From: Bacteroidota bacterium
GTDB taxonomy: Bacteria > Bacteroidota > Bacteroidia > Bacteroidales > FEN-979
Direction: 5' to 3'
Assembly (NCBI GenBank): GCA_026391835.1
Contig: JAPLDF010000049.1
Coordinates: 1 to 52,600 of the forward strand
Length of the DNA stretch: 52,600 nt
Position 1 is the first letter of the stretch, and every line of letters starts with the position of its first letter. The notes below the pieces were generated by a model. It worked only from the letters and a program-made list of their open reading frames with translations, had not been told where the DNA came from and made no database searches. The position numbers and the translations under genes are program-made. Shown here piece by piece: positions 1-52,600 of this stretch.

Positions 1-34
1 CAAAAGAAACAGGAACTACTTTGGATGCTTTCAT

Positions 35-185
35 CTATTGCAGTTGGCTTCAGCCAACTGTTGATGGTTGATGCAATTCATGGGCTTTAGCCCCATTGTT
101 TGTTTTTCTTTTAGATGGGGCTAAAGCCCCAATGTTCATTGACCATCCCCCCTAAACAGTCAGCTAAAGCTGACTGCAATAAATA
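35..185. repeat. Cluster of REP-like hairpins
   Basis: Three kinds of short, near-perfect hairpin lie in the gene-free window start. Positions 41-60 have 9-bp arms and a 2-nt loop. Positions 82-94 and 117-130 each fold on a GGGCT/AGCCC core and are also inverted copies of each other. Positions 157-176 have 9-bp arms (CAGTCAGCT/AGCTGACTG) with an AA loop. The outer flanks, ATTGCAGT near 37 and ACTGCAAT near 173, are inverted too, so the block could fold as one nested structure. No coding signal is seen in 1-258. The form fits repetitive extragenic palindromes; a role as transcript terminator or mobile non-autonomous repeat is inference. Confidence 0.6.
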
Positions 186-258
186 GTTTTTCATCAGCGG
201 TCAACTATAGCAGGCTGCAATAAATAGTCCTTTATAATTTGGGCTGGCAGATTGGCTT

Positions 259-293
259 TCATTCGTCATTCGTAATTCGTAATTCGTAATTCA
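259..293. repeat. Heptamer tract ATTCGTA/ATTCGTC
   Basis: About five tandem 7-bp units (ATTCGTC, ATTCGTA x3 and a partial). On the minus strand the tract supplies the last ten codons and the TGA stop of the DUF1214 gene. It belongs to the same 7-bp family seen at 5369-5451, 13963-13989, 24215-24250, 25058-25192 and 36703-36737. Confidence 0.8.
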
Positions 294-1455
294 AAACCAC
301 CCTGCATGCCGGCTCCACCGCCACCGCCCCATCCGCAACCCGGTACCACCTCCACAGCATCGTACCTTCATGGTGCCCGCAGGTGTTGATCCAGTTGGGT
401 TTCCCGGGATCCCGGTGGGCGACAATCACTCGCACGGAGCCATCCGTCTCATAATGGGCGGAGGCCTTGTTGACACAGATGGTAAAATAGCGATAATCAA
501 GCGATTCCATCCAGTAATTGTTGAGCTGAAAATTCCAGGAATCGCAGTCGGGCGGGCGTACTTCGATTACCAGCGACTCGTTGCCGGCCAGCTTCCAGTA
601 ACTGTGATAATAGATGATGCTGGCATCGCCGCCTGCAGCATTCGAAACTTCAGGACTGAACAGCGGGAGCTGGTTGGTGTGCTTCTGAAACCCGTTGGCC
701 CATTTTGCAAACATCATGGAGGCCCCGGCAACGAACATGGAGGCGGTTTTCAGGCCTTCATCCATCATGGCCGGCGTTACCGGTCCGGGCGCCGTGCGGC
801 CGTCAAGATTTTCAATGGTCACCTCGGCAGGGGTTTCGGCAAAACGGTCAAGGAAGGTCTGGCGTACCATCACCATGGTTGTTGCGGGTTCGGTTTTCAG
901 CCAGTTCTTCCCACCGGGTGAACCACTCAGGATGATCTCAAAGCTGCCATCGGCCTCCAGTTGCAGGGCCGTATGTTCGAGCGCCCCGCAGGGTGCGAGT
1001 CCGCCGGTGGTTCCATAATTGCCATTCTGGGTGAAAAATCCGATGTAGTGCACCGAATTCCGCTTTCCCCGGATACGGTAGGTATATTGCCCGCTGATCT
1101 GGGCATTGAAATAGTAGTTGTCGGGGTTATCAGCACCAAGTTTCACTGTTTCATGGGCCATGCGCCGCAACACGGGGAAGGCCGGATCGCAATACTCCAC
1201 GAAAGCTTCGAGGCCTCCTCGGGTAAGGCGCGACAGGTACCGAACCCCTTCGGCCTGGTTGAAGGCATCGCGCGGGGCGCCCGGGTACATCAGGGAGGCG
1301 CCGGCAGATTTAAGGTTGTCGCAGAACTCTTCCCAGGCTTTGCCGGTAACAATGCGTTCGGCATGAATATCAGCCTCTGTTTTGCCCCGCAGCCACAGGC
1401 CGATGCGGCGGAAGCGTTTCAGCAACCCTAAAAAGAGAAACAGGAGTTTGCGCAT
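259..1455 (-). CDS. DUF1214 domain-containing protein
   Basis: A 398-residue protein. Its C-terminal third carries the pattern I associate with DUF1214: a Trp-rich segment (WNFQLNNYW), then dPG.PNWI.T.GH..G...WRWYR, around residues 310-375. No catalytic function is established for the family. The N-terminus has a short hydrophobic stretch (LLFLFLGLL) followed by basic residues, which could be a membrane anchor. It is transcribed divergently from the short-chain dehydrogenase at 1505, with 49 bp between the starts, which suggests a functional link. The last ten residues (NYELRITNDE) are encoded by an AT-rich 7-bp tandem repeat that also provides the stop codon, so the original C-terminus may have been elsewhere. 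Family assignment is fairly sure; function is unknown. Confidence 0.75.
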   Translation of the reverse strand: MRKLLFLFLGLLKRFRRIGLWLRGKTEADIHAERIVTGKAWEEFCDNLKSAGASLMYPGAPRDAFNQAEGVRYLSRLTRGGLEAFVEYCDPAFPVLRRMAHETVKLGADNPDNYYFNAQISGQYTYRIRGKRNSVHYIGFFTQNGNYGTTGGLAPCGALEHTALQLEADGSFEIILSGSPGGKNWLKTEPATTMVMVRQTFLDRFAETPAEVTIENLDGRTAPGPVTPAMMDEGLKTASMFVAGASMMFAKWANGFQKHTNQLPLFSPEVSNAAGGDASIIYYHSYWKLAGNESLVIEVRPPDCDSWNFQLNNYWMESLDYRYFTICVNKASAHYETDGSVRVIVAHRDPGKPNWINTCGHHEGTMLWRWYRVADGAVAVEPACRVVLNYELRITNDE

Positions 1456-1488
1456 GTTGAAAATTATTACCTATTATTGCAGCGTCGG

Positions 1489-1496
1489 CAAAGATA
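1489..1496 (-). promoter_or_regulatory. Putative -7 box for DUF1214 gene
   Basis: On the minus strand this reads TATCTTTG, an exact match to the Bacteroidota -7 element TAnnTTTG, 33 bp upstream of the start at 1455. No convincing TTTG -33 element is visible at the usual spacing. Confidence 0.35.
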
Positions 1497-1504
1497 GAAA
1501 AATC

Positions 1505-2308
1505 ATGGCTTCACTGAGGGAAAGATATGGCAACTGGGCGCTGGTGGCGGGTGCTGCAGAGGGAGTCGGCGAAGGTTTTACAAACACACTGGCAGCAAGC
1601 GGGATCAACATCATCCTGGCGGATGTAAACAAACCTGCTATGGCTGCGCTTGCTGAAAAGGTCAGGGAGAAATACCGTGTCGAAACCCTGGAAGTTACGG
1701 TTGACCTGGCGACCCCTGATGCCGCTGATCAGTGCATGCAGGCCGCCACGGCCAAAGATTGCCGGCTGATGGTCTATGTTGCCGCTTACAGCAAAGTAAG
1801 CCGTTTCACCGACCTGGCCCCCGCCGATCTCGACGGTTTTCTTGCCGTCAACACCTGTACCCCGCTCCATTTGGTTCACGGCTTTTCGAACCGGCTGATC
1901 TCCTCAAAAAAAACCGGCGGCATCCTGCTGGTATCCTCCCTGGCCGGTTTGATCGGTCCGCAGTATGTGGCCACCTATGCGGCGACAAAGTCGTTCGGCA
2001 TCAGGCTGACCGAGGCGCTTCACGAGGAGTTGAAAGGCAATGGCATCGACATCACCGTGTGCTGCGCCGGTACCGTTTCAACGCCAACCTACTGGGCAGG
2101 CAAACCGAGTTTTGAAAAGATGAAGCCACCTGTGATGCAGCCGGCCGATGTGGCCGCCTATGCGCTCGGAAAACTGGGGAGCAAAATCATCTGCATCCCC
2201 GGGCTGACCAACCGGTTGCAGTATTTTTTCCTGATGAACCTCATCCCCCGCCGCATTGCACGCCAGCTGGTGAACAGTGCCATGATCAAGATGTATGGCG
2301 CATTATAA
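1505..2308 (+). CDS. Short-chain dehydrogenase/reductase (SDR)
   Basis: A 267-residue SDR-family NAD(P)-dependent oxidoreductase. The Rossmann cofactor motif appears at residues 14-20 as GAAEGVG, a variant of TGxxxGxG. The catalytic Ser lies in VSSLAGL and the YxxxK pair in YAATKSFG. Length is typical of classical SDRs. The substrate cannot be told; the family covers steroids, sugars, fatty-acyl and other alcohols. The ATG at 1505 is chosen because it places the first beta strand (WALVAGA) a few residues from the start; an upstream in-frame start at 1382 would lie inside the divergent DUF1214 gene. The C-terminal tail is hydrophobic and basic (FFLMNLIPRRIARQLV), hinting at membrane contact. 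Confidence 0.85.
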   Translation: MASLRERYGNWALVAGAAEGVGEGFTNTLAASGINIILADVNKPAMAALAEKVREKYRVETLEVTVDLATPDAADQCMQAATAKDCRLMVYVAAYSKVSRFTDLAPADLDGFLAVNTCTPLHLVHGFSNRLISSKKTGGILLVSSLAGLIGPQYVATYAATKSFGIRLTEALHEELKGNGIDITVCCAGTVSTPTYWAGKPSFEKMKPPVMQPADVAAYALGKLGSKIICIPGLTNRLQYFFLMNLIPRRIARQLVNSAMIKMYGAL

Positions 2309-2375
2309 AACGCGGATCAGATCTAAAAACCAATATGGTAAAATGGTAAAAATCCAGGTAATATTGCCATGGATA

Positions 2376-2407
2376 TTGAATATTAATCCGATATTTTTGT
2401 ATATTTG
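2376..2407 (+). promoter_or_regulatory. Bacteroidota-type promoter of DUF4143 ATPase gene
   Basis: TTG at 2376-2378, a 21-bp spacer, then TATATTTG at 2400-2407, an exact TAnnTTTG -7 box. Transcription would start near 2414, which excludes the GTG at 2407 as translation start and supports the ATG at 2437. Confidence 0.5.
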
Positions 2408-2436
2408 TGGGTAATATCGGGTTAAATTATCGGAAC

Positions 2437-3813
2437 ATGATACGCCGGAATATTCTCAACGGGTTATTGGACCATCTGAAGGAGCCTGAAATCACTTTGA
2501 TCACAGGGCCGCGCCAGGTCGGGAAAACAACCCTGATGCATGAGCTGGCTAAAAAGCTTCGTGAGGATGGACATCCCTCCCTTTTCCTGCATCTCGACAA
2601 TGAAGCTGACAGCCTGGTGCTCGCCTCACAGGCCTCTCTCATCCAAAGGATCCGGTCTGTATCCGCAATCGGGAAAGTCTTTGTATTCATCGATGAAATT
2701 CAACTGAAAGAGAATGCCGGCTTTTTCATGAAGGGTTTGTATGACATGCAACTGCCGGTCAAATTTATACTTTCCGGCTCCGGGAGTATGGAGTTGCGCG
2801 CCAGCATCCAGGAATCAATGGCAGGAAGGAAGAGGGTATTTGAGGTGATGCCGGTGAATTTTTTCGAATTTGCCGATTACCGGACCCATTATTTACATAC
2901 TGATCGCCTGAATTCATATTTAATGGAAGATTTCCAGACGTCACTGGCATTGTTGAACGAATACCTGAACTTTGGAGGATATCCGCGGGTGATCATGGCC
3001 TCCACGATCCATGAAAAGATGGATGTGATCAACGAGATCTACCAGTCCTATATGACAAAGGACATTCAGAACCTGTTGAAGGGACATGGCCCTGAAGTAT
3101 ATGGCCGCATGATCTGCCTGCTGGCAGCCCAGACGGGCGGGATGGTCAATCTCTCAACCCTTTCGAACGAGACCAGGGCCGCCCAGCCAACAATCCAGAA
3201 ATATCTCTGGTATGCCGGGCGCACCTGGTTTCTCAAGATGATCCCGCCATTGCATGGCAACAGGATCAAGGAGATCACCAAATCCCCTGTGGTTTACTTC
3301 GTTGATCACGGGATGCGGAACTTTTCCATCCGGATGTTCGGCAATGTCCACAACCACCGAGATTATGGTTTTGTGTTCCAAAACCTCGTATGCACCCTCT
3401 TGCTGGACACGCTTCAACGCCACATTTACGATCTTCATTTCTGGCGGACCATCAACAAGGCAGAGGTTGATTTTGTGATCGACCGGTATGAAAACCCATT
3501 GCCGGTAGAAGTAAAATATGCTTCCCTGCAAAAACCGGAGGTCACCCGGTCGTTGCGCAGTTTTATAGATCATTACCACCCGACGGATGCATGGGTCATC
3601 AACCTCTCTTATTCAGGAAAGTTGTTGCTGGACAAAACCGCGGTTCACTTCATCCCTTTCTTCCGGATCCAGCATTACCTTGATGACCTCAGGACCGAAC
3701 CCGAGCGCCTTTTCCGGATCTCGGAGAAAGAGGTGGTGTACCGGCTGATGCAGCCACCAGGTACAGGCCGGATGAAAAAAAAGGGGCTTTACAGCAAAGG
3801 GGCTCCTGATTGA
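2437..3813 (+). CDS. AAA-family ATPase with DUF4143
   Basis: A 458-residue protein of the AAA_14/DUF4143 family common in Bacteroidota. The Walker A motif GPRQVGKTT lies near residue 24 and Walker B VFIDEIQ near residue 85, followed by a sensor-like SGSGSMEL. The C-terminal DUF4143 part ends in a nuclease-like motif, EVDFVID...LPVEVKYA, which resembles PD-(D/E)XK active-site spacing. The biological role of the family is unknown; defence or mobile-element roles have been suggested for relatives. It appears monocistronic, with its own promoter-like sequence. The last residues (GRMKKKGLYSKGAPD) are low in complexity. The ATG at 2437 is preferred over the GTG at 2407, which overlaps the -7 box. 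Confidence 0.85.
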   Translation: MIRRNILNGLLDHLKEPEITLITGPRQVGKTTLMHELAKKLREDGHPSLFLHLDNEADSLVLASQASLIQRIRSVSAIGKVFVFIDEIQLKENAGFFMKGLYDMQLPVKFILSGSGSMELRASIQESMAGRKRVFEVMPVNFFEFADYRTHYLHTDRLNSYLMEDFQTSLALLNEYLNFGGYPRVIMASTIHEKMDVINEIYQSYMTKDIQNLLKGHGPEVYGRMICLLAAQTGGMVNLSTLSNETRAAQPTIQKYLWYAGRTWFLKMIPPLHGNRIKEITKSPVVYFVDHGMRNFSIRMFGNVHNHRDYGFVFQNLVCTLLLDTLQRHIYDLHFWRTINKAEVDFVIDRYENPLPVEVKYASLQKPEVTRSLRSFIDHYHPTDAWVINLSYSGKLLLDKTAVHFIPFFRIQHYLDDLRTEPERLFRISEKEVVYRLMQPPGTGRMKKKGLYSKGAPD

Positions 3814-3819
3814 CAGATT

Positions 3820-3851
3820 TTTGCAAACAGGTCAGGATCATGCTATCTTTA
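3820..3851 (+). promoter_or_regulatory. Bacteroidota-type promoter of T9SS protein gene
   Basis: TTTG at 3820-3823, a 20-bp spacer and TATCTTTA at 3844-3851 (7 of 8 match to TAnnTTTG). Located 50 bp upstream of the ATG at 3901. Confidence 0.5.
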
Positions 3852-3900
3852 CCCCATAATTTCCATCCCGTTCTTATGCACTTATATAATCATCCCAGCC

Positions 3901-5352
3901 ATGAAACAGAATTACAACATGCCTTTCATCGTGTTTATGATGATAATGGCAACCATTTCCGGGCCATCCCGCGGACAGGCTACGAGGCCTGACAACAACC
4001 TATACACACTGTATCCCCCGCTCAACTTTGCCGGGAGCATGGTGGAGTGCAGCAGTTACCTGCACTGGCAAAAACCCCAGCTCCCCGGCGGCAACACCCC
4101 GGCAGGACTTGCCGGGTACTATCTCTACCGGGATGGCGCACTCTGCCATTATATCTCCGGCAGCGACACCCTCAATTTTTATGATTACGACATTGAATAT
4201 GGGATTCACGCCTATACGATCACAGCCAACTATGACCTTACGACCTACGGGGTGCCCGGTCAGTTCGGGGAATCCCCGCCGGCAGGCCCCATCAGCATGA
4301 TCCAGAACTGTGACATCACCCTCCCCTTCTATGAACTATGGGACGCGGGAACCTTTGCTTTTCAAAACTGGCGGTTTGTACCCGGCCAGGGCAACTGGTC
4401 CATGGATGTTACCCAGGGGAATCCCTTGCCTGCGGTAGTTTTTACAGGCATTCCGGCTACAGAAGATTACGAGGTGACGATGATGACCCCTTCCATGCCC
4501 GGCGGGCCATGGATCTGCGCCACCATGTACTTTGAGTTTGATTACAAGCTTGCCGATATCAGCGCCGACGGCACACAAAAAATGGTGGTGGAATATTTCA
4601 TTGACAACACCTGGTTCCAAGCCACCGAGCTGACAAACCAGGGATCGACCGGCTGGATCCACGAGAAGCTGAACATTTCCCAGGTTATTGGCAAGAGATT
4701 CAAAGTTGGGTTTAAGGCGAAAGGCACCCTCAGCAATAAAATATCAAGCTGGGCCATCGACAACATAAAGATATCACCGGTTTGCAAGGGTCCGGCCGGG
4801 TGCAGTTTTACCAGGACGGGCAACGTCGTTCAACTCTCCTGGCAACATCCTCTCTGCGACAGCCTCCAGGTGGTAAACGGTTACAATGTTTACCGGACCA
4901 GCGAATATGGCACGCCACCCTACACAAAATTAAATACATCCGTGATCACAGGTTTGTCGTATACCGACGTGGTCACCTCCGCCATTCCCAACGGGATTTT
5001 CAGGTATTACGTTACCGATCTCCAGAAGGCGCCCCCACCGGACAATACCGTTTTATGCGAAGCCGCGGGAGATACGCTGGTGGTGGATTTTTCCCTGGGA
5101 ATCGATGTACAAGGCACGCCCGGCCTCCTCATCTACCTGAACCAGGCAACAGGCCGGGTTGTTGTAAAAAGCAACAGCCCCGTTGAATCCTGTGAAATAT
5201 TCAACATCCTGGGCCGGACCAGGCTAACCTTCTCCCCTGAAAAACGCACTGAGTTCACCATCCCGGCAGCCGGGCTGGAAAATGGCGTTTATATGGTAAG
5301 GATCAAAAATGCAAATGGAAACTTTGTCAGGAAAGTTGCGGTGGGGAATTAG
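3901..5352 (+). CDS. T9SS-secreted protein, choice-of-anchor J / FN3
   Basis: A 483-residue exported protein. An N-terminal signal peptide (about residues 1-25, hydrophobic core FIVFMMIMATIS) precedes a fibronectin-III-like stretch. A jelly-roll segment of the choice-of-anchor J type follows at about 140-300 (FYELWDAG, FQNWRF, WAIDNIKI). A second FN3-like module is around 305-385. The last 80 residues form a type A T9SS sorting domain (VESCEIFNILGR ... GLENGVYMVRIKN ... KVAVGN), which directs transport across the outer membrane and anchoring or release. Ligand or enzyme activity is not evident. It stands alone behind a promoter-like sequence and converges on the citrate synthase gene. Confidence 0.85.
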   Translation: MKQNYNMPFIVFMMIMATISGPSRGQATRPDNNLYTLYPPLNFAGSMVECSSYLHWQKPQLPGGNTPAGLAGYYLYRDGALCHYISGSDTLNFYDYDIEYGIHAYTITANYDLTTYGVPGQFGESPPAGPISMIQNCDITLPFYELWDAGTFAFQNWRFVPGQGNWSMDVTQGNPLPAVVFTGIPATEDYEVTMMTPSMPGGPWICATMYFEFDYKLADISADGTQKMVVEYFIDNTWFQATELTNQGSTGWIHEKLNISQVIGKRFKVGFKAKGTLSNKISSWAIDNIKISPVCKGPAGCSFTRTGNVVQLSWQHPLCDSLQVVNGYNVYRTSEYGTPPYTKLNTSVITGLSYTDVVTSAIPNGIFRYYVTDLQKAPPPDNTVLCEAAGDTLVVDFSLGIDVQGTPGLLIYLNQATGRVVVKSNSPVESCEIFNILGRTRLTFSPEKRTEFTIPAAGLENGVYMVRIKNANGNFVRKVAVGN

Positions 5353-5368
5353 TTTGATTTATTATAAA

Positions 5369-5451
5369 ACGATTTACGATTTACGAATGACGATTTACGA
5401 ATGCCAGCTAGCACACTTTAATCGTAAATCGTAAATCGTAATTCGTAAATT
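5369..5451. terminator. Heptamer inverted repeat between convergent genes
   Basis: Five direct 7-bp units (ACGATTT/ACGAATG) at 5369-5403 are followed, after a short spacer, by their inverted copies (AATCGTA x3, ATTCGTA) at 5421-5448. The arms can pair in several registers to give a long AT-rich stem. The position between the convergent ends of the T9SS protein gene (5352) and citrate synthase gene (5467) suggests a bidirectional terminator; this is inference. Confidence 0.55.
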
Positions 5452-5466
5452 TTCAGATTATTTCTA

Positions 5467-6813
5467 CTAGCGTTCTTCAAGTGGAATATAGTTCCTCGGC
5501 GGTTCCACCGTCTTATATGCCGGGCGGATAATTCTTCTTCCGCTGATCATCTCTTCAAGGCGGTGGGCGCACCATCCGCTGACGCGGGAGATGGCAAACA
5601 ACGGCGTGTAAAGTTCCTTAGGGATCTTGAGGCATTCATATACGAACCCGGAATAGAAATCGACGTTGGGGGAGATCAGTTTGTCCTGGGTGCCTTTGAA
5701 TTCATAAAAGATCCCAGGCCCGATGCGTTCGATGGACTCGTACAGCGCCATTTCATCTTCACGGCCTTTTTCGATGGAGAGCAAACGGGCTTTTTCCTTC
5801 AGCAGGATGGCCCTCGGGTCGGAAACCGTATACACGGCATGTCCGAAACCATAGATCAGTCCGGTTTTGTCGTGAGCTTCCTTCCGGGTGATCTTGCGCA
5901 GATATTCGGCAACCTCATCATCGTTGGCCCAGTTTTTCACATTGGCCTTGATATTTTCCATCATATCCATCACCTGCAGGTTGGCACCGCCGTGCAAGGG
6001 TCCTTTCAGCGAGCCAATGGCAGCAACGATAGCCGAATAGGTGTCGGTGCCGCTTGAGCTTACCACGCGGGTGGTGAAGGTGGAGTTGTTACCCCCGCTG
6101 TGCTCAGCATGCAGCACCAGCGAAAGGTCAAGGAGTTCGGCCTCGAGCGCGGTGTAGTCATTTCCCTTCAGCATGTAGAGGAAATTGGCCGCCGTGCTTA
6201 ATTTTTTATCGGGATACCGCACCGTGAGCGTGTCATAATAGATCAGGTGGCGCATGGAATGGTATGAATAAACCGCGATGGTCGATATCTTCGCGATCAG
6301 GCTGATGGACTGCCTCAGGATGTTTTCAACAGAGGTGTCGTCGGCCTTTTCATCGAGGGTATACAAGGCGAGGATCGACCGTGCAAGCATGTTCATGATA
6401 TCCTTGCCTTTCATGGTGAGGATCATGTCGCGGTTGAAATTTTCGGGCAGGGCACGCAGTTCGGCCAGCCCGTCGGAGAACTTGTCGAGTTCATCCTTTT
6501 GGGGAAGTCGCCCGAACAGCAGCAGGAACACGGTTTCATCAAAGCCCGGCCGTTTTGCAGCCTGGCACCCGTGCACCAGGTCGCGGATGTCGATGCCGCG
6601 GTAGATCAGTTTGCCGTCGATGGCTTCGAGCACGCCGTTGATCTTTTCGTACCCCACCACGCTGCCGACACGGGTCAGCCCGACAAGTACGCCGGTGTGA
6701 TCGGCATTGCGCAGCCCCCGTTTTACATCAAATTGTTTGAATAAACTCTCTTCTATGGTACAGGATTCTTCTGTCAGTTTAGCCAGGTCCTGAAGGAATT
6801 CAGCGATTATCAT
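5467..6813 (-). CDS. gltA: Citrate synthase
   Basis: A 448-residue citrate synthase, the cytoplasmic enzyme condensing acetyl-CoA and oxaloacetate at TCA-cycle entry. Catalytic residues fall in the expected motifs: His in GPLHGGAN (about residue 275), His in GFGHAVY (about 325) and Asp in NVDFYSG (about 383). A further signature is HAEHSGGNNSTF. It lies 10 bp downstream of the aconitase gene on the same strand, so the two first TCA enzymes are probably co-transcribed. The N-terminus is longer than in the shortest bacterial enzymes. A 2-methylcitrate synthase cannot be excluded from sequence alone, but pairing with aconitase favours citrate synthase. Confidence 0.95.
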   Translation of the reverse strand: MIIAEFLQDLAKLTEESCTIEESLFKQFDVKRGLRNADHTGVLVGLTRVGSVVGYEKINGVLEAIDGKLIYRGIDIRDLVHGCQAAKRPGFDETVFLLLFGRLPQKDELDKFSDGLAELRALPENFNRDMILTMKGKDIMNMLARSILALYTLDEKADDTSVENILRQSISLIAKISTIAVYSYHSMRHLIYYDTLTVRYPDKKLSTAANFLYMLKGNDYTALEAELLDLSLVLHAEHSGGNNSTFTTRVVSSSGTDTYSAIVAAIGSLKGPLHGGANLQVMDMMENIKANVKNWANDDEVAEYLRKITRKEAHDKTGLIYGFGHAVYTVSDPRAILLKEKARLLSIEKGREDEMALYESIERIGPGIFYEFKGTQDKLISPNVDFYSGFVYECLKIPKELYTPLFAISRVSGWCAHRLEEMISGRRIIRPAYKTVEPPRNYIPLEER

Positions 6814-6823
6814 ATGTTTCGGA

Positions 6824-9079
6824 TTAAAGGGTTTTCATGTAATTGAGGGCGCTGCCTGCCTTGAACCAGTGGATCTGCAGGTCGCTGTAACTGTGGTTGA
6901 TTGCAAATTCTTCGTGTGTGCCGTCGGCATGCCGGAGGGTCAATGACAGGGGCGTCCCCGGCCGGAAAGTCTCCAGTCCGCCGAGATCGAACAAATCGTC
7001 TTCTCTGATCTTCAGGTAATCTTCGGGACTGGCGAAGGTAAGGGCCAGCATCCCCTGTTTTTTCAGGTTGGTTTCATGGATGCGGGCGAACGACTTCACC
7101 AGCACCACCCGCACGCCAAGATGGCGCGGCTCCATGGCCGCATGTTCGCGGGAGGAACCTTCGCCGTAGTTTTCATCACCGATGATGATAGAGGGGATTC
7201 CTTCGGATTTAAAGAGGCGGGCGGTTTGGGAAACCGCCCTTACGAGGCCGTCGGGGCCTTTGACGGCGTTCGTCTTTTCGTTGAAGAAGTTGACGGCACC
7301 CATCAGGAGGTTGTTCGAGATGTTGTCGAGATGCCCGCGGAATTTCAGCCAGGGGCCCGCCATCGAGATATGATCGGTGGTGCATTTCCCTTTTGCCTTG
7401 ATCAGCAGGCGCATCCCGGTCAGGTCTTTTCCATCCCACGGGGCAAACGGCTCAAGGAGTTGCAGCCTGTCGGAACCGGGACTGACGCTGACCGTAATGG
7501 CGGAACCATTTTCAGGGGGCGCAAGGTAGCCGGCATCTTTCACCTCAAACCCATTGAGCGGAAGTTCCTCGCCATGGGGCTCATCCAGTTTCACCTGCTG
7601 TCCCGACTCATTGACCAGAAAATCAGTGAGTGGATTGAACAGGAGACTTCCTGCCAATGTGAGCGCCGTGACTATTTCGGGTGAGGCAATGAAGCTGTGT
7701 GTTCCGGCATTGCCATCGTTTCGTTTGGCAAAGTTCCGGTTGAATGAGTTCAGGATGGAGTTCTTGCGGTCGGGGTTGTCCATTTTCCGCGACCACTGCC
7801 CGATGCAGGGGCCGCAGGCATTGGCCATGATCACCCCGCCGATGTTGTTGAACACCTCCAGCAGCCCGTCGCGTTCGCAGGTATAGCGGATCTGCTCGGA
7901 GCCGGGGGTGACGACGAATTCAGCCTTCACCATTAACTTCTTCTCACCGGCCTGTTTTGCCACTGAGGCCGACCGTGAGATGTCTTCATAGGAGGAGTTG
8001 GTGCAGGAACCGATCAGTCCCACTTCCAGTGTTTCGGGGTAGTTGTTTTCCTGTACGAACGCTTTGAATTCAGAGATCGGATGTGCGATATCCGGCGAGA
8101 AGGGCCCATTGATGTAAGGCTCTACTTCCGAAAGATTGATCCTGATAAACTGATCGTAATACAATTCAGGATTTGCCCTGACCTCTGCATCCGGTGCAAG
8201 GTAACCGGCATAATTGTCTGCCAGTGCGGCCACTTCGGCACGCCCGGTGGCCTCCAGGTAGGCCTTCATTTTTGCATCATAGGTAAAGAGCGAACAGGTG
8301 GCACCGATTTCGGCGCCCATGTTGCAGATGGTTCCCTTGCCGGTACAGGAGAGGGATTCAGCTCCCTCGCCAAAATATTCCACGATGTATCCTGTGCCGC
8401 CCTTGACGGTAAGAATTCCGGCAATTTTCAGGATCACATCCTTGGCTGAAGCCCAGCCACTCAGTTTACCGGTAAGTTCAATTCCCAGGATCTTGGGCAT
8501 CTTGAGTTCCAGCGGCATGCCCGACATTACATCCACGGCATCGGCCCCGCCAACCCCGATGGCAACCATGCCAAGTCCCCCGGCATTGGGTGTATGCGAA
8601 TCGGTACCGATCATCATGCCACCCGGGAAGGCATAGTTTTCAAATATCACCTGGTGGATGATCCCTGCTCCCGGCTTCCAGAACCCGATCCCGTACCTGG
8701 CCGACACTGTCTCCAGGAAATTGTAAACCTCCTTGTTTTGGACCATTGCCGTTGCGAGGTCGGTTTTAACGCCAAGCTGTGCCTGGATGAGGTGGTCGCA
8801 GTGGACGGTGGAGGGGACGGCGGCACTGTCGCGGCCGGCGGTCATAAATTGCAGGAGGGCCATCTGAGCGGTGGCATCCTGCATGGCTACCCGGTCGGGC
8901 AGAAAATTGACATAATCCACCCCACGGTGGTATGGTTCGGATGGATTCAGATCGAATAAATGGCCATAAAGTATCTTTTCAGTCAGGGTCAATGGCTTGT
9001 CAAGCAGCTCTTTTGCATGGGAAACACCCCTGGATATTTTTTCGTAAGTACTATGTATTAATTTAGTATTCAGCAACAT
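6824..9079 (-). CDS. acnA: Aconitate hydratase
   Basis: A 751-residue aconitase of the mitochondrial-type/AcnA-like family, converting citrate to isocitrate via cis-aconitate with a 4Fe-4S cluster. The cluster cysteines are in [11 protein letters not shown] (near residue 355) and [10 protein letters not shown] (near 420). The N-terminal part has the [13 protein letters not shown] and STVHCDHL signatures. The C-terminal swivel domain has [15 protein letters not shown], which contributes substrate-binding Ser/Arg. It is the first gene of an apparent operon with citrate synthase. The minus-strand TAATTTTG at 9160-9153 upstream matches a -7 box but lacks a clear -33 partner. Confidence 0.95.
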
Positions 9080-9173
9080 AAAACAAATTATTTGACTTGT
9101 AACTTAATGATATATTTAGAAGCGTAAATGTAACATTTTATTTTTAACGGGACAAAATTACAAAAGGAAAAAA

Positions 9174-9204
9174 TTGGATTGGTGACCTCCTTTTTTTATT
9201 TTTG
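9174..9204 (+). promoter_or_regulatory. Bacteroidota-type promoter of AI-2E transporter gene
   Basis: TTGG at 9174-9177, a 19-bp spacer and TATTTTTG at 9197-9204 (exact TAnnTTTG). It sits 41 bp before the ATG at 9245 and supports that start over the GTG at 9179. Confidence 0.55.
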
Positions 9205-9244
9205 CAATAAAGAAAATAAGAATCAACCATTCATCCGACACCAA

Positions 9245-10348
9245 ATGCGCGAACTCTATCAGAAAAACAAACTTTTTTTCCTGCTGCTTATTGCCGGGGT
9301 TGTGGGATTTCTGGTCTGGTATTTTGCAAACATTGTCATTTTCATCATCGTGGCAAGCGTATTGTCAATAATCGGGTCACCGCTGGTTGAGCAATTCGAT
9401 AAAATAAAAATCGGCCGGTTTGCATTTCCGCATTCGCTGAGCGTTACGCTGACACTTTTACTGATCCTGGGATTGTTCTTTGGCATGTTCAGTTTGTTCA
9501 TTCCACTGGTGATCAATGAGGCCAACATGATCAGCAGCATTGACGGGAAGCAGTTCATGTCGTATTACCAGGATGACATCACCGGTTTTCAGCATACGCT
9601 GATCCATTACGGCATCATGCCAAAAGGCGTCACCATTGAATCGGCAGCAAAACAGGCCATATTAAAGATCATCGATTTCGGCATGTTTTCCAATGTGCTG
9701 TCGTCGATCATTTCGTTCACGGGTACATTCTTTTTCAACCTGTTTTCCATCATTTTTCTCTCTTTCTTTTTCCTGAAGGACAACAAGATGCTGCCCAGGT
9801 TCATCCTGCTCATTACCCCCGAGAGATATGAAGAACAGGCCAGGACCGTGATGCTAAAAAGTAAAACCCTGTTGTCGCGCTATTTTATCGGACTGCTCAT
9901 CCAGATCATCGCAAACATCATCACTTACTCCCTGGCCTTGTACCTGGTAGGTGTGAAAAGCCCGCTGGTGATAGGCTTCTTTACCGGCATCATCATCATC
10001 GTACCCTATCTTGGCGGGATCATATCCATGATCATGGGCGTAATCCTGGGTGTGACAGGCGTTATCAGCACCGGCGATTATGCGATGATCATGCCCATGG
10101 CCCTCCGGATCATGGGCGCCATGTTTGTGGTCCAGACAATTGACAACAATGTTTTCGCCCCGCTGATCCAGGGAAAGAGCGTGAAAGCCCATCCCGTGGA
10201 GATTTTCCTCGTGGTGATCGCTGCGGCCAGCCTTGGTGGCATTGCCGGGATGGTCGTGGCTGTTCCCGCCTATGGTTTCGTTAAAATAATCGCCCTTGAA
10301 TTTCTGAGTAATTTCAGAATTGTTCGTCATATGTCGGAAAAGAGTTAA
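9245..10348 (+). CDS. AI-2E family transporter
   Basis: A 367-residue inner-membrane protein of the AI-2E/YdiK/PerM transporter family. About seven or eight hydrophobic helices are visible, the first pair at residues 10-50, others at 60-90, 160-190, 220-290 and 300-355. The C-terminal signature has LG..GM..A.P (SLGGIAGMVVAVPAYG) and the DN..F.PLIQGKSV segment typical of the family. Substrate is uncertain: some members export quorum signal AI-2, others act as Na+(Li+)/H+ antiporters. The ATG at 9245 is chosen because the GTG at 9179 lies upstream of the predicted transcription start. Three small membrane or helical protein genes follow. Confidence 0.85.
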   Translation: MRELYQKNKLFFLLLIAGVVGFLVWYFANIVIFIIVASVLSIIGSPLVEQFDKIKIGRFAFPHSLSVTLTLLLILGLFFGMFSLFIPLVINEANMISSIDGKQFMSYYQDDITGFQHTLIHYGIMPKGVTIESAAKQAILKIIDFGMFSNVLSSIISFTGTFFFNLFSIIFLSFFFLKDNKMLPRFILLITPERYEEQARTVMLKSKTLLSRYFIGLLIQIIANIITYSLALYLVGVKSPLVIGFFTGIIIIVPYLGGIISMIMGVILGVTGVISTGDYAMIMPMALRIMGAMFVVQTIDNNVFAPLIQGKSVKAHPVEIFLVVIAAASLGGIAGMVVAVPAYGFVKIIALEFLSNFRIVRHMSEKS

Positions 10349-10385
10349 CTTTACAAGATTCTAAACCGGTTAAAAGATTATCAAC

Positions 10386-10643
10386 ATGGCTAATTCAGGT
10401 TCAAAAGTAATGCTGGCCGCTCTTGTGGGAGTGGCCGCCGGTATCGGGGTGGGCCTGCTCATCGCCCCTGCAAAGGGTTCAAAAACCCGCAAACGGCTCA
10501 AAAAACGCATCATGGGAATTGCCGATATGATGCAGGACGACCTCTCTGAAAAGGTCAATGCCTTCAAGTCGGCCTTTGCGGTAAACGAGAAAGAAGAACT
10601 TTCCGGAGAAGAGCCCCGGATGGAAGGGAAGGAGGCCAGGTGA
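10386..10643 (+). CDS. YtxH domain-containing protein
   Basis: An 85-residue protein with one N-terminal glycine-rich transmembrane helix (LAALVGVAAGIGVGLLIAP) followed by the GSKTRKRLKKRI segment typical of YtxH-like proteins and a charged helical tail. The family is linked to envelope and stress functions in Firmicutes and Bacteroidota, but the molecular role is unknown. Its TGA overlaps the ATG of the next gene by one base, indicating translational coupling. Confidence 0.85.
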   Translation: MANSGSKVMLAALVGVAAGIGVGLLIAPAKGSKTRKRLKKRIMGIADMMQDDLSEKVNAFKSAFAVNEKEELSGEEPRMEGKEAR

Positions 10644-11008
10644 TGGAATCGGGCAGAATTTCAGACAATATCAATTTACTTACCGAGAATGTCAAGGATT
10701 ACGTGAACCTGCGGATTGATCTTGCAAAGCTGATCCTTACGGAGAAGATCGCCAAACTTGCTTCGTTTTTCCTGATCGCGGTTATTTTCTTTATCCTGGC
10801 GATGTTTCTTTTACTGTTTCTCTCCCTCTCGTTTGTATACTGGTTCGGGAATGATGTCGGTCCGGCATGGCTGGGGGCGCTGATCATTACAGCCGTATAT
10901 GTCCTGGGCGGCCTGCTGATCTATGTCAAACGGCATCAGTTCTTTATCAATCCCCTGGTTACACATTTGACTAAAATCCTGATGGAGGACAAAGATGAAA
11001 ACGACTAA
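10643..11008 (+). CDS. Phage holin family / DUF1469-like membrane protein
   Basis: A 121-residue protein. An N-terminal helical segment (NINLLTENVKDYVNLRIDLAKLILTEKIAKL) is followed by two transmembrane helices (about residues 36-65 and 72-95) separated by a short loop. This matches the Phage_holin_3_6/DUF1469 family, usually chromosomal and paired with YtxH genes rather than phage lysis cassettes. The ATG at 10643 overlaps the preceding stop. The next gene begins 14 bp before this one ends. Role probably in envelope homeostasis; inferred from neighbours. Confidence 0.8.
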   Translation: MESGRISDNINLLTENVKDYVNLRIDLAKLILTEKIAKLASFFLIAVIFFILAMFLLLFLSLSFVYWFGNDVGPAWLGALIITAVYVLGGLLIYVKRHQFFINPLVTHLTKILMEDKDEND

Positions 11009-11291
11009 GCGATACATGGTCAAGCCTGAGAAAATCCATTCGCTGCAGGATCTCAGTCTCGAAAAGGAGCGTTTGCGGCTTGAAATCATGAAAACGGAGC
11101 AGAACATCCATGCCGGCTACCGCGACATCCTCCACGCCCTTACTTTTAAAAATCTTGCCACCTCGATGATCCAGGATATTTCAGCCACATCATCCGTGCT
11201 GACAAAGGCAATTTCCATCGGCAAATCCTTCATGACCAGGAGAAAGAAAAAGAAACAGGATAAATTGAAAGAAATTTCCGACGATCTTTAG
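10995..11291 (+). CDS. Small helical hypothetical protein
   Basis: A 98-residue protein with no signal peptide. It is mostly charged and helical: a segment around residues 17-40 (SLEKERLRLEIMKTEQNI) could form a short coiled coil, and the C-terminus is very basic (TRRKKKKQDK). I do not recognise a named family. It overlaps the holin-like gene by 14 bp and is followed 2 bp later by the radical SAM gene, so it belongs to the YtxH/holin operon. Similar small proteins often accompany YtxH/DUF1469 pairs in Bacteroidota, as far as I recall. Confidence 0.7.
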   Translation: MKTTKRYMVKPEKIHSLQDLSLEKERLRLEIMKTEQNIHAGYRDILHALTFKNLATSMIQDISATSSVLTKAISIGKSFMTRRKKKKQDKLKEISDDL

Positions 11292-11293
11292 TC

Positions 11294-12289
11294 ATGATCC
11301 TGCTGTTGAAGCGAGGCATAAACCTTATCAAAATTGTCAAGAGTTACCTTATTTCGCGCATCACGAAAAGGGTAATTCATTGGGGAAACCCGCTGGCGGT
11401 GAGCATTGAGCCCAACAACAGCTGCAACCTGCAATGTCCCGAATGCCCGGCAGGGATGAAAGAACTCACCCGCCCCCGGGGCTTCATGGAACCGGCCCTG
11501 TTCCGATCAATCATCAACCAGCTGTTGCCCCACCTCTCCTACCTTACCCTCTATTTCCAGGGGGAGCCTTTTATGAGCAAGCACTTTTTTGACTTCATCT
11601 CCTATGCCACCTCGAAAAAGATATTTGTGGCAACCTCAACCAATGGTCACTTTCTTGATGCGGCAACGGTTCAGAAAACCATTGCATCAGGGCTGAACCG
11701 GCTGATCATTTCGCTGGATGGGGCCGACCAGCAAAGTTATGAGGCCTATCGCCGGGGAGGTGATTTCAACAAGGTCATCACAGGGATCCGCCTGCTGGTG
11801 AGTGAAAAAAAACGGTTGAAAAAACAAACCCCCCAGGTTGTTCTTCAGTGCCTGGTGCTCAGCTCCAATGAACATCACCTCGACGAAATCAGGAAGATGG
11901 CGAAGGAGCTGGGTGCTGATAAGTTGGAATTCAAAACAGCGCAGTTCAACGACTTTGAACATGGAAACCCTCTGATGCCTGAAACGACAAAATACAGCAG
12001 ATATAAACCTCCCGCTCACCCGCTCACCCGTTCACCTGTTCACCAGTTTACCCCGAAAAACCGCATGCCCGACTCCTGCTTCCGCATGTGGAGTTCCTGC
12101 GTGGTAACCTGGGACGGGCTGGTGGTACCCTGTTGTTTCGACAAGGATGCAACGCATGTGATGGGAGACCTGACAAAACAGGGTTTCCGGGATATCTGGC
12201 GGGGCACACGATACAATGACTTCCGGAAGAAGATCCTGCGGAACAGGAAATCGGTGGGGATTTGCGGGAATTGTTCGCAGAATTTTTAG
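11294..12289 (+). CDS. Radical SAM protein with SPASM domain
   Basis: A 331-residue radical SAM enzyme. The 4Fe-4S-binding CxxxCxxC motif is CNLQCPEC at about residues 43-50. The TIM-barrel part shows FQGEPF (about 92) and ISLDGADQQSYEAYR (about 140). The C-terminal SPASM-like domain carries further cysteines (SC...VPCCFDKD... CGNCSQNF) for auxiliary clusters. Substrate is unknown; relatives modify peptides or act in cofactor and surface-glycan pathways. Residues 240-253 (AHPLTRSPVHQFTP), between barrel and SPASM, are encoded by five 8-bp tandem repeats, an apparent in-frame insertion. The gene follows the small helical protein gene after 2 bp. Confidence 0.88.
   Translation: MILLLKRGINLIKIVKSYLISRITKRVIHWGNPLAVSIEPNNSCNLQCPECPAGMKELTRPRGFMEPALFRSIINQLLPHLSYLTLYFQGEPFMSKHFFDFISYATSKKIFVATSTNGHFLDAATVQKTIASGLNRLIISLDGADQQSYEAYRRGGDFNKVITGIRLLVSEKKRLKKQTPQVVLQCLVLSSNEHHLDEIRKMAKELGADKLEFKTAQFNDFEHGNPLMPETTKYSRYKPPAHPLTRSPVHQFTPKNRMPDSCFRMWSSCVVTWDGLVVPCCFDKDATHVMGDLTKQGFRDIWRGTRYNDFRKKILRNRKSVGICGNCSQNF
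12012..12051. repeat. Octamer tract in radical SAM gene
   Basis: Five 8-bp units (CCGCTCAC x2, CCGTTCAC, CTGTTCAC, CAGTTTAC) inside the coding region, related to the CCAGTTTA-type units at 13213-13236. Confidence 0.8.
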
Positions 12290-12382
12290 GCAATGCAAAC
12301 AATGCAAACAATTGCGCAAAGAATTGAAAATCAATAATATTTTTTTTCGCGTCTTTGCGTCTTTGCAGTAACAATTGACTTT

Positions 12383-13207
12383 ATGAAAAATGTGTTGATT
12401 ACGATGATTTTGGGGATGCTTCTTTTAATTTCAGGGATTGCTGTTTCGCAACAGGAGGCTGACCCAGGCCAACAGTTCCCGTTCGGCGCCGACCCGGCCG
12501 CGGGGAAACGCCTGCGGACGAGGGACTTCGGCATGTACTATGAAACCTATGGCAATGGAGCTCCCTTGCTGCTGATTCACGGGAATGGCGGGTCTATTGC
12601 CTCCATGGCAAGCCAGATCCCCTATTTTTCTCAAAAATACAAGGTAATTGCCGCCGACAGCCGTTCGCAGGGAAAATCGGCTGATCCCGGCGATTCCCTG
12701 TCGTACGAGATGATGGCCGATGATTGCAATGCCCTGATGGATTCGCTGCACATTAAAAGTGCCTATGTGGTGGGCTGGAGTGATGGAGGGATCATCGGGT
12801 TGCTCCTGGCAATCAGGCACCCTGACAAAGTAAGGAAACTAGCTGTAACAGGCGCAAATATACGTCCGGATACTACCGCTGTTTCAGCGGCAGACATCTC
12901 TTCCATGAAGGACCAGGTTGCCAGGTTGCTGCAACAGAAACAGGATCCTCAGACCAGGAACGAGATTAAACTTACCCGACTGATGATCTTTGAGCCGAAT
13001 ATTTCACGGCATTCGCTGCAGCAGATCCGTTGTCCCGTCCTTGTCATCGGCGGTGACCATGACATCATCAGGCCTGAGCACACCATGGAGATCTACCGGA
13101 GCATCCCGGGAGCAAGCCTCTGGATTTTACCCGGATCGGGCCACGACACCTGCATTCGGTTCAAAGACGACTTCAACCTCCAAACCGACAGGTTCTTCCA
13201 TCTATAA
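12383..13207 (+). CDS. Secreted alpha/beta hydrolase
   Basis: A 274-residue alpha/beta-hydrolase. A signal peptide (residues 1-23, VLITMILGMLLLISGIAVSQ) predicts export to the periplasm. The oxyanion region LLLIHGNGGS is at about 61-70. The nucleophile elbow GWSDGG (Ser, about residue 133) precedes an acid Asp in GGDHDIIRPEH (about 228) and a His in GSGHDT (about 253), a complete catalytic triad. Substrate is unknown; the family includes esterases, lipases and epoxide or haloalkane hydrolases. The 93 bp upstream hold short tandem repeats (AATGCAAAC x2, GCGTCTTT x2). Promoter not clear. Confidence 0.85.
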   Translation: MKNVLITMILGMLLLISGIAVSQQEADPGQQFPFGADPAAGKRLRTRDFGMYYETYGNGAPLLLIHGNGGSIASMASQIPYFSQKYKVIAADSRSQGKSADPGDSLSYEMMADDCNALMDSLHIKSAYVVGWSDGGIIGLLLAIRHPDKVRKLAVTGANIRPDTTAVSAADISSMKDQVARLLQQKQDPQTRNEIKLTRLMIFEPNISRHSLQQIRCPVLVIGGDHDIIRPEHTMEIYRSIPGASLWILPGSGHDTCIRFKDDFNLQTDRFFHL

Positions 13208-13212
13208 ATGAA

Positions 13213-13242
13213 CCAGTTTACCCGTTTACCAGTTCACCATCA
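13213..13242. repeat. Short octamer tract upstream of cutC
   Basis: Units CCAGTTTA, CCCGTTTA, CCAGTTCA and a partial fourth, lying in the 47-bp gap between the hydrolase gene and cutC. Same 8-bp family as 12012-12051. Confidence 0.65.
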
Positions 13243-13254
13243 AAACCCCACCCC

Positions 13255-13989
13255 ATGATCATCGAAGCCTGTGTAAATTCTGCTGTTTCCGCCATCGAAG
13301 CCCAGAAGGGAGGCGCCGGTCGTGTGGAACTTTGTGAAAACCTGCATGACGGGGGAACCACTCCCAGCGCCGGAACCATCCGTTATGCAAGAAAAAAACT
13401 CCATATCGGTCTGTTTGTGATGATCAGGCCGCGCGGGGGTGATTTCCTATACGGGGATGATGAATTTGAGATCATGAAAGAGGATGTCGCGACAGCAAAG
13501 GAGCTTGGCGCCGACGGGGTGGTATTCGGCATCCTCCTGCCTGATGGAACGATCGATGCCGGCCGGATGAAAATATTGATCGACCTTGCCCGGCCAATGG
13601 GTGTTACCTGCCATCGCGCCTTCGACATGACCGCCGATCCTGTCAAGGCATTGGAAGACCTGGTTGGGCTTGGCATCGACCGGGTGCTCACTTCAGGCCA
13701 GCAGCCTACCGCGCCCCAGGGCGCGCAACTGATCAGGGATTTAATCGTTCAAGCGGCGGGGCGCATCATTATCATGCCTGGCAGTGGCGTCAAAGAGCAT
13801 AATGTTGCAGCCCTGGTGGCTGCCACTGGCGCAAAAGAGGTTCACGTCCATCTTGAAAAGCAGGAACAGAGCAGGATGTCATTCAGGCAACCCGGTGTTT
13901 TTATGGGAAAACCGGCACAACCGGAGTTTGAACACACGGTGACCGATTGGGAAAGGATTGAGAAATTACGAATGACGATTGACGAATGA
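13255..13989 (+). CDS. cutC: CutC family protein (copper homeostasis)
   Basis: A 244-residue CutC-type TIM-barrel protein. Signatures include E.CV.S...A...GGAGRVELC.NL..GG.TPS.G in the first 45 residues, MIRPRGGDFLY (about 57-67) and CHRAFDM (about 118-124), with metal-ligand-like His and Cys. CutC was named for copper tolerance in E. coli, but its true activity is still uncertain. It ends with residues KLRMTIDE, encoded by a 7-bp repeat tract (13963-13989) that also provides the TGA stop, so the native C-terminus may have been replaced. It converges on the DUF2442 gene with a 9-bp gap. Confidence 0.9.
   Translation: MIIEACVNSAVSAIEAQKGGAGRVELCENLHDGGTTPSAGTIRYARKKLHIGLFVMIRPRGGDFLYGDDEFEIMKEDVATAKELGADGVVFGILLPDGTIDAGRMKILIDLARPMGVTCHRAFDMTADPVKALEDLVGLGIDRVLTSGQQPTAPQGAQLIRDLIVQAAGRIIIMPGSGVKEHNVAALVAATGAKEVHVHLEKQEQSRMSFRQPGVFMGKPAQPEFEHTVTDWERIEKLRMTIDE
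13963..13989. repeat. Heptamer tract at cutC 3' end
   Basis: Three to four 7-bp units (AATTACG, AATGACG, ATTGACG, AATGA) overlapping the final codons and stop of cutC, the same family as the tract at 259-293. Confidence 0.7.
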
Positions 13990-13998
13990 CTATTGTAT

Positions 13999-14322
13999 TT
14001 ATGCCAATGTGCTTTTTGTAATTCTTTTCCTGCCTGTAAGCGTCATTTCATACAATACATCAGGATCTATGTCAATTGGAGCCGGCCTTACTGTGCCATC
14101 AGTATCTTTCATGGAAATCCCATTTTCCCAATAGAGTGTTGTCCCATCACATTTAACTTCGCTAAATCGCTTGACATTAATCAGTTGGGTATAAGAATCA
14201 TTTTGATTCTTCGCCCTCAGCCTGAGAAATGGTTCTAAATCAATGGTTCGGATAATGTCATCATTCCAAAGACAAGTGACCTTGAATGGTTCTACTTCCA
14301 ATATTTTTATAATCCATCTCAT
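13999..14322 (-). CDS. DUF2442 domain-containing protein
   Basis: A 107-residue protein with the DUF2442 pattern: an N-terminal V..V....Y.L...F..G...-type beta region (ILEVEPFKVTCLWNDDIIRTIDLEPFL) and a later F..V..D...L.W..G. segment (FSEVKCDGTTLYWENGI). No enzymatic motif is seen. Its ATG abuts the TAG stop of the upstream DUF4160 gene with no gap, so the two are translationally coupled. DUF4160/DUF2442 pairs are common in bacterial genomes and have been proposed as toxin-antitoxin-like modules, without firm evidence known to me. Confidence 0.8.
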   Translation of the reverse strand: MRWIIKILEVEPFKVTCLWNDDIIRTIDLEPFLRLRAKNQNDSYTQLINVKRFSEVKCDGTTLYWENGISMKDTDGTVRPAPIDIDPDVLYEMTLTGRKRITKSTLA

Positions 14323-14586
14323 CTATTCCAGCGGTTTGACTTTCGAAAAAAATTGAACATCTGATCTTAGCGAATTAAAGTTTTGGACCAATTCCTCCTT
14401 ATGAATATCACACCAAACCTGAACATATTTCAACTGTTTTGCAGGAAGACTCCCCTGTAGAATTTCACCTGATTCTATCTCTATTATTGCCCTGAATTCA
14501 TTGTAAATAACATGAAAATGAGGAGGATAGTGATCATTACCAAACATTTGAATAACAATCCCAAAAAACCTGCAAATTTCCGGCAT
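14323..14586 (-). CDS. DUF4160 domain-containing protein
   Basis: An 87-residue protein matching DUF4160: MPEI.RF.GI.I.MF.NDH.PPHFHV.Y at the start, with the conserved His-rich DHYPPHFHV stretch, then a short acidic helix and W....EL..N. The His cluster could bind metal, but no function is established. It is the first gene of a two-gene unit with DUF2442 and has a well-formed promoter. The AT-rich composition relative to neighbours hints at horizontal transfer. Confidence 0.82.
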   Translation of the reverse strand: MPEICRFFGIVIQMFGNDHYPPHFHVIYNEFRAIIEIESGEILQGSLPAKQLKYVQVWCDIHKEELVQNFNSLRSDVQFFSKVKPLE

Positions 14587-14602
14587 CAGGGTGTTTTTTT
14601 TA

Positions 14603-14634
14603 CAAAGTTAATATAAAACCATCCGGAAAATCAA
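14603..14634 (-). promoter_or_regulatory. Promoter of DUF4160-DUF2442 pair
   Basis: On the minus strand TTG (complement of 14632-14634), a 21-bp spacer and TAACTTTG (complement of 14603-14610), an exact -7 box, 16 bp before the ATG at 14586. The -33 element overlaps the stop codon of the upstream sirtuin gene. Confidence 0.55.
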
Positions 14635-15347
14635 CCCTTAGCAAGCAGATTAATAAATTTATAGACTCCGGATGTCGCCTTTTCCCTGATTATTGTCAGA
14701 TTCTTAAGGTAATAATGAGGTTCCGCCTCCGGATCAATTAAATATTTGGGCACCCCGGATGGCACATATTGCAGGAGTCCTGCAGCGGGATAGACTTTGA
14801 GGGAAGTTCCGATCACAAGGAAGATATCGGCCTCCCTTACCATCGATGTTGCCATCATGATGTTGGGAACCTGTTCGCCAAACCACACAATGTGCGGACG
14901 CAGTTGGGATCCTTTGCTGCAGCAGTCGCCCAGCTTCAGTTCCCAGCCATCGAGGGTATAAACCTGGCCGGGATCTGCCGTCGACCTCACCTTTTTCAGC
15001 TCCCCATGCAGGTGCAGGACCTTTGTGGAACCAGCCCGTTGGTGCAGGTCATCCACATTCTGGGTTATTATCTGAACGTCGTACTTTTTTTCAAGGTCAG
15101 CCAGTGCAATGTGGGCTTCATTCGGTTCTACCTCATAAAGTTGTTTGCGCCGCATGTTGTAAAAATCCAGCACCAGCTGGGGGGCGCGTTCCCAGGCATC
15201 CGGGGATGCTACTTCCTCGATCCGGTAATTGTTCCAGAGGCCGTCTGCATCCCTGAATGTCCTGATCCCGCTTTCCTGGCTGATGCCGGCGCCGGTTAAA
15301 ACTACAAGTTTTTTCAACCGGTCAGAAAGTCCGGATTGCCCGGACAT
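14631..15347 (-). CDS. cobB: Sir2-family NAD-dependent deacylase
   Basis: A sirtuin of about 238 residues that removes acyl groups from lysines using NAD+. Motifs: GAGISQESGIRTFRD (NAD binding), TQNVDDLHQRAGS and the catalytic His in LHGEL, VWFGEQVP, then GTSLKVYPAAGL. The zinc-binding cysteines usual between HG and the WFGE motif are reduced to a single visible Cys pair (DCCSK), so zinc binding may be absent or altered. Start is ambiguous: ATG at 15347 overlaps the upstream gene by 26 bp, while TTG at 15317 gives a family-typical MKKLVVLTGAGIS and no overlap; a further ATG at 15413 seems too far upstream. Probably co-transcribed with the Ig-repeat gene. Confidence 0.85.
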   Translation of the reverse strand: MSGQSGLSDRLKKLVVLTGAGISQESGIRTFRDADGLWNNYRIEEVASPDAWERAPQLVLDFYNMRRKQLYEVEPNEAHIALADLEKKYDVQIITQNVDDLHQRAGSTKVLHLHGELKKVRSTADPGQVYTLDGWELKLGDCCSKGSQLRPHIVWFGEQVPNIMMATSMVREADIFLVIGTSLKVYPAAGLLQYVPSGVPKYLIDPEAEPHYYLKNLTIIREKATSGVYKFINLLAKG

Positions 15348-18156
15348 AATAGGTATAGTACTTGGCGACGGCATTCTGATAACCGCTTGGAAAATATTCA
15401 TACCATGCTGCACTGGCCGCGTTCTCTGTAGAACTCCAGTAATAATCGCCGGTAAAACCTCCGATGGCGGCTTTTTGCAGGTACATCTGGTGCAGTTCGT
15501 CTTTTGATGGCAAATACCAGTCGCTGTAACTGTTCAGGACAAGGTCATTGCAAATTTTGGCTGCAATGCCGGCAGTAGCGCAACCGGCTGCAATTGCATT
15601 GGTGTTGGCCTGCCCGGTCCCCAAAGCAGCTGATGTTCCCGGAATTGAAGTACCGTTGCAGCCCCACGTGGCTGCGGTGCTCTGGTCGGCCGGGGCGGCA
15701 ATTAACCCGTGCTGGCCTGTGCCATCAAGATAGAAGATGATCCCGCCGCCATAACTCTGACCGATATACAAACAGTTTTCAATTTCCCTGAAATAGACAC
15801 CCTTGCTTAAACCACCCGGAGGCGGGGCAAAGCTCACCGTGAGATAAAATGCATCCGTTGCATAACCGGAAGGTGATGAAACCGGGATGACCGGGTGCTC
15901 AACATTTGCGGTCCACGACCCACTGGAATTTGTCCAGGTGTAAGTTGCTCCTGAAATTTCGCAACCTGATAGTGTACACCAGAGGTTGATAGGCTGCCCG
16001 TAGCAGATGGTCTCACATCCAACAGCTTCAAGAAAATTTGAAACCGTGGGGCTTCCTGAAATACAGGCGGCATTTGAAGTAAGCTGGCAGGAGAGGGTGC
16101 CCAGCGTGGTGGTTACAAACGTGGCATTGGTTGCCCCGGTCACAGCCGCACCGTTCAGGCTCCACTGGTATACCGGGTTGCTTCCTCCATTGGTCGGAGT
16201 TGCATAGAAAGTGTAGGTTGTATTGGCACAATCGGGATGCGGTGCAGCAGTTATCGCAACCCCGACCGGATTGGAAGCATACACCTGCATGGTGATCGCA
16301 TTTGAGCTTGCCGGGTTGCCGGTCGGGCAGAGTGCATTGGATGTGAGCACGCATACGACCAGGTCGCTGTTGGCCGGGATATAGGTGTAAGTGGCATTGG
16401 TCGCCCCGGTGATGTTCGATCCGTTTACTTTCCACTGGTACAAAGGAGAGGTGCCGCCGTTTGATGTGGCAGAAGAAAATGTAACAGATGTTCCAGTACA
16501 AACGGGATTTGCCGATGCGGTGATCGTTATGCTTACAGGCAGCCCGGTGATCACCATCATGGTCACTGAATTTGAAACTGCAGGATTTCCCGACACGCAT
16601 GGGGCATTCGAGGTCATCTGGCAGGTGATAACATCGTTGTTGGCGGGCGCATACGTATAGGCGGAGTTTGTTGCACCGGGAATGTTTACACCGCCTTTCT
16701 TCCAGATGTAGGATGGGTTGCTCCCTCCGTTGACCGGGGTTGCTGTAAATGTTACCAGGGTTCCGGCACATACCGGGTTGGCATTGGCGGCAATTGTGAC
16801 GCTCACCGGCACCGGCTGGTTCACGATTATGACGATGGGGTTGGAAGTTGCCGGGCTCCCCGATTTGCAAATGAGATTTGACGTCAGTTCGCAGGTGATC
16901 GCATCATTGTTCACCGGCACATAGCTATAGGTGATGTTGGTAGCCCCGGGAATGCTTACGCCCCCTTTCTTCCATTGATAAAGCGGAGTTGAGCCGCCAT
17001 TAACAGGCGTTGCTGTGAAAGTAACCGAACTCCCCGCGCACGACGGGTTGGCACTGGCTGCAATGGAAACGCTTACCGGCAGCACCGCATTTACAGTCAT
17101 CGTAATGATATTGGAGGTGGCCGGATTACCCGACGGACAAAGGACATTGGAGGTAAGCACACAGGTGATGGCATCACCATTGACAGGGACATATGAATAG
17201 GTAACGTTTGTTGCGCCGGGTATGTTCACATTTGCTTTCTTCCATTGATATGCCGGTGCTGTTCCGCCATTCACCGGCACCGCTGTAAATATAACTGAGG
17301 TTCCAGCGCAAACCGGGTTTGCAGAAGCGGTAATTGAAACACTCACCGGCAGCAGGGAGACGACCGTCATTGCAATCGGGTTTGAGGTTGCCGGGTTGCC
17401 GGAGGTACATTGGGCGTTGGAGGTGAGCATACAAGTGATGATATCTCCATTGGCAGGTGCATATGAATAGGTGACGTTGGTTGCTCCGCTGATTGTGATG
17501 GCATTTTTCTTCCACTGGTAGGCTGGAACTGTTCCGCCATTCACCGGCACTGCCGTAAAGGTAACCGAGGTTCCGGCACAAACAGGATTGCTGGAAGCTG
17601 TGATAGATACACTCACGGGTATAGCCGACTGGAGTGTAATGGCCTGGCAACTCATGTTGCTTCTGTAACAATCGTTGTAGGCAGCAACACAGATCACCCC
17701 GCTGGAACTGCCAAAGGAAACCGTGATGGTGAGTGTTCCCTGGCCGGCGGTGATGGTTGCGCCGGCCGGAACGGTCCAGTGATAACCCGTTGCATTTGGA
17801 ACAGCCGCGATGGAATAGGTCATCCCTGTTGCATTGTTGCAGGGTGTCGTATTTCCGCTGATTGCGCCTGGTGCGGCCAGCAACCCGATATTGCCCATCG
17901 GGATCCAACCGGCACTGTTATAATATTGAATGTCGTTGCAGTCGGTGTTATAGATCACCAATCCCGCTGCAGGAGCAGGAATCCCGTTGCGCTGCGTGGA
18001 TGTCAGCCGCGGAGGGAGGAACCCTTTGTTGTTGAATTTCACATCCAGCCCTGCCGATGGATCGGGGGTACTGCTGTCGGTGTTGATACCTACCTGTGCA
18101 AAAACACCCATTCCTGATATAATGACCAGGAATAACAAAGTCATAACATTTTTCAT
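15322..18156 (-). CDS. Ig-like repeat surface protein with DUF1566 domain
   Basis: A 944-residue exported protein. A signal peptide (residues 1-20) is followed by VGINTDSSTPDPSAGLDV, a start common in Bacteroidota surface proteins. A PKD/Ig-like segment spans about 92-178. Six Ig-like repeats of exactly 90 residues (about 181-714) follow, each with a conserved Cys pair (NPVCAG ... TSN..C), QWKK and GATN.TY. The C-terminal 130 residues match DUF1566, a lectin-like fold (YWSSTE, W.LPSKDEL, VRAIR). No T9SS sorting domain is visible, so surface retention must be by another route. A role in adhesion is likely by analogy with Legionella Lcl, not shown here. Confidence 0.8.
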   Translation of the reverse strand: MKNVMTLLFLVIISGMGVFAQVGINTDSSTPDPSAGLDVKFNNKGFLPPRLTSTQRNGIPAPAAGLVIYNTDCNDIQYYNSAGWIPMGNIGLLAAPGAISGNTTPCNNATGMTYSIAAVPNATGYHWTVPAGATITAGQGTLTITVSFGSSSGVICVAAYNDCYRSNMSCQAITLQSAIPVSVSITASSNPVCAGTSVTFTAVPVNGGTVPAYQWKKNAITISGATNVTYSYAPANGDIITCMLTSNAQCTSGNPATSNPIAMTVVSLLPVSVSITASANPVCAGTSVIFTAVPVNGGTAPAYQWKKANVNIPGATNVTYSYVPVNGDAITCVLTSNVLCPSGNPATSNIITMTVNAVLPVSVSIAASANPSCAGSSVTFTATPVNGGSTPLYQWKKGGVSIPGATNITYSYVPVNNDAITCELTSNLICKSGSPATSNPIVIIVNQPVPVSVTIAANANPVCAGTLVTFTATPVNGGSNPSYIWKKGGVNIPGATNSAYTYAPANNDVITCQMTSNAPCVSGNPAVSNSVTMMVITGLPVSITITASANPVCTGTSVTFSSATSNGGTSPLYQWKVNGSNITGATNATYTYIPANSDLVVCVLTSNALCPTGNPASSNAITMQVYASNPVGVAITAAPHPDCANTTYTFYATPTNGGSNPVYQWSLNGAAVTGATNATFVTTTLGTLSCQLTSNAACISGSPTVSNFLEAVGCETICYGQPINLWCTLSGCEISGATYTWTNSSGSWTANVEHPVIPVSSPSGYATDAFYLTVSFAPPPGGLSKGVYFREIENCLYIGQSYGGGIIFYLDGTGQHGLIAAPADQSTAATWGCNGTSIPGTSAALGTGQANTNAIAAGCATAGIAAKICNDLVLNSYSDWYLPSKDELHQMYLQKAAIGGFTGDYYWSSTENAASAAWYEYFPSGYQNAVAKYYTYYVRAIRTF
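16015..17616. repeat. Six in-phase 270-bp Ig-domain repeats
   Basis: Within the surface protein gene the Ig-like units recur with an exact 90-codon period: repeat starts fall at residues 181, 271, 361, 451, 541 and 631. The first four are the most alike at protein level; the sixth is the most divergent and slightly shortened. Confidence 0.85.
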
Positions 18157-18311
18157 GCGATAAGAATTAATTGTGAATTACTTAACATTTGTTTCGTTAG
18201 GAGAAAAACATAACATATAGTACTGTTAATGAATTTGTTAGCTAAGATAACCTGAAAAATGCGAAAAAGAAGAAATATTTTGGTAAAAATTTCCTATTTT
18301 CGGGAAAATAA

Positions 18312-21686
<3,375 letters not shown>

Positions 21687-21699
21687 CGAACGGGGTGAG

Positions 21700-22953
21700 T
21701 TAGTCTTTATCCTTGAGGATCAACCTGAGGGAGGTGTCGCCGGTGAAGTAGTTCCATGCCCAGTTGATAAAGATGATGAGTTTGTTGCGAACGCTCAGGA
21801 TCAGCATCAGGTGCAGGAACATCCAGGTGAACCAGGCCAGCCGGCCCTTAAAGGATATGAAAGGCAGGTCGACCACCGCTTTGTTGCGGCCGATGGTGGC
21901 CATAGAGCCGAGATTTGTGTACTCGTAAGGATTCATGGGTTCTCCCGACTGCAATGCCCTGAGGTTTTTCGCCAGGTTTTTCGCCTGGTTGATGGCGACG
22001 TTGGCCACCTGCGGATGCCCCTTCGGATACAGGGGTGTTTCCATGCTGGCGATATCCCCTGCCGCATAGATGTCGCTGTATCCCTTTACCAGGTTGAACC
22101 GGTCAACCCTGATGCGGTTTCCACCCATGAGCACCTCCTTGTTCAGCCCTGTGATGAGATTGCCTGTTACGCCGGCAGTCCAGATTACCTGACGGCTTTT
22201 GATGGTATCGCCATTGTTCAGCAGTACCGTACTGCCGTCATAATCTTTCACGAACACGCCGGTCACCACCTCCACCCCCATTGCCAGCAGGTAGGTCATT
22301 GAAGCGGTTTTCGCCAGTTCACTCATGCTGCCGAGCGTATCGGGGCTCCCTTCCAGCAGGATGATCCTGATCCTTTTGATATCGGCAGCCGAAAAATCTT
22401 TCGGCAGGATTTTACGCTTGATCTCGGCAAAGGATCCGGCAAGTTCCACCCCCGTGGGCCCGGCACCAACGATGACCACGTTGAGCAGGTACTCCTTTTC
22501 CTCTTCAGTGGCTGACAACAGTGCCTCAAAATTCTGGAGGATGTTGTTGCGGATCTTGATGGCGTCGTAGGTGGTTTTCAGCCCGTAGGCGTATTTTTCG
22601 AGGTTGCTGTTCCCAAAAAAATTTGTTTTGCAACCCGAAGCGATTACCAGGAAATCATAACTGAAATCGCCGATGGTTGTGGTGATCGTCTTTGCTCCCG
22701 GGTCAACCGACAGCACCCCGGCCAGCCTGATCTGCATGTTCTTCCGGTTCCGGAACAGCTTGCGCAGCGGGAACGAGATGCTGGTGGGTTCCAGCTGTGA
22801 AGTGGCGACCTGGTAAAAGAGCGGCTGGAACTGGTGATGGTTGAGCCGGTCGATCAACAATATTTCGAAGAGATCGGGATCAAGGTTCCTGACGAGTTGC
22901 ACTCCGGCAAACCCGCCGCCGATGATGATTACTTTTTTCAAAGAAGAGGACAT
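21700..22953 (-). CDS. Type II NADH dehydrogenase-like FAD oxidoreductase
   Basis: A 417-residue NDH-2-type flavoprotein that passes electrons from NADH to menaquinone without proton pumping. FAD-binding Rossmann motif IIGGGFAGVQ is at about 10-19, NAD-binding VIVGAGPTGVELAG at about 160-173, and the second FAD motif YAAGDIA near 292. The quinone-site-like QVAINQAKNLAKNL segment follows, and the hydrophobic C-terminal region (FTWMFLHLMLIL, LIIFINWAWNYF) fits membrane attachment. It converges on lacZ with a 13-bp gap. An exact -7 box lies 5 bp upstream of the start, with an 8-bp tandem repeat immediately behind it. Confidence 0.88.
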   Translation of the reverse strand: MSSSLKKVIIIGGGFAGVQLVRNLDPDLFEILLIDRLNHHQFQPLFYQVATSQLEPTSISFPLRKLFRNRKNMQIRLAGVLSVDPGAKTITTTIGDFSYDFLVIASGCKTNFFGNSNLEKYAYGLKTTYDAIKIRNNILQNFEALLSATEEEKEYLLNVVIVGAGPTGVELAGSFAEIKRKILPKDFSAADIKRIRIILLEGSPDTLGSMSELAKTASMTYLLAMGVEVVTGVFVKDYDGSTVLLNNGDTIKSRQVIWTAGVTGNLITGLNKEVLMGGNRIRVDRFNLVKGYSDIYAAGDIASMETPLYPKGHPQVANVAINQAKNLAKNLRALQSGEPMNPYEYTNLGSMATIGRNKAVVDLPFISFKGRLAWFTWMFLHLMLILSVRNKLIIFINWAWNYFTGDTSLRLILKDKD

Positions 22954-22957
22954 TTAG

Positions 22958-22965
22958 CAAAGGTA
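22958..22965 (-). promoter_or_regulatory. Putative -7 box of NADH dehydrogenase gene
   Basis: Minus strand TACCTTTG, exact match to TAnnTTTG. The region where a -33 element should lie is occupied by the octamer tract at 22977-23056. The nearest TTG, in its first unit, would be only 15 bp away. Confidence 0.4.
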
Positions 22966-22976
22966 CGTATAAAGGG

Positions 22977-23056
22977 CGGACAAGCGGACGGGCGGACGGG
23001 CGGACAAGCGGACGGGCGGACTGGCGGACTGGCGGACAAGCGGACAAGCGGACAGG
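22977..23056. repeat. Ten-unit octamer tract (CGGACAAG/CGGACGGG)
   Basis: Ten contiguous 8-bp units: CGGACAAG, CGGACGGG x2, CGGACAAG, CGGACGGG, CGGACTGG x2, CGGACAAG x2, CGGACAGG. It fills the gap between the response regulator stop (23060) and the -7 box of the NADH dehydrogenase gene. Confidence 0.95.
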
Positions 23057-23059
23057 ACA

Positions 23060-24214
23060 TTAAATTGCAAACCGGGCGATATCGTCGCTGGTGATGGTGC
23101 CATCGCAGAGGATGGCGAGGCGTTCCACCACATTTTTCAGTTCGCGGATGTTGCCGCTCCAGCGAATCTCTTTTAGAGCATCCATCGCTTCCGGGGAAAT
23201 TTCCATGGCGGGTTTACCCATTCCCGTGCAGAAATCAGCAAGAAATTGCGTGACCAGCAGGGGAATATCATCTGTCCGTTTGTTCAGCGGGGGAACCTCG
23301 ATCACAATCACACTTAACCGGTGATAAAGATCTTCGCGGAATGTTTTGTTTTTTATTTCCTCCCGCAGATTTTTATTGGTGGCGGCGATCACCCGCACGT
23401 CGACCGGGATCTCCTTCTCCCCGCCCACACGGGAGATCTTGTTTTCCTGGAGGGCCCGCAACACTTTCGACTGGGCCGAAAGGCTCATGTCGCCGATCTC
23501 ATCCAGGAAAAGTGTGCCCCCGCTGGCCTGCTCGAAATCGCCCTTATGGAGCTTGATGGCCGAGGTAAACGAACCTTTTTCATGGCCAAAGAGGTTGCTT
23601 TCGATCAGTTCGGCCGGGATGGCAGCACAGTTCACCTCGACAAACGGCATGTTGTTCCGGGTGCTCAGGGCATGCAGGTGACGGGCAACCAGCTCCTTGC
23701 CGGTTCCGTTCTCACCGGTTATCAATACCCGCGCGTCGGTAGGCGCCACTTTTGCAATCAGGTTGCGGATCTGCATCATCGGTTCGCTGAGGCCGATCAT
23801 TTCGTAGCTTGCCCCGATCCTGCGTTTCAGCAAACGGGTTTCATCAACCAGCCGGGTTCGGTCAAGGGCATTGCGGAGGGCGACCAGCAAACGATTCAGG
23901 TCAATGGGCTTGGAAATGTAATCATACGCCCCTTTTTTGATGGCCTCCACTGCCGTGTCAATGGTGCCATGTCCGGAGATCATGATGACCGGTGTATCTG
24001 CAATCTCGAAGATTTTTGCGAGTACCTCGATGCCGTCCATTTTCGGCATCTTAATGTCGCACAGGATGGTATCATACCTGTTTTCCCTGACCAGCTGCAA
24101 ACCAGTCTCGCCATCCGCCGCATCATCAACCTGGTATTTCTCATACTCCAGGATCTCCCGGAGGGTATTGCGGATACTTTTTTCGTCGTCAATAACCAGG
24201 ATGCGGGATGTCAT
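23060..24214 (-). CDS. Sigma-54-type response regulator (no HTH domain)
   Basis: A 384-residue NtrC-like response regulator. The receiver domain (1-120) has the acidic pair IDDE, phospho-acceptor Asp in LCDIKMP (about 53), Thr/Ser in MISGHG and Lys in KPIDLN. The AAA+ domain has Walker A GENGTGKE (about 168), the sigma-54 contact loop written GSFTSA instead of GAFTGA, Walker B LFLDEIGDM and the arginine-finger region. The protein ends just after WSGNIRELKNVVERL...DDIARFAI, so the Fis-type DNA-binding domain is absent. I recall this short form and loop variant in many Bacteroidota relatives, so it is probably native. No partner kinase is in view. Confidence 0.88.
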   Translation of the reverse strand: MTSRILVIDDEKSIRNTLREILEYEKYQVDDAADGETGLQLVRENRYDTILCDIKMPKMDGIEVLAKIFEIADTPVIMISGHGTIDTAVEAIKKGAYDYISKPIDLNRLLVALRNALDRTRLVDETRLLKRRIGASYEMIGLSEPMMQIRNLIAKVAPTDARVLITGENGTGKELVARHLHALSTRNNMPFVEVNCAAIPAELIESNLFGHEKGSFTSAIKLHKGDFEQASGGTLFLDEIGDMSLSAQSKVLRALQENKISRVGGEKEIPVDVRVIAATNKNLREEIKNKTFREDLYHRLSVIVIEVPPLNKRTDDIPLLVTQFLADFCTGMGKPAMEISPEAMDALKEIRWSGNIRELKNVVERLAILCDGTITSDDIARFAI

Positions 24215-24250
24215 GAATTGCGGATTTCGGATTGCGGATTTCGGATTTTT
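24215..24250. repeat. Heptamer tract upstream of response regulator
   Basis: Repeated GCGGATT/TCGGATT units; on the minus strand AAATCCG, AAATCCG, CAATCCG, AAATCCG. This is the same AAATCCG family as in the FG-GAP gene and the murG-murC linker. Lies in the 5' untranslated region of the regulator. Confidence 0.7.
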
Positions 24251-24254
24251 GATT

Positions 24255-24283
24255 CAAAGGTATATAAACTTTGGATAACTTTG
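24255..24283. promoter_or_regulatory. Divergent -7 boxes
   Basis: CAAAGGTA at 24255-24262 is an exact minus-strand -7 box (TACCTTTG) for the response regulator gene. TAACTTTG at 24276-24283 is an exact plus-strand -7 box for the FG-GAP gene. The latter lies 8 bp before the ATG at 24291, implying an almost leaderless transcript. -33 elements are not clear for either. Confidence 0.4.
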
Positions 24284-24290
24284 TAAAACA

Positions 24291-26696
24291 ATGCGAAGCA
24301 CAGAACCAGCCTCCGGTATTTTCTTCCACTCAGTACTGATATTGCTTTTCACATGTTTCTTTGGGCTCAGCTATTCCCAGGTAGCACCTGCCCCCGTTCA
24401 TTTAAATGCCTTGTCGAACCTGGAAACGGGGGCCATGGCTCCTGCAACTGGTTCCACCTTAAAATTCCCCTGGGCCGGGGGGGTGAATTCCTGCCAGTTC
24501 TGCGCCATCGACCTCAACCTCGACGGGATAAAGGACCTGCTGATATTCGACCGGCATGGCAACCGGAAACTGACCTTTATCAATCACGGCACGCCGGATG
24601 CCATCGATTATACGTTTGCACCGGAATATGCGCTGTTGCTGCCCGGCATGCACGACTGGGTGATTGCCATTGATTACAACTGCGACGGCAAACAGGATAT
24701 TTTCACCTATGGCATGGGCGGGGTGCGGGTTTTTGAAAACATTTCGGATACTGAATTAAAATTCAGGCTGGTAACTGATTTACTCGCTTCGTTTTATTAT
24801 ACAGGCAAGGTGGGGATCCTGGTGACCAGTGTTGACTACCCGGCCCTGGCCGATATCGACAATGACGGTGATATGGACCTGCTTACTTTCTTCGGGCTGG
24901 GATCGTATGTTGAATACCATAAAAACCTGTCGATGGAGAAATACGGAAACTGCGACTCCCTCGATTTCCGGCTTGATGACCACTGCTGGGGTAAGTTTAA
25001 AGAGAGCGAGGGAGGAAATAATATTACGTTGAATGCGGGGTGCCCGTATATGGATGGGGATTTACGATTTTCGATTTACGATTTACGATTTACAAATGAC
25101 AAGTTACCAGTGAGAAATGACACGTTACAAATGACAAATCCTGGTTTTATTTTCCAAAATCCGAAATCTGAAATCCGAAATCTGAAATCAAGACATACGG
25201 GCTCTACCCTTTTGGCTAAAGATTTAAACAACGACGGACTGAAAGACCTTATTCTCGGCGATGTTGATTACCCCGGCCTCGTGGCCCTTTACAATGGCGG
25301 ATCGGTGGATTCGGCCTTTATGGTGGCAAAGGATACCGCCTTCCCGGCAACATCCGGCCCGGTAAACCTCTTCTCCTTTCCTTCGGTTTCATGCCTCGAT
25401 ATCGACAATGACGGGCTCGACGACCTGCTGGTTTCACCTTTTGACCCGGCCCTGCATACTTCAGACAACTATAACTGCGTATGGTTCTATAAAAACACAG
25501 GATCGAACAGCCAGCCGCATTTTGAGTTTCGGTCGGACCACCTGTTCATGGATGAAATGACGGAATTTGGATCTGCTTCGCATCCTGTACTCTATGATTT
25601 TGACGGCGACGGCCTTGAGGATATGTTTGTCGGGAACGACGGGTATTACGACTCTTCTTATTACAAGGACGCCGTGCTGCATTCGGTTTATACTTCAAAA
25701 ATTTCCTATTTCAGGAACACCGGCACCGTTGCAGCACCGGTTTTCACCTGTGTAACCGCCGACCTAGGCGGGATTTCCCATATGAAGCTGCGCGGTGCCT
25801 ACCCGGCATTTGGCGACCTGGATGGCGATGGCCGCACGGACCTGCTTATCGGAAACAGCGATGGGACTATAATGCTGTTCCTGAATGCAGGATCCGGCGC
25901 ATCATTACCCCAGTTTGAAGCACCTCTTCTCCACTGGCAGAACATCGATGTTGGGGAGTACAGCGCCCCGCAGTTGTTTGACCTGGATAAGGACAATGTT
26001 TCCGAACTTATCGTGGGTGAACAAAACGGGAACCTCAATTGCTACAGAAACACAGGGACTGCTGAAAGTCCCGTATTTGTTTTGTTGACAGACAGCCTTG
26101 GCAAGGTAAATGTCACCAATTACAATCTCTCCTATGACGGGTTCAGTACCCCGTGCTTTGCAAGACGGACAGACGGAACGACATTCCTGGCAGCCGGTTC
26201 GAACGAAGGGCGCATCCATCTTTTCGAAAACATTGATCACAACCTGGCCGGAAAATTTACCGAAACCGGCGGGTTATACGACTGGCTCTCGTCAACCCCG
26301 GCCGATACCCTTTTCGGCTGGCAAACTTCACCTGCCATCGGTCACCTCACCGATCCCGGGGCATTTGACCTCATCACCGGCAACTTCGCCGGGGGACTGA
26401 ATTACCTGACAAAAAGATCGCCCGCTGAAATCATTCCAGGCTTTCGAAAAACCGTTGCTTCCCGGGCCGGTTCTTTGAAGATCTTTCCCAACCCGGCAGA
26501 CAAAAGTGTTACGATTCATGCGGCTGACAACAACAGGCAATACTTTTCCGGGAGAATTGACAATGTGTATGGCCAGAAAGTCCTTGAATTCCCTTTCAAC
26601 GGGCAAACAACCATCTCCGTGTCAGCCCTTCCCCCAGGCATGTATGTTGTACACCTTGGGCAATCCGCCTCCAAACTGATCATCTCCCGCCACTGA
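24291..26696 (+). CDS. FG-GAP/VCBS repeat T9SS protein
   Basis: An 801-residue exported protein. A signal peptide (about 1-30) precedes many FG-GAP/VCBS-type calcium-binding blade motifs: DLNLDGIKDLLIFD, DIDNDGDMDLL, DLNNDGLKDLILGD, DIDNDGLDDLL, DFDGDGLEDMFVG, DLDGDGRTDLLIG. These suggest a beta-propeller surface protein. The final 80 residues form a type A T9SS sorting domain (LKIFPNPADKSV ... LPPGMYVVHLG). Residues about 257-300 (including LRFTNDK and NPKSEIRNLKS) are encoded by AT-rich 7-bp repeats inserted in frame just before the conserved HTGSTLLAKDLNNDG segment. Ligand unknown. Confidence 0.85.
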   Translation: MRSTEPASGIFFHSVLILLFTCFFGLSYSQVAPAPVHLNALSNLETGAMAPATGSTLKFPWAGGVNSCQFCAIDLNLDGIKDLLIFDRHGNRKLTFINHGTPDAIDYTFAPEYALLLPGMHDWVIAIDYNCDGKQDIFTYGMGGVRVFENISDTELKFRLVTDLLASFYYTGKVGILVTSVDYPALADIDNDGDMDLLTFFGLGSYVEYHKNLSMEKYGNCDSLDFRLDDHCWGKFKESEGGNNITLNAGCPYMDGDLRFSIYDLRFTNDKLPVRNDTLQMTNPGFIFQNPKSEIRNLKSRHTGSTLLAKDLNNDGLKDLILGDVDYPGLVALYNGGSVDSAFMVAKDTAFPATSGPVNLFSFPSVSCLDIDNDGLDDLLVSPFDPALHTSDNYNCVWFYKNTGSNSQPHFEFRSDHLFMDEMTEFGSASHPVLYDFDGDGLEDMFVGNDGYYDSSYYKDAVLHSVYTSKISYFRNTGTVAAPVFTCVTADLGGISHMKLRGAYPAFGDLDGDGRTDLLIGNSDGTIMLFLNAGSGASLPQFEAPLLHWQNIDVGEYSAPQLFDLDKDNVSELIVGEQNGNLNCYRNTGTAESPVFVLLTDSLGKVNVTNYNLSYDGFSTPCFARRTDGTTFLAAGSNEGRIHLFENIDHNLAGKFTETGGLYDWLSSTPADTLFGWQTSPAIGHLTDPGAFDLITGNFAGGLNYLTKRSPAEIIPGFRKTVASRAGSLKIFPNPADKSVTIHAADNNRQYFSGRIDNVYGQKVLEFPFNGQTTISVSALPPGMYVVHLGQSASKLIISRH
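25058..25192. repeat. In-frame heptamer-rich insertion in FG-GAP gene
   Basis: About 135 bp made of ACGATTT-type units on the left, an AAATGAC/AGTTACC middle and AAATCCG/AAATCTG units on the right. The insertion keeps the reading frame open. Confidence 0.8.
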
Positions 26697-26752
26697 TCTT
26701 ATTTCCCAGCACAATTCTTTTCGCTCACATCTCCCCTGAAATGAATAACTGA

Positions 26753-26780
26753 GGCCACAAAGGCACCAGGGCACGAAGGA
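26753..26780. repeat. Solitary CCACAAAGG-type repeat arm
   Basis: GGCCACAAAGGCACCAGGGCACGAAGGA resembles the inverted-repeat arms of the GxxExxY elements at 48685 and 50690. No partner arm and no coding region lie beside it. Confidence 0.45.
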
Positions 26781-26806
26781 TTACACAGTAGAACAGTTTC
26801 CTTTAT

Positions 26807-26902
26807 GACCTTGTGACTTTGTGACCTTGTGACTTTGTGACTTTGTGACTTTGTGACCTTGTGACCTTATTACTTTGTCACTTTGTTACTTTGTTACTCT
26901 AT
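26807..26902. repeat. Twelve-unit octamer tract (GACTTTGT/GACCTTGT)
   Basis: Twelve contiguous 8-bp units, GACCTTGT and GACTTTGT, decaying to TACTTTGT, CACTTTGT and TACTCTAT. It lies in the 366-bp gene-free gap 26697-27062 upstream of the dcw operon. The rest of that gap holds the solitary arm at 26753, a T-rich stretch (26905-26935) and the MraZ operator. Confidence 0.93.
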
Positions 26903-27000
26903 GGCCTCTTTCTTTCTATTTCCCCCCTTTTGTTCAAGTCCTGAAAAAATATTCCGGAGTACCTGTAAAATATTATTTCTGAAAAAAAGTTATCAACAAG

Positions 27001-27025
27001 TGGAGTGAAGTGGAGTGAAGTGGAG
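27001..27025 (+). promoter_or_regulatory. MraZ operator, three TGGAG boxes
   Basis: TGGAG at 27001-27005, 27011-27015 and 27021-27025, each separated by TGAAG, a 10-bp period. MraZ of E. coli and Mycoplasma is known to bind TGGGN-type repeats separated by 5 nt upstream of its own operon; this is the same geometry with TGGAG. The site lies 38 bp before the mraZ start. Confidence 0.7.
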
Positions 27026-27036
27026 CAATTTTGACA

Positions 27037-27044
27037 TATATTTA
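27037..27044 (+). promoter_or_regulatory. Putative -7 box of dcw operon
   Basis: TATATTTA, 7 of 8 to TAnnTTTG, directly after the MraZ boxes. The -33 region would then be covered by the operator, which fits autorepression. No TTTG is seen there. Confidence 0.3.
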
Positions 27045-27062
27045 CACTCGAAAAAAAAACAG

Positions 27063-27545
27063 GTGCCAACAACAAACTTGATCGGTGAATTTGAATGCAG
27101 GCTTGATGATAAAAGCCGCATCATTCTTCCTTCTGCGCTGAAAAAACAGATCAGTCCGGAGGCCCATGACAGGTTTGTCATCAACCGTGGTTTTGAAGGC
27201 TGCCTGGTACTTTACCCTCAGAATGTATGGGATGAGACCACCGGCAAAATGAACAGTCTGAACCTTTTCGTGAAGGAAAACCGCCAGTTTGTGCGGGCAT
27301 TCAACAACGGAGCAACCCCGCTGTCGCTCGACAGCCAGAACAGGCTGCTCCTGCCAAAACCGTTGCTTGATTTTGCTTCCATTGACAGGGAGATTATTTT
27401 ATTTGCGTATTCCGACCGCATCGAAGTCTGGAACAAGAAAACTTACCTGGATCTGGTATCCAATGAATCAGACGATTTTGCACAGTTGGCTGAAAAAGTA
27501 ATGGGGAACCCGAAAACAAGCAACATTGCCGATGATTTATCATAA
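27063..27545 (+). CDS. mraZ: Transcriptional regulator MraZ
   Basis: About 160 residues with two AbrB-like (SpoVT/MraZ) beta domains: LIGEFECRLDDKSRIILPSALK at the start and SLDSQNRLLLPKPLLDFA in the second half. MraZ forms a ring and represses the dcw operon. The GTG at 27063 gives MPTTNLIGEFEC, matching the family N-terminus; a GTG at 27015 would start inside the operator boxes. The 3' end overlaps rsmH. The three TGGAG boxes upstream are its likely target. Confidence 0.9.
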   Translation: MPTTNLIGEFECRLDDKSRIILPSALKKQISPEAHDRFVINRGFEGCLVLYPQNVWDETTGKMNSLNLFVKENRQFVRAFNNGATPLSLDSQNRLLLPKPLLDFASIDREIILFAYSDRIEVWNKKTYLDLVSNESDDFAQLAEKVMGNPKTSNIADDLS

Positions 27546-28428
27546 GAGTGTCCTGCTTGATGAAAGTATTGCAGCGCTGGATATCAGGCCCGATGGTATT
27601 TATGTGGACGCGACGTATGGCGGTGGAGGCCACGCAAGGGCTATCCTTGCCGGCATGCAGGGAGGCAGGCTGATTGCTTTTGACCAGGATGAGGAGGCGA
27701 TCATGAACCGGATTGACGACCCCCGGCTGGTCATGGTCAACAACAACTTCCGCTTCCTCCGCAATTTTTTAAAGTTGCATCACGCTTCGCCGGTTGACGG
27801 GATCCTTGCCGACCTCGGTGTATCATCACACCAGATCGACCAGCCTGAACGGGGGTTCTCCACCAGGTTCGACGGCATCCTCGACATGCGTATGGACCAG
27901 AAAAAAAAACAAACGGCAAAGGACATTGTCAACCATTACAGCGAAGAAAACCTGAGCAACCTTCTATTTACGTACGGTGAAATCAGGAATGCACGGAAGC
28001 TGGCTTCCAGGATCGTGGAGGCAAGAAAGATCAAACCGGTTGAAACAACCGGCGCACTCAAGGAAATTGCGAATACCTGCGCCGAACGTGGCAAAGAGTT
28101 CAAATACCAGGCACAGATCTTCCAGGCCCTGCGCATCGAAGTGAACCAGGAAATGGAGTCGCTCCGTGATTTCCTGAAACAGGCAACCCAGGCATTAAAA
28201 CCAGGAGGCAGGCTGGTGGTGATCGCATATCATTCGCTGGAGGATAAACTGGTTAAAAATTATTTCAGGTCGGGGAACTTTGAAGGCACCGTGGAAAAGG
28301 ATTTTTACGGCAATGTTCTTGCGCCCCTGAAAGTGATTACCCGCAAGGCCATTGTGCCGGCGGATAAAGAAATTGAAGAAAACAACCGTTCCCGCAGCGC
28401 GAAATTGCGGGTGGCGGAAAAAATATAA
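27532..28428 (+). CDS. rsmH: 16S rRNA m4C1402 methyltransferase RsmH
   Basis: A 298-residue RsmH (MraW), which N4-methylates C1402 of 16S rRNA using S-adenosylmethionine. Motifs: YHKSVLLDES at the start, DATYGGGGHARAIL (SAM binding), DGILADLGVSSHQID and the late VVIAYHSLEDKLVKNYF. The ATG at 27532 matches the usual M-x-YH start and overlaps mraZ by 14 bp; an ATG two codons earlier is possible. Its TAA shares one base with the ATG of the next gene. Confidence 0.95.
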   Translation: MIYHKSVLLDESIAALDIRPDGIYVDATYGGGGHARAILAGMQGGRLIAFDQDEEAIMNRIDDPRLVMVNNNFRFLRNFLKLHHASPVDGILADLGVSSHQIDQPERGFSTRFDGILDMRMDQKKKQTAKDIVNHYSEENLSNLLFTYGEIRNARKLASRIVEARKIKPVETTGALKEIANTCAERGKEFKYQAQIFQALRIEVNQEMESLRDFLKQATQALKPGGRLVVIAYHSLEDKLVKNYFRSGNFEGTVEKDFYGNVLAPLKVITRKAIVPADKEIEENNRSRSAKLRVAEKI

Positions 28429-28922
28429 TGGTGAAGGAAAATCTTAAATACAACGAACAGAATCATGTTTTGAATGGTCCTCCTACGCCGGGTAGCGCCC
28501 CGGCGGAAGGGGACTTAGGGTTTGACACGCCCCAAAAGACCAAGGATCCGGTCAAAGCTGTAAAAAAAACCCACAAAAGCCGCAAGGCGGTACAGGACTT
28601 CCTGGGGGGTGATTATCTTTCAAAAGAATGGGTTACAGGGAATCTCAGTTATATCCTTTATGTAGCGTTGCTGGCAATGATTTACATCGCAAACACATAT
28701 TCCACTGAAAAAATGTTCAAGACGATTGAACGGACGAAAAATGAACTGAAGGAGTTGCGATACGAGTACATCACCACCAAATCGATCCTGATGTTCCAGG
28801 GGCGCCAGTCGGAAATATCAAAACGCGCGGTGGTCCTGGGCCTCAGGGAAGCAAAAATGCCGCCCTATAAAATTCTCTATTCGGGTGAATCACTTCAGCC
28901 TAAAAAAGCAGAAAAGCCATGA
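28428..28922 (+). CDS. FtsL-like division protein
   Basis: A 164-residue bitopic membrane protein in the ftsL position. A cytoplasmic N-terminal part (about 1-70) is followed by one transmembrane helix (LSYILYVALLAMIYIAN, about 73-90) and a periplasmic coiled-coil-like region (TERKNELKELRYEYITTKS). Bacteroidota FtsL homologues are short and divergent, so the assignment rests on position and topology. The N-terminal segment PPTPGSAPAEGDLGFDTP is encoded by a GC-rich hairpin-bearing stretch (28486-28505) unlike its surroundings. It starts one base inside the rsmH stop and overlaps ftsI by 4 bp. Confidence 0.78.
   Translation: MVKENLKYNEQNHVLNGPPTPGSAPAEGDLGFDTPQKTKDPVKAVKKTHKSRKAVQDFLGGDYLSKEWVTGNLSYILYVALLAMIYIANTYSTEKMFKTIERTKNELKELRYEYITTKSILMFQGRQSEISKRAVVLGLREAKMPPYKILYSGESLQPKKAEKP
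28486..28505. repeat. GC-rich hairpin within ftsL-like gene
   Basis: Perfect 7-bp arms CGCCGGG (28486-28492) and CCCGGCG (28499-28505) with a 6-nt loop, followed by CGGAAGGGGACTTAGGG. The composition contrasts with the AT-rich flanking codons. Confidence 0.6.
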
Positions 28923-31066
28923 AACAGATCAAGAAGGACATATTGATCCGCGTTTACCTGGTTTACCTGGCAGTACTGCTGTTCGGGCTCTTTATCCTTG
29001 CACGGGTGGTGATGATCCAGCAATTTGAGAAGAAAGAGTTCATGGATATGGCGAAAAAACAGGAGATACACCTGTTTGAGATGGAGGCGATCCGCGGGAA
29101 CATCCTGGCCGATGATGGCAGCCTGCTTGCCGTTTCAATCCCCATTTTTGAGGTCAGGATGGATGTCATGACCGACTCGATCACCGAGAATGTATTCCAT
29201 AACAACGTTGATTCCCTTGCAAGCTGTCTTTCGTCGCTTTTCAGGGACCGCACGCCGTCATCCTACAAAGAGATGCTCTGGGAAGGAAGAAGAAATAAAA
29301 ACCGTTACCTGCTGATCCAGCGTGACGTCACTTATCCCGATCTGAATAAAATGCGCCATTTCCCGATTTTCAAGCGTGGAAAATTCAAAGGCGGATTGAT
29401 CGTTCTGGCGCAGTATGAGCGCGAACTTCCTTACAAATCACTTGCCCGGCGCATCATTGGTTACGAAAGCGGGGAGGGGAAACAAAAGGTGTATGTGGGG
29501 CTGGAAGGTTCATTTACAAAAAACCTCCAGGGCGTCAACGGCCAGCGCCTCATGCGACGTATCGGCGGCCAGGCCTGGGTGCCGGTGGATCCCGAAAGCC
29601 AGATAGAGCCCCAGAACGGCAACGACATCATTACCACCCTTGATGTAAACCTCCAGGACCTGGCAGAATCATCCCTTCGGAAAGAACTTATTGCCGACAG
29701 TGCCGACCACGGCTGTGTAATCCTGATGGAGGTGAAAACCGGCTACCTGCGCGCCATGGCCAACCTCGGCCTTACGAAAAAAGGTACCTATGAGGAGATA
29801 TTCAACTATGCGATCGGCGAAAGCCAGGAAACAGGTTCAACCTTTAAACTTGCCTCGTTCCTGGTAGCACTCAACGACCGTAAAATTGACCTCACCACGC
29901 CTGTCAATTGCTCAGGCGGCATCACCTATTATTCGGGTCGCAAAATGGAAGACTCCCACCATGGCCTCGGGGTGCTCCCTGCATTGCAGGTGTTCGAAAA
30001 ATCTTCGAATGTAGGTACTTCAAGGATGATCTATAATGCTTACTCTGATTCGGCACAGCGTTATATTGACGGACTGTACCGCATCGGCATCAACAGGCCG
30101 CTGGGCCTTCAGATTGCCGGCGAAGGCAGGCCATACATCAAAACGACCAAAAGCAAATACTGGTCGGCGCTTTCATTGCCCTGGATATCGATCGGTTATG
30201 AAATCTCCCTGGCCCCCATCCATCTCCTGGCCCTCTACAATGCAGTGGCCAACAACGGGGTGATGGTGAAACCGCTGTTTGTGCGCGAAATTCGCAAGAA
30301 CGGCCAGCTGGTGCAGCGATTCAACCCGGTTGTGGTCAACCCGCAGATTGTTTCTCCATGGGCAGTCCAGCAAGCCAAACTGTTGCTTGAAGGCGTGGTG
30401 ACTGAAGGCACCGGGGCAAGCATCAAATCACCAAACTATGCGATTGCCGGTAAAACGGGAACCTGCCAGATTGCCGCAGGAAACAAAGGATACCGTCAGG
30501 GCACCAAACAGGTACAGTACAAGGGATCCTTTGTAGGATATTTTCCGGCCGACAACCCCAAATATTCGCTGATTGTTGTCATTGTCAACCCAAGGAAGGG
30601 CAAATATTATGGTGGGGCCGTTGCAGCTCCGGTGTTCCGTGAATTATCGGACAAACTTTATGCAATACGCCCCGATATCATGATCCCCTTGCCGGTCGAT
30701 ACCATCGCCTCACCCATTCCATTCGCCCAGGCAGGACAGGTCAAAGATCTCTCTGCAGCTTTTTCAATGCTCAACATGAAGGCCCGTGCCGAAAACGGGC
30801 AATCAACCTGGGCTCGCCCGGAATCATCCTCCGGCAATGTCGTATTCGCATCTGCCGGCATTTCAAAAGGAACCATGCCCGACGTCTGTGGCATGGGACT
30901 CAGGGACGCCCTTTACCTGCTTGAACAACAGGGCCTCAACGTGCTGGTGAATGGCAAAGGAACGGTTGTCAAACAATCCATCAGTGCCGGGTATACCATA
31001 TATAAAGGTATGCCCGTGGTGATCGAGCTCAAAGTTACACCTGACAAACCCAAACCACAGGCATGA
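28919..31066 (+). CDS. ftsI: Penicillin-binding protein FtsI with PASTA domain
   Basis: A 715-residue class B penicillin-binding protein, the septal peptidoglycan transpeptidase. One transmembrane helix (about 12-32) is followed by the dimerisation domain and the transpeptidase domain, with SxxK at Ser307 (GSTFKLAS), SxN in KSSNVG and KTG at about 512 (GKTGTCQ). A single C-terminal PASTA domain (about 655-712, MPDVCGMGLRDALYLLEQ) is typical of Bacteroidota. Overlaps the ftsL-like gene and murE by 4 bp each. Confidence 0.93.
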   Translation: MKQIKKDILIRVYLVYLAVLLFGLFILARVVMIQQFEKKEFMDMAKKQEIHLFEMEAIRGNILADDGSLLAVSIPIFEVRMDVMTDSITENVFHNNVDSLASCLSSLFRDRTPSSYKEMLWEGRRNKNRYLLIQRDVTYPDLNKMRHFPIFKRGKFKGGLIVLAQYERELPYKSLARRIIGYESGEGKQKVYVGLEGSFTKNLQGVNGQRLMRRIGGQAWVPVDPESQIEPQNGNDIITTLDVNLQDLAESSLRKELIADSADHGCVILMEVKTGYLRAMANLGLTKKGTYEEIFNYAIGESQETGSTFKLASFLVALNDRKIDLTTPVNCSGGITYYSGRKMEDSHHGLGVLPALQVFEKSSNVGTSRMIYNAYSDSAQRYIDGLYRIGINRPLGLQIAGEGRPYIKTTKSKYWSALSLPWISIGYEISLAPIHLLALYNAVANNGVMVKPLFVREIRKNGQLVQRFNPVVVNPQIVSPWAVQQAKLLLEGVVTEGTGASIKSPNYAIAGKTGTCQIAAGNKGYRQGTKQVQYKGSFVGYFPADNPKYSLIVVIVNPRKGKYYGGAVAAPVFRELSDKLYAIRPDIMIPLPVDTIASPIPFAQAGQVKDLSAAFSMLNMKARAENGQSTWARPESSSGNVVFASAGISKGTMPDVCGMGLRDALYLLEQQGLNVLVNGKGTVVKQSISAGYTIYKGMPVVIELKVTPDKPKPQA

Positions 31067-32538
31067 TGCTGCTCAGCGAAATCATCGGCAATTATTCAGT
31101 CAGCGGTATTACCGGCAGGACCGACATTCCCATTACCGGGATACAGTTCGATTCGCGCAGGCTGATGCCGGGCAACCTGTTTTTTGCCGTTCGCGGAACA
31201 ACATCCGACGGACACGATTTTATTGATGCAGCCATTGAAAAAGGAACATCTGCAGTAGTTTGCGAACAACTTCCCGCTGTCCTCCGGGATAAGGTAACCT
31301 ACATTATCGCCCTGAAAAGCAACATGGCGCTCGGCTTCATGACCTCCAGGTATTATGGCGATCCGTCGAAAAAACTTAAGTTGATCGGTGTTACCGGGAC
31401 CAACGGTAAGACCACCACGGTGACGCTCCTCCACCAGCTGTTTTTCGAACTTGGCTTTGGTACCGGGCTGATTTCCACCATTACCAATAAGGTAAACCAG
31501 GCGGAAGTGCCGGCAACCCATACCACACCTGATCCGGTGCAGCTCAACGAATTGCTGGCCAGCATGGTGAACGAAGGCTGTGAATACTGTTTCATGGAGG
31601 TATCCTCTCATGCAGTTGACCAGGAACGGATCGCAGGACTCACCTTCGCCGGAGGTGTTTTCACAAATCTCACACACGACCATCTCGATTATCATAAAAC
31701 ATTTGATGCCTACCTGCAGGCCAAAAAAACCTTTTTCGACAACCTGCCTGCCACAGCCTTCGCCCTCACTAACAAAGATGATAAAAATGGCAAGGTGATG
31801 GTGCAGAACACCCTCGCCTCAAAATACACATACAGTCTTCAGGCCATGGCCGATTTCCGGTGCAGGATTATCGAAAACCAGTTCCATGGGATACATCTCA
31901 GCATCGACGGACATGAAGTGTGGTTCAAGCTCATCGGTACGTTCAATGCATACAACCTGCTAACAGTATACGCTGCAGCCGTTTTGCTCGGGCAGGACAA
32001 AACAGAGGTGCTCACACAGCTCAGCCGGATGGAGCCGGTTGCAGGCCGGTTCAATTATGTCATGTCATCCGATAAAATCACCGGCATCGTGGATTACGCC
32101 CATACGCCGGATGCCCTCAAAAACGTCCTTGAAACCATCAATGAAATCCGCACACACCAGGAACAACTCATCACAGTGGTTGGCGCCGGGGGCAACCGGG
32201 ATTCAGCAAAACGGCCTGTCATGGCCAAAATCGTTGCCAGCCTCAGCGACCGGGTAATCCTGACCTCCGATAATCCGCGCAATGAGGAACCCGAAGCCAT
32301 CCTGGCCGAAATGCAATCGGGCGTGGAGATTCACCTGGTTAAAAAAGTGCTGGTCATTGTCAACCGCCTGGAGGCGATCAAAACAGCCTGCGCCCTCGCA
32401 CGGCCGGGTGATATCATCCTGGTTGCCGGCAAGGGGCACGAAAACTACCAGGAGATCAAGGGGATCAGGCACCATTTCGACGACAAGGAGGTTCTCCGGG
32501 AGCTCTTTGGAAACACTAACATAGAAATAAATCGCTAA
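31063..32538 (+). CDS. murE: UDP-MurNAc-tripeptide synthetase MurE
   Basis: A 491-residue Mur ligase adding the third residue of the stem peptide. ATP-binding P-loop [12 protein letters not shown] is at about 110. Later motifs are [29 protein letters not shown] and the C-terminal DNPRNEEP; the DNPR motif indicates meso-diaminopimelate as substrate. Length and domains are complete, in contrast to the murD remnant two genes downstream. Confidence 0.94.
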
Positions 32539-32542
32539 GACT

Positions 32543-33796
32543 ATGTTGTACCATCTTTTCACCTGGTTGCACAAAGCATTCAACATCCCCGGCACGGGCG
32601 TGTTCCAGTACATTTCATTCAGGGCTGCTGCAGCGCTCATCACCTCCCTGTTCATCTCCCTGATCATCGGGAAGCGGCTCATCGCCTACCTGCGTAAAAA
32701 ACAGGTCGGTGAAACTGTCAGGGACCTGGGACTTGAAGGGCAAACTTCAAAGCAGGGCACGCCAACGATGGGCGGGCTCATCATCCTGGCAGCCATCCTT
32801 GTACCATCGCTCCTGTTTGCCAACCTATACAACCTTTACATCATCATCGTACTGGTTGCCACGGTTTGGCTGGGATTGATCGGTTTTTTGGACGATTATA
32901 TCAAAGTGTTTAAAAAAGACAAAAAGGGACTGTCCGGAAAACTGAAAGTGCTTGGCCAGATTGGATTGGGGCTGATCGTAGGTCTTACGATGTACTTCAG
33001 CGACAGCATTGTGATACGTGAGCGGGTAAGGCAATCCGCCTATGTGCCGGCTTCGGATGTTTTTGCCATGGAATCAACCACCGATAAAAGTAAAATATTC
33101 TCCAAAACACCTGTGAAATCAACTAAAACCACCATCCCGTTTGTGAAAAACAACGAGTTTGACTACAACTGGCTGATTTCCTGGATGGGTGAAGGGGCAA
33201 AAAAATGGACCTGGCTGGTCTTTATCCCGATCGTGATCTTTATCATCATTGCCGTATCAAACGGGGCCAATCTCACCGACGGTCTCGACGGGCTTGCCAC
33301 CGGCACCTCTGCCATCATCGGGCTTACGCTGGGCGTGCTCGCCTATGTGTCCGGCAACATCGTATTTGCCAATTACCTGAATATCATGTATATTCCAAAC
33401 ACAGGAGAGCTCGCCATTTATATTTCGGCTTTCGTAGGGGCATGCATCGGGTTTCTCTGGTACAACTCCTTCCCGGCACAGGTATTCATGGGCGATACCG
33501 GCAGCCTGGCCCTGGGTGGGATCATTGCCGTGTTTGCCATCATGATACGAAAAGAGATCCTTATCCCCATTTTCTGCGGGGTTTTTCTGGCCGAAAACCT
33601 GTCGGTGGTCATGCAGGTCACCTGGTTCAAATATACAAAACACAAATACGGCGAAGGGCGGAGAATCTTCAGGATGTCTCCCCTGCACCACCATTTTCAG
33701 AAACTTGGCTACCATGAATCAAAGATCGTGATGCGATTCCTGATCGTTGGCATCATGCTGGCCGTTTTAACCATCGTCACACTCAAACTAAGATAG
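32543..33796 (+). CDS. mraY: Phospho-MurNAc-pentapeptide transferase MraY
   Basis: A 417-residue polytopic inner-membrane enzyme that makes lipid I from UDP-MurNAc-pentapeptide and undecaprenyl phosphate. Ten hydrophobic helices can be traced. Active-site motifs: GFLDDYIKV with the Asp pair (about 114-122), [10 protein letters not shown] (about 245) and [12 protein letters not shown] (about 380). The Bacteroidota-type insert with [14 protein letters not shown] lies at about 174-205. The reading frame is complete and ends 5 bp before the murD remnant. Confidence 0.94.
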
Positions 33797-33801
33797 AAAA
33801 A

Positions 33802-34350
33802 ATGACATTCGAAGCATTGGCAAAACAGGGACAAACAACGGTGTATCATTCATTGGTGGCCTCCATCGGCCCGAAGATCCGCGATATCAGGAAACAGTTC
33901 ATCAAAGAGAGCTTTTTCGGGTTTGAGCAGGTGGAACATCGTCTTGAGACCGTGGCGGTCATCAAAGACATGGAATTTATCAACGATTCTCACTCATCCA
34001 CCCTCAATGCCACCTGGTTTGCCCTTGAAAGCATTTCAAGGCCGATCATCTGGATCCTTGGAGGTGTGGAGAGTGGAAATGATTATTCAATGTTGCGTCA
34101 CCTGGTGCGGACAAAAGTAAAAGGGATGGTATGTCTTGGCCTGGACACCACGCGCCTGCACGAAGCCTTTGACGAACTCAACATTCCTATTATTGATGCC
34201 CTGACGATGGATGAGGCTGTGGAGGCGGCATACTACATGGGAAATAACGGTGACGCTGTGCTTCTTTCGCCTGCCTGCCCTTCGTTCGATCTGTTCGATG
34301 ATTATGAAGAGCGCGGCAAGGCTTTTCGCAAAGCAGTAAAAAATTTATAA
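33802..34350 (+). CDS. MurD C-terminal-domain remnant (pseudoenzyme?)
   Basis: A 182-residue product covering only about the last 40 percent of MurD (UDP-MurNAc-L-Ala:D-Glu ligase, normally about 445 residues). The N-terminal UDP-binding domain and the ATP-binding P-loop domain are missing. It begins at an internal Met equivalent to the segment before the normal ALQGKHN motif. Kept: VEHRLE, INDS, TWFALES, LLSPACPSFDLF and YEERG. Changed against the family pattern as I recall it: GKHNxYN becomes GQTTVYH, DSKATN becomes DSHSST, GGVDKGND becomes GGVESGND. It cannot be a working ligase alone. The open frame and conserved fold residues argue against fresh decay. Position between mraY and ftsW is the normal murD slot. 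Confidence 0.85.
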   Translation: MTFEALAKQGQTTVYHSLVASIGPKIRDIRKQFIKESFFGFEQVEHRLETVAVIKDMEFINDSHSSTLNATWFALESISRPIIWILGGVESGNDYSMLRHLVRTKVKGMVCLGLDTTRLHEAFDELNIPIIDALTMDEAVEAAYYMGNNGDAVLLSPACPSFDLFDDYEERGKAFRKAVKNL

Positions 34351-34362
34351 GACGGTTTCTCC

Positions 34363-35574
34363 ATGCTGAAAGTTGCAAAAGATATCAAAGGTGATAAGGT
34401 GATCTGGATCGTGGTGGTCATCCTTTGCATTTTTTCATTGTTGGCCGTGTATAGTTCAACAGGCACCCTGGCGTATAAAAAACAGCAGGGCAACACCGAG
34501 TACTATCTCTTCAAACACTTTATGATCCTGGCTTTTGGACTGGGACTGATGTACATTACCCATCTTGTAAAATACACCTATTATTCACGCATTTCGCAGA
34601 TCGGTCTCTTCCTGACATTCCCCTTGCTGCTGGTAACGCTGATTTCAGGTACCAACCTCAACGAGGCGAACAGGTGGCTTACGGTTCCAATCGTCAACCT
34701 AACCTTTCAGAGTTCCGATGTGGCAAAGCTCTTTCTCATCATGTACCTGGCACGGGTGCTGAGCAAAAAGCAGGAACTGGTACAGGATTTCCGCAAAGGT
34801 TTTCTCCCGGTGATCCTGCCGGTAATTGCAGTGACCCTGCTGATCCTGCCTGCAAACTTTTCAACGGCAGCAATTTTGTTCGTTACCTGCATCGTGCTGA
34901 TGTTCATTGGCAGGATCAGTCTGAAATACATGATATCACTCGCGATACTTGGTATTGTTGCCATTGTGATGATTTTCATGTTGTCAAAAACCTTTCCCGG
35001 TTTGTTTCCCCGCGGCACCACCTGGGTTGCCCGTATCGACCACTTTATCAATAAAAAGGAGGCAGATCCCGACGCCACCTACCAGGTCGACCAGGCTAAA
35101 ATTGCCATCGTCCAGGGGGGTATATTCGGAAAGTCGCCCGGGAAAAGCACCCAGCGCAATTTCCTGCCCCACCCCTATTCCGATTTCATATTTGCCATCA
35201 TCATTGAAGAGTATGGACTGGTTGGCGGTAGTTTCGTGCTGCTGCTCTACCTCATCCTGTTTTTCCGGGTAATCAGGATTGCCACCAAAAGCCAGGGAAA
35301 CTTCGGATCGCTGCTGAGCATCGGGATTGGGTTCAGCCTGGTCTTCCAGGCGTTCATCAACATGGCTGTGGCCGTTAACCTGTTCCCGGTTACTGGCCAG
35401 ACGCTCCCCCTTGTAAGTATGGGGGGCACTTCGATCTGGTTTACCAGCATTTCACTCGGAATTATCCTGAGTGTAAGCCGCACAGCGGAAATCGAAACCA
35501 AGGATGGCACCGAAGTCGAGATCCTCCAGGAGCCAACCCGCAGCAGAAACACTCAAACAGTGCCTGCCGTATGA
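34363..35574 (+). CDS. ftsW: Septal peptidoglycan polymerase FtsW
   Basis: A 403-residue SEDS-family membrane glycosyltransferase that polymerises lipid II at the septum with FtsI. About ten transmembrane helices are visible. Family landmarks include NEANRWL (about 102), the helix pair around residue 150-210, the QVDQAKIAIVQGGIFGKSPGKSTQRNF loop (about 242-268, split here only for description) with PHPYSDFIFAIIIEEYG, and the late SMGGTS. The start is 12 bp after the murD remnant; the stop overlaps murG by 4 bp. Confidence 0.94.
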   Translation: MLKVAKDIKGDKVIWIVVVILCIFSLLAVYSSTGTLAYKKQQGNTEYYLFKHFMILAFGLGLMYITHLVKYTYYSRISQIGLFLTFPLLLVTLISGTNLNEANRWLTVPIVNLTFQSSDVAKLFLIMYLARVLSKKQELVQDFRKGFLPVILPVIAVTLLILPANFSTAAILFVTCIVLMFIGRISLKYMISLAILGIVAIVMIFMLSKTFPGLFPRGTTWVARIDHFINKKEADPDATYQVDQAKIAIVQGGIFGKSPGKSTQRNFLPHPYSDFIFAIIIEEYGLVGGSFVLLLYLILFFRVIRIATKSQGNFGSLLSIGIGFSLVFQAFINMAVAVNLFPVTGQTLPLVSMGGTSIWFTSISLGIILSVSRTAEIETKDGTEVEILQEPTRSRNTQTVPAV

Positions 35575-38120
35575 AACGAATCATCATCAGCGGAGGTGGA
35601 ACCGGCGGGCATATATTCCCGGCTATCGCCATTGCCAATGCCATCAGGGCAAAGGTCAGCGATGCTGATATCCTCTTTATTGGGGCAAAGGGGAGGATGG
35701 AGATGGAAAAGGTTCCCGAAGCGGGGTATCAAATCAAAGGACTTACCATCAGCGGTTTCCAGCGAAGACTTACGTGGAAAAACCTGCTGTTCCCGATCAA
35801 ACTTACGGCAAGCATGCTGAAAGCCCGCTCGATCATCGCGAATTTCAAACCTGATGTTGTGATCGGGGTTGGCGGGTATGCAAGCGGGCCTACCCTGCGG
35901 ATGGCCACCTCCAGGAAAATCCCGACACTCATCCAGGAGCAGAATTCCTTCCCGGGAATTACCAACAGGCTCCTTGGCGGTAGGGTGCAGAAAATTTGTG
36001 TGGCCTATGAAGGCATGAACAAGTACTTCCCGCAAAGTAAAATTATCCTTACCGGGAATCCCATCCGGCAGGATGTGGTGAAGATCAAAGGCAAACGTGA
36101 CGAGGCATTCAGGTATTTCGGACTGGTTACCGGGCTGAAAACACTGGTTGTGATCGGTGGCAGCCTGGGCGCAGGGACCATCAACCAGGCCATCCTGAAA
36201 TTTGTCATGGAAACCGCAGATAACGGCAATCTCCAGATCCTCTGGCAAACCGGAAAATATTATTATGAAAATATCAAAGCGGGATTAGAAGCCTCGAAAA
36301 CCGAAAACCAAAAAGCGGGCATCGAAAATATTGTCCTCCTGCCATTTATCGACCACATGGACCTGGCATACGCCGCCGCCGACCTCATTGTTTCCCGGGC
36401 CGGTGCCATTGCCATTTCCGAACTCTGCGTGGTTGGAAAACCGGTTATCCTGGTTCCTTCACCAAATGTTACCGAAGACCACCAGACAAAGAATGCACGG
36501 GCACTCGAGTCACGCAAAGCCGCATTGCTGATTCCCGACGGTGAAGCCATCCATATCCTGGGAAAAACGATCATTGAAACACTTGCAAACGAGCAACTTC
36601 AAACTGACCTGGGCAGGAACATTGCCGCACTTGGGATTACCGACGCCGCTGACAAAATTGCCGAAATCGCCTTGTCACTCATTTCACCCGGATCTCAAAA
36701 CCAAAATCGTAAATCCGAAATCGTAAATCCCAAATCCATCTACTTCCTTGGCATCGGGGGCATCGGCATGAGCGCCCTTGCCAGGTACTTTTTATCACAG
36801 GGTGCAACGGTGTCGGGCTATGATAAAACAGCGACAGATCTCACTGATCAGCTGATCAGCGAAGGAATGAACATCCATTTTACCGAGGACATCACCCTAC
36901 TGCCGGCCAACCCCGACCTGGTTATTTATACGCCGGCAGTTCCCGCCGATCACCAGGAGTTCCGCTACTTCAGGGAACATGAAATCCCGATGAAAAAGAG
37001 GGCCGAAGTGCTGGGAATAATCTCGCGGAATCATTCAACCATTGCAGTTGCCGGTACCCACGGAAAAACCACCACCTCAACCATGATCGCCCACATGTTC
37101 CGGGTGGCAGGCGTTGAGACCATGGCGTTCCTTGGCGGGATCTCCAACAACTACGGAACGAATTTCTTCGCTGAACCCAGGAATAACAAAGTTGCAGAGC
37201 AACTACCAGGGAAAGCCAGAGGTTCTTTCTGCGTTGTGGAAGCGGATGAATACGACAAATCATTTCTGCAACTCTCACCATCCATTGCTGTTATCACTTC
37301 GGCTGATGCCGATCACCTGGATATTTATGGGAACCATGAAGACCTGAAAAAGACCTTCGCGGAGTTTACTTCGAAGATTGTCGCCGGTGGTTCGCTGGTG
37401 TTGAAATCCGGAACAGGGATCACCCCCCTGAACACCGGCGATTATAGCGTTTATGATTATGCCCTGACCTCAGGAGTTGCCTTTTCCGCGATAAATGTAC
37501 GGGTTGAAGATGGGTTGTACCACTTCGATTTTGCCCATCCCGGCGGTATGATTTCCAGCCTCGTACTGGGGGTTCCCGGGAAATTCAACCTCGAGAATGC
37601 CATCGCCGCACTGGCAGTCGGCCACCTTGCCGGCATTGACGAACAGCATCTCAGAACTGCTCTCCGCTCCTACCAGGGAGTACAACGCCGCTTTGAGTTC
37701 AGGATCCGCAGGTCCGGCATGGTTTACATCGATGATTATGCCCATCATCCCGAAGAACTCAGGGCCTGTATCAGCGCAGCACGGGAGTTGTACCCCACGA
37801 AAAAAATTACGGGCGTGTTTCAGCCGCACCTCTTTTCACGCACCCGCGACTTCGCCGACGGTTTCGCACGAAGCCTTGAACTGCTCGATGAACTGATTTT
37901 GCTCGACATCTATCCTGCCCGTGAAAAGCCTATAGCTGGTATAACCTCGCAAATGCTCCTCGACCTGGTGAATCTCAAAGTTAAAAAGCTGGTATTGAAA
38001 GATGACCTCATCAGGGAACTCAGGAACAGCAAACCCGAAGTCCTGCTGACGATGGGTGCCGGGGATATTGACCGGCTTGTTGCACCAATCACAGAAATGC
38101 TTTCAGCACAAATTGTATAA
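35571..38120 (+). CDS. MurG-MurC fusion protein
   Basis: One 849-codon frame joining two normally separate enzymes. Residues 1 to about 374 are MurG, the lipid II-forming GlcNAc transferase (GGGTGGHIFPA at the start, GGSLGAGTIN at about 195, SRAGAIAISEL at about 280). Residues about 391-849 are MurC, the UDP-MurNAc:L-alanine ligase (FLGIGGIGMSALARYF, P-loop GTHGKTTTS at about 497, VVEADEYDKSF, DDYAHHP, FQPHLFSRT). The linker, about 375-390 (NRKSEIVNPKS), is encoded by five 7-bp repeats at 36703-36737. No start codon lies between the parts, so MurC can only be made as part of the fusion. Both halves look intact. Overlaps ftsW by 4 bp and abuts ftsQ. Confidence 0.9.
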   Translation: MKRIIISGGGTGGHIFPAIAIANAIRAKVSDADILFIGAKGRMEMEKVPEAGYQIKGLTISGFQRRLTWKNLLFPIKLTASMLKARSIIANFKPDVVIGVGGYASGPTLRMATSRKIPTLIQEQNSFPGITNRLLGGRVQKICVAYEGMNKYFPQSKIILTGNPIRQDVVKIKGKRDEAFRYFGLVTGLKTLVVIGGSLGAGTINQAILKFVMETADNGNLQILWQTGKYYYENIKAGLEASKTENQKAGIENIVLLPFIDHMDLAYAAADLIVSRAGAIAISELCVVGKPVILVPSPNVTEDHQTKNARALESRKAALLIPDGEAIHILGKTIIETLANEQLQTDLGRNIAALGITDAADKIAEIALSLISPGSQNQNRKSEIVNPKSIYFLGIGGIGMSALARYFLSQGATVSGYDKTATDLTDQLISEGMNIHFTEDITLLPANPDLVIYTPAVPADHQEFRYFREHEIPMKKRAEVLGIISRNHSTIAVAGTHGKTTTSTMIAHMFRVAGVETMAFLGGISNNYGTNFFAEPRNNKVAEQLPGKARGSFCVVEADEYDKSFLQLSPSIAVITSADADHLDIYGNHEDLKKTFAEFTSKIVAGGSLVLKSGTGITPLNTGDYSVYDYALTSGVAFSAINVRVEDGLYHFDFAHPGGMISSLVLGVPGKFNLENAIAALAVGHLAGIDEQHLRTALRSYQGVQRRFEFRIRRSGMVYIDDYAHHPEELRACISAARELYPTKKITGVFQPHLFSRTRDFADGFARSLELLDELILLDIYPAREKPIAGITSQMLLDLVNLKVKKLVLKDDLIRELRNSKPEVLLTMGAGDIDRLVAPITEMLSAQIV
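36703..36737. repeat. Heptamer tract forming the murG-murC linker
   Basis: AAATCGT, AAATCCG, AAATCGT, AAATCCC, AAATCC in tandem at 36704-36737. Same family as 25058-25192 and 24215-24250; the encoded peptide resembles that in the FG-GAP gene (PKSEI). Confidence 0.9.
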
Positions 38121-38924
38121 ATGAATAAAGTTTTAAAAATATTGTTGATCATCTTCTGGATACTCCTGGTTGCCGGTGCAGGGGTACTGGTAGGATTTGT
38201 AGAGGTAGCCCACTACAGCCGGCCCTGCAAAAAAGTGGAGATCCGCATCAGCTATGGTGCTGCAGATGTATTGATTACAAAGAGGGATGTCGACTCGATC
38301 CTATTGAAAACCGCCGGGATGCTGAAGGGCAAACCCCTGGGGTTCATCAACACCGGGGCCATTGAAGCTGCAATCAACAAACAGGCCTACGTGGCAAAAG
38401 TGGCTGTGTATGAAAACAATGAAGGAGCTTTGTTTGTCGAGATCCGCCAGCGCGAGCCATTGCTGCGCATAATCAACCGGAAATATGAGAGTTTTTATCT
38501 CGATGAGTCAGGTGCCCTGCTGCCGGTCAACCCGAATTTTTCCGCCCGGGTACTGGTTGCAAACGGAAACATCAACGATTCGTACATGAAAAAACCCAAT
38601 TACCGTGTCAACATCCTTGCCCTGTCCGACTCCGTTTTTTACGATTCCCTGTTGACAAATCTCTACAAGCTGACCATGTACATCACCCATGATAAATTTC
38701 TTAAGTCACAGATCGCGCAGATCTATGTCAATGAATTCAATGAATTCGAGCTCATTCCCATCGTCGGAAATCATGTGATCCTGCTTGGAAAGGCCGAGGA
38801 TCTTGATGATAAATTCAGGAGGTTGTTTGCCTTTTACCGCTACGGGCTCAATAAGATCGGATGGAATAAATACAATGTCATCAACATTAAATACAAGAAT
38901 CAAGTGGTTTGTTCTAAAATTTAA
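38121..38924 (+). CDS. ftsQ: Cell division protein FtsQ
   Basis: A 267-residue bitopic protein with one N-terminal transmembrane helix (about 5-28) and a periplasmic part containing a POTRA-like region (about 38-105; VEIRISYGAADVLITKRDV) and the FtsQ beta domain (FYLDESGALLPV). It links FtsA/FtsZ to the septal synthases. The start immediately follows the murG-murC stop. Sequence is divergent, as usual for FtsQ in this phylum. Confidence 0.85.
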   Translation: MNKVLKILLIIFWILLVAGAGVLVGFVEVAHYSRPCKKVEIRISYGAADVLITKRDVDSILLKTAGMLKGKPLGFINTGAIEAAINKQAYVAKVAVYENNEGALFVEIRQREPLLRIINRKYESFYLDESGALLPVNPNFSARVLVANGNINDSYMKKPNYRVNILALSDSVFYDSLLTNLYKLTMYITHDKFLKSQIAQIYVNEFNEFELIPIVGNHVILLGKAEDLDDKFRRLFAFYRYGLNKIGWNKYNVINIKYKNQVVCSKI

Positions 38925-38930
38925 ATCAGC

Positions 38931-40265
38931 ATGGAAAAATCAGGCATCATCGTCGGACTCGACATCGGTACAACCAAAATTGCGGTGATTGTCGGCCGTA
39001 AAAACGAATTCGGAAAAATTGATATTCTCGGATATGGCAAAGTGCCATCCATTGGTGTAAAACGTGGTGTTGTGGCGAACATCGACAACACCGTGCAGTC
39101 CATCAAGGATGCTGTGGCTGAAGCTGCATCCAAATCAGGGGTTGACATCAAATATGTGAATGTGGGGATAGCCGGGCAGCACATTAAAAGTCTGCAGCAC
39201 CGGGGCAGCATGATCCGCGAGGACAGTGAAACTGAGATCAGCCAGCAGGATATCGACAAGTTATGCAACAGCATGTACAACCTGAACATGAACCCCGGCG
39301 AGGAGATCCTTGATGTGATCCCCCAGGAATTCAGCATCGACGGGGAGCATGGCAACACCACGCCGAAGGGAATGATCGGGAGTACGCTTGAAGCCAACTT
39401 CCATATCATCATCGGGCAGACTGCTGCGGCGAAAAATATTTACAAATGCGTGCACAAGGCCGGCCTCGAGGTGGTCGAACTGATCATTGAACCGATGGCC
39501 TCAGCCGAAGCCGTTCTCAGTGAGGAAGAAAAAGAGGCAGGCGTCGTGCTTGTTGACATCGGCGGCGGAACCTCCGACATCGCCATATTCCATGGCGGTA
39601 TCATCCGGCATACTGCGGTAATACCTCTGGGCGGCGAAATCATCACGGAAGATATCAAGGAAGGCTGCTCCATCATAAAAAAACATGCCGAAGAGCTGAA
39701 GGTAAAATTTGGTTCGGCGCTGGCACGCGAAAACCGTGAAGAGGAGATCGTTGCGATACCGGGGCTGCGCGGCAGGACACCGAAGGAGATCAGCATCAAA
39801 AATCTCGCTTCGATCATCCAGGCCCGCATGGAGGAGATCATCGAACACATCTACTATGAAATTAAAAACTCGGGGTATGAGAAAAAACTCATCGGTGGCA
39901 TCGTGCTCACCGGCGGCGGCGCCCAGCTGAAACATATTGCCCAGCTTACCGAATTCATGACCGGCCTCGACACCCGCATCGGCTACCCGAATGAGCATCT
40001 TTCAACCGACGTGATGACCGATATGGCCAGTCCGATGTTCGCAACCGGCGTTGGTCTCGTCATCGAAGGAATTGGCCGGTACCAGAAAGAGGTGGAAAAG
40101 ATCAAACCGGAGGAGCCTGTGATACAGGCTGCAATCCCCGAGGTGGTGGATAAGAAGAAAAAGGGAAAAGAAAAAAAGGTCAGGGACCCTTTGACGGCCA
40201 CCAAAACCTTTCCCGAAATTTTTCTCGATAAAATCAGGAACATGTTCGAGGAAGATGTTGACTAA
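38931..40265 (+). CDS. ftsA: Cell division protein FtsA
   Basis: A 444-residue actin-like ATPase that tethers FtsZ to the membrane. Phosphate-1 motif GLDIGTTKIAVIVG is at residues 8-21; the phosphate-2 motif LVDIGGGTSDIAIF is near 206; the adenosine motif IVLTGGGAQLKHI is near 320. The C-terminal KTFPEIFLDKIRNMFEED is a likely amphipathic membrane helix preceded by a Lys-rich stretch. Start is 6 bp after ftsQ; ftsZ follows after 95 bp, the longest gap in the operon. Confidence 0.95.
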   Translation: MEKSGIIVGLDIGTTKIAVIVGRKNEFGKIDILGYGKVPSIGVKRGVVANIDNTVQSIKDAVAEAASKSGVDIKYVNVGIAGQHIKSLQHRGSMIREDSETEISQQDIDKLCNSMYNLNMNPGEEILDVIPQEFSIDGEHGNTTPKGMIGSTLEANFHIIIGQTAAAKNIYKCVHKAGLEVVELIIEPMASAEAVLSEEEKEAGVVLVDIGGGTSDIAIFHGGIIRHTAVIPLGGEIITEDIKEGCSIIKKHAEELKVKFGSALARENREEEIVAIPGLRGRTPKEISIKNLASIIQARMEEIIEHIYYEIKNSGYEKKLIGGIVLTGGGAQLKHIAQLTEFMTGLDTRIGYPNEHLSTDVMTDMASPMFATGVGLVIEGIGRYQKEVEKIKPEEPVIQAAIPEVVDKKKKGKEKKVRDPLTATKTFPEIFLDKIRNMFEEDVD

Positions 40266-40360
40266 TCCCGCTATTAACAATCATTCGTTAATAAATAAAA
40301 GAAAATATACAAATTTCAATAAGCATTCTTAATACTTTTAACGCGATAAAAAACAAGATC

Positions 40361-41971
40361 ATGGCCGAGATGTTAAAATTCGAATTACCTAAAAACCAGT
40401 CCTCTATAATTAAAGTGATCGGCGTTGGCGGTGGCGGCAGCAATGCTGTGAACCATATGTTCAAGCAGGGAATCAAGGGAGTGGATTTTATTATATGCAA
40501 TACCGACGCTCAGGCCATGGAATCGAGCCCGGTTCCTACCCGGATCCAGCTGGGAGCAAATCTTACCGGGGGGCTGGGCGCAGGCGCCGCGCCGTCGGTC
40601 GGACGCAATGCCGCACTCGAAAATTCAGACGACATCAGGGCAGTGCTTGATAAAGGGACAAAAATGCTCTTCATCACGGCAGGCCTCGGGGGCGGTACCG
40701 GAACCGGTGCAGCGCCGGTCATTGCCCAGATTTCACGGGAGCTGGATATTCTTACCGTTGGCATTGTCACCATTCCCTTCTCCTTTGAAGGGCGGAAACG
40801 CCGCCAGTCAGCCGAGGATGGAATCCGCCAGCTGAAACAGAATGTGGACGCCCTGCTCATCATCAGCAACGACAAACTGCGGCTCCTGTGTGGCGATTTG
40901 CCCCTTTCGGAAGCCTTTACCCGTGCCGATAATGTATTGACGACTGCCGCAAAAGGCATCGCTGAAATCATCACCGTGGCCGGCTATATCAATGTCGACT
41001 TTGAAGACGTGAAAACAGTGATGAAGAACAGTGGGGTTGCCATCATGGGAACCGGCATCGCCAATGGCCCCAACCGTGCCCAGATGGCTGTTGAGGAAGC
41101 CCTCAATTCACCGCTGCTCGACAACAACGACATCAATGGTGCCGGAAATCTCCTGCTCTATATCTCCTCCGGGAAAAATGAGATCACCATGGATGAGGTT
41201 ACGGAAATTACGGATTATATCCAGGAAAAAACGCAATCCACCGGGGATATCATCTGGGGCAATGGTTTTGAAGAGAGCCTCGATGACAAGATCAGTGTAA
41301 CCATCATCGCCACAGGTTTTGATGAAGACCACAAACAAAAAGGCCCCAGTGAACCCGAACTGGTGAAAGTTTTTGGCCTTTATGACAACGAAGCCCCGAA
41401 AATCGAGAAGCGCATCTTTGTCCCGGAACCCTCCATTGCCGAAACCGTTGACACCAGGATCGAAGCAGTGATAACCCCGGTAATCCCTGAACCTGTCCAG
41501 CAAGTTCCCGAACCCAAAATTGAAACTGTTGAGCCCCCGCGAAACATAGAGTTCTCGTTCGAAAAACCCGAACCCGATTTTCAGCCCGAACCGGTTGAAA
41601 CCCTTGTTGATGAGTCAATGCCTGCTATCCAGTCCGAGCTGATTGAGCCAAAGATCATGTTCCGGTCACAATCTGTGAATCATAACCCGCATCCGGCCGA
41701 ACCCGATGTCGATGACTTTCAGTCAAAAAAAGCGTTTGAACGGGTTTCAAAACTGCGCCAGCTGAGTGAAAAATTAAAAACACACCTGCCAATCGAGCAG
41801 AATCTCCATGAACTCGAAAACATCCCGGCGTATAAACGTCGCAATGTCGAACTGAGTGATGTTACGCCCTCTTCTGAATCACAGATCTCTGATTACACGG
41901 TATCCGAAAATTCAGATAAGACAATAGAAATCAAAAGCGAGAACAAATTTCTGAATAAAAAAGTCGACTAA
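40361..41971 (+). CDS. ftsZ: Cell division protein FtsZ
   Basis: A 536-residue tubulin-like GTPase forming the Z ring. GTP-binding VIGVGGGGSNAVNHM is at about 20-34; the tubulin signature GGGTGTGAAPV is at about 108; the T7 loop NVDFEDVKTVM is at about 209. The C-terminal tail (about 330-536) is long, Pro/Glu-rich and disordered-looking, ending in a short conserved-like NKFLNKKVD. The 95-bp upstream gap is AT-rich and could hold an internal promoter, but no clear match was seen. Confidence 0.96.
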   Translation: MAEMLKFELPKNQSSIIKVIGVGGGGSNAVNHMFKQGIKGVDFIICNTDAQAMESSPVPTRIQLGANLTGGLGAGAAPSVGRNAALENSDDIRAVLDKGTKMLFITAGLGGGTGTGAAPVIAQISRELDILTVGIVTIPFSFEGRKRRQSAEDGIRQLKQNVDALLIISNDKLRLLCGDLPLSEAFTRADNVLTTAAKGIAEIITVAGYINVDFEDVKTVMKNSGVAIMGTGIANGPNRAQMAVEEALNSPLLDNNDINGAGNLLLYISSGKNEITMDEVTEITDYIQEKTQSTGDIIWGNGFEESLDDKISVTIIATGFDEDHKQKGPSEPELVKVFGLYDNEAPKIEKRIFVPEPSIAETVDTRIEAVITPVIPEPVQQVPEPKIETVEPPRNIEFSFEKPEPDFQPEPVETLVDESMPAIQSELIEPKIMFRSQSVNHNPHPAEPDVDDFQSKKAFERVSKLRQLSEKLKTHLPIEQNLHELENIPAYKRRNVELSDVTPSSESQISDYTVSENSDKTIEIKSENKFLNKKVD

Positions 41972-42424
41972 ATGAGCCTCGAACTTAAAATTAATGGCGA
42001 TATCAAAACTGCCATGCTTGCCCGCGATGCTGAAAAACTTGAAGCACTGCGGGCAATCAAGGCAGCCCTACTGCTAGAAAAGGCCAGGGAAGGTGCTACC
42101 GGCGAAATCGGGGATGAGGTTGAACTGAAAATCCTTCAGAAGCTGGTCAAACAACGCCGCGAATCAGCCGATATTTATAGCCAGGCAAATCGCCAGGACC
42201 TTGCAAAAAAGGAGCTGTATGATGCATCTGTCATTGAAACCTACCTGCCCCGGCAGATGTCGGAAGCAGAGGTTACAGAAATTATTAAAAAGATAGTTGC
42301 CGAAACCGGTGCAACCTCGGTTAAGGATATGGGCAAAGTGATGGGAGCTGCAGCGAAGGAACTTGCCGGGAAGGCTGACAATAAGATGATCTCGGTAATC
42401 GTCAAGAGTTTGCTGACAACGTAA
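41972..42424 (+). CDS. yqeY: GatB/YqeY domain-containing protein
   Basis: A 150-residue YqeY-family protein, homologous to the tRNA-binding tail domain of GatB. It has the typical LKTA..ARD..KLEALR.IKAA start, ELKILQKLVKQR.ES and the C-terminal DMGKVMGAA..ELAGKADNK. Its role is not established; a tRNA-linked function is assumed. The ATG follows the ftsZ TAA directly. Last gene of the dcw operon. Confidence 0.9.
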   Translation: MSLELKINGDIKTAMLARDAEKLEALRAIKAALLLEKAREGATGEIGDEVELKILQKLVKQRRESADIYSQANRQDLAKKELYDASVIETYLPRQMSEAEVTEIIKKIVAETGATSVKDMGKVMGAAAKELAGKADNKMISVIVKSLLTT

Positions 42425-42448
42425 TTCCGGGCCTGACCATCTCCATGC

Positions 42449-43648
42449 TTATTTAAAACCCTGTTTCGAAAAACGACGCTCCTTATAATCTGAGACCACT
42501 TTTGAAAAAAGGCAGGCCAACCCCCACAGGACTTTCCATTTGCCAAAACCTGCCGGGACATCGGCATACCAGCGCTCCCCGCGCAAAATTCTGACGAACG
42601 CCTTCCAGGCGCGGTCATTGTCGCGCACAAAATGGTGTATTTTCAGCGGTACCGTGTTAAACAAATGCTTGATCCGGTTTGCATCCAGCAACTCTTGCAT
42701 AAGTTCTTCATTCACCGAGGTGGTATATGATTCCAGGGAAGGTGTTTCGGCACAAAGATAGGCATGACAGCTCTTCGCGGCGAGGATGCCGCTTCTTACT
42801 GCATAATAGATTCCCTCGCCGGTAAGCGGATCGGTAAGCCCTGCCGCATCCCCGGCAACAAGTACACGCCCGTTGTGAAACGGGCTCTTTTTTATCCGTA
42901 CAGGTATGGGCCAGGATTTGAGCGAAATTGTTTCAATAGCGCCAAGCTCAAGATATTCCAGCAGCTTCTGATAATACGGCATCATCCATTTTGACAGGCT
43001 TGCCGGGCCGCCCACCCCGATGGAGAAATGATCTCCTTTCGGGAAAACCCATCCATATCCTCCGGGGAAAGAGCCCCAGTCGAGAAATACAGTTTGAGAA
43101 AAAGCCCTGACGATTGCCGGGTCTGCCATGATTTCGGCTTCCCACGCCAGTCCCGGCAATATGTTGTCACGCAATCCTGCACTGCGGGCAACGGCACTCG
43201 ACGCGCCATCGGCTCCTATCACAAGTTTTGAAGTGAAGGAACCATCACGGGTTGCCACGGTAACAAAATCCTTGTCCTGCTTCACATCCATCACCTTTGC
43301 ACCGTGGATAACCCTGGCCCCGGCCTCCAGGGCTTTGTGCAGCAGGAAATCATCAAATTTATCGCGGTTTGCGCAAAACAACATCGGTTCAGGGGAACTG
43401 CGGGTAAAACAATCCCTGAAGCCGCTTGAAAAAACGATCGAATGAATCTTTGTCTCCAGTAGAGATGAAACATCAAAAGGGATCTCACGCAGGATTTTAT
43501 AAGTCAGCCCTGCACCGCAGACCTTGTAACGTGGAAAAGATGATTTTTCAAGAATCAGGACAGAAACACCGCGGGTGGCAAGTTCATAACCAGCCAGCGA
43601 ACCTGCAGGACCTGCACCGGCAATGATTACATCGGCATCTGTCGTCAT
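42449..43648 (-). CDS. Geranylgeranyl reductase family FAD oxidoreductase
   Basis: A 399-residue flavoprotein of the geranylgeranyl reductase/halogenase-like family. FAD motif DVIIAGAGPAGSLAGYEL is near the start, the K(V/I)CGAGLT segment at about 43-49, and the GDAAGLTDPLTGEGIYYA motif at about 268. Family members reduce isoprenoid chains or lipids; substrate here is unknown, possibly menaquinone or isoprenoid lipids. Last gene of a four-gene minus-strand operon, 3 bp after the kinase gene. The C-terminal region is basic. Confidence 0.85.
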   Translation of the reverse strand: MTTDADVIIAGAGPAGSLAGYELATRGVSVLILEKSSFPRYKVCGAGLTYKILREIPFDVSSLLETKIHSIVFSSGFRDCFTRSSPEPMLFCANRDKFDDFLLHKALEAGARVIHGAKVMDVKQDKDFVTVATRDGSFTSKLVIGADGASSAVARSAGLRDNILPGLAWEAEIMADPAIVRAFSQTVFLDWGSFPGGYGWVFPKGDHFSIGVGGPASLSKWMMPYYQKLLEYLELGAIETISLKSWPIPVRIKKSPFHNGRVLVAGDAAGLTDPLTGEGIYYAVRSGILAAKSCHAYLCAETPSLESYTTSVNEELMQELLDANRIKHLFNTVPLKIHHFVRDNDRAWKAFVRILRGERWYADVPAGFGKWKVLWGLACLFSKVVSDYKERRFSKQGFK

Positions 43649-43651
43649 GGG

Positions 43652-44659
43652 TTACATCAGGCCCATTACTTCCTTCAGCAGCTTATCCTTGTTGATGGGC
43701 ACAACGCCTACCTCCTCGCACACAAGACCTCCTGCGAGGTTCGAAAGATAGGCGATCTCATTCGGGCTTCGGTTCAGCGCAAGGCACAACGATGCCAGGC
43801 TGATTACCGTATCTCCCGCACCCGACACATCGGAGATCATCCGCATATGTGCCGGGATGAAAATATTGCGTTCTTCGGTCCGGTCCTTCAGGGAGATTAA
43901 AACACCCTTGTCAGACATGGTTGTAAGCACGTATTTGCAATCAAGCATCACCCGCAGTTGCTGGGCGGCATCAATGACCGACTGGTTGTCCTCGAGTTCA
44001 TTGTCAAGGTTCAGGCCCTCCCTCATCTCCTTCAGGTTGGGCTTAAACAGGGTAACCTGTTGAAATGCCAGGAAGTTTTTCTTTTTGGGATCAACCGTGA
44101 CCGGTATTTTCGCTGCCAGGGCGCGTTTAACCACTTCAGTGATCAACTTTTGCGTGATGACACCTTTGTCATAATCCTGGAAGATGATGCAATCAATTTT
44201 CACCTTCGACAGGATCTGGTCGATGACACGGATCAGCGTGAGATAATCGCCCTGTACGAGATCGTTGTCAATCTCTTCATCAACCCGCAGCATCTGGTAT
44301 GAATTCCCGAAAATCCTGAACTTGGTGGTGGTTATGCGCCGGGCACTGCGAACGATGCCGGTATCGGTAATTTTTTCTTTTTTCAGCAGTTCGAGAAACT
44401 GGTCTCCCTTATCATCCGAACCAATCACAGAACAGAGAATCGGGTTGGCTCCCATAGAACGGATGTTCATTGCCACGTTTGCAGCACCACCCATGCGGTT
44501 CTCGCGTTTACGCAAGGCGACGATCGGAATTGGTGCTTCGGGGGAGATACGCTCCACCTTGCCCCATAAATACGAATCAACCATCACATCACCAATGATC
44601 ATGATGTTTAGCTGGTTAAAGTCTTCGAAAAGTTTCTTGTAATTTCCTTCTTTATGCAT
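43652..44659 (-). CDS. PfkB-family kinase, RfaE1/HldE-like
   Basis: A 335-residue sugar kinase of the ribokinase/PfkB fold. It resembles the kinase half of HldE (heptose-7-phosphate kinase, RfaE1): MIIGDVMVDSYLWGKVERISPEAPIP at the start (only the first residues quoted are diagnostic), GGAANVAMN (about 57) and the catalytic DVSGAGDT (about 271). The cytidylyltransferase half is absent, as in split RfaE1/RfaE2 systems. Likely role: ADP-heptose supply for lipopolysaccharide. Neighbouring genes do not confirm this. Confidence 0.85.
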   Translation of the reverse strand: MHKEGNYKKLFEDFNQLNIMIIGDVMVDSYLWGKVERISPEAPIPIVALRKRENRMGGAANVAMNIRSMGANPILCSVIGSDDKGDQFLELLKKEKITDTGIVRSARRITTTKFRIFGNSYQMLRVDEEIDNDLVQGDYLTLIRVIDQILSKVKIDCIIFQDYDKGVITQKLITEVVKRALAAKIPVTVDPKKKNFLAFQQVTLFKPNLKEMREGLNLDNELEDNQSVIDAAQQLRVMLDCKYVLTTMSDKGVLISLKDRTEERNIFIPAHMRMISDVSGAGDTVISLASLCLALNRSPNEIAYLSNLAGGLVCEEVGVVPINKDKLLKEVMGLM

Positions 44660-44696
44660 AGGTCAAAAAAAATTCCAGGGAAACCGGGTTACAAAT

Positions 44697-45431
44697 TTAC
44701 TGTGCTATTGCATTGAAATGATAATCGGCGATTGTTTTAATATTTTTGTTGGGTTCATCAACATTGATCCTTCCATCCATCAGCCGGATGATCCGGTGTG
44801 CATGCTGGGCAATATCCTCCTCATGGGTGACGATAATCACAGTGTTACCCATCTTATGGATCTCCTCAAGCAACCCGAGAATTTCAACAGAAGTCTTTGA
44901 ATCGAGGTTCCCGGTTGGCTCATCAGCGAGGATAATGGCCGGGTGATTTACCAGCGCGCGGGCAATGGCTACCCGCTGGCGTTGCCCGCCCGACAATTCA
45001 TTGGGTCTGTGAGCCATGCGGTCACCAAGTTTTACCTCTTCCAGCGTTTGCTTAGCAAGTTCCATGCGCTTTGCTTTGCCTATCCCGGCATAGATCAGCG
45101 GGAGCATCACATTTTCAAGGGCTGTCGACCGCGGCAGCAAATTGAATGTTTGAAACACAAAGCCAATCTGGCGGTTCCTGATCTCTGCCAGTGCGTTGTC
45201 ATCCATTTTGCTCACATCCTCCCCGTTCAGCAGGTAATTCCCGCTGGTAGGCGTGTCGAGGCAACCCAGGATATTCATCAGGGTTGATTTCCCCGAGCCC
45301 GAAGGGCCCATCAGGGCAACAAATTCGTTTTTCCTGATCACCAGGGATACAGCACGCAACGCCTCAACCAGGATCGTTCCGATCTTATAGTTTTTTACAA
45401 TGCTCTCAAGCCGTATAACTTCGTCGTTCAT
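44697..45431 (-). CDS. ABC transporter ATP-binding protein (MacB/LolD type)
   Basis: A 244-residue ATPase. Walker [10 protein letters not shown] is at about 43-51, Q-loop [10 protein letters not shown] at about 92, signature [15 protein letters not shown] at about 144, Walker [14 protein letters not shown] at about 164 and the switch His in VTHEED. This belongs to the MacB/LolD/FtsE-like group that energises lipoprotein release or efflux. No permease gene is adjacent, so the partner must be encoded elsewhere. Second gene of the operon, 13 bp after the methyltransferase. Confidence 0.9.
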
Positions 45432-45443
45432 GAATCTCAGATA

Positions 45444-46238
45444 TTAAAAGCGTATGGTAAAATCTTCTTTGCTTAACTCTTCCTTAAAAAACACGATCCC
45501 CATGTGGTAAATATCAATACTTACCTTTACAAGCGGGTGTTTCCGGATGATGTTCCAGGCATCCTCCATCCCGGCCGACCAGTGAATGTCATCGAAAACA
45601 AAAATCGTATCAGGATGAATATGTTGCAAACACTTTTCAAAATAGGCCAGGGTAGGCTCCTTTTTATGATTTCCATCAAAAAAAACAAGGTCCGGCGAAG
45701 GCATTTCGTTTAATGCTAACGCAAGTTTATCTTCAAAATTACCGGTGATGACATGGATATTTTTAAGCCCGGTTTTGTCAAAATTCTCGCGGGCCAGGTT
45801 GGCCGAATCAATGCAGCCTTCGATGGTGACAATCCTGCTGTCGGGAGCGGCGAGCGCAAAATAGATGGTGCTGATACCAAGCGAGGTTCCCAGTTCAAGA
45901 ATGGACGATGGCTTGTAGTGACGAATCAGCCGGAAAAGGAATTCACCATTTTTCCGGTTCACAGATGAATGGTGTATGATATCCTTCACCCGCACAAACC
46001 GCTGATCACATGGATAGTCCTTGCACCTGGCACCCATATCCTTGCGCTTGATGAACCTGCTTACCGTTTCGAGCTCCTTGCGCAGCCTGTTGACCACCCT
46101 GTATTGAATATAAATATGCTCGTCCTTTAAGACATCCTGATAAAAGCCAAAGACGAACGGAGAGTGTATTTTGTACTTCGATTGCGCCCTGACCGTATGT
46201 TTCAGGTAACCAACCATCGCTTCGACCTGCCTGCTCAT
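45444..46238 (-). CDS. Class I SAM-dependent methyltransferase
   Basis: A 264-residue protein with an O-methyltransferase-like core. SAM-binding motif ILELGTSLGISTIYFA is at about 115-130, followed by IVTIEGC (motif post-I), the acidic LVFFDGNHKKEPTLAYF (about 184) and IFVFDDIHWSAGM. The N-terminal 100 residues are basic and helical. Substrate is unknown. First gene of the minus-strand four-gene operon, preceded by a good promoter match. Confidence 0.85.
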   Translation of the reverse strand: MSRQVEAMVGYLKHTVRAQSKYKIHSPFVFGFYQDVLKDEHIYIQYRVVNRLRKELETVSRFIKRKDMGARCKDYPCDQRFVRVKDIIHHSSVNRKNGEFLFRLIRHYKPSSILELGTSLGISTIYFALAAPDSRIVTIEGCIDSANLARENFDKTGLKNIHVITGNFEDKLALALNEMPSPDLVFFDGNHKKEPTLAYFEKCLQHIHPDTIFVFDDIHWSAGMEDAWNIIRKHPLVKVSIDIYHMGIVFFKEELSKEDFTIRF

Positions 46239-46256
46239 AGTTTAGAAATAATGCTA

Positions 46257-46287
46257 CAAATTTAGCTTTAATTCAATAGAATGACAA
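46257..46287 (-). promoter_or_regulatory. Promoter of methyltransferase operon
   Basis: On the minus strand TTG (complement of 46285-46287), a 20-bp spacer and TAAATTTG (complement of 46257-46264), an exact -7 box, 18 bp upstream of the ATG at 46238. Confidence 0.6.
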
Positions 46288-46349
46288 GTTTGACGATTGT
46301 ACGCCGAAATAGTTACAAGCGATATTCAAACAGGCAAACCTGTTTTTAC

Positions 46350-46357
46350 TAACTTTG
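46350..46357 (+). promoter_or_regulatory. Putative -7 box of prenyltransferase gene
   Basis: TAACTTTG, exact match to TAnnTTTG, 18 bp before the ATG at 46376. No TTTG at the usual upstream distance. Confidence 0.4.
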
Positions 46358-46375
46358 CTGCCAAATTAAGCCGGA

Positions 46376-47251
46376 ATGCCTGTTGTGAGAAATTCAAAGA
46401 TTGCAGACTATTTTTCCCTCGTTAAAATCAATCATACCATTTTTTCTTTACCATTTGCCCTTATTGGCTTTTTCCTGGCCGTAAATTCCAATCACTACGA
46501 CCTGAGTATCCGTTCGTTGGTGCTCGTCTTGTTCTGTGTTCTTTTTGCGCGCAATGCAGCCATGGGATTTAACCGCTATGTTGACCGTGAGTTTGATAAA
46601 AAGAACCCCCGGACCGCTTTGCGTGAGATTCCGAACGAGGTCATCACTCCCGGATCAGCCCTTTTATTTGTGATCATCAATGCAGTGCTTTTTATCATGT
46701 CAAGCTACCTGCTTAATTTCCTGTGCTTCCTGCTCTCCCCGTTAGCGCTGCTGGTAGTGCTGGGTTACAGCCTTACCAAGCGTTTTACCTATTTGTCGCA
46801 CGTATTCCTCGGGCTGGGCCTTGCCCTTGCTCCCATTGGCGCTTACCTGGCTGTTACGGCCCGTTTCGAACTGCTCCCGGTGATCTATTCGTTTATCGTC
46901 ATTTTCTGGGTGGCCGGTTTCGATATTTTATATGCATTGCAGGATATCGAGTTTGACCGGAAAGAAAAACTGAAATCCCTGCCTGCAAGGCTGGGGCGGA
47001 CCAAAGCGCTAGTCCTTTCCCTGCTGTTCCATCTCTTTGCACTCATCCTTGTCGCCGCCGGGGGGATCATCGGCGGTTTCCACCTGTTATACTGGATCGG
47101 TGCAGCCATATTCGCGATCCTGCTTTGCTATGAGCATATCATTGTAAAGCCGACCGACATTTCCCGTGTGAACCTTGCTTTTGCCACCATGAACGGCATG
47201 GCCTCCGTGATCTTCGCCTGTTTTCTCATCGCCGATCTCTATTTGCGTTAA
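46376..47251 (+). CDS. UbiA-family prenyltransferase (MqnP-like)
   Basis: A 291-residue integral membrane prenyltransferase. The first Asp-rich motif is NRYVDREFDKKNPRT (about 63-77) and the second DILYALQDIEFDRKE (about 183-197); about eight transmembrane helices surround them. The motif pattern fits UbiA-like enzymes of the futalosine menaquinone pathway (MqnP) rather than MenA. It would add a polyprenyl tail to an aromatic ring at the inner membrane, supplying quinone for enzymes such as the NADH dehydrogenase in this window. Monocistronic; divergent from the methyltransferase operon. Confidence 0.85.
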   Translation: MPVVRNSKIADYFSLVKINHTIFSLPFALIGFFLAVNSNHYDLSIRSLVLVLFCVLFARNAAMGFNRYVDREFDKKNPRTALREIPNEVITPGSALLFVIINAVLFIMSSYLLNFLCFLLSPLALLVVLGYSLTKRFTYLSHVFLGLGLALAPIGAYLAVTARFELLPVIYSFIVIFWVAGFDILYALQDIEFDRKEKLKSLPARLGRTKALVLSLLFHLFALILVAAGGIIGGFHLLYWIGAAIFAILLCYEHIIVKPTDISRVNLAFATMNGMASVIFACFLIADLYLR

Positions 47252-47361
47252 TCCATCCTGGCAGTCTGCAGAAGAAACATGATAGAAAATTTCGTCTTCT
47301 CAATGGGGCAGCGAAAGAACTGTTATGCCTCTCGAAAATCAGTTCATCATTCATAATCAAT

Positions 47362-47405
47362 CACTTTGTGCCCTTTGTGCAGTACTTCGTGTCCTTTGTG
47401 GTTTA
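47362..47405. repeat. Solitary CCACAAAGG-type repeat arm (inverted)
   Basis: Read on the minus strand this begins TAAACCACAAAGGACACGAAG and continues with GCACAAAGGGCACAAAG, similar to the arms of the GxxExxY elements. It lies in the 162-bp gap between the convergent prenyltransferase and barrel-protein genes. Confidence 0.45.
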
Positions 47406-47413
47406 AAATATTC

Positions 47414-48349
47414 CTAAAATTTCACCGCGAATGAAACAAAGGGAATTCCCATAAAAAAGACTTGCGCAATGTCTTTGTTGTTAATAAATGCCAGGTCCAC
47501 ACTGATTGATTCACCCAGGAAACGCAGTCCATAAGAAAAAACAGCATAAGGAACTCCGTTTTCACCCGCGCCGGGAATGATCCAGTTTTCAGATACGAAT
47601 GCGAGTTTTCGCGCTAACCTTGCCGTGCCGCTGAGCGTGATCATGGGGTTCTTCTGCCATACCCATTCCTCATGTTCACTTGAGGAATACGCCAGTCCTA
47701 TACCACCGGTAATATTATAATCTGCCGTTCCGTAGGTCACAAGTCCGTAAAAGTTGGACATTCTGAACTGGTCACCGAGTACCTGGGCATATAAGACACC
47801 GGCGCCCAGTCTCAGGTTGTTAGCCACCTTAAATCCAACTTTCGGGGTGATATAAAAGGTAGGCATAAAATCACCCGCGGTCAATGACCCTATAGTAGTG
47901 AGAAACTCAATACCTCCGCCCACTGAGAACCATCTCGTCACGCCCACGTTAAATGAATTAAACACGACCAGGGTATTCTGGTAATACCCCTCTCCGGGCT
48001 CAAGCGTAAAAGCGGATGGTGCGAAGAAGTACCTTCCGGGAAGCGGGGTAGGGAACCAGTACTTCCCTTTCCTCACCATCTTGTTCTCCAGGATCTGGGC
48101 GCTCTTTATTTTACCGTAAGCTATCCTGATCGCTCCAAGGTCAGCCGTCAGAATGGTAAGGGTATCGTTCCTGTTTTCACTGAATTTGCCAATGTATGAG
48201 GATCCTTCTTTTAACTTAACCTGCACCGTGGCCGATGTATCATGGAATTTGGCGAGGGAGTCAATTTTAACCTGGCCTGATGCAACGGTACAAATGACCA
48301 TGGCAACCAGCACCAGCATTGCTGAATAATTTATTCTTCGTGTTTTCAT
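47414..48349 (-). CDS. Outer-membrane beta-barrel-like protein
   Basis: A 311-residue exported protein with a signal peptide (about 1-26, YSAMLVLVAMVICTVASGQ). An N-terminal region (about 40-85) resembles an SH3/Sm-like sheet (VQVKLKEGSSYIGKF ... LGAIRIAYGKIKSAQ). The rest shows alternating beta strands rich in aromatic and Gly residues and a C-terminal FVSFAVKF, typical of an outer-membrane barrel. I do not recognise a named family. The ATG at 48349 begins the signal peptide; an upstream start at 48394 is less likely. Confidence 0.75.
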   Translation of the reverse strand: MKTRRINYSAMLVLVAMVICTVASGQVKIDSLAKFHDTSATVQVKLKEGSSYIGKFSENRNDTLTILTADLGAIRIAYGKIKSAQILENKMVRKGKYWFPTPLPGRYFFAPSAFTLEPGEGYYQNTLVVFNSFNVGVTRWFSVGGGIEFLTTIGSLTAGDFMPTFYITPKVGFKVANNLRLGAGVLYAQVLGDQFRMSNFYGLVTYGTADYNITGGIGLAYSSSEHEEWVWQKNPMITLSGTARLARKLAFVSENWIIPGAGENGVPYAVFSYGLRFLGESISVDLAFINNKDIAQVFFMGIPFVSFAVKF

Positions 48350-48684
48350 GGGGTTCCTTTTTTTATTGCATAGATAAAAGTACTGCCATGCCATAGGGAA
48401 ACAAAATTGAACTTCCCTTCACCATGGCCGTAATTCGTGCCAAATCCAAATTTTGCTGGCCTCCTCGGTTCATCCTCCGCAGAAATTGCATATGGCAAAG
48501 ACAAATCACTTTTTTTTGCGTTTTTTACTACTTTTTCTGTCCGGAACCGGGAACCTGAGATAAAAACTGATTTGCCCCACTGGTTGGTCAGGCGATTTAC
48601 ATGATGAAAGAATTTACAATTATTGTTTATAAGGCTATAAATCCAAATGATGCATGAAAGCGCACATATGTTGTTGGATGCATG
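48350..48684. other. Gene-free stretch, nothing recognised
   Basis: No gene, hairpin or repeat is evident to me in these 335 bp beyond T-rich tracts (48508-48535). Short frames in it lack family features. Confidence 0.4.
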
Positions 48685-49135
48685 TTAACCACAAAGGCGT
48701 AGAAGGAGGCACGAAGGCGCACGAAGGATTATTTTACAACTTTGCGGATCCCGTCTTTGAGGTGGCGGTGGTTGAAGTTGATGGAGCAAGCCCAACCTGC
48801 ATCCGGAAATGTTCATATAAGTTCAAATCTGTGCAAGATGAAAATCATTCAGAGATTCAACTGCTTTAATCTCAATAATGATCTTATCTTCAACAAATAA
48901 ATCCGATCTGTAGCCCAGATCAATCTTAAGATCACAAAAAAACAACGGCATACCCTGTTGTTTTTCAACCTTGAGTACTTTTCTGGATAAAGCATAATAC
49001 AGGCATTGTTCATAGGCACTTTCCAACAACCCGGGCCCTGGCTCAGAATGAACAAAAAAAGTCGAATCCAATATCTGTTTATAAATAGCCTCCCTTTGTG
49101 CGCCTTCGTGCATCCTTCTTCGCCTTTGTGGTTAA
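48685..49135. mobile_element. GxxExxY element with 43-bp inverted repeats
   Basis: Left arm 48685-48727 and right arm 49093-49135 are inverted copies matching at 40 of 43 positions (consensus begins TTAACCACAAAGGCG, ends GCGCACAAAGG). They exactly bracket the GxxExxY pseudogene: its ATG lies inside the right arm and its original stop lies 2 bp inside the left arm. A second, shorter copy lies at 50690-50898. No target duplication was identified. Mobility is inferred from the repeated gene-plus-arm structure. Confidence 0.6.
48729..49113 (-). pseudogene. GxxExxY protein, disrupted
   Basis: The first 96 codons (from 49113) encode a GxxExxY-family protein. The naming motif GLLESAY is at about 29-35, followed by the PD-(D/E)XK-like core LGYRSDLFVEDKIIIEIKAVE. 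A TGA at 48823 replaces what should be a Leu codon (HLAQI-L-TYL). After it the frame continues TYMNISGCRLGLL, then a one-base shift is needed to read INFN.RHLKDGIRKVVK and the native stop at 48729. So it has one nonsense change and one frameshift. The family is related to endonucleases; function is unknown. Confidence 0.85.
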
Positions 49136-49154
49136 AAAATCACCTCCCCCAACT

Positions 49155-49308
49155 ATTCCGGACCAGCGACCGGTAACTAGATCGCCTCTGCCAGGTGCGC
49201 TGTCTGTATATCCGCGGAGTGATCCAGGCCGGCCATGGTTCTGGAAACCTTCAGAATCCGGTCATACGCCCGTGCGGAGGGCTCCAGTTTTTCTTTGGCG
49301 GTTTTTAC
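49155..49308 (-). pseudogene. ComM/YifB 3' remnant
   Basis: Minus-strand codons 49308-49177 read [20 protein letters not shown] and on to [13 protein letters not shown], closely matching the C-terminal end of the Mg-chelatase-like ATPase ComM/YifB ([19 protein letters not shown] ... HIAEAIQYRSLDR). A TAG stands where Gln is expected, and after a one-base shift the tail YRSLVRN continues. The upstream boundary is a stop codon, and the remaining about 460 residues are absent. The remnant begins 20 bp from the end of the GxxExxY element. Confidence 0.8.
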
Positions 49309-49476
49309 CTAAAACTTGATGCGTGACATTTGTGTTTGCAATTTTTGCCTGCCATGTCTTGAAAATTGGAGGTTTTTCTGATTTTTTACAAATAAAAAAA
49401 ATAGCCTGGCAAAGTTCAATTTGGAAAATCTTCAAAGCCGATGTATTTTTATATGTTCCATTAAATATGCACTAAA
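49309..49476. other. Intergenic, promoter only
   Basis: AT-rich gap before the FISUMP gene. Apart from the promoter at 49420-49451, no feature is visible. Confidence 0.4.
49420..49451 (+). promoter_or_regulatory. Promoter of FISUMP protein gene
   Basis: TTTG at 49420-49423, a 20-bp spacer and TATTTTTA at 49444-49451 (7 of 8 to TAnnTTTG), 25 bp before the ATG at 49477. Confidence 0.55.
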
Positions 49477-50550
49477 ATGAAGGTTAACACATTTATTATC
49501 ATAGCAATCATGTGTCTTGCTGATCCGCCGTTAACCCAATCGCAGGATAAAGTTGAGATGAAACGGGATTCAGCCCACTTTAACATCTACCGTACCTGGA
49601 TTACGCCGGTTAAAAGTGGTCACACATTCACCGGTGCATTGTACAGTGTGAAAGATTCTTCGGTCCTGATAACAAACTCCTTTTCCATGAATGACTATGT
49701 ATCAGGCAAATATAAATCCACCGCGATCAATGTTAAAAGCATCATGGGTGTAGATCTAAGGAAAAACAACCGTAAAATGGTCGGTGTGCTGATTGGAACT
49801 TTTTCTGGCCTGGCTGCTGGAATAACCATTGGAATCCTAGCTGGCAGTAGCAATACAGGTAAGAATACAAGCAAAGCAGGCGGTATAGTCAATGGAGCAT
49901 TATCTGCCGGGGCCGGTGCAACTCTTGCAATTGGTACAACTCTGCTGGGTATTTCACTCGGTGCGATCATCGGGGGTCATAAAAAACACTTTGAGATCAA
50001 TGGAAACATGGGGGAATATGAACGTCAAAGAAGGGAACTGGAGCACTATTCCATCACATACAATCGCTATGGTATTGAGTCGGCGGTGACTGATTTTTCA
50101 CATCTTAAAGATTCAGTGACAGATACTGAAGGCAATGTGTATCACCTGCTGGCACTTGGCGACCAGGTCTGGATGGCGGAAAACCTCAGGGTTACCCGGT
50201 TTCCTGACGGCACAGCAATTACCGGAAGTACCAAAGGAAGATTTGAAAAGGAGATCCTCTATAACTGGCAGTCGGTAACAGATACCCGCCATATTTGTCC
50301 GGCCGGGTGGCATGTACCAACGATGGCCGAATGGGCCTCACTATGCAGTAAGCTCGGCGGAGAAAATTATGCTGCTGCTAAATTGGACGGGATTTTTACA
50401 GCGAGGGGCGGGCCGGTAAAATGGTGGTCATCGACAAGTTCGGATGCGGAAAATGCACTATGCTTTTATTGTAACCTGGAAACCGCAATTGTGTCATTTT
50501 TCAACCGGCAAAAAGCCACAAACCTGTCAGTGCGTTGCATCCGTGATTAA
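49477..50550 (+). CDS. FISUMP domain-containing protein
   Basis: A 357-residue protein. A short signal sequence (about 1-22) precedes a 110-residue beta-rich region. A Gly/Ala-rich hydrophobic stretch with two helices (about 107-127 and 138-167, GVLIGTFSGLAAGITIGILAG and a second GXXXG-rich helix) resembles glycine-zipper membrane segments. The C-terminal 150 residues are a FISUMP domain (Fibrobacter succinogenes major paralogous domain): VTDTEGNVYHLLALGDQVWMAENL in its first half, ICPAGWHVPTMAEW and the final SVRCIRD. Likely envelope-located. Glycine zipper plus FISUMP in one protein is an unusual combination to my knowledge. Confidence 0.82.
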   Translation: MKVNTFIIIAIMCLADPPLTQSQDKVEMKRDSAHFNIYRTWITPVKSGHTFTGALYSVKDSSVLITNSFSMNDYVSGKYKSTAINVKSIMGVDLRKNNRKMVGVLIGTFSGLAAGITIGILAGSSNTGKNTSKAGGIVNGALSAGAGATLAIGTTLLGISLGAIIGGHKKHFEINGNMGEYERQRRELEHYSITYNRYGIESAVTDFSHLKDSVTDTEGNVYHLLALGDQVWMAENLRVTRFPDGTAITGSTKGRFEKEILYNWQSVTDTRHICPAGWHVPTMAEWASLCSKLGGENYAAAKLDGIFTARGGPVKWWSSTSSDAENALCFYCNLETAIVSFFNRQKATNLSVRCIRD

Positions 50551-50689
50551 TTAACCTGAACAACATTCTGAGCCTTATTAAGCCTGGCGAATGGCAGGAT
50601 TATGGAGTATGGTTAAACCGAAAAGAATACGAGTCATTTCCTGAATGAAAATCCGTCATTAACAGGGGAAGGGAAAGTTATAAAAAACG
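50551..50689. other. Gene-free stretch, nothing recognised
   Basis: AT-rich sequence between the FISUMP gene and the second GxxExxY element; no feature seen. Confidence 0.35.
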
Positions 50690-50898
50690 AACCACAAAGG
50701 CGAAGAAGGATGCACGAAGGCGCACAAAGGATTATTTTACAACTCTGTGGATCCCGTCTTATGGGTAGCGTTGGTTAAAATTAAAAAGCAACCCCGGTCC
50801 AGGTTCAGAATGAACAAAAAAAAGGCATATCCAGAATCTGTTCATAAATAGCCTCCCTTTGTGCGCCTTGGTGCATCCTTCTTCGACTTAGTGGTTAA
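50690..50898. mobile_element. Second GxxExxY element, internally deleted
   Basis: Left arm 50690-50730 and right arm 50856-50898 are inverted copies differing at 3 of 41 positions, and match the arms of the element at 48685-49135. Only 125 bp remain between them, a deleted GxxExxY gene. Confidence 0.6.
50732..50876 (-). pseudogene. GxxExxY gene remnant, internal deletion
   Basis: The 5' part from 50876 encodes a start like that of the copy at 49113 (REAIYEQILD, then FFVHSEPGPGLL). It then jumps directly to the 3' end, which in another frame reads NFNQRYP, stop, DGIHRVVK, stop at 50732. The catalytic core is missing. Clearly non-functional. Confidence 0.8.
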
Positions 50899-51194
50899 AG
50901 ATAACCAGCTTTTATGCTATCCAGTTGAAGGTAGTTTAAATTCGATTAGACAAACGCAAATTATAACAACAACCATTGAAACACCTAAACGAATAAAGTT
51001 GCTTATTGTGGTTAATTTAGCCCACTATTCTACTCCCCATTTCTTAGACCAGCGAATGTCTTTTCTTAATTGAATTTAAAAGAGTTGTTTGTGTTGTAAT
51101 TGCTGTTAATAGCGGGCAATAACTCGTTTTAGAGTTATTCTCGCTATTAGCGGCTTTTCTTTTTTGGTTCTTTTTTCTTTTGTTCATAACTATT

Positions 51195-52055
51195 TCAAGC
51201 AGCTACTTTAAACAATTGTACAGGACTTACCCGACCTATTCCCTGATGCGGCTTTCTATTATTGTATGTGTTGAAAAAGCCCTTCAGTCCTATAAACAAT
51301 AGCGTTCCACTATCAACGGGATGCAAATAAACATAATCCTGTTTTACCGTACGCCAGAGCCGTTCGATGAAAATGTTATCAATGGCCCTGCCTTTACCGT
51401 CCATGCTTATCTTTATTTCTGCATTCTCAACATATTCCGTCCACAATGCACAAGTGAACTGACTGCCTTGGTCGGAGTTGATGATCTCTGGCTTGCCATG
51501 GCTTGCCACGGCTTGTTTAAATACCGCCAGGGTGTTTTCTGCATCCAGGGTGTTGAACACGTCCCAGCCAACAACAAACCGACTGTACAGGTCTATTATG
51601 GCAGTAAGATACATAAACCCGCCTGTCATCGGTATGTACGTAATATCGACCGCCCAGACCTGGTTAGGTCTCACTGCTTTCAGACCTCTTAAAAGATACG
51701 GTCGGATATATTTGGCACTGCCCAGTTTGCTCAGGTTTCGTTTGGGGTATATTGCCATAAGTCCCATCTTGCGAAGCAATCTGCGAACACGCTTGACATT
51801 GACCAAAAAACCGCATAAAAACAAATAATCCTGCATCTGTAGCACGCCATAGGTCGGATGATCCAGATAATGCTCATCCATCAGCCTCATGAATTCAAGG
51901 TTTTCCGCTGATTCACCAAGCGTTTGATAATACACATTACTGCGGCTTATCCCCACAAGATCACATTGGCTTCTGATGCTTATGTTCTTGTTTTCAACAA
52001 TATAACTCATGACCTCTTTCACAGACCTGCCATTTTTGAAATTTTTTTTAGCCAA
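51195..52055 (-). CDS. IS3-family transposase OrfB (DDE integrase core)
   Basis: A 286-residue integrase. An N-terminal HTH_21-type region (SIRSQCDLVGISRSNVYY, about 26-43) precedes the rve core. The DDE triad lies in VWAVDITYIP (D), INSDQGSQFT (D) and IDNIFIERLWRTVK (E). It begins with a TTG at 52055 in the -1 frame relative to OrfA. A run of eight A on the coding strand (complement of 52042-52049) in the overlap is a likely slippery site for a -1 frameshift giving the OrfAB transposase. The frame is open throughout, so the element may be active. Confidence 0.92.
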   Translation of the reverse strand: MAKKNFKNGRSVKEVMSYIVENKNISIRSQCDLVGISRSNVYYQTLGESAENLEFMRLMDEHYLDHPTYGVLQMQDYLFLCGFLVNVKRVRRLLRKMGLMAIYPKRNLSKLGSAKYIRPYLLRGLKAVRPNQVWAVDITYIPMTGGFMYLTAIIDLYSRFVVGWDVFNTLDAENTLAVFKQAVASHGKPEIINSDQGSQFTCALWTEYVENAEIKISMDGKGRAIDNIFIERLWRTVKQDYVYLHPVDSGTLLFIGLKGFFNTYNNRKPHQGIGRVSPVQLFKVAA

Positions 52056-52306
52056 TCACGCTCCATTTCGAGTCGCCCGATCTTGGCAAACAGCTTCTCT
52101 CGTTCTGCTTCAAAGTTTTCTTCGGGCGGAGCCGTTTCAAAGATCTCCGATGACCGCTCGATAAATTCCTGCTTCCACTTTGAGATCATGTTAGGATGAA
52201 CCTCAAATCGCTTTGCTAATTCTGCCAGTGACTCCCGCTCTTTGAGCGCTTCAATGGCTACCTGGGCTTTAAAACCCGCTGTAAATTTTCTCCTTTTTGC
52301 TTTCAT
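52019..52306 (-). CDS. IS3-family transposase OrfA (HTH)
   Basis: A 95-residue HTH_Tnp_1 protein: RRKFTAGFKAQVAIEALKE at the start, then the helix-turn-helix SLAELAKRFEVHPNMISKWK and a C-terminal leucine-zipper-like coil (FEAEREKLFAKIGRLEMERDWL quoted in part). It binds the element ends. Overlaps OrfB by 37 bp, including the A8 run. Confidence 0.92.
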   Translation of the reverse strand: MKAKRRKFTAGFKAQVAIEALKERESLAELAKRFEVHPNMISKWKQEFIERSSEIFETAPPEENFEAEREKLFAKIGRLEMERDWLKKISKMAGL

Positions 52307-52375
52307 AATCCACGGTTAAATTAGTATAAATTTTCAACTTAACTCGTGGTCTGAAATTTGGGGAGTATTATACAC

Positions 52376-52516
52376 ACACCAGCTTATATTTCAGTTTATC
52401 CAACACTACCATTAATAACTAAAAATGGTTGGAGTGTAACAGGTGGTTATGATTTTATCAATAAAATCTATTATGCAGGTATAAGTAAAACCATATCATT
52501 CAGAAAGAGCATTTAA
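52376..52516 (+). pseudogene. 3' fragment of an unknown gene, cut by the IS
   Basis: Directly beyond the IS right end an open frame reads YISVYPTLPLITKNGWSVTG and on through GGYDFINKIYYAGISKTISF to a TAA at 52514. It has no start codon. The short alternating beta pattern is like the last strands of a barrel or a secreted protein, but I do not recognise it. No matching 5' part was found on the other side of the IS. The remaining 84 bp to the window end show nothing clear. Confidence 0.4.
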
Positions 52517-52600
52517 CAATTACAAGAATATAAACTAAGAAAAACTAAACTACATGAGTGAAATATTTAGAAGTCCAGAATTTTGAACATTACCAGGTGC

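Follow-up and report, generated by a model that had tools for sequence, protein, structure and literature searches.

The window, as the whole stretch of 52,600 nucleotides that was analysed is called here, contains at the murD place of its dcw cluster an intact open reading frame that starts with ATG, comprises 182 codons and is separated from mraY by 5 bp and from ftsW by 12 bp. The open frame and its tight packing agree with the description given by an earlier reading of this DNA from its letters alone (the sequence-only reading). This gene, referred to as short murD, and its neighbours are located as follows.

mraY: 32543..33796, + strand, directly upstream of short murD
Short murD: 33802..34350, + strand, 182 aa, consisting of the MurD C-terminal domain and, ahead of it, about 45 residues left over from the central domain
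N-terminal 45 residues of short murD: 33802..33936, + strand, start Met, degenerate HN..N site and amphipathic helix
Residues 46-182 of short murD: 33937..34347, + strand, Mur_ligase_C fold, with D62 kept in 53 of 53 short forms
ftsW: 34363..35574, + strand, directly downstream of short murD

At 35571-38120 of the window, murG and murC are fused into one ORF of 849 aa (murG 269 bits, murC 366 bits), and this fusion seems limited to part of the genus, as judged by open-frame lengths. MurG/MurC fusions are mentioned in PMC6420597.

In a Pfam search of the short murD product, Mur_ligase_C is the sole match (33.4 bits, residues 46-159), and neither Mur_ligase nor Mur_ligase_M is matched. This result bears out the claim of the sequence-only reading that the gene in the murD slot lacks the UDP-binding and ATP-binding domains. 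Its claim that only the C-terminal domain is left is correct as to the domain matched, but not as to the extent of the product, which starts about 45 residues before this domain; we regard these residues as the end of the central domain. The NCBIfam murD profile is matched at its positions 285-440 of 441 with 149.5 bits (cut-off 211.95). The product does not have the three Mur domains, including a P-loop central domain, by which a MurD ligase (EC 6.3.2.9) is recognized. The AF2 model of the product, built from a 48-row alignment of short forms, has a mean pLDDT of 82.8, with means of ten-residue blocks of 50-65 for residues 1-50, which are of low confidence, and of 84-96 from residue 51. The best Foldseek match of this model is the C-domain of MurD 7u35 (TM 0.73, E 6e-15), and the fold is that of a MurD C-domain. 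The match list also includes 6h5e_D (MurT of the GatD/MurT complex), and the weaker matches are other Mur ligases and the plastid RNA polymerase chains 8r6s_Q, 8ras_Q and 8qma_O (E 5e-5 or worse), which we take to be PAP11, of MurE origin.

The short form shares with full-length MurD the locus, the C-domain fold and the C-terminal motifs (SPAC.SFD.F and E.RG), whereas it is without the UDP- and ATP-binding domains and most of the ligase residues of its own part. Alignment confirms the motif losses read from the letters alone, with TT..H for HN..N, DSHSST for DSKATN and ESGND for DKGND. At the ligase sites of E. coli MurD, of which the first three are presumably numbered H267, N268 and N271, followed by K319 and K348, the product has T12, T13, H16, H64 and S91 instead. 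The numbers of K319 and K348 are those of PMC8788868. The short protein alone cannot be a ligase. In the full MurD of MurL-containing genomes, K114 (P-loop), E157, D182, H183, K198, H276, N277, R311, D326, K328 and K355 (reference numbering) are 100% conserved, and N280 is 95% conserved. Among the short forms, the share that retains the residue is 4% for H276, 28% for N277, 15% for N280, 60% for K328 and 17% for K355 (the K348 site). Retained are D326 (100%), H310 (94%), R311 (83%), S420 (96%), P421 (98%) and F439 (98%). The leading helix is also changed. Its sites 23, 24 and 27 are hydrophobic in 75, 53 and 92% of full MurD and in 30, 8 and 47% of the short forms, and sites 18, 19, 22, 26, 29, 34 and 38 are still 92-100% hydrophobic in the short forms. 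We take sites 23, 24 and 27 to face the missing domain in full MurD. If so, the loss of hydrophobicity at these sites would represent adaptation of the short protein to standing alone, which is possible.

Distribution of the short form and number of truncations

The comparison covers 107 dcw loci, all of them retrieved through a match to murD. They comprise 22 loci of family f1 (including that of the window), 5 loci of other MurL-containing genomes of the near sample, 10 loci of MurL-lacking genomes and 70 loci from the 74 other MurL-containing genomes of the order. The short form (176-189 aa) is present in 53 loci, a full MurD together with MurL in 44 and a full MurD without MurL in 10. In 52 other genomes, which belong to many families of the order, the murD slot of the dcw cluster is thus occupied by the same short form, which the sequence-only reading proposed to look for in relatives; this recurrence exceeds what chance would give. 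Full and short forms occur side by side in nine families (f4, f6, f13, f83, f91, f106, f128, f147 and f157). MurL is not found in one of the 53 short-form genomes (G024). Two short-form loci (G029 and G514) have no mraY on the fetched stretch, and the contig ends close to murD in one locus counted as full (G036) and in one short locus (G514). Three of the 25 f1 genomes (G001, G004 and G005) were left out, having no listed short form, and four of the 74 other MurL-containing genomes have no dcw match. In three of these four (G434, G535 and G561) the cluster is probably unassembled, because only distant FtsW relatives are found. The fourth, G489 (L301), has ftsW without adjoining mraY or murD, and no short form is found in it at E up to 1e-8 besides the MurD2 match. 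Loss of the short piece from G489 is possible, because ftsW is present and both mraY and murD are absent beside it. Among the loci compared, all of which were fetched by a murD match, none has an intact mraY-ftsW junction without a murD piece. In a contig scan, the best 80 relatives are 44-52% identical and are mostly full-length murD. Of these 80 loci, 73 passed a length and motif filter and form the set of named Bacteroidota used below. One of the 80, L219 (uncultured Bacteroidales), has a 192-codon open stretch. A plasmid search returned 41 records, all below 60% identity.

A quick tree of MraY and FtsW (107 rows, 802 columns) requires at least 12 changes between short and full labels, 10 of which are forced by starred branches, and contains 17 all-short clades when rooted on the MurL-lacking rows. 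A single short-bearing clade is rejected on these data (p-AU 4e-10), its log-likelihood being 660.7 lower. The domain common to both forms gives a tree (182 columns, 93 of the 107 rows, with 12 f1 rows, G032 and G033 left out) with 8 changes, 2 of them forced. Under this tree a single short clade is not rejected (p-AU 0.312); the short forms change rapidly, and long branches come together. Nine short rows from mixed families were looked up in this tree. Three of them (f157, f13 and f106) lie nearest to a full MurD of their own family, which is the pattern expected of cutting in place, and six do not. As judged from these alignments, repeated truncation of murD in sister lineages is strongly probable. 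A single ancestral truncation was considered and set aside, since the order-wide sample and the MraY+FtsW tree speak against it and the domain tree alone is not decisive. It is very unlikely that the short gene arose once and was then transferred to the corresponding position in other dcw clusters. Such a course would agree with the one short clade that the domain tree allows, but it needs repeated exact replacement between mraY and ftsW, the very genes whose tree rejects one clade, and it does not account for the short forms of f157, f13 and f106 that are nearest to the full MurD of their own family.

Probable genes for the D-glutamate step

The genome that contains the window (5.35 Mb, 86 contigs, 96.74% complete) encodes one further full-length MurD-type protein over the cut-off (C3:39814-41190, 303 bits), which covers positions 2 to 440 of the MurD profile. 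A functional MurD elsewhere had been expected by the sequence-only reading, and this gene fits that expectation. Directly upstream of it lies an ORF of 415 aa that matches the MurL model NF041275 with 262.4 bits (267 in a second scan; E 5.6e-78), below the cut-off of 700 of this narrow model, which is named for Xanthomonadales. In X. oryzae, L-Glu is added by MurD2 before MurL epimerises the product, and MurD2 owes its L-Glu preference to Glu and Arg at the positions that correspond to D182 and K348 of E. coli MurD (PMC8788868). This signature, Glu at the D182 site and Arg at the K348 site, is present in 10 of the 10 MurD2-type rows aligned and in none of the 3 canonical rows; in the MurD2-like protein of the own genome, its residues lie in QEHLD and FDRGID. 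The MurD2/MurL route is the most likely one here, because a full-length paralogue stands beside a MurL homologue and carries both residues diagnostic of MurD2. Given these sequences, MurD2 would very probably add L-Glu and MurL would then epimerise the product, with the specificities of both enzymes predicted from their homologues. The sequence-only reading had also suggested a changed specificity. This is possible for the MurD2-like ligase, but not for the short protein: a changed specificity, if any, would lie in the other ligase, because that ligase is MurD2-like and adjoins a MurL homologue.

Within the near sample, 29 of 41 genomes contain MurL, and within the order 81 of 247 do (E up to 1e-20). 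Across the phylum, 3 of 392 genomes match, the own genome strongly and two others weakly at 1e-4. Glutamate racemase MurI is not found over its cut-off in any of 103 MurL-containing genomes (29 of the near sample and 74 others of the order), in which weak hits below the cut-off occur in 4 of the 29 and 8 of the 74; it is found over the cut-off in 10 of the 12 MurL-lacking genomes of the near sample. In the own genome, the sole MurI-like match stays below the cut-off (41.5 bits). Like the Xanthomonas pathway (PMC8788868), the own genome thus combines a MurL homologue, a MurD paralogue with Glu and Arg and no MurI over the cut-off. The order differs from Xanthomonas in that this route is found alongside either a full MurD or the short form and in that MurL-MurD2 fusions occur. 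Such fusions are seen in two families of the order (G491 and G514), at L302:764-3394 (876 aa) and L305:1108-3921 (937 aa), and G581 and G656 resemble these genomes by open-frame length. MurL has been reported in Gamma- and Alphaproteobacteria and actinobacteria, with relatives of low similarity in a fungus, cyanobacteria and an amoeba, and Bacteroidota are not mentioned in the accessible parts of these papers (PMC8788868, PMC5808125).

Some genomes depart from this pattern. In 44 MurL-containing genomes (for example L097 and L262-L277), full MurD is present with its catalytic residues intact and MurI is not found over the cut-off. The class IV aminotransferase model TIGR01121 has matches in 40 of 80 genomes, none of them over the cut-off, distributed over 30 of 44 full-MurD genomes and 7 of 31 short-form genomes (Fisher p 1.4e-4; 31 of the 53 short-form genomes tested). 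Supply of D-Glu by an enzyme resembling D-amino-acid aminotransferase might explain why full MurD is kept in MurL-containing genomes. This explanation is only suggestive, because the tree-aware test of the association comprises 9 pairs with a median p of 0.06. G024 (L081), a 94% complete genome of the own family, has the short form and neither MurL, MurI nor a full MurD-type gene or MurD2 over the cut-off, which represents either a gap in the data or another route. G039 (98% complete), of the same order, has no MurI, MurL or MurD over the cut-off.

Selection on the short gene and possible role of its product

The median dN/dS of the short gene within f1 is 0.10 (0.06-0.27, 9 pairs), far from 1, and those of its neighbours are 0.036 for mraY and 0.033 for ftsW (8 pairs each). 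Nine of 231 pairs fall within the dS range of 0.1-1.5 used, and the values are rough because dS exceeds 1 in all nine (1.15-1.49). With MraY+FtsW as the yardstick, divergence of the C-domain is 1.87-fold in short pairs (225 pairs, 208 of them from f1) and 1.08-fold in full pairs (15 pairs). Because the short gene evolves more rapidly than the genes beside it, constraint on it is relaxed, but as estimated from these sequences this constraint is real. With its catalytic parts lost and purifying selection kept, short murD has the sequence properties expected of a retained non-catalytic pseudoenzyme. With considerable confidence, the short protein is read from its sequence as a functional non-ligase.

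The short form itself, its spread over many families, the pattern of MurL and MurI and the selection on the short gene are shown by the sequences. The sequences indicate that the ligase part of murD has been lost repeatedly in a group with MurD2/MurL genes and that the C-terminal piece has been kept. This is explained most simply by a separate function of the piece. In the explanation that we consider best, MurD2 and MurL, encoded elsewhere in the genome, would handle the D-Glu step, and the ligase activity of the old murD would become dispensable because of this route. The gene would then be cut separately here and in sister lineages to a stand-alone C-domain of about 182 aa with a leading helix. 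The resulting protein would be a non-ligase that does something else, because it is kept by purifying selection. We give this explanation as a whole, from takeover by MurD2/MurL through repeated cutting to a retained non-ligase with another role, a probability of roughly 0.6.

If murD were instead eroding after takeover by MurD2/MurL and its C-terminal end remained by chance, the evolution faster than that of the neighbours, the scattered loss of catalytic residues and the very divergent short forms of f2, f126 and f134 (73-229 bits to the short-form profile) would be accounted for. Such decay is unlikely, however, because 53 short forms of 176-189 aa stand at the murD place over a wide divergence, 46 of them with Met in the same column, because the 17 all-short clades have about the same end product, and because dN/dS is about 0.10. 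The claim of the sequence-only reading that the gene is a retained non-ligase rather than a product of recent decay is upheld by the number of short forms and by this dN/dS. No internal stop is found inside any listed short-form match, although the openness of the short forms is partly by construction, because the best open frame was taken.

A split ligase, in which the short protein lends its C-domain to a Mur protein without one or to MurD2, would explain why the C-domain fold, D62, S156 and P157 are kept. The sequence-only reading had likewise proposed a ligase working in trans, and this proposal is not supported: MurD2 is full-length by its match to the MurD profile, no orphan N-terminal or central MurD fragment is found in the own genome, in which the other hits of the MurD profile lie in frames of 451-913 aa, and the ligase residues of the retained part are mostly lost. 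We consider a split ligase improbable. It is still less probable that the DNA or RNA, and not the protein, is kept for the expression of ftsW through spacing, a promoter or translational coupling. The gap to ftsW is indeed 3-12 bp in 21 of 22 f1 loci, but selection acts on the protein (dN/dS about 0.10) and no promoter-like or terminator-like match to a consensus, of sigma-70 type only, is found within 33600-34500. The genomes are mostly multi-contig drafts and are probably in many cases metagenome bins, which might raise the question of an artefact of assembly or binning. The probability of such an artefact is negligible, because the short form is present in 53 assemblies, in one of them on a 5.26 Mb contig (G565, L278).

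Within the explanation by takeover and repeated cutting, the most likely role of the retained protein would be that of a binding or scaffold subunit of a cytoplasmic Mur/division assembly, the genes for MraY, FtsW and MurG-MurC surrounding its own. Three things suggest a role as scaffold or partner in wall synthesis, whose chance we would put at slightly less than even: the position of the gene between mraY and ftsW, the helix sites that have stayed hydrophobic, and the reported binding of MurD, MurE and MurF by MurG in T. maritima (PMC6420597). MurT resembles the short form as a Mur-ligase relative in a heteromeric complex, the partner role of the short form being conjectural. Unlike the short form, MurT retains the middle Mur domain and has catalytic activity. 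In the MurE-like subunit of plastid RNA polymerase, a Mur-ligase-like fold is reused in another machine, but that machine serves chloroplast transcription and the structural match is weak.

Internal methionine of full-length murD genes

Met is present at the alignment column of the start of short murD in 46 of the 53 short forms and also in most full MurDs (42 of 44 from MurL-containing genomes, 9 of 10 from MurL-lacking genomes and 69 of 73 named Bacteroidota; pooled, 120 of 127, and 125 of 127 within 3 residues). Upstream of this internal Met, the A content in full genes is 0.461, closer to that of annotated murD starts (0.488) than to that of other internal Mets (0.325). Against synonymous shuffles, the Met window ranks 1 of 106 for low structure, for third-position A/T and for third-position A, and it ranks 4 of 106 for raw MFE. 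The ranks for structure, A/T and A are 2, 1 and 1 of 54 in the full genes of MurL-containing genomes, and 1, 1 and 2 of 54 in the named Bacteroidota. In 33 genes of Flavobacteriales, Sphingobacteriales and Chitinophagales, all 33 of which have the Met, they are 2, 1 and 2 of 71. The signal is weak in 19 named genes of Bacteroidales and Marinilabiliales (ranks 12, 13 and 3 of 71), and the 10 MurL-lacking genes of the order show none (ranks 13, 29 and 9 of 54). The p-values overstate the case for an internal start because the genes are related, and a fairer measure is how the Met ranks along the gene. A at position -3 occurs with a frequency of 0.74 and 0.55 at this Met in two sets, 0.40 at other Mets and 0.37 at annotated murD starts. 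In the MurL-containing and named sets, this Met has A at -3, -11 and -12 more often than other internal Mets do, and its A at -6 is not enriched. In Flavobacterium johnsoniae, initiation is favoured by A at -3 and by low structure from -20 to +20 (PMC6847099); the words 'murD' and 'internal' are absent from the main text of that paper.

From these signals we tentatively propose that full-length Bacteroidota murD may make a C-terminal fragment from an internal start, initiation in vivo being predicted from sequence. With close to an even chance, the surroundings of the Met instead owe their composition to the codons used at a domain boundary or in a variable loop, and the truncations share a start simply because no other conveniently placed ATG follows it ahead of the C-domain. 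The breadth of the signal (residues of about 249-273), its absence from the MurL-lacking set and the presence of Met at the same place in S. agalactiae MurD 3lk7 all agree with this alternative. So does an ftsW control window at residue 376 (27 codons before the end), where the structure signal of 1.69 exceeds that of 1.29 at the murD Met, and structure alone is therefore not proof of a start. This window sits shortly before the murG start, and its signal may represent the approach to that start or a variable tail. The alternative is opposed by third-position A/T and A, which peak at the Met itself (0.105 and 0.14) above the highest values listed for any mraY or ftsW window in these genomes (0.09 and 0.062). 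It is also opposed by another Met, 17 residues further on and 93% conserved, which has no start-like surroundings and starts no aligned short form. If an internal start in full murD already yields the fragment, this would be a possible origin of the short form, in that the truncations would have removed the ligase and kept the second product. The further proposal that Bacteroidota murD is a two-product gene, whose second product acts by itself in wall synthesis or division, is rather doubtful. By this proposal, its ligase part, made redundant by MurD2/MurL, would have been deleted at least about 10 and perhaps 17 times, which would have exposed the hidden C-terminal product, and that product would have been kept nearly always.

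In titles and opening lines of abstracts, mostly from journals readable without subscription, no title on a truncated, pseudoenzyme or internally started MurD was found. The MurD2/MurL route would be extended by the present analysis to this order of Bacteroidota, for which the accessible parts of PMC8788868 and PMC5808125 do not mention it. If the preferred explanation is true, MurD, which is essential and has been studied intensively as a target for antibiotics, would have a further role separable from catalysis, and nature would have carried out this separation many times. It would then provide a direct way to ask whether Mur ligases are structural parts of the wall-synthesis complex.
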